Assembly (NCBI GenBank): GCA_015956445.1
Contig: WIUZ02000019.1
Location: forward strand, 310,001 to 374,000
DNA: 64,000 bases
Source of the DNA: Thelephora terrestris
Taxonomy: Eukaryota > Basidiomycota > Agaricomycetes > Thelephorales > Thelephoraceae
Direction: 5' to 3'
The notes beneath the pieces were generated by a model that saw only the letters and a program-made list of their open reading frames with translations, made no database searches and was not told where the DNA came from. This document shows, piece by piece, positions 1 to 64,000 of this stretch. Positions within the stretch are counted from its first letter, which is position 1, and each line of letters begins with the position of its first letter. Both the position numbers and the translations under genes were made by a program.

Positions 1-247
1 ATAATGTGGGCAAAGTCTGGACGTTCCTATCAATGTCTTCCGACGCGACTGTGCAGGCCCTTTGTTGCCGAAGTTGAGCGCTGAGCGCTGAGCCTTTATC
101 ACCTTCCTTCAAGGACGCAAGGACCATCCACCTCCGTCCGCAATGCTTAGACGTGCGGCGCCACAGCCCTTCAGTATAAGACATCGAGCTTAGCGAGGGT
201 GGCGAGACGCAACTCCCCTTCCCCTCTCCCTCCCTCCAATACCCTGA

Positions 248-1712
248 ATGGCCGGACGTCCTGAACCTCAACTATGTTGCGTTGGCCGAGCCCTGCAGAA
301 GCTCGGATGCTTGCCAAAAAGGTCCACCACGAATACTCAGGTCTATTATCCAATAAGTGAGAACTCTCATCGCCTTCTCATCATACCTCCTCTGACCCTT
401 CGTAGCCATACAACCTATCGACAACGGTCCTGGTTACGGCTATAATGACGATATCAAGTTTGAGCCCGGCCCACAGTTTCCGCTTCCGCGGCCAGACCGA
501 CTTGTGCCGCAAGTGAGATCATATGCTGCGATACATCAACAGATCCCCAAGACCCCCAAGAAGACCCCAATTGTCCAAACGGTTCCACTGAGCACACAAT
601 CGAAACACATGCAATTCCCCAGAAGTCCCAAGAAGACTCCTGTTGCTCAAACGGTCCCACTGATCACACTGCCATCCACATACCACCAGAGACCCCTGCA
701 GGTCCCCTTTGCCCAAACCGCTCTGCTGAGCACACTGCCGTTACCAGGTACGCTCGTCGTTTCCATAGCAAACTAAACCCTGAATCGTCCGCCCTTGTCG
801 GTAGTCAACGCACTTCCAGACTGCACCCCAGCGACAACTCGTACCGCCTTAAACGTAGACCCCCCTCCAGCTCATCCCATTGTACAAATTACTCAGACCC
901 CTTACTTGACCCCGCACTCCGCCATTCCGCAACTTCCGGACCAAAGCACAATCCCCGATTCGATCCTACAAGGTTTGGGGAGCATCACACCTACTCAATA
1001 TGTTTGGAATACACCGCACGGCGCTCTGACATATAACCCCACACCTTCATCTGCACGCTCCATGCCCAATGCGTTGGCAAGCCTTAGTCCACGTTCTGCC
1101 ACTATCTTCGGTTTGGGGGACGGGGATGGCAACCCCACGAGTCCAGGCCTCATTCCAAGCCCTATCTCATCAGATGCGTCTGGCCTCTTTGATCGATCCC
1201 TCGACGGTCGCCTGTTGGGGATTGCACTCAATCCATTGCTTACGACGGCGATCGAGTGGAATGTCTCCCATCCTGTCGACAGGGTGAGGCATGCATTAGA
1301 CGATGCGGCCTTCATCGCGAACGTATCCGAGCCGGCCACGAACCCTCCAATAAGTACGTTGTGCGTCGAACTTCACTTCTTCGGCTATTCGGGCGTAACC
1401 TGGAACTGGGATCCAATTACCATACGAAAACGTCGCCCGGTTCAGATAACGGACCTCTTCCATGCGATTTACGACTACTTCCAGACACCACTCACGCGCG
1501 GCGAGTACGATATCATCAAGTCACACGGAAAGGCCAACGCGAAGATTGTGAGGGACTCATGGCGCGAACGTGTTGCTTCGCAGGCGGTGGGAGCGGCTCA
1601 AACCGCGGTCTACCATGGCGGCCTCAGGCGCGTGGATTGTTTAGGATCATCAAAACACTTTGTCAGATTGTGGGTCGATGAGTCTCAGCTGAAGCTCGGC
1701 TTGCGCGCATGA
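248..1712 (+). CDS. DUF6699 domain protein with Pro/Thr/Ser-rich N-terminus
   Basis: Three exons (248-356, 406-747, 805-1712) join in frame to about 452 residues; both introns have GT..AG ends. The last 150 or so residues look like the basidiomycete DUF6699 domain: an 'IEWNVSHP' strand, then 'EPATNPPISTL', a 'WNWDPITI' strand and 'ITDLFHAIYDYFQTPLT' with 'GEYD'. No biochemical role is known for this domain. The N-terminal 250 residues are low complexity and rich in Pro, Thr and Ser, with three degenerate repeats around 'TPKKTP..QTVPL' in exon 2. Exon 3 is well supported. The start at 248 is the only ATG that joins cleanly to exon 2 but remains tentative. It converges on the zinc-finger gene that ends at 1981. 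Confidence 0.68.
541..745 (+). repeat. three imperfect tandem repeats in coding sequence
   Basis: Units of roughly 70 bases each contain a core close to 'caaacggtcccactgancac' (near 575-597, 648-670 and 713-737). The encoded repeats read TPKKTPIVQTVPLST, SPKKTPVAQTVPLIT and a diverged PFAQTALLST. They lie in the disordered N-terminus of the DUF6699 protein and probably arose by local duplication. Confidence 0.6.
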
Positions 1713-1980
1713 TGCCCATAATTATATCCATTACGCACACGTCTTACTTACGACCATTCGCTCCCATCCCACACTATCCTTGTAGAGTACACCATAATAA
1801 TGAGATCATGTACCATGGCTATCCATCTGAAGGAACGCTGAGCCAGAGCGCGTCTTCAACTTTCGCGGCCACTGGTTATGTTGGTTTCCAGGGGATTATT
1901 ATTGCTCAAATGCGACCTTTCGTACATCTCGCAGGGGTGAAGGTTAGAATCGAGTCACTACAGAATGTCTTGCTCTCAGC

Positions 1981-3338
1981 CTATACGACGACTCCGTGGG
2001 TTGTTGCGAAGTGCTGTAAGAGATTATGCGTCACACGATATGAGAGTTGGTTTGGCATTCGTGCGCTCACCAGTTTCCAGAGAAACACACTGGGGAATAT
2101 GGGTAGGCCACGACAATACCCACATGTCAAACAGTGGGCGAATTTAGTATGCTGTGTGGCGGTTGATTCAGAGTAAATCACACAGACAGCTTGTGATTGA
2201 AAGAGCTACCATGATCAGTAGCTCTGCGCTCAGAAAATTCGCCGGACATAGACCGCAGCTGAAAGTCTCCGGGAGACTATGGGCGGGTCGATTTGCACTA
2301 CTCTCTGGAGGAGGTTGCCTTTCATCCTCGGAGGACGACTGTCCGTCATCATCAGAAGACAAATCCTCTTCGTCTTCGGATGACAGATGCCCTTCGTCCT
2401 AAGAGGTTTTAGTTCGCACGGTCAGACGCCGCGGAAATGGAAAGGCACACATCAGACAGTTCCGCCAAGGGACCATGCGGAATTGGTTCTTCCCAGTGTT
2501 GTTCTTCATTATTGTTGTCGGCAGTGTTTGCATACGTCCAGCGAAGTTTCCTCATAGCCTTACGGCGGCGTTTCACGTTGTGCACGTCCCTCAAGTGCTT
2601 TGATGGTGGTTAGGCGAAAGCTTGAGAAGGATATTCAACGAAGCTCACTCTCCACATCATCTTACTGTTCATCACAACTCCTGAACACCCCGAGCACTGG
2701 AAGAGGGAAGGTAAGAACGTTCCAGTCTCCTTACGTCTGGGGTACGGATTGCAAACCTATCCCGAATCGGCACGGTAAGCCCAAGAAACCCAAGTTTGTT
2801 CAGAACCCACCTGGTAAATGATAGGGTGCACTCTTCTTAGGTGCTTAATATTCCATTCAGTAGCCTGACGCCGGCGTATAACACAAGCCACGCCACCTTA
2901 TTGAGGTCTTTTTCCTAAATCCCGCGGGACACCATCGGCAGGTGTGCCCCACTCGGCCCTGAAAATCCGGTTCATCAATGCTGTAACACAATCTCCCGTA
3001 GGAACTTGCGTCGAACCTTCGATATCGTTGCAGGCCTCCCCGCCTTTGGAGGGACGGAGACTTGAGGTGTCCTGAGAGCGACTTCCCTGGAGTTGTGGCG
3101 GACGTGTGCGGATGGGTTAGGCTGCGCACGCTGAGAAGACGAGGGGTGAGCTGCGCCATTACTACCGGTAGGTGCAGTCAAAGAGTGTTTTCTCGCGTGC
3201 TAAGTAAGAGCCAACAAAACCTGATCAGCAGGAAAGCAGACGATTGCTTAGTATGACACCTACGTTCTGAGCCGCGACCGGGTCAGCGTACCTCCTGCCA
3301 CATATATTACAATGAATATTTTTCTCTGGTTTGACCAT
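1981..3338 (-). CDS. multi-C2H2 zinc-finger protein, tandem copy A
   Basis: I do not recognise the gene by name, but it has at least four C2H2 fingers spread over many exons. Finger 1 is C-x2-C (near 3300-3316, 'NIHCNICGRRYADPVAAQN'), then an intron, then H-x3-H (near 3184-3199). Next come a linker (about 2975-3150) and a CRWCP segment near 2940. Finger 2 has its Cys pair near 2690 and H-x4-H near 2580 ('HLRDVHNV'). Finger 3 has its Cys pair near 2250 and H-x4-H near 2140. Finger 4 is C-x2-C-x14-H-x4-H and ends 'HFATTHGVVV' followed by a stop at 1981. In each finger the intron lies just before the first His. Start ATG 3338 matches the starts of the other copies. Likely a nucleic-acid-binding protein by family logic; targets unknown. 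The exon chain around the CRWCP segment is uncertain. Confidence 0.55.
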
Positions 3339-3404
3339 TGTAAAAGTGTGGCGGAGGGTTGGCGCTTAGAAATGATAGAAAGCCGAGGAAGGTGGCAGGC
3401 ATGA

Positions 3405-3426
3405 TTCTCAGTCACGGGATATTTTA
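3405..3426 (-). promoter_or_regulatory. conserved upstream box of copy A
   Basis: The + strand text 'gtcacgggatat' lies about 75-85 bases upstream of the copy A start. The same box occurs at similar distance before copies B and C, and in a weaker form before D. A second conserved stretch ('gtgtggcgga.g.t.ggcgctt') directly precedes each start codon. This is a candidate shared promoter or 5' UTR element; the function is inferred from conservation only. Confidence 0.4.
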
Positions 3427-3640
3427 TGGGGACACAAGATGGCGTAATAAGAGTGCAATGCAAGTCCCTGCTGGGGGGGTTAGGGTGACAATTTCCACAG
3501 GGGCATTGCGCTGCCGGTCTTGATCAGGTATCAATTCCATCATTGTCGCTCAGGCACTTCTATTCGTACATCTCGGAAGGACAAAGATCTTGAGTATCAG
3601 TGTTCCAATAGAAGTAGATACCAAGCTAGTAGCTCTCGGC

Positions 3641-4847
3641 CTATGCAAGGAGCCCGTGGACCGTCACGCGGTGCTGTAGAGGAAGTTCCCGCGTCACGCG
3701 AGGACAGAGGCAGACTTGACACTGATGCGCTCACCTCTCGCCAGAGCCACACACTGGAGAACGGAGGAAGGTTTCGACAATGTACACACCTCCAGTAGTG
3801 AACAAATCTTGTGTGCTGAACGAGGGTGAGCTAGGAGGGAAACCGGCATATTGCTTGTGGAGGAGGTAATCACCATCTTCAACGTTTCTGCAGCTTGAAA
3901 GATCTCCGGACAAAAGTCGCAGCTGAAGGATTGTTGGCGATCACCGGCCGGCTCTTCTCCCTTAGCCCCAAGGGTATCACCATCGTCCTAAGAGATTTTA
4001 ATTGGTGTGCTTAGACACGGAAATGAAGGCATACATCCCACCATTCTACCGGAGAACCACCAAGAAAAGGTTGGTCCTTGCAGACTTTCGTGCAGAGTCT
4101 TCTCATAGCACTCCGGCGATGTCTCACGCCGTGCGCGTTCTGTAGGTGCTTCGGCAGCGTTGAGCAGAAACGTGAGTGGGAGATCAAGTAGAGCCAACAT
4201 TCCACATGTTTTCCCAACGCATCGCAGCTGGACATTTCGAGCACTGGGCGACGAAGGGTGAGGAAATTCTAGTCCGCCCACATTAAAGTGATAATCGCAG
4301 ACCTATCACGAATCAGCATAAGAAATGCAGCTTTGTTTAGAAATTACCTTGTAAATTGTCCGGTGGATTTTTCTATTGTGCTAACAAGAACATTCAGTGG
4401 GTCGTCGGTGCGAGCACAAGCCGCGACACCTTATTGAATTGCGTAAAGGTTTCAAATCTCCCAAGGTGGGGACACCATCGACAATGCATGTTCGTTGGAC
4501 CATTGGGCTTTGGTTGAACCTTTGATGCCGTTGTGCTAGGTTGCCCCACCGCTCTCCGCCCGATATGAGGCTCCTTGACAGGGACGGGTTTGACAGGCTT
4601 CAAGCGCACGGGGTTCGACGGCCTGCGGTGCGCCCTGATAGGGACGGTGCGAACTGAGAGTGAAGGAGAAACCTGATTACGGGTTTGACCAATGTGGGCC
4701 TTCGCGTGCTAAGGGCTCAGATCAACAAATGGGGTCGCGGGAAGGCGAACGGTCGTATGGGGGGACACATACTTTCTGAGCTGCGACGAGGTCTGCGTAC
4801 TTCTTGCCACACACAGCGCAGCGAATATTTCTGTCTTGTTTGACCAT
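3641..4847 (-). CDS. multi-C2H2 zinc-finger protein, tandem copy B
   Basis: Same order of elements as copy A. Finger 1 begins 'MVKQDRNIRCAVCGKKYADL' at 4847, with its His pair after an intron near 4700. A 'CRWCPHLGRF' segment lies near 4470. Finger 2 has Cys pair 'QCSKCP' near 4235 and 'HLQNAHGV' near 4140. Finger 3, 'CDFCPEIFQAAETLKM', lies near 3900-3930, then an intron, then 'HTRFVH'. Finger 4 is 'CVHCRNLPPFSSVWLWRE', then an intron, then 'HRVTVHGLLA' and a stop at 3641. I could not find a fully open path into the finger 2 exon, so this copy may carry a break there or an intron I misplaced. Function unknown. Confidence 0.5.
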
Positions 4848-4923
4848 GATAGAAGTGTGGCGGATGTTTGGCGCTTAGAATCCACGAGCAAACAGATCTC
4901 AGCCAAGGCTTGACGTACAATTC

Positions 4924-4937
4924 CGGTCACGGGATAT
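4924..4937 (-). promoter_or_regulatory. conserved upstream box of copy B
   Basis: The + strand text 'ggtcacgggatat' lies about 80-90 bases upstream of the copy B start at 4847. It matches the boxes of copies A and C exactly over the core. Confidence 0.4.
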
Positions 4938-5125
4938 AGCATAAGTAGCCCGGCATGAATGCAGTTTCTTGGAAACCGAGATAAAGCAGAAAATCTATGA
5001 AAGGCGTTGTTATGGGTTTTCAGGAGTTAATTTCGCCGCAATCGCTCTAGCGCTATTAGTGGTACATCTCGTGGGGGAGGGCAACCCTCCTTCCTTAGAG
5101 TTAAGTCACTACCAAACACGTAGCC

Positions 5126-6538
5126 CTATCGAGCGAGCCCGTGGACCGTAGCGCGATGCTGTAAATGTTTCCACGTCACACAACGCCAGAAGCAGCGTAG
5201 CGTTCATGCACTCACCTCTCGCCACAACGAGATGCTAGAGAACGGAGGTATGCCTCGACAGTACCCACATTTCCAGGAGTGGACATAATTCACGTGCTAT
5301 TCGGGGGTGAGCTATGAGAAATCTGACCTACGGCTCGTGGAATGGTCACCATCACGAAGGTTTTCATGGTTAGAAAACTTTCCGGGCACAGGTCGCAGGC
5401 GAAAGATTGCTGGTGATCCCGAGCGAGTTGTTCCCATCCTTCCCCAAGAGTAGGTTTTTGTTCGTCTCTCTCGTCATCGGAAGACTGGCTCTCTTCGCCT
5501 TCAGATAACGGTTGCAATTCATCCTAGGGAATTACAGCCCGCATGGTCAAACACCGCATAAATGAAAAGGCACACATAAGACGATACCGTTGATTTGGCG
5601 TTCGGAATACTCTGTTTCCGACCGGCGGTATCGTTTGCAGGGCACTTATGGAGCTTCTTCAGGACTCTCTCGCGATGTTTCGCGCCGTGCAAGTCCACCA
5701 TGTGCTTTGGGAATGTTAGGCGGAGACTCGAGTGAGAGATTAAGTATGGCTGACTTTCCACATTTCATCTTTTCCTGGCATCTCGACTTGACACCTCGTG
5801 CACTGGGCGGAAGGGGTGAGAACGCGGTGGTCCCTTCGCATCAGATATATAGTTGCAAACCTATCCGGCATTAGTGCGGTCAGCCCCAGAAGTGAAAGCT
5901 GGTTTAGAAATTACCTTGTAAACGTTCGGGTGGTGTCTTCTTGTATGCTATATAGAGCATTCAGTGGGTCGTTGGTCATTGAGCATGACACAAGCCGCGG
6001 TACCCGTCTGAGGTTTTCCTCGGCTGTAAAATTTTCCAGGTGGGGGCACCATTGACAAAACAACTTCCCTGGACCCTGAAAAGACATCGCATCAGCAACT
6101 GCAACGTCGATCTCTCAAGAGACTTCTTGTCGAACTTTCGACACCGTTTCGGATTTCATCATTGCCACCGGAGAAGCAGCCACCTGGGGTACTTCAGGAG
6201 TGATGTCTTTAAAACTTTCGCTCACATCTTTGGATAGATTGGGAGGCGCGCGTCGTGAGGGTGACAGAGGGTGTTCCGCGTCGGTATCAGCAGTGCTCAC
6301 GGTTAGACTTGCCGTAGCCTGTTGAATTTCTACAGCTCCTGTGACTAAGATGCAGCAATCATGAGGGCACGTAGAGCCTCACCAGGGTGCTTCCGCGCAT
6401 GCTAGGAGCCGTCAGAACCGGGCCGCGAGATAGGAAATGGTTATGGGCACGTACGTTTTGAGCTGCGATGGGGTCTGCATACGTCCTGCCGCATGTAGTG
6501 CAATGGATGTTCCTCTCCTTTTTGACTCGTCTGGCCAT
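5126..6538 (-). CDS. multi-C2H2 zinc-finger protein, tandem copy C
   Basis: This is the clearest copy. Finger 1 starts at 6538 with 'ERNIHCTTCGRTYADPIAAQ', an intron, then 'HARKHPGEAL'. A Pro/Ser-rich linker with 'SPSRRAPPNLS' follows (about 6115-6300), then 'CQWCPHLENF' near 6045. Finger 2 is 'CTRCQVEMPGKDEMWK' near 5795, an intron, then 'HMVDLHGAKHRERVLKKL'. An acidic stretch follows (about 5460-5520). Finger 3 is 'CDLCPESFLTMKTFVM' near 5390, an intron, then 'HVNYVH'. Finger 4 is 'CGYCRGIPPFSSISLWRE', an intron, then 'HRATVHGLAR' and a stop at 5126. Spacings are C-x2-C-x12-H-x3/4-H for fingers 1-3 and x14 for finger 4. The intron in each finger sits directly before the first His. Function unknown. 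Confidence 0.58.
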
Positions 6539-6609
6539 GATGGAAGTGTAGCAGATGCTCGGCGCTTGCGACTCGGGAACGACGGGCCTCACAAGCGCGG
6601 GCTACCTCC

Positions 6610-6622
6610 GGTCACGGGATAT
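6610..6622 (-). promoter_or_regulatory. conserved upstream box of copy C
   Basis: The + strand text 'ggtcacgggatat' lies about 75-85 bases upstream of the copy C start at 6538. Confidence 0.4.
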
Positions 6623-6799
6623 CACCACGGATGGTATGATGATAACCCGGGGCGCAAGCAGGTACCTGGTAGCTAAAGCACTAAACGACAGTGAATGTTT
6701 TCCCGGATACTATTGCATTAGTATCCAAGGATCGGTTCTATTTCAGTTACCCAAACGCTTTCCTTGTTCATTGCGCGAAGCCGTAGAAGGTTTTCCATC

Positions 6800-8025
6800 A
6801 GGAAACGCTTATTCAAGGTGGATAAACGCCGTCTCTCTCGCCTCTAGCCAGAGTGGTCAAGCTTTGTATGGTGATTTGGGGTGAGATCGAAATGAATCCG
6901 GGAGCAGTAAGAAAGGTACAGTTGTAATCACAAATCTTCCGTGGTTAAAAGTAAAGTCGCAGATAATCAATAAAGGACTCCCAAACGGACTGCTGCCCCT
7001 TGCCATCGGGGTAGGGTGGTTGTTCATCTTCGGGGGACGAATGATGTTCGTCTTCTAGGTTTAGGTGCCTTTCATCATCGCTGTATGGCAGGCAGTCTTC
7101 GTCTCCATATCGCAGGCCGTCTTCGTCTTCGTATTGCAGGCTTTCTCCGTAATCGAATGTATACTGCCCCTCGTCCTAGGAAATGTTGGTTCGTGTTCTT
7201 GGATGGCTCAGGAAGCGAAAAGCATACATCAGACGACTCCATCGGCGAATAATCCAGCGCAAGCCGTGACTTGTTTTTGGCGATTTTAGCGCGCTTCTTG
7301 GTGAGTCTGTCCGTGATATTTGAGGGAATATCGCATCCATTAGTCGTGTGCTGTGGTGACATTAGCAAGGGTATGAGCAGGAGGGCAAGCGTAGCCTCCA
7401 CATCTTCAAGTTGCAAGTCGGAATGGCATACCTGTTTTGCATCGGCACGATCAGCGTAGGAAACATAGACATGCTGAGAAGTTACCTTGCGAATCCTCTG
7501 GCGTACTTGTTTATCGTGCTGGGTAAAATACTTGGTAAGTTGTCGGTAACCAAGGCTATTGCAACCCCCAATACAATACCTCCAACGGTTCCGATGTCTT
7601 TCCGGACCTAAATCGAACCTTTGACCTTTTCTTTGATCCTTTGGTCCCTTTAGACTGTGTCACGGGAGGGGCAGCCACCTGACGGATATTGAGAACAATG
7701 TCTCTTGCGCTGGGGCGCATGTGAACAGATGGGTTGGGTGGTGCATGTTGTGAAGAGGATGGAAGCCGAACTGGACAGGGATCACTAGAAAGCAAGGTCC
7801 GACCCTTCGGCTTTGCTGCGGCGGATTGAGGTGCAACCAGCGCGAGGGCCAGCTGAGCCCTAACATGGTGTTTTTTCGCATGCTACGAACTATCAGGGAT
7901 CCGTTTGGAGAAGGTAAACGGTTGTATATCTTGGCACGTACCCTCTTGGCTGCTACGGGGTCGAAGTAGGCCTTGCCACACAGAGTGCAATGGATGTTCC
8001 TCTCTTGCTTGGCTTGTTTGACCAT
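6800..8025 (-). pseudogene. multi-C2H2 zinc-finger paralogue, tandem copy D (decayed 3' half)
   Basis: The 5' half is well kept. It starts at 8025 with 'MVKQAKQERNIHCTLCGKAY', then an intron, then 'HAKKHHVRAQ', and a linker with 'QHAPPNPSVHMRPSARD' like the other copies. The 3' half has diverged. The segment matching finger 2 keeps one His ('HTTNG') but not the second. The segment matching finger 3 reads 'CDFTFNHGRFVIT', without the second Cys. No finger 4 with the conserved 'LWREH' block could be read before about 6800. An acidic, Arg-rich stretch lies near 7040-7230. It may be a pseudogene, or a diverged gene with a shorter finger set. The 3' boundary is a guess. Confidence 0.5.
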
Positions 8026-8111
8026 GGCGGAAGTGTGGCGGATGCTCAGCGCTCAAGCCTGAGGAATAGCATAGGGAGGCGGGCCCGGTAGTCTACTTAC
8101 GGTACGATTCC

Positions 8112-8124
8112 CATCACGGGATTT
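8112..8124 (-). promoter_or_regulatory. upstream box of copy D (variant)
   Basis: The + strand text 'catcacgggatttt' lies about 90 bases upstream of the copy D start at 8025. It is less well kept than the other three, in line with the decay of this copy. Confidence 0.3.
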
Positions 8125-8125
8125 T

Positions 8126-8746
8126 CGTATTGGTCCATTATGCATTACGGATGATCAACTCGCAGCAAAAGCGAGTTTGCTGTGTAGCGAAAGTGCCAAT
8201 GCCCATTGTGTCGATTGGATTCAGAGCCTATCCAATAGCGATTCTGAACGGGAGGTGAGGCCTGAGGGGAGGAGCGGGGAACCCTAACCAGCTCGGACCG
8301 AGTCGCTGAATCCTGCAGTGAAGCGTGGGAAAGTTTAGCTTTCCGCTGCTCGACGGCTCTGGGATTCCAAATGGCCACCGGAAGGTTATCTAAAGATTGT
8401 GGGCCGTGGTTGTATCTCGTATCCCTTGGAAGAAAGCCTCCAGGTTTTGCCAGTTTTGCCGGCGGGGATTGACTCCCACAGGCCGCCGTGTGCAATTGTT
8501 CGGCCGCTGGATTTGGTTTATCGAAATGTCCAAAAAATAGTCTTACCGACGCGTAACCCCCATGACTTTTCCGTAAAAGACGTGTTTTTCGTGAGTGGAG
8601 ATCTGGTACCTAGAGATGATGAGGTGATCCACGGCTGTTGACGTGTCTCGATCAAACATTGAGCCAAATCCGGAACCTCTTGCCAGCTCACCTCAAACCC
8701 TCACCACAATCTCTCCACTCGCCATCGGCGATTCGACGTCGTCGCC
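8126..8746. other. intergenic region between the zinc-finger array and SEC63
   Basis: About 620 bases between the divergent copy D and SEC63. It should hold the SEC63 promoter and 5' UTR. No TATA-like box, RNA gene or convincing ORF was recognised. Confidence 0.5.
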
Positions 8747-11181
8747 ATGGCTAACTACCACTACGACGAGTCAGGCGTTATGGCCACTTACTTTGTTGTT
8801 TCTGTTCTCTTTATAATCTTAATACCCTCAACATATTCACTGCTGTCCTCCCAAGGTTCGTACGGATCACTTGTTCCGAAATCACCTCCCCTCATACGAA
8901 TACTCATACATTATCGCCATATTTTTCGTTAAACAGCGAAATCACGAGTATCTGGGTGCCAGTGTCGACCATGTGTGGATCAACGAGCGTGGATACGCAA
9001 GCGGGAGGGGGGTTCATTACTGAGGCCGAAATTATCGAAATTGTGCGTGGCTTGCTGGTGCTTTGCTGATTTCGGATTGATTGATAGGTTCGTTTAGAGC
9101 CATATTTGTCGCTGTTGGCTGGGCAGTCTTCGCCTTTTTGGTCACACGGACTTCATCGTCAGCGCTGAACTCCAAAATCTATGACCCATACGAAATCTTG
9201 GGTATTGCGAAGGTATGTGGAAGCGCTGAGAAGACCCATCAAGCCAATAGTCTTCTTACGTTCCTTACCACCAGGGCCTTTCAGAGAAGGAGATCAAGTC
9301 ACGGTTCAAGAAACTCTCTCTAAAATTGTGCGTGCTGTCTATGCGGAACGTCCACCACGATTAATTCGCCACATAGTCACCCTGACAAAGTGAAACTCGC
9401 CATCAACCAAACCGCGGAGGACGTTGCTGCCAAGTTCGTGGATATTACCAAGGCATATAAATCGTCAGTCGGTCACTCGCCTGTCACATCCCTTTGCTCA
9501 AATTTCTAATTCAGGCTCACTGACGAGACCATTCGTGAAAACTACGAGAAGTATGGTCACCCTGACGGTCGTCAAGAAATGTCCATGGGAATTGCTATCC
9601 CCATTCAGTTCATCGAGGGCAAGAACAATGTCTGGGTCCTTGGTCTTTATGCCCTCATCTTTGGCTTCGGCTTACCCGCTCTCGTGGGGAAATGGTGGTT
9701 CGGTTATCAGAAAAAGACCAAGGACGGTGTGAATTCCACGACTGCCGCAACCTTCTTCCTGAGCGTGAAAGAAGGATGGGGGATCGATGAGCTCGTTGGC
9801 CTCCTAGGAAAGGGTTTCGCGAAGGAGCTGCGGTTGACCTCTGATTCTGGAAAAGAGTTGAATGATGTTGAGGCTAAAATTCGGGAAGGCTTTGGAGAGA
9901 AATGGAGAACTCTTGCGGATGCTGCTGGTACAAGGAAAAACAAAGACGCTAAAAGGGCTTTCATCCTCGTTTCTGCGCATCTTCTAAGGATTCCCATGAC
10001 AAACCAGGGTCTGCGAGAAGGTGCGCTAGATCCCAGTATGGGCTCCGTCCTTCAGACTGACATAGTGAATTCCTCAGAACAGACAAAAATATTGTTGCAG
10101 TCACCTCAGGTCCTGAATTCTCTCCTCAACATCTGCCTGTCACGGAACTGGTTGACTCCATCGCTGGCAGCTGTCCAACTCAGCGCTCACCTGACACAAG
10201 CTGTACCACCCCCTCCAAAGACGATCAAAGAGTCGGACAAGGACTGGCTCAAGTTTTCTCAGCTCCCTGACATTACTCTGGACGAGGTTGAAAAGTTCAA
10301 AGATGTTCATGGTTTCGACCGACTCATTCAGAACTTGGAAAACTCGAAAGATCCCCGCGCTGGAGACGTCAAGAAGGTGGCCCAGAATTGGGGCAATGTC
10401 CAGATTCTTGGCTCTTCGTTCAAAGGTCAGGATTTATGAGGAACGATGTCTATTGAGCTAACCGAGACTGCTGTAGTCGTTGGGGAAAAGGTCGTAACTC
10501 CTTTGTCGTTCATCAACCTGATCGTCAAACTACGCATCCCGAGGGGCTCCACAGCAGAGGAGGAACCGTCCACCCCACCAAAGGACGCTGAGAAACGCGA
10601 GCAGGAATTCCTCGTAAGCAAGAAAGACGCAGAAGACGTTTCACTGGATAACACCGGGAAGGCCTTTGCCCATGCTCCGCACTGGCCCCAGATGAAGAAG
10701 CCTTCGTGGTGGGTAATCTTGGGTGACATCAAGGCGAATAGGGTCGTGGTGCCACCATTCAAGGTTTCGGACGTTCCGTACACAAGTTCAGATTACAGGA
10801 TGTACAAGATGCAGTTCCAGGCTCCGCCGAACGTTGGATCGTACACGTGGAGGATATTTGTGGTTAGCGACACGTATGTTGGGGATGACACGTATCAGGA
10901 TATCACTGTACGTTTTTTTCTTGTGTGTTCGAAATTGGACTAAAGATTTCCATCCCGATTCCCAGCTGAAAGTCGAGGACCTGTCGACATTGGGCGAAGA
11001 GGCTCAGGGCGCGGAAGACGAGATTTCCGAACCAGAAGAGGACAGCCTGGCTGGACAGATGGCCATGATGCGTGGTGGCTCCGTCAAGAAGAGGCGAGCG
11101 GAGAGCGACGATGAAGAAGATGACAGTGACACCGACGGGGACGACGAGAAGAACGATATCAGTGATAGCGACAGTGACTGA
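8747..11181 (+). CDS. SEC63: Sec63-like ER translocation J-domain protein
   Basis: Eight exons (8747-8855, 8937-9042, 9098-9212, 9275-9327, 9377-9463, 9515-10425, 10477-10907, 10966-11181) join in frame to 675 residues. The order fits Sec63: a first membrane helix (residues about 12-32), a Cys-rich loop with 'GCQCRPC', a second helix ('IFVAVGWAVFAFLV'), a DnaJ domain with the HPD tripeptide split by an intron, a third helix near 'VLGLYALIFGFGLPALVG', the Brl/Sec63 domain, and a very acidic tail ending 'SDSDSD'. Sec63 recruits and activates the lumenal Hsp70 at the Sec61 channel, driving post-translational protein import into the ER. The ATG at 8747 has an A-rich, Kozak-like context (gccATGGCT). 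Identification is secure. Confidence 0.93.
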
Positions 11182-11697
11182 TTGTCTCTTGGTTGTACGT
11201 TCTTGCGACACCTCTTTGCTCCCTTCCATATCGATACTTTGTCGTGCACCCTCCCGTTCCATATACCTCCTCCCTCCCGCACTGGCCCTGCCTTCTAACT
11301 TATTGCTGGAATCTCACTGTCCGTACACAGTTGTAGTGTGATTTCCAAGGTCAATGGCATGTGCGGAGAGCGTGAAGGACGTGCGCGTACAAAGAATAAT
11401 TAATACATGCAAAGAAGACGAAACGGGATAAGCGCTGACAGGTACGGTGGGAGCGGACGGGCGAAAGGATGATGAGACCCAAGATAATATCAGAAGAAAG
11501 ATATCTACGCGGGGAAGAGGGAAACGGGAAAGAGGAGGGGTTCTTTATTTTCAGCAAGAGCAGACCACCCCTTCGTACACCAGAACGAGCGAATCGCGTA
11601 GCAGGGAGCTGTAAGGTTTCTCAAGGTCATGTCTAAGAACCTCGATGTTGGAATCGTAATCCCTACTCACGAGCAAGAATAGCGGACTATCCCCGAT
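11182..11697. other. convergent 3' intergenic region
   Basis: Holds the 3' ends of SEC63 (+) and the disordered-protein gene (-). A/T-rich patches such as 'aagaataattaataca' near 11390 could serve in 3' end formation. Nothing else was recognised. Confidence 0.4.
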
Positions 11698-13452
11698 CTA
11701 AGCGGATACAACCCCATGTTGCGCATCAGGGATTACAGCGGGAGTGCGCTTAGGGGTGGTCCAAGGTTCATCAGCGGGTAGAAGCTGCTCTCCGGAAGTC
11801 CTCGGGTTTCCCTGGGCGCCAACAAACTCCTTGTTAACCTTGGGAGTCGGGTCGGGGTCTGGCAACTGCGCGGAAGGAAGGGGTTCCGTGGGTGTTGACA
11901 ACGGGGAAGAAGCACCGTCTTCGCTAGCTGTGATAGTATTGCTCCTATGTCTCGTCTTCCCATCGTCTGTGGTTTCAGAAACGGTGTCCGCAATTGAAAG
12001 GTCAGCTGCATTGGGAATAGGATTTCCTGCGCTTCCCTCGACGCTGGTCATATCGTTGTCATTTTCACCGTCGTTCTCCTCGTCGATGTCCACCGTGAGA
12101 GCGTCCCCGGGCCCGATGCTATTTGAGGTCCAGAGGCTCCGATTTCGTTGGTACCCACTTCCGGTGACGGCAGCACTCCATCCGCTTGACTCGCTCTCCC
12201 AACTTCCTCGCCTCGAACTTCTCGGTCTCAAAGCTCGCACGCTAGCATTTACGTCTCGATCCACTTCCCCGTCATTGAACAATCGTTCATCGTCACCAAG
12301 CAACCCACTGATGTGCGAGATTGAATCTCCCGCTCCGATAATTGATCTTTCTCTATCACCCCCGTAAGACAATGCGTTCGCCCCTATCCTCGCCCCAGGA
12401 ATTCCAAAGGCGGATGAAGCAAGCGTCAATAACGAAGCGTTGTCGAGAGGTGGGGAGAACGGTCGTGGATTATTCCTCGGGTGGTGCGCAGTGTGTAGGG
12501 GAGCTTGAACAGGTCTCGTCGCGCCTGTGGTAGTGTTTGATGGAGAGGGAGGTCGTGATACCGTGGGCGAGGGAGGTAGAGCCGAAAAAGTAATGGAATT
12601 ACCGCTTCCGACCGGAACATCTAGCGATGAGTTGCGAACGTGCTGTCCGAACCATGGACCTGCAGAAACAGGGGTTGGAACTTGCGCAATGTGGGCGAGA
12701 CCGCCGGCGATATCTATACTCAGGATTGTCGTTGGGTTCGTACTGGCAGTCATACTCCTAAACGTCCTGGGGTCGGATAGGTAGGAGGCGGATGAATGGG
12801 AGGGCGAAGGAGATGGGGGAGCGCTTGGGGGTAGGGGACGTAATGAAGCGTTGTCATCCGCTTCAAGGATACTTGCGGGAGACCAAGTCGACACTCTGGC
12901 GAGTGAAGAACCTTCGTACCCGTACTCGGAACGATCGCCAGTGGTCTCCGGGGCACTTTCATACCCATCCTGAGAGTCTAATGAGATAGCTCGTGATGTT
13001 GCGAAATTGGTAGACACGGGCGGGACGATTGGCCGTTTACTCTGAACAGGAGGGGAGTTCGGCCTTTTACGTTGTCTATCCTGCCCGCCATTCTGCCTCC
13101 GTTGGGGAACAGGCCGTGGGTTGCGGAGGCCATCCGCCTCAGACGCTCTCCTCTGGCGTCCAGTCCCCGTCAGTTTCCGTTGAAACCAGTTGATGATGGG
13201 CTTGCTCGACTTCCGAGCGAGTTTCTTTTGTCGTGGCGGGTGCTGCGGTTGTTGCGGCTGGTCCTGGCCGGTTGAGTGTGGGGTTGGATTGGAGCGGTTG
13301 GGCTTGTGATCTGGGGCAACGGGCGTGGGGTTACTTGTACTGGCATTCAGAGATTTACGTGGCTTGTGCTCGGCATCTGCAGATTTCTTGGGTCCGCGCA
13401 AGGTGGATTGAGGAGAGATCACGTTTTGTGGATTGTGTTTTGAGGGAGACAT
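11698..13452 (-). CDS. large intrinsically disordered protein
   Basis: A single open frame of 584 residues starting at ATG 13452. I do not recognise a folded domain. The N-terminal 110 residues are basic and rich in Lys, Gln and Pro ('KKLARKSSKPIINWFQRKLT'). The middle is rich in Ser and Pro with repeated 'SPSPS' and 'PSPT' runs. The C-terminal third is acidic ('DIDEENDGENDNDM') and ends in Pro/Thr-rich sequence. A short, more ordered stretch around 'STNPTTILSIDIAGGLAHIAQVP' may be the only structured element. Composition fits a cytoskeletal, signalling or nuclear scaffold, but that is a guess. It is head to head with the next gene, with 29 bases between the start codons. Confidence 0.7.
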   Translation of the reverse strand: MSPSKHNPQNVISPQSTLRGPKKSADAEHKPRKSLNASTSNPTPVAPDHKPNRSNPTPHSTGQDQPQQPQHPPRQKKLARKSSKPIINWFQRKLTGTGRQRRASEADGLRNPRPVPQRRQNGGQDRQRKRPNSPPVQSKRPIVPPVSTNFATSRAISLDSQDGYESAPETTGDRSEYGYEGSSLARVSTWSPASILEADDNASLRPLPPSAPPSPSPSHSSASYLSDPRTFRSMTASTNPTTILSIDIAGGLAHIAQVPTPVSAGPWFGQHVRNSSLDVPVGSGNSITFSALPPSPTVSRPPSPSNTTTGATRPVQAPLHTAHHPRNNPRPFSPPLDNASLLTLASSAFGIPGARIGANALSYGGDRERSIIGAGDSISHISGLLGDDERLFNDGEVDRDVNASVRALRPRSSRRGSWESESSGWSAAVTGSGYQRNRSLWTSNSIGPGDALTVDIDEENDGENDNDMTSVEGSAGNPIPNAADLSIADTVSETTDDGKTRHRSNTITASEDGASSPLSTPTEPLPSAQLPDPDPTPKVNKEFVGAQGNPRTSGEQLLPADEPWTTPKRTPAVIPDAQHGVVSA

Positions 13453-13481
13453 ATTGGTGGAAGGTAAGGGACAAAGGGGCG

Positions 13482-14584
13482 ATGATGATCAACTGCTACC
13501 GTCACCTCTGGCGACAACCGAGGAGGCTTCTGTCTAATTCCTCTCGCTATTCCACAGCAGTTATCTCCTTCTCGCCTCACCCCAAGGATCCAAATCCACC
13601 GCCGTCAACCTCTCCACCGATACCAGCTCAGCCGCCGTTGCGGGCAACAGGAAATGGGAGGTCCAACTCATCTGAGACCGGGACACCGTACTACTCGAGT
13701 CCACCCTTCCACACGCACAAGTTCTTCGTAGCTCTCGAGAAGAGCTTCGAGCCTTCTACTGCCCGCAGCTTGATGCGTGCTACTCGAGCTCTGTTGGTTG
13801 ATAGGATAGGTCGCGTTCGCAATGAGGCCCTGAGCACAAAGGACCTTGAAAACGTGTGTGTCCCCTCACTAGTTCTTCTGTCGCAAGTCAATATGCTGTT
13901 ATGTACTAACGAATGCGCCGATATTCAAACAGCAAGCCTATTTGTTCAACGCTGCTTCGTCGGAGTTAAGGAACGAAGTCACTCTCCGGTTGAGAAACGA
14001 GCTCGCATCGCTCCATACCGTCACCGCGACCATTCGAAGAGAGGTGGATGCTTTGGGAACACAGATTAATGAAGATGTGTCGAATATGAAACACGAGTAG
14101 GTACCCAGGTCGCTGTGGTGGATGACAGCATGTTTAACTCGGATCCTCAGAATTCAGATGGAGGTGGGCAATCGAAAGAATGAAGCCAAGAATGAGCTGA
14201 AGCGCCAGGACATCGTCATTGAGGTGAACTATTCCCGACCCGTGTCTCTGCTCTGCTGAAGAACTTTGTAGTCCATGTACAACAGGATGATGGGGTCGTT
14301 GGGAGATCTCAGGACGGAGGTCGAGGTGGCGAAATGGGACAACATGCGTAAATCAGTCGGTGAGTCCCCACAGTACATCCGGCCTACGTGAAGTTACCGA
14401 CACCATTCCAGCCGCTCTTTCGGCCTTCCTCGTCCTCATACTTGTGGGTATGGAGTTCACCACTGTGATGAAGTGGAAGAAGCAGAAAGCGGCCGAGAAA
14501 GCCAATCTTCAATCATGGGATCAGACTTCGCATCCACCTCCCCGGCACCAAGATCCATTTGAGGCTGCAGATGAAAGAAACTGA
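13482..14584 (+). CDS. mitochondrial DUF1640 / CCDC90-FMP32 family protein
   Basis: Five exons (13482-13853, 13933-14096, 14151-14223, 14272-14359, 14412-14584) join to 289 residues. The N-terminus 'INCYRHLWRQPRRLLSNSSR' is basic, Ser-rich and without acidic residues, as in a mitochondrial presequence. Then come 'HKFFVALEKSFEPSTARSLM', typical of the DUF1640 domain, and a long coiled coil ('LRNEVTLRLRNELASLH', 'KNEAKNELKRQD'). A near-C-terminal helix ('ALSAFLVLILVGMEF') follows, then a short basic tail. The family holds inner-membrane coiled-coil proteins including yeast Fmp32 and animal MCUR1/CCDC90. Its exact role here (respiratory assembly or calcium handling) cannot be told from sequence. 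Confidence 0.85.
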
Positions 14585-14672
14585 CATCACGGGCACCCAA
14601 TTAGATATCCAATCCGTCCACTCCTAGTCCTTGTCCCCGCCAGTAGGGTACACACGCTTAATATATTCCACC

Positions 14673-15235
14673 TTAATTTTTCACCTCTAGCTTTTCCAAC
14701 TTCTCTGCCAACTCTTCCGCTGTTGAATCCGTTTTGCTTGAGCTCTCTGTTGTAGCTTTCGGCTTGGGCGCAGGTTTGATATCATCTTCGTCGTCGTCGT
14801 CGTCCCAGTTCTCCTGGATTTTCTTTGTGACCTCTGCCTTTTTCTTCTCCTTCCTTTTTTCATTCTTCTTCTGACTCTTGCTCATAGCCCCCGACGATTT
14901 CCCCGCTGTATTATTTGTCGCGGAAGAAGGGGGAACCCAACCAACGATATGGCCCTTTGGAAGCGCACGAGAATCCATCTCTTGCTGTTTAGTACCCCGG
15001 AACCTGCTGACATCTTCTTGGGGAGTGAAGCCGGGTTTTATCTTGATCTCTTTGCGGACACTGCGAAACGATGTGGGCTTGGATATGAGGCGATTCCGTC
15101 GTGCGAAAGAAGGGCAGAGGAAGAGGCTTACGACCCATCCGAACGCTTCGATTCTGGGATGACACGTTCGAGAGTTCTTGGATCGACGGCGATGCCGGAT
15201 GGTGTGGTATCGGGAAACAATGCTGGTTTAGACAT
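14673..15235 (-). CDS. PYM1: PYM (partner of Y14 and Mago), exon-junction complex recycling factor
   Basis: Two exons (15132-15235 and 14673-15060) with a GT..AG intron encode 163 residues. The N-terminus carries the Mago-Y14 binding motif of the family: 'GIAVDPRTLERVIPESKRSD' followed by 'SVRKEIKIKPGFTPQEDVSR'. The C-terminal half is Lys-rich ('KSQKKNEKRKEKKKAEVTKK') with an acidic run, then a short coiled helix 'AEELAEKLEKLEV' like that of animal PYM. PYM removes exon-junction complexes from spliced mRNA in the cytoplasm. It shares a 204-base divergent promoter with GPN3. Confidence 0.88.
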
Positions 15236-15439
15236 GGCCCAGTTGTGGGAGGACACACAGTGAAATGAGGATGAAGCTTGAAGCTTGAGGCCTGAGTACT
15301 GAGTGGCGAACGGTCACTGAGATTAGATTTATCTTTCACCTCTCTTCCGCTACCACCCCCTTCCCACTGAAAGTCAAAATACAAAGCGTTCGATATCCAA
15401 GGCACCGCTTCATCCCTGGGACCTTGGCTGTACTTGAAA

Positions 15440-16617
15440 ATGAGATACGCTGTTCTAGTGGCTGGTCCAGCAGGCTCAGGAAAATCTACGTTCTCAAACG
15501 CGCTCATCACACATCTCCACACGTCCAAACGGACCGGACATCTCGTAAACCTCGACCCTGCCGCGGCTCCGGATAGCTTCGAGTATGAACCGACGATTGA
15601 TATCAAGGATTTGATCAGTCTGCAGGACGTCATGGACGAGTTGGAGTATGGGCCGAACGGAGGGTTGGTTTATTGTTTCGAGTGAGTGAGTAGCTGTGAC
15701 TGCACTCGGGACAAGATGTACACCTGAAATTTCTCGACTTCCCTAGGTACCTAATGCAAAACATGGACTGGCTAGACGAGGAACTCGGAGGGTACGAAGA
15801 CGATTACTTGATTATCGACTGCCCAGGTGCGTAACCCTCACTCTTGACTCGTAATCCCACTGAAGGAAATAACCAGGGCAGATCGAGTTATACACTCATC
15901 ACCCATTTCTTCCATCGCTGGTCAAGCACCTGAGCCGGCTGGGTCTCCGAGTATGCGCGCTCTACCTCGTAGAATCGCAATTCATGGAGGACAAATACAA
16001 ATTCTTTAGGTACCCTTAACTCTGGAGTGTGGTTCGTCGAGGGTTACTTTTGACAACCCGTTATCTCCAGTGGTGTGATGTCGGCCATGTCAGCAATGGT
16101 TAATCTGGAGGTTCCATGGATCAACATCATGTCAAAAATGGACCTCGTTACCGCGAACCCCAATGACCCAGCGGGAGGACGGAATGGTATAAGAGCAAAA
16201 AAAGACATTGCCAGGTGATGTGCTTCACTTTTTACTACCTTCGCCTCTCATTGAAGGAGGAGCTTCATTGCCGCGACAGATATCTTGATCCCGATCCCCT
16301 ACTACTCTCCACAACACACGGAGGGGGCACGAGACAACAAGAGAAAATTCAGAACCCAAGATTCCACGCCCTCAATCAAGCCATAGTTCAACTGGTAAGT
16401 CAGTCGTGCTTTCTGGGTGAGGCCCAGATCAGACAAACCTTGGCCTTCATAGATCGAAGATCATCCTCTTGTGTCGTTCTTGCCGTTGGACCTCACGCTA
16501 CCGGATTCCATCGAGACTGTGCTCAGTCACATCGATCACTCGATGCAATATGGCGAAGATGAAGAGCCCAAGGAGCCTAGGGATCTGGACGAGGGAGACT
16601 TCCCGGAGCTCGAGTAA
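15440..16617 (+). CDS. GPN3: GPN-loop GTPase 3
   Basis: Six exons (15440-15681, 15747-15826, 15877-16009, 16071-16214, 16280-16394, 16453-16617) join to 292 residues, close to the usual 280-290. Visible motifs are the P-loop 'GPAGSGKST' (residues 9-17), 'VNLDPAA', the GPN signature inside '[12 protein letters not shown]', '[11 protein letters not shown]', 'NIMSKMDL' for base recognition, and the family C-terminus '[17 protein letters not shown]'. GPN3 works with GPN1 in assembly and nuclear import of RNA polymerase II. An in-frame TTG lies two codons upstream, but ATG 15440 is the natural start. Confidence 0.94.
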
Positions 16618-18057
16618 GCAAACTTACCACATAGCATCAGCTGGCTATAGCGGAATATAATGTTATTGGTCGTGCCATGGCCGAGACATGGAAAGCGCAA
16701 GGGAGTAAACCGACAGTGTGTACTCTGGTAAGGGTGCTGGGAGTGCCAAGTGGATACTGCGTTCGCTGCGCCCTCGGTTTTCCCAGGCAACAGAGTGCTT
16801 CAAATGGTAAATGGTAAATACACCAACGGTGAGAGGCATTCTGGTCAGCGAGTTACGACGTACTCCAGGACTTTAAACGTCACCCCCAACGCTGCACTGG
16901 ACGATCTCGGTCTACTTCTAATGTCAAGCTCTCTAGCCTCGTGGTCCCTGGAACTTGAAACTGAGAATTGTGGTGTATTGCCAATATTCCTCTGCCATAG
17001 TGGGCCGTACGATCTACACATTGATCAGTGGGATGTTTGGCATACATATCGCTGACACAACTCGCGCAGCCAGCTATTTGATTGCCTCTTACACGTACTG
17101 AGTTCATCCAATCTTCTTCCATTAAATTCTCGTCGAGGATTTTGGTGCGACAGCTCAAGCGGCATGATCCTGAATAAACGTGGACCGGAAGCACATCGTC
17201 GCAGAACAGGGAGATCACACCCAAGTCATCGCCGGGAGGGCATTGGCAGAACTGTGGAATACTCCAAGTACTTAGGGCAAGATTCAGAGCTTGGACGAGC
17301 AATTAGATGTTGAGAGAATGCCATCGTGTCCTCTGGGTATTCGGGGGCGCCGAAGTCATCGTAGAGATTCGTGGTGCTGCGAGAGTACGGTATGGTACAT
17401 TGGTCGTGAGAAAAAGCCTGAACCCTAATAATGGGGAGAGGGGCGGTCCAGTCACGACGGACCTCGTGCAGAAGAGGCATCGAATTCATCGACCGCAGTT
17501 CCAATTTCGTCATAAAGTGTACGTGAACTTTGTAGCACCTATCGCGTGCAACTTCTTTCGTTCTATCTCGTCGTGCGTGTACCTTCAAAAGGAAAGTCCT
17601 CCAAGGAGTCCGAAAAGGTCGGCGGCCTTTTATGCATTATGTCTCGGTCTCGAAATGTACAACTCCGGGGTAAAAGACGACAATGCATCATCAAGCGTTC
17701 GGTTAAACTGGATGAGGCCATTCCTAGCCAGATTACCGGCCACCAAGCACAAAGAAATGAGCGGCGGCTAGCTCAGAGGGGTGGAGAAAAAGTGAGAAAA
17801 ACAAACTCGTCGGCCTAGTATTAGTGGGATAAAGCAACCTCAGTAGGAACGAAGGGAAAACCTACTCTTTGGGAGCGTGGTCAGGTCTTAGAAATGCGCT
17901 CTAGCTGGTGAAGGTACCCAGGCGTTCATCACGAAGTGTGGTTTCAGAAAACGTGACCTTGGAGAATGCAGAAAGCGATCCCCTGTTGAGCGTGTGTCAA
18001 ACCAGGAAGTATTCGAAAGTTTACACCTTCCTTATCTGGAAACCAGCGTCATCGAAA
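16618..18057. other. intergenic region, no gene recognised
   Basis: 1.4 kb between two + strand genes. Short open frames occur on both strands (for example 17226-17588 on the minus strand), but none shows a known domain, consistent splice joins or a clear start. The last few hundred bases should hold the TAF9 promoter and 5' UTR. Confidence 0.4.
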
Positions 18058-18867
18058 ATGTCGCGTTCAGAAGCGATCCCACCAACGGCGCGTGCCATCG
18101 CCCTCCTTCTCTCCTCAACCCCTACCGTTCACGACGCCCAGCCAGGAGTGCTGCACCAATTACTCGAATTCTCCCATCGTTACACCTCCCAAGTTCTTTC
18201 TGATGCTCTGGTATACGCCGAACATGCCGGGAGACCTGGGAAGGTCGAGATGGACGATATCACGCTTGCTGTTCAGGCCAGGGTAGGTTGGGAATTCGGT
18301 GGAAGGATCCCTAAGGAGGTATGGTCTATTCGCTCGGCCACGTCGCGCCAGACATTATGTTGACGATTGTTTGATTGTCCGCGCCAGTACATCCTTTCAC
18401 TCGCTGCCCAAACTAATGCGACACCCCTACCTGCAGTACCAGAGGTGTTCGGAATCCGACTACCCCCACCATCTGAATGTCTCACCGCGGTAGACTTTGA
18501 TCTAATACCCAACAAACCGCCTCCAGAGGTCAAGCAATACGACGAAGAGATCGAAGAGGTAGAGGAGTCAGAATCGGACGAGGATGAAATGGAAGCTGCA
18601 GACATCCCATCTGTTCCACATTGGCAAGGAGCACCGATGGCTTCTTTGACCCAACCACAACATGGCGTCGATTCAGGGCAGCCACTGGTTGCTCACACCC
18701 CGGGCGACGTAGACATGGGTGGCACAGGAGGGGATGAAGGTAGTGATAATGATGATGCAGATGGGCTTTTCGGTGAAGAGGAGGAAGAGAGCGGCGACGA
18801 GGCGATGGAAGATGTCGCTGCAGATAGCGTTAAACGCAAACTCGTTGAGGAAGACGATTACGATTAG
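18058..18867 (+). CDS. TAF9: TFIID/SAGA subunit TAF9
   Basis: Two exons (18058-18318 and 18388-18867) join to 246 residues. The first 90 residues form a histone fold: '[20 protein letters not shown]', '[20 protein letters not shown]', 'YAEHAGR' and '[14 protein letters not shown]'. The conserved region continues with '[15 protein letters not shown]' and '[13 protein letters not shown]', as in TAF9/TAFII31. The tail is strongly acidic (runs of Glu/Asp, residues 155-246). TAF9 pairs with TAF6 in TFIID and SAGA and contacts acidic activators. The start follows the family N-terminus; the frame stays open upstream but is not conserved. Confidence 0.92.
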
Positions 18868-18984
18868 TGCCCAATTTTATCGATCACCGTTTCTGACCCA
18901 TTCCCCGAAATGCTGCATATGATGATGTATATGGGAAAGCAGTGGTAAAACATGGAAGAACTACAATGAACCAGGTACAGATAT

Positions 18985-20488
18985 TCATTGGGCAGCACTG
19001 GGTCGGACCTTGAGGGTACCGACCCATGCCTTCTTCTCCTCGTCGGATTGGAATGCACCGTGCTGGAAGGGGTGAGTGAATACGCCACAGAGTGCACAGC
19101 AAGGTCAAAACTTACGCCGAATTTCGAAGATGTGTCAATGAACTTGAGTTGAACCTGCTCAAGATCACGACGAGAAGTGTGAACCATGAGGGATTTTCGG
19201 AGGGTGATGATACGCTTCTTAGTGCCAGGAATAGAGCCCTTGAGGAGGAGGAAGTCATTCTTGACGATACCGTAGTGGGGGAAACCACCCATGGGGGTGA
19301 TGGTCTTCTTCGTGATGTCGTGCTCGGTGCAGGCATTGTCGTCTTTGTCACCGAGACCAATCCGATAGATTTTCTTGTTGATCTCCGTTCGATGATGGTA
19401 ACCATCTATGGGGTGGGGGTTTTGTTAGGGTAAATCCAACAGGGGTTGATCCACACATACTTTGACCAGCACGAGCGACAGAGAACATGACCTTTGAAGG
19501 ATGCCATGCACCTATACAAGCGACCTTTCGGAGACCCTTGTGGGTTTTCCTTGGAAGCTTCTTGGTTCCCCAACGGTGGGTAACACCCTCAAAACCGTGA
19601 CCCTTGGTAACAGCGATAACATCGATGTTTTCGTTTTGCTCGAAGATGGTGGAGACATCGACGGTCTTCTCGAACAGACCGTGAGCATAGCTGACCTTGT
19701 CAGCTATTGAGCCCCCGTTTACTTGGATCTCCATCAGGTGAGCCTTCTTCTGGCCCAAACCAGTCTTGCGGATTTGAGTGTGGGCGAGAACACGGACGAC
19801 AGTGCAGTATTTGCGGATGCGCTCGAGCTCACGATCAGTTGACTTGCCACCGTCCTCAGCATGCTTTTTGGCGTAGCGGGTGAAGGCCTTTTTCTTCGAT
19901 CGGTACCAGTTTCTGTAGAACCTTCGCTTGAGCTCTTCGCTGAGGTGAGAAGCCCAGACGGTTGTGAGAGTGCGGAGGCCACGGGGAGTCTCGACGTATC
20001 CAACAACGCCAACGACCATGATGGGGGGTGTCTCGACGATGGTGACAGCCTCGACAACCTCGCGTTTGTGCCACTCTGTAGAGATAAGAAACAACCCCAA
20101 GAGGAGGGATTTCATCACGCACTGGATCCTGGCCTGTCGAGGTCACGGACAATGTGGGTCATACCGGCCTTGTAACCCATGAAGGCAGTCAAGTTCACTG
20201 GCTTTTTTGGGTCGTCCTGAACGTTCAAGTTGGCGACACTTCTGGTTCCATGTGTAGATTCGAAGTACGGACCTTAGGGAAAGCCTTAACCTTTCCCCTG
20301 TGACGAGCAGCACGCTTCCTTGGGAGGAAACCCAAGGATCCATGACGGGGAGCTTCATACTACATATCGCAACTCTCGTCAATGATTCCATTCCTTCCCC
20401 TTGGGTTAAACCTGTCCAACAAACCTTACGATGACTGTGAACTGCATCAGCAAATACTCTGGGACTTTGAGCATAGTTCTCACCTCAT
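18985..20488 (-). CDS. RPL3: 60S ribosomal protein uL3 (L3)
   Basis: Seven exons (20484-20488, 20425-20434, 20273-20359, 20123-20216, 19461-20075, 19116-19405, 18985-19062) give 392 residues, about the 387 of yeast. The start is reconstructed as MSHRK from a 5-base exon (ATGAG) plus a 10-base exon, followed by '[17 protein letters not shown]'. Other conserved blocks are '[18 protein letters not shown]'-type sequence, '[15 protein letters not shown]', '[20 protein letters not shown]' and '[11 protein letters not shown].....RAGQ'. uL3 is a core large-subunit protein whose central extension reaches the peptidyl-transferase centre. It is divergent from MRC1 (305 bases between start codons). All six introns are 47-65 bases with GT..AG ends. 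Confidence 0.95.
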
Positions 20489-20793
20489 TTTGAAGGGTTC
20501 GAGGCTTTTCGTCGTTGATTGAGCTCCCTGCCCACAGCGGATGATCTCTTCTAAGCCACAATCGGCTGCTGTATAGTTCTTACATAAGCGCGATCACCAA
20601 CAGAATGAGCGCGCCAAAAGAGAGTTCAGAATCCTTCAGAATCAGATTCGAAATCAGACTTGAACGCGATCACGTGGATTTTGTCACGAAAGCGTGACAG
20701 ACGCGAGTAGCCATCAACGATCGACGGGCCACTCGAAGCTTCGTCCAAAGCGTTCCAAAGTGTCCGACGGGCACTCAAGACGACGCGCTTCCA

Positions 20794-23700
20794 ATGTCCG
20801 CTTCGAACAGCTCGCCTAACACTGCGCCGCCCACTTCTTCACCTCCTCCTTCATCACCCCCCATGGCTGCTACAAAGAAACGCGCTACCAGGACATACGG
20901 CTCCAAACGGGTTGAGGTACCGCTCTTTGATGAGTCTCCCGACGCGGACAACTCATTTGGCACGCTCGTGGACGGCGATATCTCGATCTCACTCTCATCT
21001 GCGGCACGTACAAGCGGAATCGATGACAAGGTCGTATCTTCCCAGGAAACCAAAGTGGAGGACGATGACGATGACGAGGACGAGAAAGCCAAGTCACCTG
21101 AGCAGACCAAACATAAATGGTCATGGATGGATGAAATGAAGGAGTTATCCAGCTCTGACGAGGAGGGCGAATCGGCCATGGCGCTCCCTATCGCTCGCGA
21201 GGACGGCCCCCCCTCTCCCTCAGGTTCACGTCGGGGTGCCAAATCCACAGGAAAGCACCCATCGGCTTCCCCAAGGAAGTCTCAACGCTTTCCATTGACG
21301 AGTGTGCTCTTAGATTCAAGAGCATCTATGGGGGCATCCGCCGGGCCCGAGATGAGTGGCAGCGATGTAGACCACTCTCCCTCACCTCCGAAGCCGCAAC
21401 GACGTACCTCTCGGAGGACGGTCAACACAGCTACCGTAGAGGACTCTGAATCAGAGGCGCCTTGTGCTTCCTCGTCCAAAACACGAGGCAATAGACTAGA
21501 CTCCCCGGACACAGATGCAAACAATCACGCGCCTCAAGATTTAACAAAGCGGAAACGAAAAACCACAGGCAGACAACCCACAGCTAAGGTTAAATAACAT
21601 GGTGTACATTCTGTTGGCTTTCATTGACACGTCCACAAAGGCGAGACGGCGGGAGGAAGAGGAGCTGAAGAAGAATCAGGCACGCATCGCTGCAGAACGT
21701 CACATTGAATTTCCGGTCGCCAAACAACCCGCGAATCGATATCATATCAGTTCTTTCTGTAATAGCTTCCAGTAGGCCTCCTTTTACTCACTCGGATGCT
21801 CAACTAAACCGGAACTTCCACAGGGCTGGGATGTCAGCGGCAGCGCAGATACCCCCAAATCATAGCTCAGAGCCTGAAGACATCCAACAATGGTCTTCTC
21901 CGGTAAAACATATGGTTCCACCCTCCAAACGAAAACCTACACCGCCCCCTGCAGACATCGATGACGAAATTGGCCTCGAAATCTTGCCTCCGGGAGCGGA
22001 AGAATCTCGACCCGAACCCAGGCTGTCCTTGAATCGTAAGCGGTCCCCTCGTAAGGCCCAGATACCGGGGCTGCGACCGAAGGACGTGGGAATTTACAAG
22101 CGGCAGGTCAACCAGATACTCCTGACCCGGCACAACAACCAAAAATCGGAGATCATTCAGAAGAAAGAGTCGGCATGGAAAGAGAAGGGAGGATCGACCT
22201 TCAAACCGCTGGAGGACAACAGGGCCAGCTTAGGTGAATACGTCGAACGAATAGAACGCGTTGACCAACAACAGCAGGCGGAGGCTGAGAGCGACGAAGA
22301 GTACCGTCCGGACCAGCATCTCCACTCCTCTCGCTCTGGGTCACCCTCAGAAGAAGACGCAGAGAACAACCCCCCTCCGCCATTCGTTCTCAATCCTGAT
22401 AGCACCGTCGAGTCCGGAGAAGATACGGAGGAGCAGGACGAGAACGTGCCCCCCACCCGGAATCCACGCGCTGCTAAGACTCGCATCCACGATTCTGACG
22501 ACGAAGGAGGAAACGCGAGTGGTTCTAGGGTTTTGGTTCCCTCCACTTCCCTTTTCGATGTTCGAGAACACGATGCGAAGTCTACAACTCCAATCAGAGG
22601 GGGAGATGATAGGCAATCTCTCACACCGGCGGACGGGGAGACCGACAAGGAGAATGTCGACGACAACAAAGAGAACGCTGCAGTTCTCTCCAGGTCTCGA
22701 TCCACGTTTTCCGCGTTTACGTCTCCGCGGGTCTGGAAGGCCCCTGCCTCCCCTACACCATCGCGACAGCCCCGCTTGTTCGAAAGGCCAGCTCCCGACG
22801 CCCGTTCACCACTAAGCGAGCTTCGCACTGAAGACAAGGGTGAAGATCCACTTGGCTCGTCCTCTGGTAGAAGGTTGTCCGCACTGCCAGATAGTAGTTT
22901 TGGACCTCCGCCTCTTCCCGCTCCTTTGTTCGGTGCCCCCCTCGGGTCGGATGACGACGACGAGTTGCAACCGGCCCCTTTGATGAGGAAAGGGTTCTCT
23001 CAGCTTTTCGGTACTGTACCTGGCAGGTCATTGACATTTGGCGAGTCTTCGGTTAGATCACCGAAGGTGAGTCTGATAGTATCACGTCCCAGTCGCACAC
23101 CCGATGACCTGCCGACAGAAGGGAGGATTTGAAGCTTTCCGTAAAGCGGATGAAGATTTTGGGCTTTCCCTATCGCTCGACGCTAAACTTCAGCCTGCGC
23201 TAGAGGTTAGCTCCACAGCCCTTAGGAGGGCTGATGATATCTTTCAGAACGAGCAAGAGATGATATTGCAAGCTGCCCAAGATTCGGCCAAACCAAAGAA
23301 GCCTCAGCTCTACATCGATGACAACGGGCACGTATTGCCTCCAAAGTATTTGTTGCAAGTTCTGAATGTGCACCACCTTCTAGGTTCCTCACCCAGAGTC
23401 GACCGGCTGGTACAAATCCCCAGCTTTACCACCCTGCAACGCAAGCCACACCGTTGACAGAGAGAAAACCTTTGGGTACCCTTGTTGTTGCAGAGTCGCC
23501 ATCTGTACTATCAGAGGCAGACGACTTAGGGAGCCCAAGCCCATTCAAACCGGTAAGGCGGTTACGAAGGCGTGGCAGTGATCCGCCTGCTCTAGGAGGT
23601 GAAGTGGGGGGCGGAAGTCCGTCGCCATCACGTTCGCCCAGGCGCAATGCTTATGAGATGTTGGAGTTCGGCGCTCGGAAGGCGAAAGAGAAGAAGCCGT

Positions 23701-24896
23701 TGGGGAAATCCGAGTTCGTTGAGGCGGAGGCTCAGGAGTCCGATGAAGATGACGGGTTTGGTTTAAAGAAGAAAATAGCGGACGATCAGGAGGATGATAG
23801 TGATGCCGATGATGACAAACTTGTCGAAGGTTTGGTTGATGACGCTGTCATGGATGAGACTACGTTGGCAGAGAAACTTGTTCAGGAGAAATACAAGTGA
23901 GTGAGAGGAGGTGCGTAACCGGCACATTCTACTGACTGAAGGTTTTCTAGGGAACATCAGGAACAGGATGACGCACAGCTAGAAAAACAGGCAAGAGATG
24001 TTATCGAGGGAAAGAAGAGGGCAAAACGCCGTGGCATCGAGCTGGCATCTGATGAGAGTGGTTCCGAGGATGAGGATGCAGACCGTCTGCGGAGGAAAAG
24101 CATCAAGAGGCTCAGGTTCGATGGCGGAAAACTCGAGGGAATCGGTCCGTCCATCGCGACTCTTTCGTTTTCATTTGCCTCCCTCTGATGCGTCATTTAA
24201 GACGTCGACCCTACTGCCTTCCTGAAACCGTATAACAGCAACCTAGACGAGGATGAATTCATCTTCCCTGCGGATGAGGACTCGCAGATGGCCGAGCGCC
24301 CCGATGAGGAGGACGATGGCGGAGAGCCAGAGACGACGATCTCCACAAGGGAGATTGAAGCAGAAGTTCGCAGAGCTGCGAGGGAGAAGGTAATTATCGC
24401 GCTTTCGTCTATGATCCTTGATCTAATTGGTTCTAGAAACACAACGATCTCGGCTCGTTCGATCCTTCGGATACCAGATACATGGACCAAGACTCGGATG
24501 ACGATGAGCCTTCTTTGCGCACCCGCGATATTTCGAGGAGGGCTCCCACAGTAACGCGGAAGCGCGACGATATCGATGCTGTGGTACGATCTAGCCATAG
24601 CCCCTGCTATCCCCATCCCTGGAACTAACCGCCGCAAATTTGCAGTGCTTCCAGTCCTGTGTCGATGATGGTCAGCGTTCCCAAGAGAAATCGTGGTTGA
24701 AAAGGCACGGGTCCTCCAATACATCTGGCGTATATCAAGGACCTTCTGGCGGTTCGGTTACCGCTGCTGGTGCACGCGCAAAGGGTAAATCTTCTAGGAT
24801 GGTCACCAAGCCGTTGAATCCCAGAGAGGGGCGCCGAAAGCCTGCTAAAGAGCCGAGCGCGCTCGTGAGTGTCCTGAGGAAGGATAAACCATGCTG
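20794..24896 (+). CDS. MRC1: claspin/Mrc1 replication-checkpoint mediator
   Basis: A long multi-exon gene. Supported exons are 20794-21588, 21641-21771, 21824-23066, 23119-23327, 23384-23896 and from 23951. Further exons reach about 24896, where the C-terminal frame is less sure. The protein is very acidic and Ser-rich, as usual for Mrc1. Diagnostic pieces are 'LYIDDNGFLTQ'-type sequence at the 23327/23384 junction, and an MRC1-like domain with 'KSEFVEAEAQESDEDD', 'DDDKLVEGLVDDAVMDE' and 'RDVIEGKKRAKRRGIELASD'. 'DVDPTAFLKPYNSN' lies in the next exon. Mrc1/claspin travels with the replication fork and relays the ATR/Mec1 signal to the effector kinase; SQ/TQ sites and acidic DNA-binding regions suit this. 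N-terminus 'MSASNSSPN' is plausible. Confidence 0.85.
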
Positions 24897-26396
24897 ATAT
24901 CGCTCAATACCTCCGCCCTCATACGTATACCATTCCAACTTTCCTACGATACATTACCTGCCCTCCTCGACTTTGGACTTTGGAAGATGGATCTGAACTT
25001 GCTTGTTTGAAACACCTGCCCTATCGTAAAATATAGTCTGCCCCGCACACGGGGTCCACCAGGTTTACATTCTTCTTGGCTTCTACTCTATACTTTATCT
25101 CACGTCTGCTAAATCTGTCGAATGCAAGGCACAGGGTCGAATAGGAAAATGGTGTAAGGGATGTAAATGTAAATTAGATGGTTCCAAATTGGGGGTATAT
25201 CGATCCCCAGATAAGTAATGATCAGGGAGATGGTATAAAAGGGCATCCAGCAGGGGGAAGGGTCGAAGATAATCAAGTGAACCTCGGGGGGACAGCGTTG
25301 AGCTAAAGCTTCCCACATGCACTTGTGTACAAAATCGTGCGTCATCATATGCACGCCAACGCGCGCCCACAGCGGCCCAAATCGGACTAAGTCGGAAAAC
25401 GGACAGGGAAAGTTCAATGAAATTGTTTTCCTGAGCGTCGACTGAATCGTAACCAAGCAAGGTTTCGAGATTTGGTTTGAAATGGTAGGAGAGGTGGTGG
25501 CGAGAGTTTACGGGCGGGAGATGGGGAACGATGCCGTGTTGGGGTGTTTCCGCCCTTTTTCTTCGAGTTCACTTGGTTTATCTGGGAGGGAGAACGTCAA
25601 CGCGGAGTCCCGACTTAGGCGATGGTTATGTGAGTTTTCATACCCTGTGCCTCATCATGATTAATTTTGCCATACAAGCAGGCGGACCGCTCTCGCGCAC
25701 TGGATTACCTGTACGAAAAAAACGAGGCCAGCAGGCGGCGATGTGAGTGATCACTAGACGCGAGAAAGAATGAACAAATGGAAAGGTGTGAAACGCACGT
25801 AAAGAGACCCGCATAATGCTAGATTCGTGATAATTGATATCCTCATCTCCGGTCGACAGCCACGAGAGGATGAGACACAGCACGACGGCGAAAGGGACTG
25901 ACAGCCACCACATCTCCATGAAGTCCATCTAGGGAAGAAGGGGATGGTATCTCTCGGCCGTCGCGCTTGAGGGAGGATGGGGGTGTCGCCGTTGACGGGC
26001 TCGACAAAGTCGAGGGGGCCAAGAGGTGGTCAGCAGGAACAGGAACCGTTGGGGGAATTACAATTGCGTGACTGCTGTCAATGTCGAACCCTGGTTGGAG
26101 GAGGACAAGCGAAAGTCACGTGAAAATAAATAATTCGAAATCGTCCCACCGAAAGATCACTGTCGATGGGCCCGGGGCACATCCGCCCTGCGACGAGGGC
26201 GACTTATCACGATGAAAGTATCATTAGCGTGAAGAGCTTGTAGTACAAAATCGAAACAAGATGTGTGGTCCGTTTGATGGGGAGACAACTTAAGGCCCAG
26301 CGTAAACAGGAAATGAACAACGTAACAACTGTCCAAAGAGCATACAAAAGAGTGTCCGAGAGCGTGCAAAATAAGAATAGATGGGGTGTCTACTTG
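24897..26396. other. convergent 3' intergenic region
   Basis: 1.5 kb between the 3' ends of MRC1 (+) and the glycosidase gene (-). A minus-strand frame at 25638-25928 starts with a membrane-helix-like stretch ('WWLSVPFAVVLCLILSWL'). It has no recognisable partner exons and could be chance or an unseen 3' exon. Nothing else was recognised. Confidence 0.35.
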
Positions 26397-28063
26397 CTAA
26401 GATCCTTGAGATACAAGGCTGTTGACTGCCATGCCACCGGAGGGTAGAGTAGCATTGGTATCAACCCAATCCTGGAAATCGCGTCGAGCGGATTCCAGCA
26501 GTAAAACGAACGATTGACCTTCGGGGCTTGGGGTGTTGGGGTCAGAAAGAGAGTAGAAGGTCAGAGGGTCGACCGTGTTTCTGAGCCAGCCGCCACTGTC
26601 AATGTTACTGCTTACGTAATCGTAAGCAGCATTGGCACTGGAAATGTATGTGGTGTTGTCCCCTTTGAGGACGGCCAAGCGAAAAGTGGCGGATGCGATC
26701 AAGGCAGTCGAGGATGAGTCCTTGAACGAGCCGGAATCGTTAATAACGTTTCGGAGGGCGCCATCGGATGTCTGCAGACTAAGGTTAGAGACCGAGAAGT
26801 AGATGACCGCGGAGGATGGTGTCCACCTGATGGGTCCACGAAGCTTTAACAATCTCCTCGACCCAGTTGAGGAGATCGGTTTGCTGATTGACAAAACTAC
26901 TGCTGACATTGGAAAGGCTGATCGTTTGGCGGACCCGCAGCATCCCAGCAGCGGCCCAACCATTACCTGTCGCCCAGAGGTTGTTGTCTTGGTACGAACC
27001 AAGTTCGATGTGTTTCCACAACTTGGTCGAGTTGTCTTGAAGATACTGGCGATATAATCGACATTGGTCATAAGCGGCTTGCAGCAGATAAGTCATGTTG
27101 GCATCGCCTTGTTCATAAGCACCAAAATATGCAATAAATGGGGGAGCCATATACACAAAGTCGGACCTGTTTCGGGTGATCCAGTCACACAATCTGACAC
27201 GCAGGGTGATTCATAAAGCGTACCAGAGTTGAACCTGGTCACTTCGGTGAGAGATTGCACCGTCGCTGGTGCGTGGGGCTTGATTGAGGAGGTAGTTGAG
27301 CTGGGAGCCAGCGTCGATCGAGAACCGGGTGTCACTGGTGTCGTTCCTGGTCCAGTTGGCTAAGAGAACAGCAGGGCCGATGCCTATAATTCCGTCGTCA
27401 ATTCCATGATTTGATTCACAATGGGAACCGGATTGCCCACTTGCGGGGTCACCGACCGCCGAGTCCGGTACCAAGGGCAAGCTGTCGTTGGGCTTGTTCT
27501 GGACGACCCTAAAGAGAGGGAGGTGTCACGAGTTATACCTATCGGTAATCGCGGAGGGCGCGCACGTTGTAGCTATATTGACAACGTCGGTAGGGTAATC
27601 GGAAGTGAATAGGTCCCTAGCGGGTGGAATGGAAGCAGCGGCATTGAATACGGAGAGCTGAGGCCATGAGTATTCGAGGAGAGCTTCCGTCACGGTGCCT
27701 ATCTCCCAGCTGAGACCCGGCGGCAGATGAGAGAGGGAGATGGCTGAAGAATGAGAAGCAAACGCACCTGAACTGAGAAATCGCGATCGCATTAGCCCTA
27801 ACCTCGCTGAGGATAGCCCCGTTGATAAGAGAGATAGCAAGTGGCGGAGCAGGTCCACTTTTGAGAGTACACTATAAGGGAGGTAGGCACCAAACGCAAG
27901 CACAAGAAGGTCGGCGGGACTGACGATGTATTTTTGTGTTGTACTGCGGGAAGTGAGGCGCTAGAATACGTCAGGACTGAAGCCACTGGTAACGATTCAA
28001 CGCGTCCATGCTGACCTCTCCCACATTAGCAAGCAGGGAGAAGACGAGAAAGGCCTTTCGCAT
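26397..28063 (-). CDS. secreted six-hairpin glycosidase, GH105/GH88-like
   Basis: Multi-exon gene. The proposed start at 28063 gives a signal-peptide-like 'MRKAFLVFSLLANVGE'; the join from there to the exon near 27900 is not settled. The body reads 'SWEIGTVTEALLEYSWPQL', 'DDGIIGIGPAVLLAN', then 'RTSDGAISHRSDQVQLW' spliced to 'SDFVYMAPPFIAYFGAY', 'LWKHIELGSY', 'NLWATGNGWAAAGMLRV' and 'QTSDGALRNVIND'. The W-x-D-x2-YM-x-PP and 'GNGWA' blocks are those of unsaturated uronyl/rhamnogalacturonyl hydrolases with the (alpha/alpha)6 barrel; the Asp after the Trp would be the catalytic one by analogy. Likely acts outside the cell on pectin-like or other acidic oligosaccharides. Substrate is inferred. 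It ends '...VNSLVSQGS' at 26397. Confidence 0.7.
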
Positions 28064-28582
28064 TGTACGCGAGGGGGTGGAGGGATGGGCGGGGAAGATG
28101 ATCTACGTACGTAAAGGACATGAATGCTTTCATCAGCAAAAGAGTCGTTTACCGTTTTTTGGCTTATTTTACTCGTTGGCTCTCATGAACTCTCAAAGCC
28201 CTCTCACATATCCCGATTCTGAATTAACAGGGTAGCGGGGCGTTTCGGGCAAAGCTCGAATTGTATTACATGGGCATCGTGCACGACTCGGAGGCTAAAT
28301 AAGTCAACGTCCACGAGAAAACAACTGCCCTACAACGCGATGTCGTGGAGGTATGCCCAAATCTTGAGAAAAACTTTCCGTGGCGGAGAGTCGGGGGTCC
28401 TGGAACGCACATGGTTTCCTTTGCGTGTTCGAGCCCCCTCCTTCTTTACCGTTGCGGTATTGGATCGGAGCGTGTCCGTAGGCTCGTCGTCGACCCGTCG
28501 TTCGTAGTCGGATGCCGCCCCCTTGCTGTCGTTTCAGAACTCTTTGATCGTCATCCTCATAACGATTTTCCGGTTTGCCAGC
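28064..28582. other. divergent promoter region
   Basis: 519 bases between the divergent starts of the glycosidase (-) and the unknown protein (+). No TATA-like or other motif stood out. Confidence 0.35.
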
Positions 28583-30252
28583 ATGTCGGACGCTGTCGTT
28601 GCCCTGGCTCGGTTCATTCCGGAAGTGAACTGGACCTCTCACGTCCGCAAAATGCCCCTTCTCGATACATCCGACTGCTTACCCGCGTCGTTTGAATTGC
28701 TCAAAGACGGAAGAGTGCCTGTACGACCAAGAATGCGGACCCAGGCATACGAAAGCGCAATGGCCCTCCTTCATCTCCTTGTGCAGCGTCTATGCGCGGA
28801 TGCTCCTGATGACACCCACCGTATTGTTGCCTCAAAGGTTGGCCCATTGCTCGGATTCAACTCGGAGGACCATGAACCGGAGTCTACGTTACAAGTCATC
28901 GATGCTGCCTTGAACGGGGAGAGATTCAATAACAGAACTTCGCGTTTGGCGACGCCCATAACTGCTGGCTGAGTCACGTCCTCCGTTGTCGTACCTGGGT
29001 TACTTTACGCACCCGAGAGATGCCTACGGAGGAGGTTCTCGAATTTGTACAACTGGCGATCTCGAAGGACCCTCTCCCTCCACCTCACTGGTCGCATATT
29101 GCCTTATGATTGCAAATATGATCGTTGGAAAATTGCCACAGTTGGACGACAGACTGTTTATCAAAGGCAAGAGGTCTGTTTCCCGTTACAACTCTGAACC
29201 CATCATAAACAGTTCTTAGCGAGGAAATCGAGCGTACAATACAGAAAACTTATCAGGACTTCAAGCTTGCGTTGTTGCAGCGCTCTTCAGCAGCTAGTAG
29301 ACGGCGTGCGACGAACGTTTTGGAGCTCCTGGTACATCTGAAACTGGGGAAACTATACGTCGAGAGCCATAACCTGTTTCTCACGATCATAGCCGACGTT
29401 GAATCGGATGGCTGGCTCTGGGGTCCCGCAAAGTTGTCCTTATTCGGCGCCTTCAAGTGGGGTACGTCCCCGCCACCTATCGAGGATCCATCCTCGCTCG
29501 TGCGTTTCCTCAAACACCGCCTCGGGGAGCAGGAAAATGGCATCAACGTGGATGTCCCTATAGAGCGAGTATTGTTGGCTCTAGCTGGCGCTCCTGCGGA
29601 AGTGATGAGGGATGGAATCGCGAACGTAGACTTCACGCAGCCATTGCTTTTCGAAGGAATATGTCGTTCCCTTCGAAATGACGTGCCTCGCCTGCCTCGA
29701 CGTGCCACCGCCGCCTTCCTCCTCCACCTTGACGCGCAATTTTTTGATACGGAGAAAACTTTCAGCGACAGCCAAGTCAAAGCATTCGTCGACGGGTGGT
29801 TTTCTTTCGCACAGGAAGCGTTGGAGAAGGAGCCTGACCAATCCCTGAGAACAGCTCCGTTCGGGACGTCGATGAGCTTACTAGATTCTCCGTTCTGGCG
29901 GGAACACACACCCCGTAACGAGTGGCATATTCTTCCGTTGGTCGCCGGCATGGCCGAGAAGTATATCCCCCCTTTGTTCTACCGATGCGTCAAGAATCCA
30001 ATCGTAATCTCACACCTACAACAGGTCGACAGTGGTAACCTACATATCGTCGATTAGTGGGCCGCGATCTTGTGGACAACGTATCCTGACCTGTCTGACG
30101 AGGTCAAATCGCAACTGGAAGAGCTTACCAAGGGGATGATTATTAGGCCGTCCAGATACCTTCTTCCTACGTATCTGACCATCGTAGAAGGGCAGATAAA
30201 GAAGATCCAGGACAGAATACATCCTTCGTCGTCTTTTGGGAGAGTATGCTGA
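28583..30252 (+). CDS. unrecognised protein, probably an agaricomycete-specific family
   Basis: Starts 'MSDAVVALARFIPEVNWTSH' at 28583. The first exon runs to about 28970, at least one small exon is likely near 29000-29215, and a long exon runs from about 29221 to 30020. The last join is CAG followed by a 35-base GT..AG stretch, then 'WAAILWTTYPDLSDEVKSQL', ending at 30252. The long exon has well-formed helices ('RATNVLELLVHLKLGKLYVE', 'ERVLLALAGAPAEVM', 'DAQFFDTEKTFSDSQVK') and no membrane segments. I recognise no domain and assign no function. The stop position is unsure: a second frame stays open to about 30345. Confidence 0.55.
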
Positions 30253-30947
30253 GAGGTTGGGGAAGAGGGTCGATTCGCTACGGTCTGCATGCAAGAAGTC
30301 GAAGATTCTCACCAAGATAATACCCAATAATCTTTCAATGGTGTAAAGTACTTCCGCCTGTCTTTGTAATTCCAAAGATTCACAACGAGCTCCAAAACCC
30401 CCAAGCTAATCGGAAGTTAAGGGCTTATAATCAGTGAGGGTAGTCCAGTGTCAAAACCAGGTGGCTCTGGGGATTTGCAGTACTTTTGACGATGTCCGAG
30501 TCTTGGAGAGTCCAATCCGCAGAAGCCCTGTTCCCAGGCATTTTCTGGGGAGGTCAAGCCCCGACCGAGAAATGCGATTGAGGAGACGGCAACCGTCTCA
30601 GACCAGTCGCGTTTATTTTCCTATCCACACGAGCACAACACTAACCGACTTTGGCGTCCGCAGAGATCGTTTTAACCGGTACACGAGGTCGAGGTTAAGT
30701 CGGAACGCAATCGGTGATGTCGATATTGCAACAGGCCACGCAGGAATTCATACGACCACGTCCCTGTCTCGGAAGAAGAAAACATTCAGGAGGATCCGTT
30801 TGAACTCGCATCCACCTCAGAAAATGACTCGCTCATTCCCTCTGCCGGGGTTGGGGCAAAGGAGAAACTGGAGAAACACGCACGGGGGTTGCCGAGTGCC
30901 GGCCAGAATGCCTGAAGCGCTTCTGGTCTCGATTTTAGCCTTGAACC
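30253..30947. other. intergenic region upstream of AP-3 mu
   Basis: About 700 bases. A long + strand open frame (from 30434) crosses it and runs into AP-3 mu, but its translation has no conserved look and is treated as chance. It should contain the AP-3 mu promoter. Confidence 0.35.
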
Positions 30948-32664
30948 ATGTCGGTAGACGGGATCATCATCCTCGAGAACTCAGGGCGAGTGAACCTCGC
31001 GTAAACTTAAACTGGTCTCGACTTCTGAAACCCTGCAGACGTCCCATCATCCAGTCAGGCTTTCGGTCCACCAATGCCACATATCCCCTACTGCACATCG
31101 ATACACTGAATAACGCCCTAGCGTCATCCCCGCAGAAAGAAGACGTGGACCCAGTTCTCTACGTCCCAGGTTACATCTCCGACGGAAAACACAGTGCTTG
31201 TTGTCATGTCAAGTGCGGAGATGTCAGGATATTGGCCCCAATCAGAGGAGATGGTACGTGTTCACCACCGTCTTATTGTTGCCTCTTACTCAACTCATAC
31301 CAAGTCGACCCTTTGTTTGCGTTCGCTTTCATACATACATTTGTCGAAATCCTGCAAGATTATTTCGGAACTTTGTCAGCAGCGACTCTAAGGGATAATT
31401 TCGACGTTGTTTATCAGGCAGGTTCCTCTCAGTCCGATGGGAACCAAGTCATCTAATGCTGTGCAGTTGCTCGAAGAGACCCTTGACTCAATAGGGTACC
31501 CAAACACAACTTCACCCAACCAACTTCGGGACATCGTCCTCCCGCCGTCGTTGCTCCACAAAATTCTGTCGGTAACCGGAGTTTCAGGACTGTCGAATGC
31601 CGGACACGGGAACATCACGCCTTTCTCAAGCCCAATCCCTTGGAGGAAGGCTGGGCTACGATACAACAATAACGAGATCTATTTCGACGTCACTGAGGTG
31701 CTAAAGGCTATTGCCGGCCCGTAAGTACAGCCAAATCTAATGTCGATTTTGGTTTCTAAATCGATGGAACAGAACGGGGACGCTCTATTGCGAGGTCCAG
31801 GGGAAGGTCGACTCCAATTCCAGATTATCAGGTAAGGCACACACAAGGAAATGTCGCTGATGGCCGTCTCACCTGCCTTTCCAAGGAACCCCAGACCTTC
31901 AATTGACGTTCACGAACCCAGACTATCTGGTTGACGCATCATTTCATTCCTGCGTCAGGTAATACCACCCTGGCTGGCATCCGGCGACATCTTATATCCT
32001 ACTTGCTAGGCTTCGACGCTGGCAGCGTGATAAAGCGTTGTCTTTTGTACCACCTGACGGCAGGTTCACGTTGATGGAGTACCGCTATCTCCCTCCGACA
32101 TCAAGGTCGCTTTCTGCGCCATCTACCCAAGTTCCAGTCCCGTTTACCTTGAAACCTGTAGTAACTATCGAAGAGGATGGAGGTACGTCCAACCGTGGAC
32201 ACCGGTTTTACTACTCCAACAAATCAATTCCAGGATCATTTAGTGTCAGCTTGACATCGAGGTTATCGACACGGCTTTTCGACGAGATCGTCGTAGAATT
32301 TTATCTTGGTGACGGATCTTCTGGAGTGAACTGCACAGCTTCTCATGGGACAAGCTGGAGTTTTGACTCCCGAACGTCCAAAATCCGATGGGACTTGAAA
32401 ACTGTCCCGCCCTCCGGAACTCACACCCTACGCGGATCGTGGGCCTCGAGGTAAGAACCTTCTTGTTGTTCGTCATTCACTAATCGAATACCGAATAGCA
32501 AAAAATATCCCAGGCCGGCAGCGGCCTTCCGGGTAAAGTACGACATCGCCAAGTACAGTTACTCGTCGATAAAGATTGATCAGTTGAGGATGAGCGGGGA
32601 GACTTACAAGCCATTCAAAGGGTTCCGGGCCAATTCCAAGGGAGATGTGGATTGGAGATGGTGA
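30948..32664 (+). CDS. APM3: AP-3 adaptor complex mu subunit
   Basis: Nine exons (30948-31000, 31039-31253, 31305-31417, 31467-31720, 31773-31831, 31886-31958, 32010-32182, 32234-32450, 32499-32664) give 440 residues. The N-terminal longin-like domain starts 'MSVDGIIILENSGRVNLA' and contains 'VDPLFAFAFIHTFVEILQDY' and 'RDNFDVVYQLLEETLDSI'. The mu-homology domain contains 'PWRKAGLRYNNNEIYFDVTE', 'GTPDLQLTFTNPDYLVDASF' and 'ALSFVPPDGRFTLMEYRYLP'. It ends with 'FRVKYDIAKYSYSSIKIDQL'. AP-3 mu recognises Tyr-based sorting signals and carries cargo to the vacuole. The 31417/31467 junction needs a GC-AG intron to keep the frame. Confidence 0.92.
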
Positions 32665-35368
32665 TGAGGGGGTGCAGCGGGAGGCGCATGGTGACGACTT
32701 AGCGCTAGTTGGAGAATCCTTGACACCACCAGCACAGGAATAAGAGCCAATGTACAATAGCTGGCGCTTGTTACATCAAGCCCTTAGACAACATGTAAGA
32801 TAGGGTGGACACTGCGCTCGCCAAACCATAACCTTGTGGGTAACCCGACGGTTTTCCCCTCCCTAGGAGACTTCCATGCCAAACCGGAGAACAAACGAGA
32901 TCTCTTGGATACACCTGCGGGGACCTGCGAACTACAGATCTGGTTCTAAGCCAAAAACTGACCCAAAGCTCAGAGGAGGGGTTGGAGGTGCGATACGGAG
33001 ATGATCCATTGGTGGATCCGCACAGCGGAAGTCAAGAAGACGTTTCAGGCCTGGAAGCTTCGACGTGATACTGCGAAAATCTACAGAATGCCAGACACAT
33101 CTTCGGCGGTGTGGCGGAAGATACGGTGATACGTTCGCGGAGAGGAGCTCGCGACGGTAAAGTGCGCCATCAGTAGTTTCATAACACGTTATGGAAACTC
33201 AAGGACGCTGGGAGTTCTGAGGCCCGGCTCCATAGATGAGGTTAGGATCCCATTAGTAACTCAGGCTCCACGCGCGGGGGGACAAGGAGGAAAGAGCTCA
33301 TGCCCGCGGGCCAGGCGTTGAAATTTTTGAACAGGTGGGGTTGCGAGCCTGATCCATCGCTTGAACAACAGAGTGCGCTTTTGGAATGCCTCGTCTGCAG
33401 TGGTGCAGAGGCCAGGGCGTTCGGGGGGAGGGGTGGTCGCCTCCAAGTTCACCAATTGCTTTGTCCGTGAACGTTTGAACTCTTGTGGAACATGTAGAGG
33501 CAAGGTAGAAGGCGTCAATTGCTGGGTGTCAGAGCTGCTAGCGCTGGAGGATGTATAGGGAAACGTTGGTCTTCCGCGTGACAGTTTGGTTCGGAACGAA
33601 GATAGTATGTACATCAATCCCACGACCTCTTAGTCCTACTACCATCAGATGCAGGGGTATTTCCACATGCCAATGGACAAGAACAAGTATCCGTTACGCA
33701 CCACTCCCGGTGGAGACACCCTTGACGTTCTACGATGGGTGGTCCTATATATCTTGAGGCGATTTCCGGCCTACGAGCAGCCTTCAGAAACCGCGACATC
33801 GGCGCCGAAACGTCTGCCGCGGAACCTTGTCTTACAATTTCCTGGGTTTTCGACAGTCCTAGCGCGTCACGGTGACTACAACCGGCTTCTTATTCCAGAC
33901 ACAGAACCTCAGTTCAACCTCGACGAATCAAAGCCCACGAGAAGCATTTGGTGCCAGAACATCCGGGTTCAGGACGCAGACCGCGATGCAAGAGGGCAAT
34001 TGTAGCCTCTCCGGACACTTCATTTCATCTAGGACTGTTCTCGTATCCACCCTGCTCTCCTAATACTGGGAAGGGAGGGTGCCTCCTGCCCCGACGCCTG
34101 TTGGGCCGTGGAGATTGTTCCCGGCGGCTCCACACTGGCAGCAGTACTAGCGCAGTGGCCAGGAAGATATGGCACAATCTAGACGGCAAACTGAGATTGG
34201 CAAAATATCCAGCGCAAAGAAAATGATGGGTGGTGCGTCGTCGATGATGCGAAACCTCTGCGGTTGTCCGTATCTGAAGCGGATCATGGGATTGTGAAGG
34301 GTCGGGGTGGGTGTCGCTCCTCTTCAGACGCGTCGTTTTCGACTTATTGAACTTGATGCCGTCGATATGGATAAGCCTGCGAAATGCGGGAAACGCGCTC
34401 TGACCGTCCTTGGACGTGAGAGCAGGGCTGTGAGTCTTTCTCGAATACTTTCATGAATGGCTTATCCGGGACTCGTACAAGTCCACTCAGTAGATCGCAA
34501 GGTTCCCTGAAGTAAATTTTGAAACACTTCCTCTTCCGGGGGAACTCACCGAGTCGCCGCCCTAGCAAAGATGCTTTCCATGGTGATGGCGGAGAGGTTA
34601 CAATCTTGCGTTTGGAAAACAAACGCTGAGGATTCATACCACGTGAGGTTTCCCACCAACTGAACCGCATCCGATGGACCATGATCCTTCCCTGGACAAC
34701 AACTCAACTCAAGGTGAATGAACTGTCGGCACGGGAGACTCGGCTATCTCCAGAGACATTTCCTCTTTCGCAGATTCATCGTGGACGTCTGTTATAGGAA
34801 CCGACGCCCGAGGTGGCCAATCGATCAGTCTTCTATCCAATCCTGATCCCGTCGAGGAGCAGATGGGATCTACGATGGGTAGTATTCCTACATCTGTCAT
34901 GTATGTGCGGTAGTGACGTTGTGTTGCCAGAGATCCTGGTCGCGTGTACCCTATAACTCGAGCGATGCAAGGCATCTGAGAGATGTATCAAGTGGTTGGC
35001 CAGCTGCCGAAGCCAATGCTTAGAGGCGAGCGATGACCCAGGGCTGTATTTAGAGAGAAACCGGAGAATCAGGAGCGTTATGTACGTCTTTTCCTATGAA
35101 ATGTGGGCAGTACTGATGAGATGGGTCGTGTGGTGACGGCATACAGTGAGGGTGAAATTGCTAGCCATGCACAAATTGCTACACAAGGGCCGGGAATCAT
35201 CTTCGGTTTCTGCTCGCCGTGCATCATGCAACATGTACCCCCAAAGCGGGTTTATAACCTGCTGACCCCCTTCACTTCCCCTCATCAAACTCGAGCTCCT
35301 CTTCCTTTATCTCACTCACTTGACCTGCCATTTACCGAAAAACTGTCGTTGAGTTATACGTCTGGCCC
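32665..35368. other. 2.7 kb region without a recognised gene
   Basis: Scattered short frames. The best is 33649-34005 (+, 'GYFHMPMDKNKYPLRTTPGG...', 118 aa), then 34344-34682 (-) and 33261-33623 (-). None shows a known domain or a consistent set of exons, so none is called as a gene. A decayed gene or an unfamiliar one is possible. Confidence 0.35.
33649..34005 (+). CDS. possible gene fragment, unknown
   Basis: A 118-codon frame with fairly ordered sequence ('DTLDVLRWVVLYILRRFPAY', 'LVLQFPGFSTVLARHGDYN'). No partner exons, start context or family were recognised. It could be a chance ORF or a relic. Listed so that it can be tested. Confidence 0.2.
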   Translation: MQGYFHMPMDKNKYPLRTTPGGDTLDVLRWVVLYILRRFPAYEQPSETATSAPKRLPRNLVLQFPGFSTVLARHGDYNRLLIPDTEPQFNLDESKPTRSIWCQNIRVQDADRDARGQL

Positions 35369-36681
35369 ATGTCTGACACTTCGGAACAGCCTTGGTCCAA
35401 TCATCCAAACGCTCCACAGATCCCATCTTGGCTATACCTTGGGGAGAAGGATTTTTTCGCGGGACGTTTCATTGGCGCAATCTCCTATGGTATGCTGGCC
35501 CACGGACCTACCCATTTGTGCTCACCTTGCCACTTTGACCCATTTTTCAGGGATTGTCATCACTCTTTTTTTTCAATGCATGGGTGTGTTGCTTAGTCCC
35601 GCCAATCTTACCAAGAAGGCTATCAAGTGGGCACTCGTCGTCCACACCATGGCCATGTTCATGTTTATCACAATACCCATCGGAATCGATTTTAAGCAGT
35701 TATCCACTGATTACATCGATGGCCGGGAATATTCTGGTAACGACGAATTCCCTCCTGGACCTCTCGGAAATGATATCATCCTTGGCACTGTGGAAATCGA
35801 GGCTGTTAGTAATATTATGTTCCCCTTGAACCAGTGGCTGGCAGATGGTCTTTTGGTAGGTCCCATTTCAGACTCAGTCGCTTAGGTGTTTAACGTATGC
35901 CGCTCACCCAGCTGCATCGTTGCTATGTCATTTATTCCATGAACCATTGGGCAATGGCCTTCCCATGCGTGATGTACATCGCTTCTGTTGGTACGTGCTC
36001 AAGCCCTCCCCAAGTCGGTGAAACATTGATAAATGGCCCCACCGATGTAGCAATGGGTAGCGCGTATGTCTACGAGCGATCGAAAACAGCAGTTTTCACC
36101 ACTGTCACCGCGATCAACTACAACACTTCATACCTTTCGATTTGCCTTTCGCTCAGCATCCTCCTCACACTCATGATTGTCACACGACTTATCCTGCACA
36201 GGAGGACCCTTCGAAGGGCTCTAGGGACTTCAGACGGAGCTGGCGGAGTGTATACAACCATCGCCGCAATGCTTATCGAGTCCTATGCCCTTTACGCTGT
36301 CGCTCTTCTAGCATATACTATACCCTGGGCTATCAACAGCTGGGCCATAAGTATCTTCAAAGCCGTCGGCGCGGTTCAGGTTTGTTCTACCTTTACCATT
36401 CCTCATCGCCCTGCTACCTTGGGACATTGCTTTCTAACTAAGTTTACGCACAGGTCATCGCTCCGTATCTGATCATTATACGAGTCGCCAAACGGAAAGC
36501 AGTGACGAGCGAATCGATCTCCGGGTCCTTCGAGTCGATTCGTTTTAGGAGCCAAGGGTCGATGGATGGTGATGAGCCCTTTCCTGACGGGGGTCCCACG
36601 AATGCGACAGGGGTGAATAGTGAGGCTCCTGGCGAGCCTGGTGCTAGGGACGAGAATGCTATCGAAGAAGTACCATTGTGA
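35369..36681 (+). CDS. seven-helix membrane protein, agaricomycete family
   Basis: Five exons (35369-35489, 35551-35855, 35912-35990, 36051-36379, 36454-36681) join to 353 residues. Seven hydrophobic helices can be placed: 'FIGAISYGIVITLFFQCMGV', 'WALVVHTMAMFMFITIPIGI', 'MFPLNQWLADGLLLHRCYVI', 'HWAMAFPCVMYIASVAMG', 'YLSICLSLSILLTLMIVTRL', 'IAAMLIESYALYAVALLAYT' and a last one ending 'VIAPYLIIIRVAKRKA'. The C-terminal 60 residues are polar and probably cytosolic. The 'WLADGLLLHRCYVIY' and 'MLIESYALYAV' blocks are typical of a large expanded family of uncharacterised mushroom-fungus membrane proteins. A receptor-like role is often supposed but unproven. Confidence 0.78.
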
Positions 36682-36751
36682 CAGGGCATGACGTCTTTAG
36701 GCAATTCGACATCTCGTATCCGTCGGAGCTCTTTTTCGATTTGTTTGTGAG

Positions 36752-36893
36752 CTTAAACCGAAACCCCGCGAACCAAGGATACTATGCAACGAGAACGCCA
36801 ACGAGCGCAACGCGCGACCGGGAAAAGAACACTACCGAAAGCCAAGAATGTAGATAGCGTGTTGAAGATGGAGATATATAGATGGCACATAAA
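36752..36893. repeat. direct repeat, copy 1 of 2 (about 140 bases)
   Basis: Runs from 'cttaaaccgaaaccccgcg' to 'gatggcacataaa'. Copy 2 lies 412 bases downstream in the same orientation. The copies match over most of their length, with long identical blocks such as 'accgaaagccaagaatgtag' and 'agatggcacataaa'. There is no coding look and no terminal inverted repeat. Located between the seven-helix gene and the 3' end of the Zn2Cys6 gene. Confidence 0.75.
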
Positions 36894-37163
36894 CACCTCG
36901 ACGGTGAACCGAGATTGGCGCGAAATCTGCCGCGCAAAGTCATCGGTCGACTGGTCTCTACACACCCCTCCTTAGATTCAGACTCTCGCTTCACTATCAA
37001 AATCTGTGCAGAATCCGGTTTTCAAGCAGACTCTCCGAACCGAGAGTTGATTACGATCGTTCTCGAGATCGTGCTGTACTGAGGCTAGATATAAAGAGGC
37101 GGCCAACCAAACGACAGCGCGCTGACGAGCTAACGCTCCCATTGTATCGAATAGATATATATG

Positions 37164-37303
37164 CTTGAATCGAAACCCCGCGAATCAATGAAACTATGCA
37201 GCGAGAACGCCGACGAGCGTAAGGCGCGACCGGGAAACGAACATTACCGAAAGCCAAGAATGTAGATGGTGTGTGGGAGATGGAGAGATAGATGGCACAT
37301 AAA
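37164..37303. repeat. direct repeat, copy 2 of 2 (about 140 bases)
   Basis: Matches 36752-36893 with scattered substitutions and a few small gaps. By eye the identity is roughly 80 percent or more. It could be the 3' UTR of a duplicated neighbour, a short dispersed element, or a simple segmental duplication. Confidence 0.75.
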
Positions 37304-37453
37304 AATGAATGCCTAGATAGTCGTAGCATTGATGGTGGGAGACTAGCGTGAACGAGAATGTGATAAAAGCATTACTTGCGTCTGAATAGATGAGAACAAG
37401 TGACAGCCAAAAAAATGCAGGTGGGCCAAACAACAAGGAAGGATGAACCTGCA

Positions 37454-40282
37454 TCACGATGAAGGCCCTGCAGCACCGTCAAATAACGAATACCACTCGT
37501 TCTGCGGGAACCCGGACCCTCCTCCCCAAGTATCCACCGCCGGGGTCCACCCCGTCGACGGCAGCCTACTAGCAGCGGAGTCTCCATACAGATACTCGTA
37601 CTGTTGCGCGTAGTACGGCATATTCACGTCTGCCTGCATCGAAGGTCCAGGGGCATTATGATCGAACTGCGCGTACGGCTGGGTGTAGGTCACGGACATC
37701 GGCTGCAGGTTGGTCGGAATTGCGGGGGGAGGCACGATAATCGACGAGGAGGGGGGTAACATCGCCGGAGCCTGAGGGTTCGGTTGATTCGGAGGGGTGC
37801 GGCTGTAATGTTGTTGACCAGATCCGTTGGGATTACCCGGTCCCGGTCCCAACATAGACTCGACCTTTATCTGGCCCGCAGGAGAGCCGGTGTCGCCGCT
37901 ACGCTCGCTACCGGAGTGGGAGAAAGCCATCGGGTCGTACCTCGGAGATTCGTTTGGCTTGTTACCCGACGGAGGGCTTTGATAAGGGAATTCCAGGTTC
38001 CTGACGATCGAAAGGATATTCGCTTTGCGTTCCGCCCGACCTCGCTCATCCATGGCGTAGAAATCATCCGAGTACAAAGGTGCAAGCGTGTGAAGGACCT
38101 GAAGAGACTTCTCCGCGACGGGCATGCTCCCAGAATTCCCAAGGAGAGAATAGACCGTGAGAAGGTGCTGCCTGAACTTGGATGCTTCGGGAATGCGCGG
38201 ATTCCGGATCAATTGGAATGTGAAAAACATCCCAGCCGAGAAAACGTGAAAAGGTCTCCAGTTGAGGTGTCCGCGGATGGACGGGTGCATCGCAGGCGAA
38301 ATTTGGGGGTTTCCGTTCAAGTACCCAGGACTCGTCTGTTTCGCCAGAGCCAACAGCTTCTCCGCAGAATCGATCGCAATCTTTCGCGACTCCCTCGTCT
38401 TGTCGCAATCCGCCCCAATAGCGTACGGCCGGTGAAGGGTGAAACGGATATGATAGAACGCAGTCCTGGTGATAATGCTCTGCACCGCGATACGCCGCGA
38501 GGCCGTGGCCGGCGATAATAGAGCATTCGAGAGGTCCGGGTAATCAAGGTCAATCTCTGGGGGTAGCGTCTCCAACCACTGGACAAGTAAATGATCGTTA
38601 TTCTTGAAGGTTTCGTATGAGACCGGGCGTAATGAAACGGCGTCTTCCATGATCTCTCCGAGGATGAAGGCGAGGCGGAACAGGGCCACATTAGGACGGT
38701 ATAATCTTCCGGTATTGTCGAGTTCAGGTGGGCAATAGGATGGTAAGTGTGTGTTGAAGTGGTGAGAGGCAATGGCGAGAGGACGACCAAACATGAACGC
38801 TTGCCACCTACTCAAAGCGACAGGTGAATATACGAGACTGCGCGAACCGTGAAACAACGGACCTCTCAAGCAATATGATATGCCACCAGGCCCATCTCCT
38901 TCTCTCCGCCGTCTCGACGGAGTACCTTCTCTCGCCAGGTTCCCTGTGGAGTCCCATAGCAGTCCCCACGGTCACCAGCTCACCCCTCACAGACCAAATC
39001 TCCTCCGGATCCGTCTTCGTAAACGTCAAATAATGACACCTGACCAGCTGGAGTTCCACAAATTCGAGAGTATAAGAGACGTTCTCGTCCTTGTATCGTT
39101 GCAGGGCGGATTTCATGATATTATAATACTGGGTGCTCAGCTCATGGTAGGAACTTTCCGATTGGATCGCCGCGGGGAGGGCGGCCAAGAGCTGGTGGTC
39201 TGGTGGAAGGTACCGTATAACGAGGGCTGATAACACTGCAGCGGTGGCTAACGTCAATCGACTCGACGAACGTCCCGTCTTGAACTTCTGCCACGCGGAC
39301 GTGAATGCGGGCTGGTTGACGTGTCTGTAAACCCAGTTGCAGTACTCGAAGTAGTACTCGAGGAGCGCGTCGACGATGTGAAAAGGGGGGAGGACACCGA
39401 TCAAATCATGGTCGCGGGCCGCGTCAACGATCTGGTCATTAGGTGCTTCTTCGGACGGAGTTCGAGATCTTGGGCCTTCCTGGAGGGTTATAGGACACAA
39501 TTGAGTCCTACGTCAGGGAGTAAGAAGCTTAAATTTTCACGCACCATCAACAAATGACTGGCAGCGCTTGTGGGTCCAGCGTAGTATCCGCGGTGGCCAT
39601 GCCTGCCGTAAGTCCCCGGTATGTTATCCTTCACAGCGGGGTCTATCGGGGTCGGAGGAAGTTGGGGTATCGGGACGGCTTGCACGTTGGTCGATGCGGC
39701 TTCCTGTGTCGGAGTGTTGGACGCGGTACGAGATAGGAGATGACTCTCGAGAAGGAACAGAGAATGCCGAATGCGCGAGATCTCAGTCGTGGGGTCAACA
39801 TGGCTGGCGAATAAAGAAAGCCCTGTTGTAAATAGAGAGAACGTGTCCGAGTTTGAGCCCAACTCACGCATCCTCGCGAGAAAGGGGTTGCCCATCTGCA
39901 CCTTGATAGCACGACGCGACAGTCCCTAAAGGTCACCAGGGTTTCGTCCACGGGGATGTGAGTCTCGGCTGTAAATCCCGCAACGGACAGCAGTCACTCA
40001 CCGCGCAGGACACACGAAGAGCATGGACGGTTCCTGTAGAGAAATATTAAAAGACATCCGGCGGCCACATCATTCGATCCGGGCGAACCTATCGCATTTG
40101 AGCTTGCTGTTCCTACATGGTTCACAGTTTATCGCCTTTCGCGTCCGTTTTGCTGGTCGGCCGTCTTCCGGGGTCTCTCGAGCGGGTGAACTTGGTCTTG
40201 GGCGAACGAGCTGTTTTCCTGGTGCAGTGTTGTTGATTGCCGACCGGGACGGCTTCCGTTGCTTTAAGTGATCCTCGGACAT
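37454..40282 (-). CDS. Zn2Cys6 fungal transcription factor
   Basis: Six exons (40089-40282, 40002-40033, 39868-39925, 39545-39803, 38863-39479, 37454-38807) join to 837 residues. The zinc cluster is assembled over three exons: 'INCEPCRNSKLKCD' then 'RNRPCSSCVLRGTVASCYQ', giving C-x2-C-x6-C-x5-C-x2-C-x8-C with a basic lead-in 'RPAKRTRKA'. The fungal-specific transcription-factor domain follows ('DLIGVLPPFHIVDALLEYYF', 'VYRHVNQPAFTSAW', 'TAMGLHREPGERRYSVETAE', 'RRRWAWWHIILLE', 'FMFGRPLAIASHHFNT'). The last 200 residues are disordered and rich in Pro, Gln, Asn and Tyr, like an activation domain. Binds DNA in the nucleus; target pathway not evident. Confidence 0.9.
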
Positions 40283-40530
40283 TGTGCGTGGGGATAAAGC
40301 CGCGGAAAGAGAGGTGTCTGGGTGTGTGGGGATGCACAGGCAGGAGGGAGAGGAATAGGGTTAATGAGCCTGGGACCCGGTGTCGTTGAGGGGGTTCTCC
40401 TGATGTCGGGAGCGCAGGACGTCTTATCCATGCCACGGCCAACACGCTTACAAGCGCAAACGCCCAGTATCGACGAAAACCGAAAGCAGCATACAACAAA
40501 TTAAACGACTTGAACATGCTGAAATGGACG

Positions 40531-42325
40531 CTACGCTCCCATTGCAACGTCTCCATCCCCATCTTCCATTCTCGCCTCTCCTCTGGCAACAGAATTCACC
40601 AGTTCCCTCCGTACCTCCTGAGAGATTTGTGGATGCGACTGCACTCGAACTACGTCAAGTAGCGCATCCTTCTGATCCGGGGTAAGATCTGATGCGTACC
40701 TGTTCCCGCCGAATCAGCGGCGATTACCTACATCGGCCAAAACAGACAATCCACTTACCGTTGACAGAAGACAAGCAGACTTTGGTGCCACAGCACGGGC
40801 AAATCCCGGGCCTCACCAGAACTCCGAGGCTTGTATTGGTTTGAGAGCCTTATGAAATGGAAAACGAGCCCATCGACAACCTTGTAGGGAAGTGCATACT
40901 TCTTATCCAACAAGATACGGATGAACAATGAGTTCGGACCTGGACCAACGCGATCAGCACATTGTCCATCTCTAAAAAGTGTTCGCCGCACCCGAGTAAT
41001 CCATCTCTGCTAACTTCAACAAAGCAGCAGCCGAGTGGAGGAGGGGCACCTTAACCTTTGCCAACACCGAGGCAACAATCGCGGCTTCCTGCAAAGTGCA
41101 TCCTGTCTAATTCCACCCAGTCTCAGCGCAAGGTCGGGTCAGAAAAGCCAAGCACGATAACTAACCTGCAGCAGAGGAAACACGATTCCTTTGAAGAAGG
41201 CAGCTGGCTTATATATCGCGCGCTTCAAGCTTTCATAATAATGAACATTGAGCTTCCTGTGATTCTTCGTCTTGCGCGATCCCTCCTTCGTCAGCCTAAT
41301 ATCTTCCCGAATTGCATCCAACAAGACGCCCTCAAGGAACACACGCGCTTGAGGAGGCTTCATCATCGAGATAAACATCCGAGTCGCAGCGTAGCATCCT
41401 TGCGGGCTCCAATTTTCCGGATGCGTCAAAGCGAGAATCCGCGCCCAAGCCGGAAGGGTTGGGATTATTTTGAAGGGCTTCGGCAATGGCCCAGATTTGT
41501 ACCTCGACAGCACCTGCCCAACTCTGCAAAAGGGCCCGTTAGCGTGAAACGCGAAGGTAAGAATGAGGAAGCCCTTACTTTGAATACAGATCAACCACTT
41601 GCGGATTTATACCGGCCGCTGGATCAGGTGGAAGGTCGGGATCTAGGGGTTACACGGATTCAGATTAATGAGTTTAGGGGTATCGAACGGAGGGAGAATG
41701 ACCTCTGCCCACTTTAATCACCACCTTTTGCCCAGCTCCCACTTCGTTCAGCTTCGAGAAGATCATGTCCGCCAACGTCCTTCGCTCGACCTGATTGGTG
41801 GGAAGTAGGGCATCCATAGTTTTCATATCATCTGGGTCGACTTGCTAACCGAGATTACATGAGCTCAAAACCACATCGGACGTTCATGGGCTCACAAGCT
41901 CTAGTTCGGCGTCCAAATCAATGTCTTCGTCGTCGAAGGGAGCCATTCCTTCGTCGTCCTCGTCGTCATCTTCGTCGATTTGTTTCGTCGGCCGAGGTGC
42001 AGTTCTATCAAAAGTAGTAACATCCAAAGCACCAAAGTCATCTTCTTCCGATTCCTCTTGTTGATCCAAAGCCAATTCAAAGATCTTTTTCGAGGTCTTT
42101 GGGTCTAGCGTGGTCTATAGAGACCATAAGTCCCAATCTCCACGGAGAGAATTTCATCAAACGCGCCTCATCTTCGCTTTCGCGATCGGATTTGTCCCGT
42201 CTAGCCTTTTTTCGTTTCCCAGGTTGAGAAACGTTGCCGTATTTCGCATGGAGGCTATCCTCATCCAGTTGGATATGCAGAGGATCATGCTTGGGCTTTG
42301 AAGCGGACTTTTGAGCTCGAGGCAT
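40531..42325 (-). CDS. ENP1: bystin / Enp1 ribosome-biogenesis factor
   Basis: Multi-exon gene. Start ATG 42325 gives '[20 protein letters not shown]'. Acidic exons follow ('[20 protein letters not shown]'), then '[20 protein letters not shown]', '[20 protein letters not shown]', '[20 protein letters not shown]', '[20 protein letters not shown]', '[20 protein letters not shown]', '[20 protein letters not shown]' and '[20 protein letters not shown]'. It ends '[12 protein letters not shown]....DVAMGA' at 40531. This block order is that of bystin/Enp1, a nucleolar factor for pre-40S maturation and export. The protein should be near 470 residues. Shares a 191-base divergent promoter with the UDP-glucuronate decarboxylase gene. 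Confidence 0.92.
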
Positions 42326-42516
42326 CACCTCGTTGTACAGCCGAAGGGAAGATGAAAAAGTTACGGTGATCGAATGTGTGAATATCTGATCGCGCGCGCG
42401 CAAAGGCCGCCGTTCGGTGGATATAATCTCTGACACCGGCGCGTTGCTTTTTGCCCATTCCCTCCATCTCACCTCCACACCGCCCAGATACACTTGACGC
42501 ATTTTTCTTGATAGAG

Positions 42517-44245
42517 ATGGCTACATCGTCGGTGAGTTCGACTCGTTGAAGCATTTTATCTCCAATCTCTGGGCGGCATCGGGTTTTCAGTGTCCGTTGA
42601 TCCAAAAGATGCTATCCGCGATTCTCCATCTTGTGCACTTCCCTGATGCGCTCTGATCTGCTTAGATTAAGGTATTGGACAAGTACGGTCAAGAAATCAA
42701 GACCGTTGGCTTCAATCGTTTCGGATTCGATTCTGAAGTCCCCATTGATGAACTCCGATCTCTCTATCTTCGCCCTCATTATGTCTCGACCGCCCCAAGC
42801 ACCGCCGATTCCTCCAAAGAGGATGCGAAGGAGACGGAGTCTACCCAGGGGCGAACACCTTACCAAACCAACTCTATATATCACCCAGACAGCCAATCTA
42901 TCTCCTACACCACTCTCACGCGTTTCCAACCCGTCAAGCTCTTGTCTCCGCCCGAGCGCAAGCGCATCCTGGTCACCGGCGGTGCCGGTTTCGTCGGATC
43001 CCATCTCGTCGACCGTCTGATGCTCTTGGGTCACGAAGTGACCGTTATCGATAACTTTTTCACCGGCTCGAAGACCACCGTCAGCCATTGGATCGGCCAT
43101 CCCAACTTTGAGATGGTCCGACATGATGTTGTTGAGCCGTTCATGATTGAATGTGACCGTGAGGGTCCCCAGCCTCGTTATCGTCGGCCGTTCTGACCGC
43201 ATATATCCAGAGATTTACCACTTGGCTTGTCCTGCGTCCCCACCGCACTATCAGTTCAATGCCGTAAAGACGCTCAAGACCTCGTTCATGGGAACCTTGA
43301 ACATGTTGGGTCTTGCCAAGCGCACCAAGGCTAGATTCTTGATCACGAGTACATCTGGTACGTGGCCTTTCCCCATCACCATTTCCACGCCAGGTTTTGA
43401 TATGAAGACAGAAATCTATGGCGACCCTGAGGTTCACCCCCAAAACGAGGAGTAGTGAGTTTCAGGCGTTTTGAATGAAGAATCAAATCGAGAAGCGATC
43501 TAACATTCATTTCCGAAAACATAGTTGGGGGCATGTGAATCCGATCGGACCACGAGCCTGCTATGATGAAGGCAAGCGTGTTGCTGAGACACTCACGTAC
43601 GGATACCACCGTCAAGATGGAGTTGATGTTCGGGTCGCGCGTATCTTTAACACTTATGGCAAGTCAATTATCGTTGTTGCTCTGACACCACCGCTTACCT
43701 TCGTTACGTAGGCCCGCGCAGTATGTATTGTCCCCCTTCTCTGGGCGACCCAAAGCCCGATCACGCAGTTTTCACTTACTGAATTCGGTTTTCATCACCT
43801 TACAGTGAACCCTGCAGATGGACGAGTTGTCTCAAACTTCATCATGCAAGCGCTTCGAGGAGAAGACATGACCGTTTACGGAGATGGTTCCCAGACCCGG
43901 TCGTTCCAATACGTCCACGACTTGATCGATGGGCTCATCGCGTTGATGAACTCGAACGAAACTCGACCTGTGAACATCGGTAACGGTGACGAATTCACGA
44001 TTGGAGATTTCGCCAAGTTGGTCAGGGAGACCGTGAGGAAGGTGAAGAAGGAGGATGACGGGGTCGACGTCCCCCTTGTGAACATCATTCAAAAGCCGAT
44101 CCCCACGGATGACCCCCAGAAGAGGCGACCGGATACGACTCGGGCCAAGGAGGTTCTTGGGTGGCAACCGAAATGGTCCGTCGAGATGGGCCTCGAGGAG
44201 ATGGTGAGATATTACAAGGCTAAGCTCGCGGAAGGAAGTCTTTAA
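42517..44245 (+). CDS. UXS1: UDP-glucuronate decarboxylase (UDP-xylose synthase)
   Basis: Eight exons (42517-42531, 42591-42632, 42666-43158, 43211-43357, 43412-43454, 43525-43658, 43712-43720, 43806-44245) join to 440 residues. It is a short-chain dehydrogenase/reductase with the NAD-binding '[17 protein letters not shown]' (about residues 150-170), 'VIDNFFTG', '[20 protein letters not shown]', catalytic 'TSTSEIYGDP', the active-site Y-x3-K in '[14 protein letters not shown]' and '[20 protein letters not shown]'. It decarboxylates UDP-glucuronate to UDP-xylose, used in basidiomycete xylose-containing glycans. No membrane anchor is seen. The codons for G-P-R-M come from a GC-AG intron plus a 9-base exon. 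Confidence 0.93.
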
Positions 44246-47174
44246 ATTCGTATTTCGCCGTTTGTCCATTTGGCTGTTTTGATGACGCTGTTCCTCACGT
44301 TTGCTCGCACGCGTACGCCTCACATCCATCTGCGACATTCTTACAGTCATTCGAAACGCTTTCGGACATCTTAGAGATAACCGTTTATACGATAGAGGTA
44401 GAACCATTTTCCTTCAAGGTGTCGGGGGTGTTGTGCACCGTTATCTTGGTTTCAGCGTTGGTGGCTGCACCTGTACTTTTTCTCGTGTCATCCGCGACTC
44501 GGACGTTACATATGCGTCTCTCGTGCCTGTTGGTTATTGAGACTACTTTTTTTGTTCTTCGGTGCGAATGTTTTCCCCCCACCTCGCGGTTGTGGTCAAT
44601 TCCGGTCCGGGTGACCGGGCGTGGGTGTCGGTGGTCGCTTTCGGCCGTCTGCCGACAGTGGGCGCCTCGGATGCGTCCTGCAATGGAACTCGTTTCCCTT
44701 GCTTACGCTCTTCCATTGCCCCCCGATAAAGCCGACAAATTTATACGATGCTTACCGAAAACACCCCACCGTGCAGATCCGCCCTCGATGCTGACAGGGT
44801 TCCAAGGATTGCAGGTGCCATGGAACCCTTCAGCTCTCGGAAAAACAGACCGTCCGCGGGTTTACCCGGAATTTGCCGGGCTTTCCCATATCTTTTGAAA
44901 TGTAAAAAAAATTACTCACCGGCGAGTTGACCGAAGGTGCGGCTGAGCCACGGATCCACGGATCCACAAGCCCCCCCTTGCACGTTCGAGATATTCGTGT
45001 ATCAGGGTCGGAGTCGAAGTTTATTTTGTATCACGTTTGACACGGACATGACTGATGCTGACCACACACCGCGCACTGAGCATTGAACGTTTTGTGACCG
45101 TCGAAACACTGAACTCGCGAAGCCCGGCCGAAACCCTTTTTTTCAAGTGCGATCCCAAGTAATGATATATGACGTCGCGCTTGGGATAATCCTGTTTCAA
45201 AATTTGATTTTTCCCCGATGAAAAGGGTCGGAAGCTACACACGGATCTCTTCGAATTCTCCCCCACCTCCCCGATTGAGGAACGACCCTTGGTGCAATAT
45301 AGTGTACACATGTATATATGTACTTATATGAGATGCCGGTGAAGAAAATTTACCGGGTGGTTCGATGATCTTCCGAGGAAATACATATATAAGTTATGTT
45401 CTGGGCCTGGCACAACGTGAGATCGCGGAAGGGAATTCGAAGAGGCGGGAGGTCCGGACTGGCTGCTGCAAGGAACACCGGGAAGCTTGGCAGGGAGAGA
45501 GGTTTTCATCACAGCTAAACATCTGCCCATGGCTCCATGTCGACATCAGGGAACCGGTTCTAATCGAAGTTTTGTGTGTATTAAATAATCCGTCATGTTC
45601 GCCGGCACCGACCTCTCTCAATATTCTCAATGTGTAAGCGTAAGCGGCAAGCGTGATGCGGGTGAGTGGGACCCTGACACTGACAGTACCATATATACCA
45701 ATCTTCCAAAACGGCCCGCCGCAGCTCGAAAGCAGATCCGGCCCCCGAAAGCTAAAGACCGGTGTAACGATCGAGAGGGGCCGCGATCAGGCGCGGTCGC
45801 GGCCTGCTGCATTCACTTCAATCATGGACGCGCGTGGAATGATTTTGATTCTTCTCTCTGGGACCCACTCGTAAGCCAACCGCCGTGCACCACACTTGAA
45901 AGATGCAAGGACCGACTAAACCCCTTCTCGTACGCACTCGTTCGATGTATACACCACAAACGCACACTTCAAGTTGCGCCCCGGCCTCCTAGTGCGATCA
46001 GCGGAGATCCCAACTCATGATCAAACGTCAACGCCATACTAATTAGCACCAATCACATACACGCTGTGTCTCACCAGTGCTAGCGTTCGAACGCATCTCG
46101 AGCTATCGCGAGTCCACGCTATCAGACGCTATCCAAGTCCAAATCCGTACTAGAACACTCCCAGTCATGTAGTCATATATACGTACTTACTTGCCTTAGC
46201 TCCTTTTAGGCCTCCCAAGGCTAAAAACAGGGTTCCAGAACAGTCTCTAGCGCTGACTCCAAGCGGTTACTGGGGAAAGCCAGACACCCAGCCAACCCCC
46301 CACTTGACAGTGACACAACAGAGAGCGAGGGGTTTAGCATATCCAATCTAACCTTGGTTCCCCCCAAAAAAAACTTCCGGGGCTCGACCAAAGCGAAACG
46401 TACACATTAATCTTGCGAATGATGGTAGCACTTAGAAAGCTCCCGCTCAGTTCTAGGGTGGGGCATATGTACGCGTTCCTCTCCTGTCAAAGTCAGCGTC
46501 AAAGTCAGTGTCGAAGCGAACCTAGAGATCGCAGCAACGGGGTCACCGTCCAGGAGAACCGTGCGGGGATGCGGGGCTGCCGTAGTCTGAACAAAAACGT
46601 CCTCACAGGGGTCCCGATCGCAAGACTTTGGTTCCATACCCCAGGATCGCGCTACGCGCCGGGCGCAATTCTCCGCAAAAAGCCCTCAAGTCAACAAACA
46701 ACAAGGAGGTCACCAGCACGGGTTTTAATCGTACAAGAGGGACAAAGCATAACAACGCGACAAAATGTACAGAACCCAACCAAAGAGGAGGAGAGGAGCC
46801 TTCTATCTAAATTAGAGGGTGAGGGGGAGTGAAGGAATATATATACTAGAGGTATATCCACACTTCCTCTCTACCAAGAGCGTCACACACGAATTCGAAA
46901 CAAGGGTAAGTTGTGCAGTAGACAATTTTGAAAAGGGGTTTCCAGAAGGGGATATCGAAAAATGTGGATATCAAAAGAGAGGGGGGGATAGGAGGAGAAG
47001 AGAGATTATTACAGACCGAGAGAGCGATCTTGCGATATGATACATGCCTAACCAAGAGAGAGAAACCTGCAGCGCATGGGAGCGTGTGAGTGGAGTGGGG
47101 GGGGGAGGGACTAGGGAAATGAAATACGGCGGAGGCGAAGTGCCCGTGCGACGGTCGAGCTGTGCCAAGGAAGC
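44246..47174. other. 2.9 kb convergent intergenic region
   Basis: Lies between the 3' ends of UXS1 (+) and the hydrolase-fold gene (-). Contains short frames, small simple repeats (for example two 'gtcaaagtcag' units near 46486-46510) and a purine-rich stretch near 46960-47110. No gene, RNA or mobile element was recognised. Confidence 0.4.
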
Positions 47175-49514
47175 CTACATGTGAGCTTGATGATGCGCAA
47201 CGATCATCCTCGGCAACGCGCCAGTGGTCGTCACCACCTTGGCCATCGAACTGCGAATAATGGTAGGCGAGTTCGCGACCTTGGTCCTCTGAGCCGACCT
47301 CGGGTCTTTAGTGAGCTCCACCCCCTTCACATCCAACGGACCCGTCTTCTCGTCCGAGTCCACCGAAGTCCTGTGCCTGTGGTTCGCGCTCCTCTGCGCC
47401 TTACCCACCGAAAGGGGATCTACAAAAACGACTCTAAGTGCTCACTCGTACGAGACCCGACGGGGATGTGAAAAACCACTAGGGGGTTGATACGAAACTT
47501 ACCTGCGTACGACAGCCCGTTCGATTCGCTCACGAACCAGTGGTCTTTTCGACCCTCTGAATATTTCCTGTCAGATATAAAAAAACGATCGGACCGTGAG
47601 CACACGGCAATCATTAATCAGAGCCTCGCCCGGAGGGTTCGCCCACAGAACCAATATGGACGCCATGCGATGAGGGAAGCTTGAAACTTACCTGATCGGT
47701 CTTCCGTTCGCTTGTAGCGGCGAGAACGCGAAGGCTGCGTCCTTTGCGTACGACTCTCTTGATTTCACTTGGATCTTACAGATCTCTGGTGAAACGCAGG
47801 AAAAACTCAATGAGCACATCGAGTCTTTCTCTGCGAGCGTGGGGTCTCCGGTCAGTTCCGCTAGGGTCCCGAGCGCTTGACGCATCCGCTGAGGCACCGA
47901 AATCGACGGAGGCTTGATGTCGCTTCGCACTCGGGGCAGCCGATTCAAGAATTTCAAGAGCGTTTGGTTAACTATTGAGGGATTCATGACCGCAAGGTAC
48001 CCGGCGCTGTCTATCAAAGGTTTGGTGTTCAACAATTCAAATCACCGCTCGGGAGTGTGGGTTTTTGATACCTTTCACTACGAACAACCGCGCGTCCTTT
48101 CCGAGACTCTTCAGGTTCTCCACAAGGGATTGGGCATTTTCGAGCGGGTATATTTGTGAGGATTCGGACTGGCCGAATAAATAGTCAGCGCGCCTCCATA
48201 AAAAAAAAACGGCAGCGATTTCACCTGGATGACCAATACGGGGGCGTTGATGGCTTCCAGCATTCTCCGGGGCAAAGGCATTCTCTGCGAAAACCCAGAG
48301 CATGTGAGAAACCGGACCAACTCGGCATGCGGAAAGGGCGGACTCACGTTCTTGATCAAGTTCAGGTTCTGCACGGTCAGTGATCGGCGGGTGGGGGGAT
48401 GGCTTTGTTCCCAGAACCCAATCAACTGTTGGCACGTAAATTTACGTACGAATGAAGTGAGTGTTCAGTTTCTCAAAGGCGGGGAGGGGGGGGTGAGGAT
48501 AATTGAATGACGTACATCGTCTAACAGATCCCCTTCACAACCCTGTACGTTTTTGTCCGACTCGGTCAGAAATTCGCTTCCGATTGGGACTCTATCCCGC
48601 CAAAAAACTCACCGGGCCAGCGAGGAAAGTGGACAGCTCCTTTGCGGCGTGTTCGTAAGTGTCCAGGTCCTCCGCGTAACTATACAGCTGGATCAACTCG
48701 TCCAGCATGTACACGTTAGCCTTCGGTCTGTGATCATCAAGTGACGGGGGATGGCGGTTAGGGGAGGCTCTTGGTGCATATATGCGTATGATTCGTACTC
48801 TGTGGGCGGTGGGACGTTGATAAGCGTCAGACTCAACACCATTTCTGGAAACCTAACGGAGGGGGGTGATCTTTCGGTCAATTGAACGGAACGGGAGTTA
48901 ATTGGGAATCATACAAAATAGCGAATCTCTGTGCGCAATTCACAGAAACCGTCTCTATTCCGACGAGGTGCACCGGTGGCAGGTGGAGGTACTGCACTCA
49001 TGGGAACACACGCGGGAGAAGTCAGCACGGAGGAATTTCGGCAGGGGTAAATTTCTCGCTCACGCACCTGGAAGCACAAGGCGAGATCTGCAGCTTGAAC
49101 CCACGTGTCGTATAGCCCGGACGGAGTGGACATGGACTTGCCCGAAGTGCGAGTATCAAACGCGATGATGTTGAATGCTCCGTTGAGTCTGGGATCATCC
49201 ATCTGCCCCCACAACCAGGAAGAATTGAGATAGAGAGGATGGAGCATGACGATTGTCGGTTTGTCTGGACGGAGGGAGTTGACGGTCCCTAATCTTGAGC
49301 TAGATGTGTACCATATCGATACCACGTCGGATGGATGGAGCAGGTCTATGTATGGCATAGAGGGGGAGGCGATGGAGAGGCCTTGTCGACGGTGGTGGCG
49401 GTTCGAGTCGATGACACGGAACCGTGTCGGAGGGCGACTTTGGTCCTGGGACGGAGGAACTGTTGACGGAATCGGACAGACAGTCGTAAATTTAGAGGCG
49501 CCAGACAGGGACAC
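47175..49514 (-). CDS. alpha/beta hydrolase-fold protein, possibly non-catalytic
   Basis: Starts 'MSLSGASKFTTVCPIPSTV' at 49514 and is spliced through many short exons. Fold markers: 'RPDKPTIVMLHPLYLNSSWL' (strand b3 and oxyanion turn), 'FNIIAFDTRTSGKS' (b4), 'LHLPPVHLVGIETVSVNCAQ' where the nucleophile elbow should be, 'FPEMVLSLTLINVPPPTE' (b6), 'INAPVLVIQ' and 'RADYLFGQSESSQIYP' (acid region), 'DARLFVVK' and 'SAGYLAVMNPSIVNQTLLKF'. The C-terminus adds about 150 residues of polar sequence ending 'PRMIVAHHQAHM'. The usual G-x-S-x-G is not kept and the C-terminal His position reads SAGYL, so activity is doubtful. It could be a scaffold or an enzyme with altered residues. Confidence 0.72.
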
Positions 49515-49624
49515 ACAACGGGGATTAAACCACGTGGGCGAGGAAAAAGTTGGATTCTAATAATCTGAACTTTTCGTGGGCGACCGTAATTACACTATGC
49601 GGTGACCTTGAGATACCCCGTGGG

Positions 49625-50696
49625 TCAGCGTGAACCCTCTACGATGCTCTCAAGTACCCGGACCACACGCTGCTGCTTCTATCAGATTCAAGGGCCATTT
49701 CGGACGGCGATCATGGATGTTATGTCAGGCTTGGTGACGCGAAATCGGGAAACAATGATGTACACGACTTGCCTCCGTATCCGACGTCAAGTGACTGACA
49801 TGCATGACTGGAACACCAAGCGATTCCAGAGTGGCCTGTTGTTTGGACACGAGAGCGTCCCAGGCGACGATGGCGCGTTGGGTGTCGAACTTGTGCAGCT
49901 CCCTCTTGTAGGCCTGCGTCGATATCTGGGACGGGGAAGTGCTTGAGCATGGAGCAAAGGGCAACCGCTTACGTCGGCTTCGAACTGTGACAATCCACCG
50001 GATCCAATAAGTTTGGCTCTAAGGTTTTCCATCAGAGCGAATGCAACGGCGGAGATGATGGAGAAAGAAAAAACGCGAAAGAGCCTAACCTGGTCACGGC
50101 AACTTTGACCTTTTCCTGGTGCTTTTGTTGTATGGCGAGCCGCTCATCCCAGAGTTGGGATTCGAGGGCGCTCTGCTCGATCTGAATCTTATCTCCAGGC
50201 TCAGCGGTGACGATGATTGGCTCCCGGAGCAGTGCCTTACCTGCCGTATCGATTCTATGAAGCCCGGCTTCGCAGACAGATGCGCGAGATGGGACAATGA
50301 TTGTTGGAACGGAAATGCATGAAGCTCAGGTCTGTCGCTTCCGGTTGATGATGGTGGTGGCGCTACGTCCGGTGCCGGTGATAGAGCAGGCGCGACGGGC
50401 TCGGTCGGCCGAGGCTCAGCCACGCTCGGCGGAGGCGGGCCCGGATGTTCTGAACGTTCTGCACTTGCTCCCGCGAGCTGGGCCAAGAGGGACGCGATGG
50501 AAGGCCGGAAATCTGGGTCGGAGCTAGCATGTGATTCGTGGGGGGTGGGGACGGGCGGGTCAGAGGCGGCGATAGCTTGTTTCCAGGCCGTCGATGATTT
50601 CAGCTTGTCCAAGAGTGCCTTTACGCCATCCGCGTTCTGCAGAGAAAAGAGGTGAGGTCGGGACAGTCGCTGGTGGTGAGACCAACTTACGTCCAT
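49625..50696 (-). CDS. coiled-coil protein, unrecognised fungal family
   Basis: The first coding exon is only ATGGAC (50691-50696), followed by a 54-base intron and an exon starting 'NADGVKALLDKLKSSTAWKQ'. A long Pro/Ser/Ala-rich spacer follows, then 'SLSHLAHLSAKPGFIESIRQ'. Spliced onto that is a Gln/Glu/Arg-rich coiled coil ('SALESQLWDERLAIQQKHQE', 'KVKVAVTRAKLIGSGGLSQF', 'KRELHKFDTQRAIVAWDALV', 'KQQATLESLGVPVM'). It ends near 'RVVRVLESIVEGSR' at 49625. I have the impression of a conserved fungal protein, but know no function. It lies 110 bases downstream of the hydrolase-fold gene's start, same strand. Confidence 0.65.
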
Positions 50697-51271
50697 GTTC
50701 GCGACGCGAGATAGGGTACGCAGTGCGCCAGAAAAGGGTGGATGGGGAGCAGTGACGCCTTTGATAGCCTTAGTTACGGCTCGGCCCTGTTTCGAATCCA
50801 GTCGACCTCCACGTGAGAGCGCGCTTGTTTACACTTTGCAGTTCCGATCCGTCCTGCTCCTTATCCGTGCAGCGATAGGCAGCATTTGAAAGATTCGAGA
50901 CCGCCCCCCTCTCTAGACCCACCACCTCCGTCCGCTACCAAGCGGAAGGGAGGCAACGCGTTCCGGGTGAGATCCCAATCTATCCTATATTACCATATTA
51001 GGTAGCGCCGGTAAGTACCTGAAACAGTCACAATGGGCTGGTGTTTCCCGACTTGGACATGTCACATTACAGCCGACGCGTGCCGAGAGAAGCTTCTTTC
51101 TTCTTCAAGTCCGAGAGTGAACATCTTTACGACTTGACATCCTCTTCCTCCACTTCGTCCACCTCCATCTCCTCCTCCTCCCTTCATCTTCACCTCCCTC
51201 CCATATCCTTCTCCTCCTTTCCTCCTTTGTGTCCTCCACATTCGACCTAATTTCCGTAGACTCTGCCAGTC
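50697..51271. promoter_or_regulatory. divergent promoter region with a CT-rich tract
   Basis: 575 bases between the coiled-coil gene (-) and the DEP/RGS gene (+). From about 51140 to 51245 the + strand is almost pure C/T ('tcctcctcctcccttcatct'), ending 27 bases before the RGS start codon. Pyrimidine-rich tracts just upstream of start sites are common in filamentous fungal promoters, so a core-promoter or 5' UTR role is inferred. Confidence 0.45.
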
Positions 51272-53343
51272 ATGCCAGAAACTATGCCCCAAGCGACTTC
51301 CTCCCACATGATGAAAGTCACGAAGCGAGGGAGGCCATACCTCAAAGTACGCATCTCTTCCTTCTCCTAAACCGCAATTTCGCTAACTCTCGCCTTTAAG
51401 GATACCTTGGATCTCTTCGCCACCCTGATTGTCTCTCTTGAGCTCACGAGCCATAAGCAGTTTTTCCGCACATTCGCAAATTCCTTCACAACGTCAGCCC
51501 TTTCAAATCTCGTCCTACCAGACCGCCCAGCTTACCGTTGTTTCTAGTGAGGAGGCCGCTCGGAATCTCGCTTCGCTCAAATTCTCACAGTCAAATCGTG
51601 GGCCGGACCCAAGAGAACCTTCCCGTATCATCACAACGACAACGACGACCACTTTCTCCATGACGCGCGATATGGCCAAGGCCATGTGCCAACACTTTAT
51701 GGACGCTCGTCTCATCGAGAACGCTGTCGATCCTTCATCCAACCTCTTTAAGGAGCGCGGCGTTTACCAACTCACCCCGAAGGGTCTCCATGTTCTCGAG
51801 AGATTCATAAGCAAGAACGGAATCAACGCAGATCACATCAGCCACGTCTTCCAAACCCAACCGATTTGCATGAAACTTCTCCATCTTGAGAGAAGATCGG
51901 TCGACGACGAGATCATCGTCTCCCAAGCCGTCATCACCGCCCTCTTCCGCCGTTTCGTCGGTCGTCAGCCAAACTACTCCCCAGAGAACTTCCAGTCTCT
52001 CGACCCTTACCAGACGTACCAAGAGCGCTCCAAAGGTCTTGCGCTCATGGACGTCACTGAGCGCTCCCAGGCAATCATGGGTCGTGCGACCACCACGGTC
52101 CAGAAGTATTGTTTTGCCGCCGTATCTGCACTCGAGTGGCTCTGCGATTTTACCTCTGTCATTGGTAGGGAAGAAGCTGCGGAGATGGCTGCACAGTTCG
52201 TGCGTTTCGGCCTTATCGCTCTCGTCAGCGATAAGCGCAAGAATAACGACTCGGCCATCATCTTCACCGTCCGAGGTTCCGCACCTACCGGCTCCTCGAT
52301 CGGGGTAAGCCCTTTACTCGTAAAAGTTTCACCCAATCTCACTCACGTTTCCCAGCAACACGGAGAATTCCGTTGCACCGCAAAGGCAATCTATCGTATT
52401 ACCGATGAAGGTCGCCGGCTCGCTCACTGGGATGCTGTTATCAAAGAGTCGCCTTCCACCTCTACTACCAACGTCAGTTCCGCCCAGAGAAGCTCCCTGG
52501 AGGTTAACGATCCCAAACTCAACCGACGAGCTTCCGCCACCGAGAAACCGAAGGACGGGGAGAAGAAGGCTATGAAGGAGTCCAACATCGATCGATTACG
52601 AAACATCATCGAGGAGCCCGCACTCCGTTCCCGTTTCCGCGAGTTCCTGCGCGAAAACTTTTGCGAAGAGAACCTGTCGTTCTGGCTCGAGGCCGAGGAT
52701 TTCAAGAAGAAGTTCAGCATCACCTCCAGTGCTATGGCCTCCGGTTCCCGTGCCAACACCAAGACTTCTGGTCAGGCCGCCATGGAACGCCATCACGAAG
52801 TGCTGATCAACACCGCTTTCGAGATCTACAACACCTACCTGGCCCCCTCGAGTCAGTGCGAACTCAACATTGATCACGGATTACGCAACGAGCTTTCTGC
52901 CTACCTGAACGATGTGATGACCAGTCTTACCGGCAAGGCCTTCCAAGGACGTGTCGAGCTGGAGCAAGCCAGTGCCTTCAACGCAACCCAGCTGCAGGTC
53001 TTGATCGATTTGTACAAGAGGATTCAGATGCATGTCTTCAGGCTTATGGCAGCGGATTCTGTACCAAAGGTGCGTTACCTCTATAATCTCTTGCAGGCCG
53101 TGATGCTTACCGATCGTCGCTCAGTTCGTCAAAACGCCCAAGTTCCTTGCTCTCAAGAACCTTGGCCACGAATTTGACCTCGATGATGATGATGCCGAGT
53201 ATCCATCGACGGCACCATCTGTTCCTCCAGGCCTGACTGATACAGAAGAACTTGGTGGGGCATACGTAACGGTTTCGCAGCAAGCGAGCGAGCGAACTCA
53301 ACCGCCACCTGCGAACCCTGGCCGTGAATATGAACTCAAGTAA
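51272..53343 (+). CDS. DEP/RGS regulator of G-protein signalling (Sst2/FlbA/Thn1 type)
   Basis: Five exons (51272-51346, 51401-51492, 51548-52304, 52356-53069, 53125-53343) give 618 residues. Two fungal DEP-type regions come first ('HFMDARLIENAVDPSSNLFK', 'GVYQLTPKGLHVLERFISKN', later 'ALEWLCDFTSVIGREEAAEM' and 'AIYRITDEGRRLAHWD'). The RGS box begins 'NIDRLRNIIEEPALRSRFRE' and continues 'FLRENFCEENLSFWLEAEDF', with a late 'ALKNLGHEFDLDDDD'. The order matches fungal Sst2/FlbA/Crg1/Thn1 proteins, which speed GTP hydrolysis on G-alpha and damp pheromone or growth signalling; the DEP part tethers them to receptors. The start ATG 51272 reads 'MPETMPQATSSHMMKVTKRG'. Identification is strong; which G-alpha it acts on is unknown. 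Confidence 0.92.
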
Positions 53344-56300
53344 ACGATCGCTTATGACTTCAGCACCGCATGCGCCCCTTATGCCTTCCTACATCTGCAT
53401 CATAATCATCGAATGCCTTTATGGACCCGCCACTCGTTCTCATGCATCTCATCTGTCACTGTCCCATTGTTCACCGGGTTCAACCTAATATTTACTGTTA
53501 CGAACCTCCTCCCGCCGAGGCGACACTCTGGAGTTTGTCTGCTACCCAATCCTCAATGTAATTCAGGCTCCACTCCCTCTCCCTTCCTGCTTCGTTATCT
53601 ATCATCACCCACCTTCACACTACCGCATTGTGCGTTTCAATTATAACCCATTCACGATTTGCTGCCCGCTGTTTCACTGCATGCATGCGGCTGCGCCATC
53701 ATCTTTGATTCCTCCTTCCTTTGATTCCTCCTCTCGGTTTCGCCACTCCATTGAAGAAGTGTGTACATCCTACGTTTTAGTACTTATAATATTTTCGCCC
53801 TCCCAGGGACGCATTAATAACATCTTGCTGCTGGCGTTTCCGACTTTTTTTTGCATCGCCCTTTTTTTTCTCTTCTCGCTGGTCGTTTATACGTTCGTGT
53901 TCATATCGTAGACGTATACGTTCGACTCTGGTACTTTTATATTTTCTCTCGTTCGTCCGCTCACTTAACGGGTGGGGACGCCTCTGTATATGGCTTTACA
54001 CCCCCGTATCTAAACGAATATTTGGAGCCATTTTGTTTTTGGGGGAACCAAGTGGACCTCTTCCGTACGTTGTGAGTCTGGCCGTGTGTGGTGTGGCAGT
54101 CTAGCTTGAGATTTGGCTGACCTTGCGATTCGCTGCGGTCGGGAAGGCTTGCCGTTCTGAGTAAGCCACCTACTGCAAGCTTACAACCACTTCACTTCAA
54201 ATTTACCATGCGACCATGTGTTGGTGTTACCTCACTGTGAAAAGTTCTGCGCCTTCAAATGCGACCTGAAATCACCAGTTCAGCTGTTTTCCGGAGACGG
54301 TCCCGAACTCTGACATGACAAACTTCGGTGGGCGTGGGGGGCACTGAAAATTGGCGTCTACGTGGATGATAAGCTTTAACTTCAGTCGGTGTAGTTTTCA
54401 GGGCGACCTCGGTCGTTCGGTTCAGTGGATGCGTGCGGTGGTAGTAAGCCCTCGGTGGGTGACACCCCCGGTCTCGTGTAGGGCGTCCGCAGATTGGGGG
54501 TCGATCTGACCGCTTGAATCTGGGGCCACTCGCTGGCGCTGGGCGAACCTTGTGGCTGGGTTATTAAAAGAAAGAGGGGAGGGAGATCCAGCGTTTTGTT
54601 TTGAGGGTGGCAGTTGGGAACAGCGCCTGGTGAAGTCGACTAGTTTTATTGTAGGTATAGCTCAATCAATGACCGTGTGCAAGTACCCTCATCAGGGAAA
54701 TCTGGTGTATGACCACGCGGTTCTGTACTAGATTACAGTCAGCTCCATGCACGACGCTTCTTATAGATAAAGCTTTGTACAATGCATCGTTATCATCGAA
54801 GACATCGGGGCTTATTCCAAGCACTCAGATCCGATGCTTGCGTACAAAGTCAGGTGAGGAAGAAAGCTGCTGAAACCGCGATTGTACGAGCTTCCCGGTG
54901 CTCTTGGAGCTGTACCGTGTCGATATCGGAAGCGCTTCGTCGGTAGCCTCCGTGATTCTAGGGGCTTCCAATTTCGTGGAGCTGACTCGTGATTTTCCTG
55001 ATGCGCCCGCCACCAGAGGCTTGGATACTTCGGTACTGAATGGGCGGGCCCGCGATTGCTGCGAGCAAGGACCCCTCCTGCCCTTCCAGTGCCTTCGCCA
55101 GTGCCCCAAAAAACCATGTGCTCGTGTTTTCGATAAGCGGCGCAGGCATATGGCCGTCCATTTGCCGCCTTGGAGTAGCGCCAGTTCCCACAGTGTCCAC
55201 GACCCGCACTTTGGGTCGGGACTGGCCGGCCCATCCTTGGTGTGCTCCGACTTTACGTAGAGGGTGAAACAAAGGCGCAAAGGTACGAGACCGTGGATGG
55301 GGTTTTTTTTAGATAGACGACCACAAACAGAGAGATGATCAAACCTCTGATGAGGTCGAAACGGTGGGCCACGCAGATGGAAACAATCCGTTGCCCTCCA
55401 AAAGCCAGAGTTCAGTGAAGCCAACCTGGTTTCCAGACAAATGGCCAAACGATCTCTGGGCTTTTTCGCTTTCGCCCGATGGCCACCCCATTCGTCGAGC
55501 CGATGGGATCGTCCGATGGGAAGGGATGGTCCGGAATCCACGACTTTTGAGGAAATCTTTGTGCTCCGAGCTGATTTATTGGCGGTTCCACCTTACATAT
55601 TCCACAGCGTCGGTCGTGAGAAGGGAACGACGTAGAAAGCCGCCCCAAAGCCACGGCTAAATCGCGGCGGTTCGCCAAAGTTTGGCAAGGCCATTGGGAT
55701 TACATAGCCGGCCGCTGGCCGGCACAACACTGGCGCAAGGGCCTGGTCTTAAAGCGAAGAGAAGCCGCGGTGTCAACTTGACGCCTAGAACGACTGAAAC
55801 ACGGAGGGGTAAGACGCAGAAGAAACCTAAGTTTCTCATGGAGAGTTTGCGGTTGGGCGGGGGTCATCTAGGCTGGAAGACAGCTTCGAGTTTAGGGAAG
55901 AGGAGGGTGTCTCTCAACTGAGGGCCGTCGGACAGAACGGGCGAGAGAAGGCGTGGAGAGTACCCTCTCAACTTTCGCCCGCATCGGAAATGATGGCTGG
56001 ATCGTATGACGCCGTCAGAAGGGATCGCCGGAGATTTGGGGCCTCGTCGAGGAATTTGAGAGCGCTCTGAAGCTTCCTGAGGTCAGAATTAGGCCAAAAT
56101 CCAAAATGTGTTATCGAATTTGCCGATGCGCTTGGCACCCAAGTCAAAGGGAACGGAGTAACCCAGACGGGTGGGGGAAATGACAGGAAAGGAGAAATAA
56201 GAGGCGATACGTGGTCACGAAGTTTTCAGGGAAACTCGCGCAGGTTACTCCTCGCAGTGAGGGATGACGGATAGAAATTTGGGAGAAATGGCGACGAGAG

Positions 56301-56668
56301 CATAGGAGATGGGGACGCTGAGCGGGGTGAGGCGGTGTGTTGGGGGAGAAGGGAGAACCGAAAACGACCTTCAAAGGACGCGAGAGGCATGTAGCCAAAT
56401 TACTTAGCCGACTTTGCAACTGGCTCGGGTCAGGGAGGCTTGGCTCCCTGGGTATACATGCCATGCCACCCATAGCACGATCACGATATGTTGGTATTAC
56501 AACGCGTTATTTCCTGGAAATCAAGGAAGGAGTATCAGTGAATAGCACCCCAGCTTTCCTACAACACCACCTTGCGAGAAAGATGCGACATACATCGATC
56601 GTCAGAAGATATGACCGAGCCAAACTCAGACCGAAGCGCCCATCAACCCAGGTCTGTTCTCGACCACC
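53344..56668. other. 3.3 kb region without a recognised gene
   Basis: Follows the RGS gene. Two overlapping minus-strand frames at 54825-55541 (238 codons) and 54958-55272 are the longest. Their translations are rich in Arg, Ser, Gly and Pro without a domain, and overlapping plus-strand frames are equally open, so none is called. T-rich runs near 53840-53870 could belong to the RGS 3' UTR. Confidence 0.35.
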
Positions 56669-58523
56669 ATGTCCTGGTTATTGCATCCAGAGGGTGTTGC
56701 CAAGAAAACGGATGAGGTCGATTCGCTGGTACCAGACCCGACGAATCCCAACGTGATGGTGTCCAACAAGAGGTGAGTTGACTTCCTATAGCCTCCGCTG
56801 TGGCCCTCGAATCCCTAATGGGGTGATCGAATGCATGTATGATGATGCGTGGCTGCTTGTCGCCGTTGGACCCTACTTTCAGCGCGAATAAACCATTCCT
56901 AGCGTGAGTGCTATTCTTTGCTCTCTCCTCGCCCCCGTTTCAGATTCCTACGTGTCCCGATGGAACTCCCTGTCCTCCAAGGAATGGTGATCCGAGATTT
57001 TTTTGTTGTTGTAACTAGGTACAAGCAATACCGGCATAAACAGGAAAAGAAACACGAGGAATGGGTTGCACGCAAGCTTGAGAGGGACGAACGTATCGCT
57101 AGAGGGGAGGACGTCGGACCTGCGGAACCCGATCCCACTGCGGAAGTCGAGGTCGGGCTTTGGGGTCTGGTGAAGTTCCTGATAAGCACGATCGTCATCG
57201 TCCTGTTAACTGGAAAATTCGTCACGGGGAGCTACATCTGGGAGTATGATGGCAAATGGGTCCAGGCAAAGACGTATTTCCCGGTGAGAAATGTTACACC
57301 TTGACACGCTCCTCCCTTCCTCGCAACTTACACGCAGGAAAGCTAAAACGTGTCTCTTCTCGCATCTCCGTCCGATGGATCGGACGTTAGGTTAAGCAAC
57401 AGTTATTTAGCGAACGCACTCTTGCTCTGTACGACGGATCAGATCCTAACAAACCGTTGTACATCGCCGTGAGTCTGTTACTGTTTTAGTTTGCTCCTTG
57501 TGCTCATAGCTCCGCGCCACCTTTTTTTCTCGCTAACGAACGCATGGCACATGGTTCGGTTCTCTGTCCCCCACGGTTCAACCACGCATGCACACCCGTT
57601 TTCAAAAATATCACACATACGAAATGTTCCGATTCACGTCACTGGTCTACTCCCTCGAACGTGGAGGCTTCTCGACCCGTCTTAATTATTTAATGACCGT
57701 GGATTGATCCTCTCCATACTATCGGTCCTCATCGGGCCCAGATCGATGGAGATGTGTTCGACGTATCCTCAAACCGTCTCACGTACGGGCCCGGGGGTTC
57801 TTACCATATCTTGTGAGCTTTTCAAATTCAATTTTGAATATGCGGCGGATCCTGTTCCACCATGCTCGCACCGGATTCCCCGGAAGTCTACTAGCTTCGT
57901 CTTGGGAGACTTGGCGATTGTGTCCCCCCTTCACTGTGAATCCAACACTAAAGCAGGCTACCGAAATGGCTGATCCACGATTAACTTTTCTGACCACAGC
58001 GCCGGAAGAGACGCCGCGAGAGCCTTTGCAACTGGATGCTTCCAGACCCACTTAACCTACGACATTCGGGAGCTCGATGAGAAAGAACATCGAGTGAGTC
58101 CCCGTCTCGTGCCCTCTTTTGATTTCTCTCGACCCTCTTCGAATCGAGTCCCATTCTCCGCCTTCTTACCATTCACTTGTATTCGGCCGGAACTCGATAC
58201 AGCCACCGTTTCACCTGTCTCTCCACGTTTGTCTAGCTCGCAACTCCTCTGCCCAACTGACCATTGAATGTTGGGACTTGTAGAGTTTGATCCATTGGAA
58301 GAAGTTCTTTGCGGAACACAAGACCTACTTCAAGGTCGGGACGGTAATGCATGTGCCTATCGACCCAATGGACCCAATCCCACCGCCATGTAAATCTCCC
58401 AAATCTGGAGACGGAAATCCCGCTGCCGTGCAGGACCAGAAGCAGGGGGAAGCGAATGAGGGATCTAAGTCGGCTCCGAAGAGAGGCGGAACAACGAGAG
58501 ACGCTGTGCGGGAAGACTTGTAA
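56669..58523 (+). CDS. membrane-anchored cytochrome b5-like heme/steroid-binding protein (MAPR family)
   Basis: Seven exons (56669-56772, 56883-56903, 56944-57283, 57391-57468, 57742-57812, 58000-58093, 58284-58523) join to 315 residues. The N-terminus 'MSWLLHPEGVAKKTDEVDSL' is soluble. A charged coiled region ('RHKQEKKHEEWVARKLERDE') precedes a membrane helix 'LVKFLISTIVIVLLTGKFV'. The MAPR domain then reads 'LFSERTLALYDGSDPNKPLY', 'IDGDVFDVSSNRLTYGPGGS', 'AGRDAARAFATGCF' and 'SLIHWKKFFAEHKTYFKVG'. The YGPGGSY and GRDA-R motifs are diagnostic; family members bind heme through Tyr and act with P450s in sterol metabolism at the ER. The polar Lys/Pro-rich tail ends 'TRDAVREDL'. Introns 4 and 5 (273 and 187 bases) are unusually long for this window. 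Confidence 0.88.
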
Positions 58524-58850
58524 TGTTTATAGGTCGGATGCTCAACCTTAATCATGATACGGCGCGATCGCATTAAACGCCCCCCGCGTCTTTCTGTTCT
58601 GCTGACCTCACGCGCTCCATTCTCGGGCTCGGTTTCCATTCACCCACTCCATTCTGCGCCTGCGATTAGCGTACCATCGGGCGTTTCGGGGCCGGAAAAA
58701 AGAGAACAGAAACAAGCGAAGCGAATGGAACGAACGAGGCGATAAATACATTGAATGTGGCATAAGAAATACAATGCGGTGCGATGTATGGATTGTGTTG
58801 CTCTACTGTTCATGATTGTGTGCTCCATTAGCGATATGGGTATGATAAAG
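58524..58850. other. convergent 3' region
   Basis: Contains the 3' ends of the MAPR gene (+) and the next gene (-). A/T-rich 'gataaatacattgaatg' near 58740 could mark a polyadenylation region. No gene seen. Confidence 0.35.
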
Positions 58851-58851
58851 A

Positions 58852-59868
58852 TACGACTGTAATTAACTCCCTGAGCCTATTACATCTCCTGCTATGCGGA
58901 GACGATAAGAATTCAAATATTGCCGGTGGGAACCCAAGAAGAACGAGGTCGTGATGACGCTCAAGTTCCAGGAGGTGCAAACTGTGTATGTCATTCATGA
59001 GGCAGGAGCACGCGGGGAGTAGATTAGCATGAGAAAAATTCGTCATACAAAAATCCAAAAGTGTGGAATGAGGTAACGAAGCCAGAGGGTTGGAGAAGGG
59101 GTGAAACAAATGGAGAAAACGACTTACAGTCACTGAACCCGGTGGGCTGTGTGTGATCAGGTAGTTCTTCAGTAGAGGGAAGTCCGCCATGGTTGCGTTC
59201 ATGGGGGTCGAGTGCCGCTCGTCTCGGTACTTCGCCACGACGAGGTTGCCCCTCCAGGCGTGAGTCTCGCGAAAGCTTGCACCCTGCTCCTTCTTGAGGA
59301 ATTCGTTGACTGGGAACGGCATCCCGTCCCGAGACAAGACAGGGTAGTATATGACATAGGGATTTTCAAATTTCTTGTTCATCCCGTCAAGCATGTCGAT
59401 GACCTATACAGATAAAGCGAGAAGAGAGGGGTGAGTTTAGAATAGATTCTTTCGCTTAGCACGAGGCATATCGGGAAAGGAACGCGAGAAAAAATATGGA
59501 AGGGCGGGATCGTGGTTCACACCGTCGCGGGGGCGAACATAAGTTGCGGTGATGAAAACAAGAAAGAAAAGCTTAGACCGCGGAAGATGAATCGGATGAA
59601 ACACCGGAAGTAGATGGATACAAGCAAATGGTGCCAAGGGAAGATGAGAACTCACGTGGCTCCGCCAGACTCGAGATCCGACGCCTTCGGGAATGAAATC
59701 CATATACATCTCGGGGTGGGGGACTCTGACCGTAGGATGCTGTGGGTGTTGGGATGATTGCCCATGTGGCGAGAAGGGAGTGGCATCGCTCGTCATGAGG
59801 GGGACAAGGTGGGGAAGCCTATCGTCGGCAGGGAAGAGAATGGCATCGACGTTTGTCATTTTGTCCAT
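58852..59868 (-). CDS. unrecognised protein, probably conserved in basidiomycetes
   Basis: Exon 1 starts at 59868 with 'MDKMTNVDAILFPADDRLPH' and runs to about 59655 ('PEGVGSRVWRSH'). After a GT..AG intron exon 2 continues from 59406 with 'VIDMLDGMNKKFENPYVIYY', 'FPVNEFLKKEQGASFRETHA', 'WRGNLVVAKYRDE' and 'MADFPLLKNYLITHSPPGSV' to about 59129. The C-terminal end is unsettled: splicing at the GTAAGT after 'PPGSVT' or reading on are both possible, so the 3' boundary is approximate. Trp/Arg/Gly-rich, soluble and with no signal peptide. No domain known to me. Confidence 0.6.
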
Positions 59869-60040
59869 CGTGATGGGGTAGTTATAGATTCGTGCACAAG
59901 GGAAAGGTTGGGTCGAGCGCTGGGGAAGTTGACGAAGGGGGTATAAGATTACTGGTGGTGTATAAGATATGGGTTGCTTGAAGATCTCTGACGGAAGTCG
60001 GTGCGAAAGTGATGTCCATCGTCTTCGGAAGGGCCGTCCT

Positions 60041-60050
60041 ACTTATACCA
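60041..60050 (-). promoter_or_regulatory. TATA-like box
   Basis: On the minus strand this reads 'tggtataagtagg', about 175 bases upstream of the start codon at 59868. A transcription start some 30 bases downstream would leave a 5' UTR of about 145 bases. It supports the chosen start of the unknown gene. Confidence 0.35.
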
Positions 60051-61800
60051 AGACCCTGAGGTAGGTGTGGAAGAGGCGAGTACGATTGAATTCAGCATTC
60101 TCCGAATAGATGTAGAACCGGAGGAGCCAGAATGGTGAAGTGAATAGATATGTTGAGACTCATGTCTGCCTCTGTTCCCCGTTCGGCGCAAAGATTCCGC
60201 GAGCGCGGAGATGGAAACACTCTCCAGCAACTCCGACATATAAATTTCGTTGGAGGCATGCAGGATGCCCGAGAGTCAGGTTCTGGGTCCTTAATCAACC
60301 AAACACGCACTGCGAGTGATGTGGTATGAGAGGTGATGAGCTCAGACCATACGTTTGATTGGCGGCCGGCAGTACTCACAATTACATAACCGGAGCCAGG
60401 GCCAAAGAGTTGTGCAACTTCCCGCTGTGAACTGTGTGCTCGATTCAAAGTGAGCATCAAGGTAGTGGATGAGTCGGCAACGATCCGTTGTGCGCTGGCA
60501 GAGTGTTGTTCATGAAGCTGCGGCCTGGCGGCGCGCCCTCACAAATTACTCCTCACATACTCCTTACGTTCGACGGATCAACTGAGCCTGTATACATCGG
60601 TCATTACTCTCGGCCTGTGTCCTCCCCTCCGATTTCTTCCCTCCGATTTTTATTCCTCCAAAACCGTGTCAATGGGACCGATGTGGGTAAGCGAGATGAG
60701 GCCGACCAGTAAATGGAGGTAGAACTTCATTGTAACCAATTGGGGATGTCATAAACAAGAGGACGCACCCCCTCATGCCAGCCCGCTGCAGGAAGTCTAG
60801 AACAATTGATCGTTTGAAAACGCACTTCAACGAGGGACACCGCTCCCGTCTCGTGATGTTGCTCAACTCGGCCTTTCAAATACCCTCGCCACCGTGACAG
60901 GCCCTGGCCAACACGTATTGATTACCGGAGTAGGGATTTCATTGCGAAGAGTACTTGAACCCACATAGGATGAGATTTGCCGCGCATGAGCACATATAAG
61001 CACACCGGAAAGCCTTGCACGTGGGAGCACCAATCGTTCGGCGAAGAGATGCCTTTTGCAGAGCACGTGTCGGATTAAAGCAGTCATCTCGCGGTTTCTG
61101 TATATGATCTGCATGAGACTCGCATGCTTTGCAGCCTAAAGCTTCGCACAGTCAAAGTAGACAACCAGAAGCCCCATTCGGTATTAACCGTGACCAGAAT
61201 GGAAGATCTTCACTTGTGTGGCATCCCACGTCCCACATTTGCTCAGCGAAGGTCTGCACAGCAATGCGACTCCAAATGAGGGGTTCTTTGAACGTTTGAT
61301 GGGTGGTACCAAATTTCCGTTCCCCCCGTTGATGGTTGGGATCAAGATTGGCCTATACGGGCGTTCTTTGCCCACTCTATAAAGCGCACACCAAGCACGA
61401 AAACCGCGATGTGGCGTATGGAGTGTTTTGATGTCTCTCTCCGAGCTCTGTGGCACTCCGTTGGTTGAAGCCAGGTGCGCCGCTATTTTGGCACGCAGTT
61501 GAAATGGGGAAGTGAGCACGAATTGCAAATCGTATGCACGCCCACGGCCAAGGTGTTCCAAATAGGCAATTTTGATCTTCTGAGTGACGATGAGACGAAA
61601 GTGAACAAACACGTTCACCAACCGGCCGGTACGCTATCTAGCCGCGATGTTTACAAGAAGCATTTTAACGTACGCATGGTAAGGTAGAGAGATGAGGTGA
61701 ATCAGGGTGGGCAAGAAGGAGGGTATCAACGGACGAAGCTACTGTCTCGCGCAGGCGACGGGGAACGGGGTGACAGAAACTCAATTCAACACAGAAAACC
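60051..61800. other. region without a recognised gene
   Basis: A short minus-strand stretch at 60380-60460 ('MLTLNRAHSSQREVAQLFGP') looks protein-like and ends at a GTGAGT donor. No partner exon could be chained to it. A plus-strand frame at 61475-61687 ends at a GTAAGG donor and also looks plausible but stands alone. No RNA gene or element recognised. Confidence 0.3.
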
Positions 61801-61814
61801 GGCCTGATCGTGAA

Positions 61815-62317
61815 AGGGATGGAAGATGATGTTATCGATCTGTCGATCCTGGTCTATGCCAAAAGTCGACCAATCAATGCCCCACCGTTCCTCAAACTCT
61901 CTCGGCGCCTAGAAGTCTTCGTTAAACGCCAAACGTTTCTGGTGGGTCTAGAGCAGCAGACGCGGCTAAATTTTAGCTCAAGGTCGGTCGAGACCCCACG
62001 TGAGAGTTCAGAAGCCAAAGCTCTAACTCCCACATTCTTGGGAGTCAAAAACTCCACATCGTGTCGGGCGGAGGCACCGTAAACTCGTGGAATGGAGGAG
62101 GCGTGGGATTGAGCTTAGTCAGCAAGAACCCGGTCCGGGTAGGCACCTGGCCGTTCCCGGTGCACTTGAGGACGCTAGGGTCTTGAGTCAATAACACGTC
62201 AACGAGACTCCCTGTCCACACCGTCCATTGACCTAAGAGACCACTGATGTGTATTAGGTTAGCACTCTCGGCGGAAGCTCGAGTCCGACTTCTCCTGGTC
62301 TTGGACTGACTGCGCAA
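61815..62317 (-). CDS. possible gene piece, unknown
   Basis: The minus strand at 62047-62317 encodes an ordered-looking stretch ('GLLGQWTVWTGSLVDVLLTQ', 'TRTGFLLTKLNPTPPPFHEF', 'VPPPDTMWSF'). About 140 bases on, 'APREFEERWGIDWSTFGID' appears near 61830-61900, which may be a following exon. The join, start and stop were not found, and the opposite strand also carries an open frame here (61810-62082). It may be a real but poorly resolved gene or a relic. Confidence 0.3.
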
Positions 62318-64000
62318 TTCTCACCCACCCTCAATACCCGGCCATCCGCTTGATCAGTCGGAACATCCGCGGTCCAGCGCGATTAGATCTCGGGATTTTG
62401 GGGGTCTGGTCCTTTACTACCCCATCTTGACTCCCGCTCGCCTAGTAGGGTCCCGATTCTCAAGTATCCGTGTCCACGGAGACCCTCGGATAGATCTTTC
62501 GATTCAATGGATCATAGGTAGATGATTATATTCTCAACCCACTCTGACACCGTCCACGAGGAACTTATTTCCAGCGCGGAATATGGGGTGCGAATTAGGG
62601 CGGGTTCATAAGATGAGACCTCAGTTTCTTCAATCGCCATGTGACGAAGCTTCCCTAGTAGAATCTCTCGCCGCCTCGTTCCCGATATTCATTTAACCCC
62701 CAATCCAACCGACCGGAGGACCTAGACCCCATCGCCGGGAAATTGTAGCTTTCTAAGCTCTCAAATATCAGACGACTCTCTTTCTTCTCCATCATCAAGA
62801 CGGCAACCACCCACACCACCGAGCTGAGGTTCAGCGACCCTCATAGTGTGCTCGTATCCACAAGAAATTAAACTACATACACGTGGAAACCAGACAGTCC
62901 AATCCCATTTCATCCTCTCCGTCACTTTCTCACACTCGCACGTTAGAATCATTATTTTGCGGGAGGGCATCTTTGGGACAGTATCATATAGAACCTGCAA
63001 TTCGGTTCCCCCTGCCAAACTTGGTTGTCCCACTGCACTTTTTGCCCTCTAACCTGATCTCAAACCCCATTGATTGGCTTGCCTCGCGAGTCCAGGGCCA
63101 CATCGGTGTCGTTCTTTCGTGATCGTGATCAACACCAAGCGTTGCGCAACTCTCGTCGCAATGCTCGTCGCCCGTTCGCCCACCTGACTAGCCCACTGAA
63201 CGTATGGATCCAAAGCATAGGAAACCCCGTACGTCAACCGACCCACTGACTAAATGCCGTCACACTTCCTCCCATTCCATCATCACCGCACCGAAGGATC
63301 ACTGCCAGCCCACCCAAAAACCCGGACCCTGTACATCGGACACCAACTTGGGTTATGGGGGTCCAGAATCTTCACCGAAACAACGACGTTTTTGAAAGGC
63401 CGCCAAACTACGCACCGGAGCCAAAAATTTCATCTCACCTATCAACCCCCTTGTTTCATAAACCCTAGAGCTCCATATTTCACCCCTACCGGTCCACAGC
63501 CCCTTCTCAACGTGCGCGCGGGAGGGATTCAAGAAACAAGCAGATGACTACGAAAGAATCGATTTAACCTTCATTGGATCACCGCCCTCCTACGGCTAAC
63601 TCCTCCTTATTCCGACGTTTTGACCTCGGTGAGGTTCTCACCAAGTCACCCCAAACGTTCGCGCCCCTCCACCGCACGACCTCTGCAGTTATCATCATCC
63701 TGTCTTCGGGTCCTCTTCACCTTCTGGGCATCTTGCCATGCACGCGGCAGACTCAAGCAACACGCGGGACGCGATCAATCCATACTCCCAGAAATTAGAT
63801 CGTAAGCTAAGTTCGCAACGGGACATGATTGGCACAGCAGATCGGGCAGATTCTGGGTCATGGGTATTTCCGCACTCACGGCTTGCAGTCCGACGGGCCA
63901 GAGTTTTGGGAGGATAGAACCTCTTGAATGATAAGGATCCCGGCCGTACGTACCGATACACGCTTTGTTAATCTCGCTATCAATGACATTGTGGTCTGTG
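62318..64000. other. 1.7 kb window end without a recognised gene
   Basis: Only short frames on both strands, with C/T-rich stretches near 62760-63060 and 63280-63700. No domain, RNA gene, repeat or mobile element was recognised. Confidence 0.4.

Follow-up and report, generated by a model that had tools for sequence, protein, structure and literature searches.

A small family of predicted C2H2 zinc-finger genes in Thelephora terrestris with an intron inside each readable finger

In the 64,000-nucleotide stretch of DNA analyzed here (the window), a group of neighbouring genes raises the question of what they encode, and of how their zinc fingers came to be interrupted, one after another, by introns. 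Based on our findings, we propose that they belong to a small family of C2H2 proteins with five fingers and 257-291 aa that would act as nuclear DNA-binding regulators, that would have spread by tandem and segmental duplication, and whose fingers would go back to one intron-split ancestral finger; we put the probability of this reading at about 0.62. The layout is unusual and the protein type familiar; the members are probably gene regulators that evolve quickly. Four paralogues, A to D, lie head to tail on the minus strand at 8025-1981, from the start codon of D at 8025 to the end of the stop codon of A at 1981, exactly where an earlier note on this DNA had placed them. They are homologous across exons, introns and about 100 nt of upstream DNA, and the upstream block and 5' leader are common to the family copies. 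Being adjacent, in the same orientation and homologous in all these parts, the copies behave as a tandemly duplicated family; this supports the note's proposal of a small family growing by tandem duplication, through which A-D would have arisen.

The models of five copies (A-D and a fifth, E, described below) close with GT-AG introns, and B, C and E are complete genes with all splice sites. Copy B (3641..4847, minus strand) encodes 257 aa and five complete fingers in 8 exons (4847-4773, 4708-4430, 4380-4348, 4243-4199, 4148-4035, 3987-3874, 3815-3735 and 3673-3641). Copy C (5126..6538, minus strand; 10 exons, 291 aa) likewise has five complete fingers, all split before the first His. In copy A (1981..3338, minus strand; 9 exons, 280 aa), fingers 1, 3, 4 and 5 are complete and split, and finger 2 is damaged: 10 nt are missing relative to B, exon 3 ends in phase 2, and the model keeps its frame only with an acceptor 8 nt downstream, so that the first His of this finger is lost. 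Copy D (6945..8025, minus strand; 257 aa; exons 8025-7942, 7882-7580, 7518-7486, 7350-7228 and 7175-6945) consists of finger 1 only, a linker and an acidic tail; the split-finger search described below reads its finger as CTLCGKAYFDPVAAKR followed by HAKKH, with a 59-nt intron between the two parts.

B, C and E each encode five C2H2 fingers rather than four. The four previously read in A, B and C are real and correspond to fingers 1, 3, 4 and 5 (F1, F3, F4 and F5), and their spacings had been given correctly (x12; x12 or x11; x12; x14), but F2 had been overlooked. The short CRWCPHL segment, noted between the first two of these, supplies the Cys half of F2 (C-x2-C-x14-H-x4-H), and in B, C and E the exon that follows carries the matching His half. 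The C2H2 pattern C-x2-4-C-x12-H-x3-5-H is found in F1 of all five copies, in F4 of A, B, C and E and in F3 of A and C; outside x12 are F3 of B and E (x11), F2 of B, C and E (x14) and F5 (x14 in A, B and C, x13 in E). The ending LWREHR.TVHG, described in the note as common to A, B and C, is shared by B and C but not by A (LWKLHFATTHG); E reads LWREHRATAHK there. Compared with the classical C2H2 fingers of PF13894 and PF00096, those of this family have the same C-x2-C-...-H-x3/4-H frame, with hydrophobic core residues where they are expected, whereas in fingers 2 and 5 the first His comes one or two residues later and each finger holds an intron. TGEKP is the consensus linker of classical C2H2 fingers; the linkers here are not TGEKP-like, and that between F4 and F5 is three residues long.

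In C, the one copy for which the Pfam cut-offs are shown, the curated profile PF13894 (zf-C2H2_4) is matched at E=1.7e-8 with 34.9 bits against a cut-off of 27, PF00096 stays under its cut-off (22.2 vs 25.2 bits), and the Pfam table holds no effector domain; all four of A, B, C and E match both profiles at E<=1. The zinc ligands are conserved among these relatives: of the 20 ligand columns, 18 show no variation across A, B, C and E, compared with 49 of 233 ungapped columns (hypergeometric p=5e-12), and 19 show none across B, C and E, compared with 72 of 249 (p=1.3e-10). When the last His of finger 2 is moved to the next column, which is invariant in alignment A3, these counts become 19/20 and 20/20. 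Among 60 of 70 matches, a PDB profile search returned mostly ordinary C2H2 fingers, the best being HIC2 (E=1.9e-4), with a few weak matches of other kinds, to ribosomal eL19, a ferredoxin-like protein and USP5. The fingers would be expected to fold on zinc and bind DNA. There is also a basic stretch after F3; an acidic one precedes F4 in A and C, and D has an acidic tail. Judged from their sequence, the basic stretch may be a nuclear signal or a DNA contact, and the acidic ones could serve as activation regions.

The fifth copy, E, is located on another contig of this genome, C13; it encodes five fingers, and its exons are arranged as in B. The family had been called local; E shows that it extends beyond the tandem cluster. 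Exon lengths are 75/279/33/45/114/114/81/33 in B and 75/282/33/45/114/114/78/84 in E; the three differences are all multiples of 3, and three of the four non-zero differences in intron length are not. The segmental duplication that contains E also includes a DUF6699 gene and a remnant of A. The DUF6699 gene flanking our cluster, an ORF at 795..1712 on the plus strand (PF20415, E=5.5e-20), is co-duplicated with the family on C13, and window positions 19-1875 match L029 5437-7212 at about 73%. The fragment adjoining E (L029 about 5040-5290) is reduced to parts of exon 1 and the last fingers, and, read by eye, it has lost the start codon and the first GT donor. E is the closest relative of B, with support of 100 for B+E in trees of the copies from the whole locus and from codons and 90 from the exon-1 region; the placement of A, C and D has support of 52-73. 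Taken together, these blocks support a spread by tandem duplication plus segmental duplication to C13, and a single segmental event probably copied B, A and the DUF6699 neighbour between C11 and C13.

The sequences show weak purifying selection on the proteins. The dN/dS comparison that the earlier note had called for gave maximum-likelihood values of 0.455-0.521, all below 1, for five pairs among A, B, C and E (LRT vs 1, p=7.5e-5 to 5.5e-4), with 0.47 for B/E, and NG86 values of 0.32-0.47 for the six pairs; D is excluded because NG86 is saturated for 4 pairs with it. Between B and E, differences are more frequent at third codon positions than at the other two (p=0.003). Since the introns of B and E (303/419 aligned bases, 72%) are nearly as alike as their exons (74%), the constraint on the protein is modest. 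This near equality would also be expected if recently or weakly functional genes were becoming pseudogenes, with B, C and E just the best preserved, and such a decay could account for the relic beside E, for the damaged finger 2 of A and for the loss of four fingers in D, the latter two of which, like the near equality itself, count against our own explanation. We regard decay of the whole family as a serious but unlikely alternative: B, C and E keep all their splice sites, dN/dS is below 1 in every pair fitted by maximum likelihood, the ligand columns are held, and the frame of D is open, as happens in 1 of 20,000 Markov sequences matched to it in length and composition, although the splice sites of D were picked with the frame in view. 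One genome thus offers copies at different stages, namely complete, with one finger damaged, with four fingers lost, and as a relic.

In each of the 15 readable fingers of the window, a phase-0 GT-AG intron falls directly in front of the first His, a position that had been recognized in A, B and C. In B, on the minus strand, these introns lie at 4709..4772 in finger 1 (same place in A, C, D and E), at 4381..4429 in finger 2 (same place in C and E), and at 4149..4198, 3816..3873 and 3674..3734 in fingers 3, 4 and 5 (same places in A, C and E). On our preferred reading, the five intron positions would go back to a single ancestral finger that already carried the intron; its exon, made up of a His half, a linker and a Cys half, may have been duplicated within the gene before whole gene copies appeared. 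Should the shared intron be ancestral, the gene would record the growth of a finger array through duplication of exons whose boundaries fall within the domain. Finger-to-finger similarity was tried as proof of such duplication and rejected: among 10 pairings compared with permuted columns, F2/F4 and F1/F2 exceed the permutations (24 and 34 of 2000, uncorrected), and the remaining 8 show no clear excess. Because this resemblance is too weak as proof, the argument for exon duplication rests on the shared place of the introns. The same scarcity of likeness beyond the motif would suit introns gained independently at a preferred insertion site in each finger, and the abstracts of stwintron papers report, from fungi, sequence-similar introns inserting at new places. 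We consider independent gain improbable, since it needs five separate hits on the same codon boundary and phase. At other C2H2 loci of the genome, moreover, none of 5 distinct split candidates has its junction before the first His, in a control that covers the best 8 of 28 PF00096 matches (two pairs overlap) and is biased because these loci were found through whole fingers. Those 28 matches come from a six-frame search of the genome and include none on C11; as every readable finger is cut at the same codon, the family escapes a six-frame search for whole fingers.

The phases of the introns also bear on what splicing could do. All 7 introns are in phase 0 in B, and likewise all 7 in E; a single intron of C is in phase 1, and a single one of A in phase 2. 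In B and E, each skip shown (1-3 neighbouring internal exons) keeps the frame, and skipping exon 2, exons 3-4, exons 5-6 or exon 7 fuses a Cys half to a later His half. Without the exon or exons that separate two finger introns, the protein would still have four whole fingers, of which one is chimaeric; only exons 2 and 7 of B and E do this as single exons. The geometry therefore allows the half-finger skipping that the earlier note had suggested. One could go further and view the gene as a cassette array offset by half a finger, in which the exon unit would be the His half of one finger plus the Cys half of the next, with most DNA-contact residues. Splicing or intron recombination could then remove, duplicate or exchange fingers and still leave whole ones, which would make the family a fungal system for altering DNA recognition quickly, and D and A its by-products; we consider this quite improbable. 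Regulated skipping of the exons between finger introns, to give four-finger proteins with one chimaeric finger, has precedents in which exon choice alters finger number, namely the isoforms of IKAROS (IKZF1), according to passages of PMC12896614, and S. pombe zas1 with two or three fingers, as cited in passages of PMC5034255. In those genes alternative splicing is documented, whereas here geometry alone allows the switch. Passages of PMC5034255 also report that, in Schizophyllum commune, exon skipping accounts for about 1% of the splicing events within coding regions, and the phase-1 intron of C and the phase-2 intron of A mean that some skips would break the frame there. Exon skipping, though geometrically possible, is thus unlikely in a fungus, and its regulated use in this family is very doubtful; the transcripts are probably spliced constitutively.

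This layout can be set beside known systems. According to the abstract, methods and early results of a basidiomycete C2H2 survey (PMC12295980), 1032 genes, many with introns and some tandemly duplicated, were sought among annotated proteins via PF00096 and the x12 motif; F1 and F4 of our family would fit this criterion, whereas its x11, x13 and x14 fingers would not, and those sections contain no discussion of introns inside fingers. Mammalian KRAB/SCAN C2H2 clusters resemble ours in tandem growth and in domain loss by decay, but keep the zinc-finger domain on one exon and effectors on others (passages of PMC2443715), whereas here introns cut the fingers. Vertebrate CTCF also spreads its zinc-finger region over several short exons (seven in vertebrates) but is a single gene, and the place of its introns within fingers is left unstated in the passages concerned (PMC2749850). 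Among the titles and abstract openings listed for introns inside C2H2 fingers, from a collection with few subscription papers, none describes this layout. As for distant relatives, 125 prokaryote and 71 viral pattern stretches were considered and none was confirmed by tblastn; since fungi are absent from the prokaryote set and outside the purpose of the viral one, this null result is silent on fungal relatives. The practical meaning of the family stays modest until expression is shown.

The split fingers themselves were located with the pattern C-x2-C-x11..14, a GT..AG intron of 44-69 nt and H-x3/4-H. It returned 19 rows in the 64-kb window, or 15 distinct fingers, all within A-D, and 6 rows in L029, or 5 distinct fingers, all in gene E; it gave none in the rest of the 64 kb, none in 40 kb of other DNA of the same genome (L030-L033) and none in each of 20 random first-order Markov windows. 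A stricter pattern recovered 12/15 of the window fingers and 3/5 of those in E, and on our reading it misses finger 3, with its preceding residues on another exon or a shorter core, and finger 2 of E, which has no aromatic core residue. That the fingers are a chance reading of non-coding sequence, as the PF00096 score of C and the lack of six-frame matches on C11 might suggest, is practically refuted by these counts, by copy E with the same structure and by the codon-position bias between B and E. One further intron stands apart from those in the fingers: between fingers 2 and 3, B has a double-length intron with AG/GT at its middle (4244..4347, minus strand). In all five copies this intron measures 103-135 nt and carries a mid-intron AG/GT, against 44-64 nt for all other introns of the five models, and on these sequence features it is a candidate stwintron or back-to-back intron pair.

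Copies A (3338-1981), B (4847-3641), C (6538-5126) and D (8025-6945), all on the minus strand of the window (C11 bases 310001-374000, in a genome of 40.6 Mb and 60 contigs), were modelled by hand and the models were then checked by script. B has 8 exons and 7 introns, phase 0 throughout; C has 10 exons, with B's 7 introns and 2 more, one phase-1 and one phase-0, both inside the long linker between the first two fingers (F1 and F2), and the phase-0 linker intron is common to A and C. D has 5 exons, and its open frame of 257 codons was matched by 1 of 20000 Markov sequences, a figure that is optimistic because the splice sites of D were picked with the frame in view. In the alignment, an acidic stretch precedes F4 in A and C and is shorter in B, a basic stretch follows F3, and D has an acidic tail, which is enlarged by a 24-nt repeat (2.4 copies, 7084-7141). 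The other content of the window includes RGS/DEP, ribosomal protein L3 and DUF6699, with many short introns, and a Sec63 match under its cut-off, all in keeping with a basidiomycete; a 143-nt direct repeat lies at 36751-36893 and 37163-37303 (87% identity).

B and C have five fingers rather than the four counted in the earlier note, and the segment it left loose between fingers is the Cys half of F2. In these two copies F1 reads C-x2-C-x12-H-x3-H and F2 reads C-x2-C-x14-H-x4-H (in C also readable as x3); F3, which is one residue shorter in B (x11) than in C (x12), F4 (x12) and F5 (x14) all end in H-x4-H. The codon for the first zinc-binding His (His1) is directly preceded by a GT-AG intron, 49-64 nt long, in every finger of B, C and E, a fifth copy on contig C13, as well as in F1 of D and in A except at F2. 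Our search for this split-finger pattern returned 19 rows, or 15 distinct fingers, in the 64-kb window, every one within the A-D cluster, and five distinct fingers in the C13 piece L029, all belonging to E; there were no matches in the rest of the window, in four further 10-kb pieces of the same genome or in 20 first-order Markov windows. The locus is real and was rightly placed.

The C protein lies above the PF13894 cut-off (E=1.7e-8) and slightly under that of PF00096 (22.2 vs 25.2 bits); at E<=1 both profiles find A, B, C and E, and a PDB profile search gave mainly C2H2 fingers; by these matches the family is thus one of C2H2 proteins. The Pfam table for the C protein has no effector domain. 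Judged from their fingers, the members are most likely DNA-binding regulators. Overall, the gene layout is unusual and the protein class familiar. A survey that looked for C2H2 genes across 30 basidiomycetes, based on PF00096 and an x12 motif, reports tandem copies and introns, but its available sections do not mention introns inside fingers (PMC12295980). The finger region of vertebrate CTCF is reported to extend across seven short exons, so fingers distributed over exons are not new as such (PMC2749850). No description of the layout seen here was found among the open-access matches listed, which is weak evidence for novelty.

We propose that the fingers descend from one ancestral intron-split finger, duplicated in the form of an exon that holds "His half + linker + Cys half" and has phase 0 at both edges, which would place the same intron before His1 in all five fingers. 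Insertion of the finger introns five times independently, at one codon boundary and phase, seems less likely. The finger sequences give little help on an exon-unit origin: among 10 pairings, only F2/F4 and F1/F2 exceed permuted columns (24 and 34 of 2000; uncorrected, ten tests). As a control, eight further C2H2 loci of this genome were examined (the best 8 of 28 matches, two pairs overlapping, with whole fingers present), and 0 of 5 distinct split candidates had the junction at the His1 boundary. This control is biased, since whole fingers had served to find the loci, and several of its candidates are probably spurious.

The four copies of the earlier note stand as A-D, and the family was undercounted, comprising five copies and a relic. 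Protein searches of the genome (query C at E<=1, B and E at E<=10), which score best candidates only, exon by exon, so that a diverged copy could escape, pointed to the A-D cluster and to C13:63.6-64.8 kb; only C also gave a match on C34, a weak one (E=0.02) within a 601-aa finger frame also listed by the PF00096 search. Copy E occupies L029 3596-4841 and, with its five fingers, shares the 8 exons and all seven introns of B. Two blocks align with order and orientation kept, L029 3504-5123 to window 4948-3250 (69%) and L029 5437-7212 to window 1875-19 (about 73%), and the fragment between them matches A, with exon 1 broken and the gene end present. From this collinearity and the A-like fragment, a block of B, A and the DUF6699 gene was therefore duplicated between C11 and C13, A having then decayed on C13. 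DUF6699 has 21 matches in the genome, including the gene in each copy of the duplicated block (window 795-1712 and C13). Four of the 21 lie within about 13 kb on C19 (9765-22875). Directly upstream of E lie tandem repeats of about 2.7 kb each, 87-91% identical (L029 1-3235 and 7834-10000 of the adjacent piece L032).

Pairwise ML codon models on five of the ten pairs (all but A/E and four pairs with D) gave dN/dS below 1 in each (likelihood ratio p=7.5e-5 to 5.5e-4): 0.470 for A/B, 0.519 for A/C and 0.521 for B/C, the comparison that had been proposed, and 0.473 for B/E and 0.455 for C/E. Over 254 codons, B and E differ at 91 third, 60 first and 68 second positions, and their identity of 72% in introns and 74% in exons counts against strong constraint. 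Constraint on the protein is real but weak, and clearest at the zinc ligands.

Finger number could in principle vary by exon skipping. Each internal exon of B and E is a multiple of three in phase 0, and skipping exon 2, exons 3-4, exons 5-6 or exon 7 would leave four whole fingers, one hybrid; any other single-exon skip would leave an orphan half finger, and in C some skips beginning or ending at the phase-1 intron disrupt the frame. Splicing is reported to change finger number in S. pombe zas1 (as cited in PMC5034255) and IKAROS (PMC12896614). We rate skipping in this family as improbable because it reportedly makes up only ~1% of coding-region events in the mushroom-forming Schizophyllum commune (PMC5034255).

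The F2-F3 intron (A 2810-2697, B 4347-4244, C 5914-5803 and D 7485-7351, minus strand; E, L029 4090-4192) is roughly double length, 103-135 nt vs 44-64 nt for the others. Near its middle all 5 copies carry AG|GT, the sole run of four invariant columns within the intron, and its second half, 60 nt long in A, 59 in B and 58 in both C and E, does not conserve frame. It looks like two back-to-back introns around a zero-length exon. In all five copies, with small changes, a block around TCCCGTGA lies about 80-100 nt 5' of the ATG and a leader like GCGCCGAGCATCCGCCACACTTC directly 5' of it; together they are a possible common promoter element.
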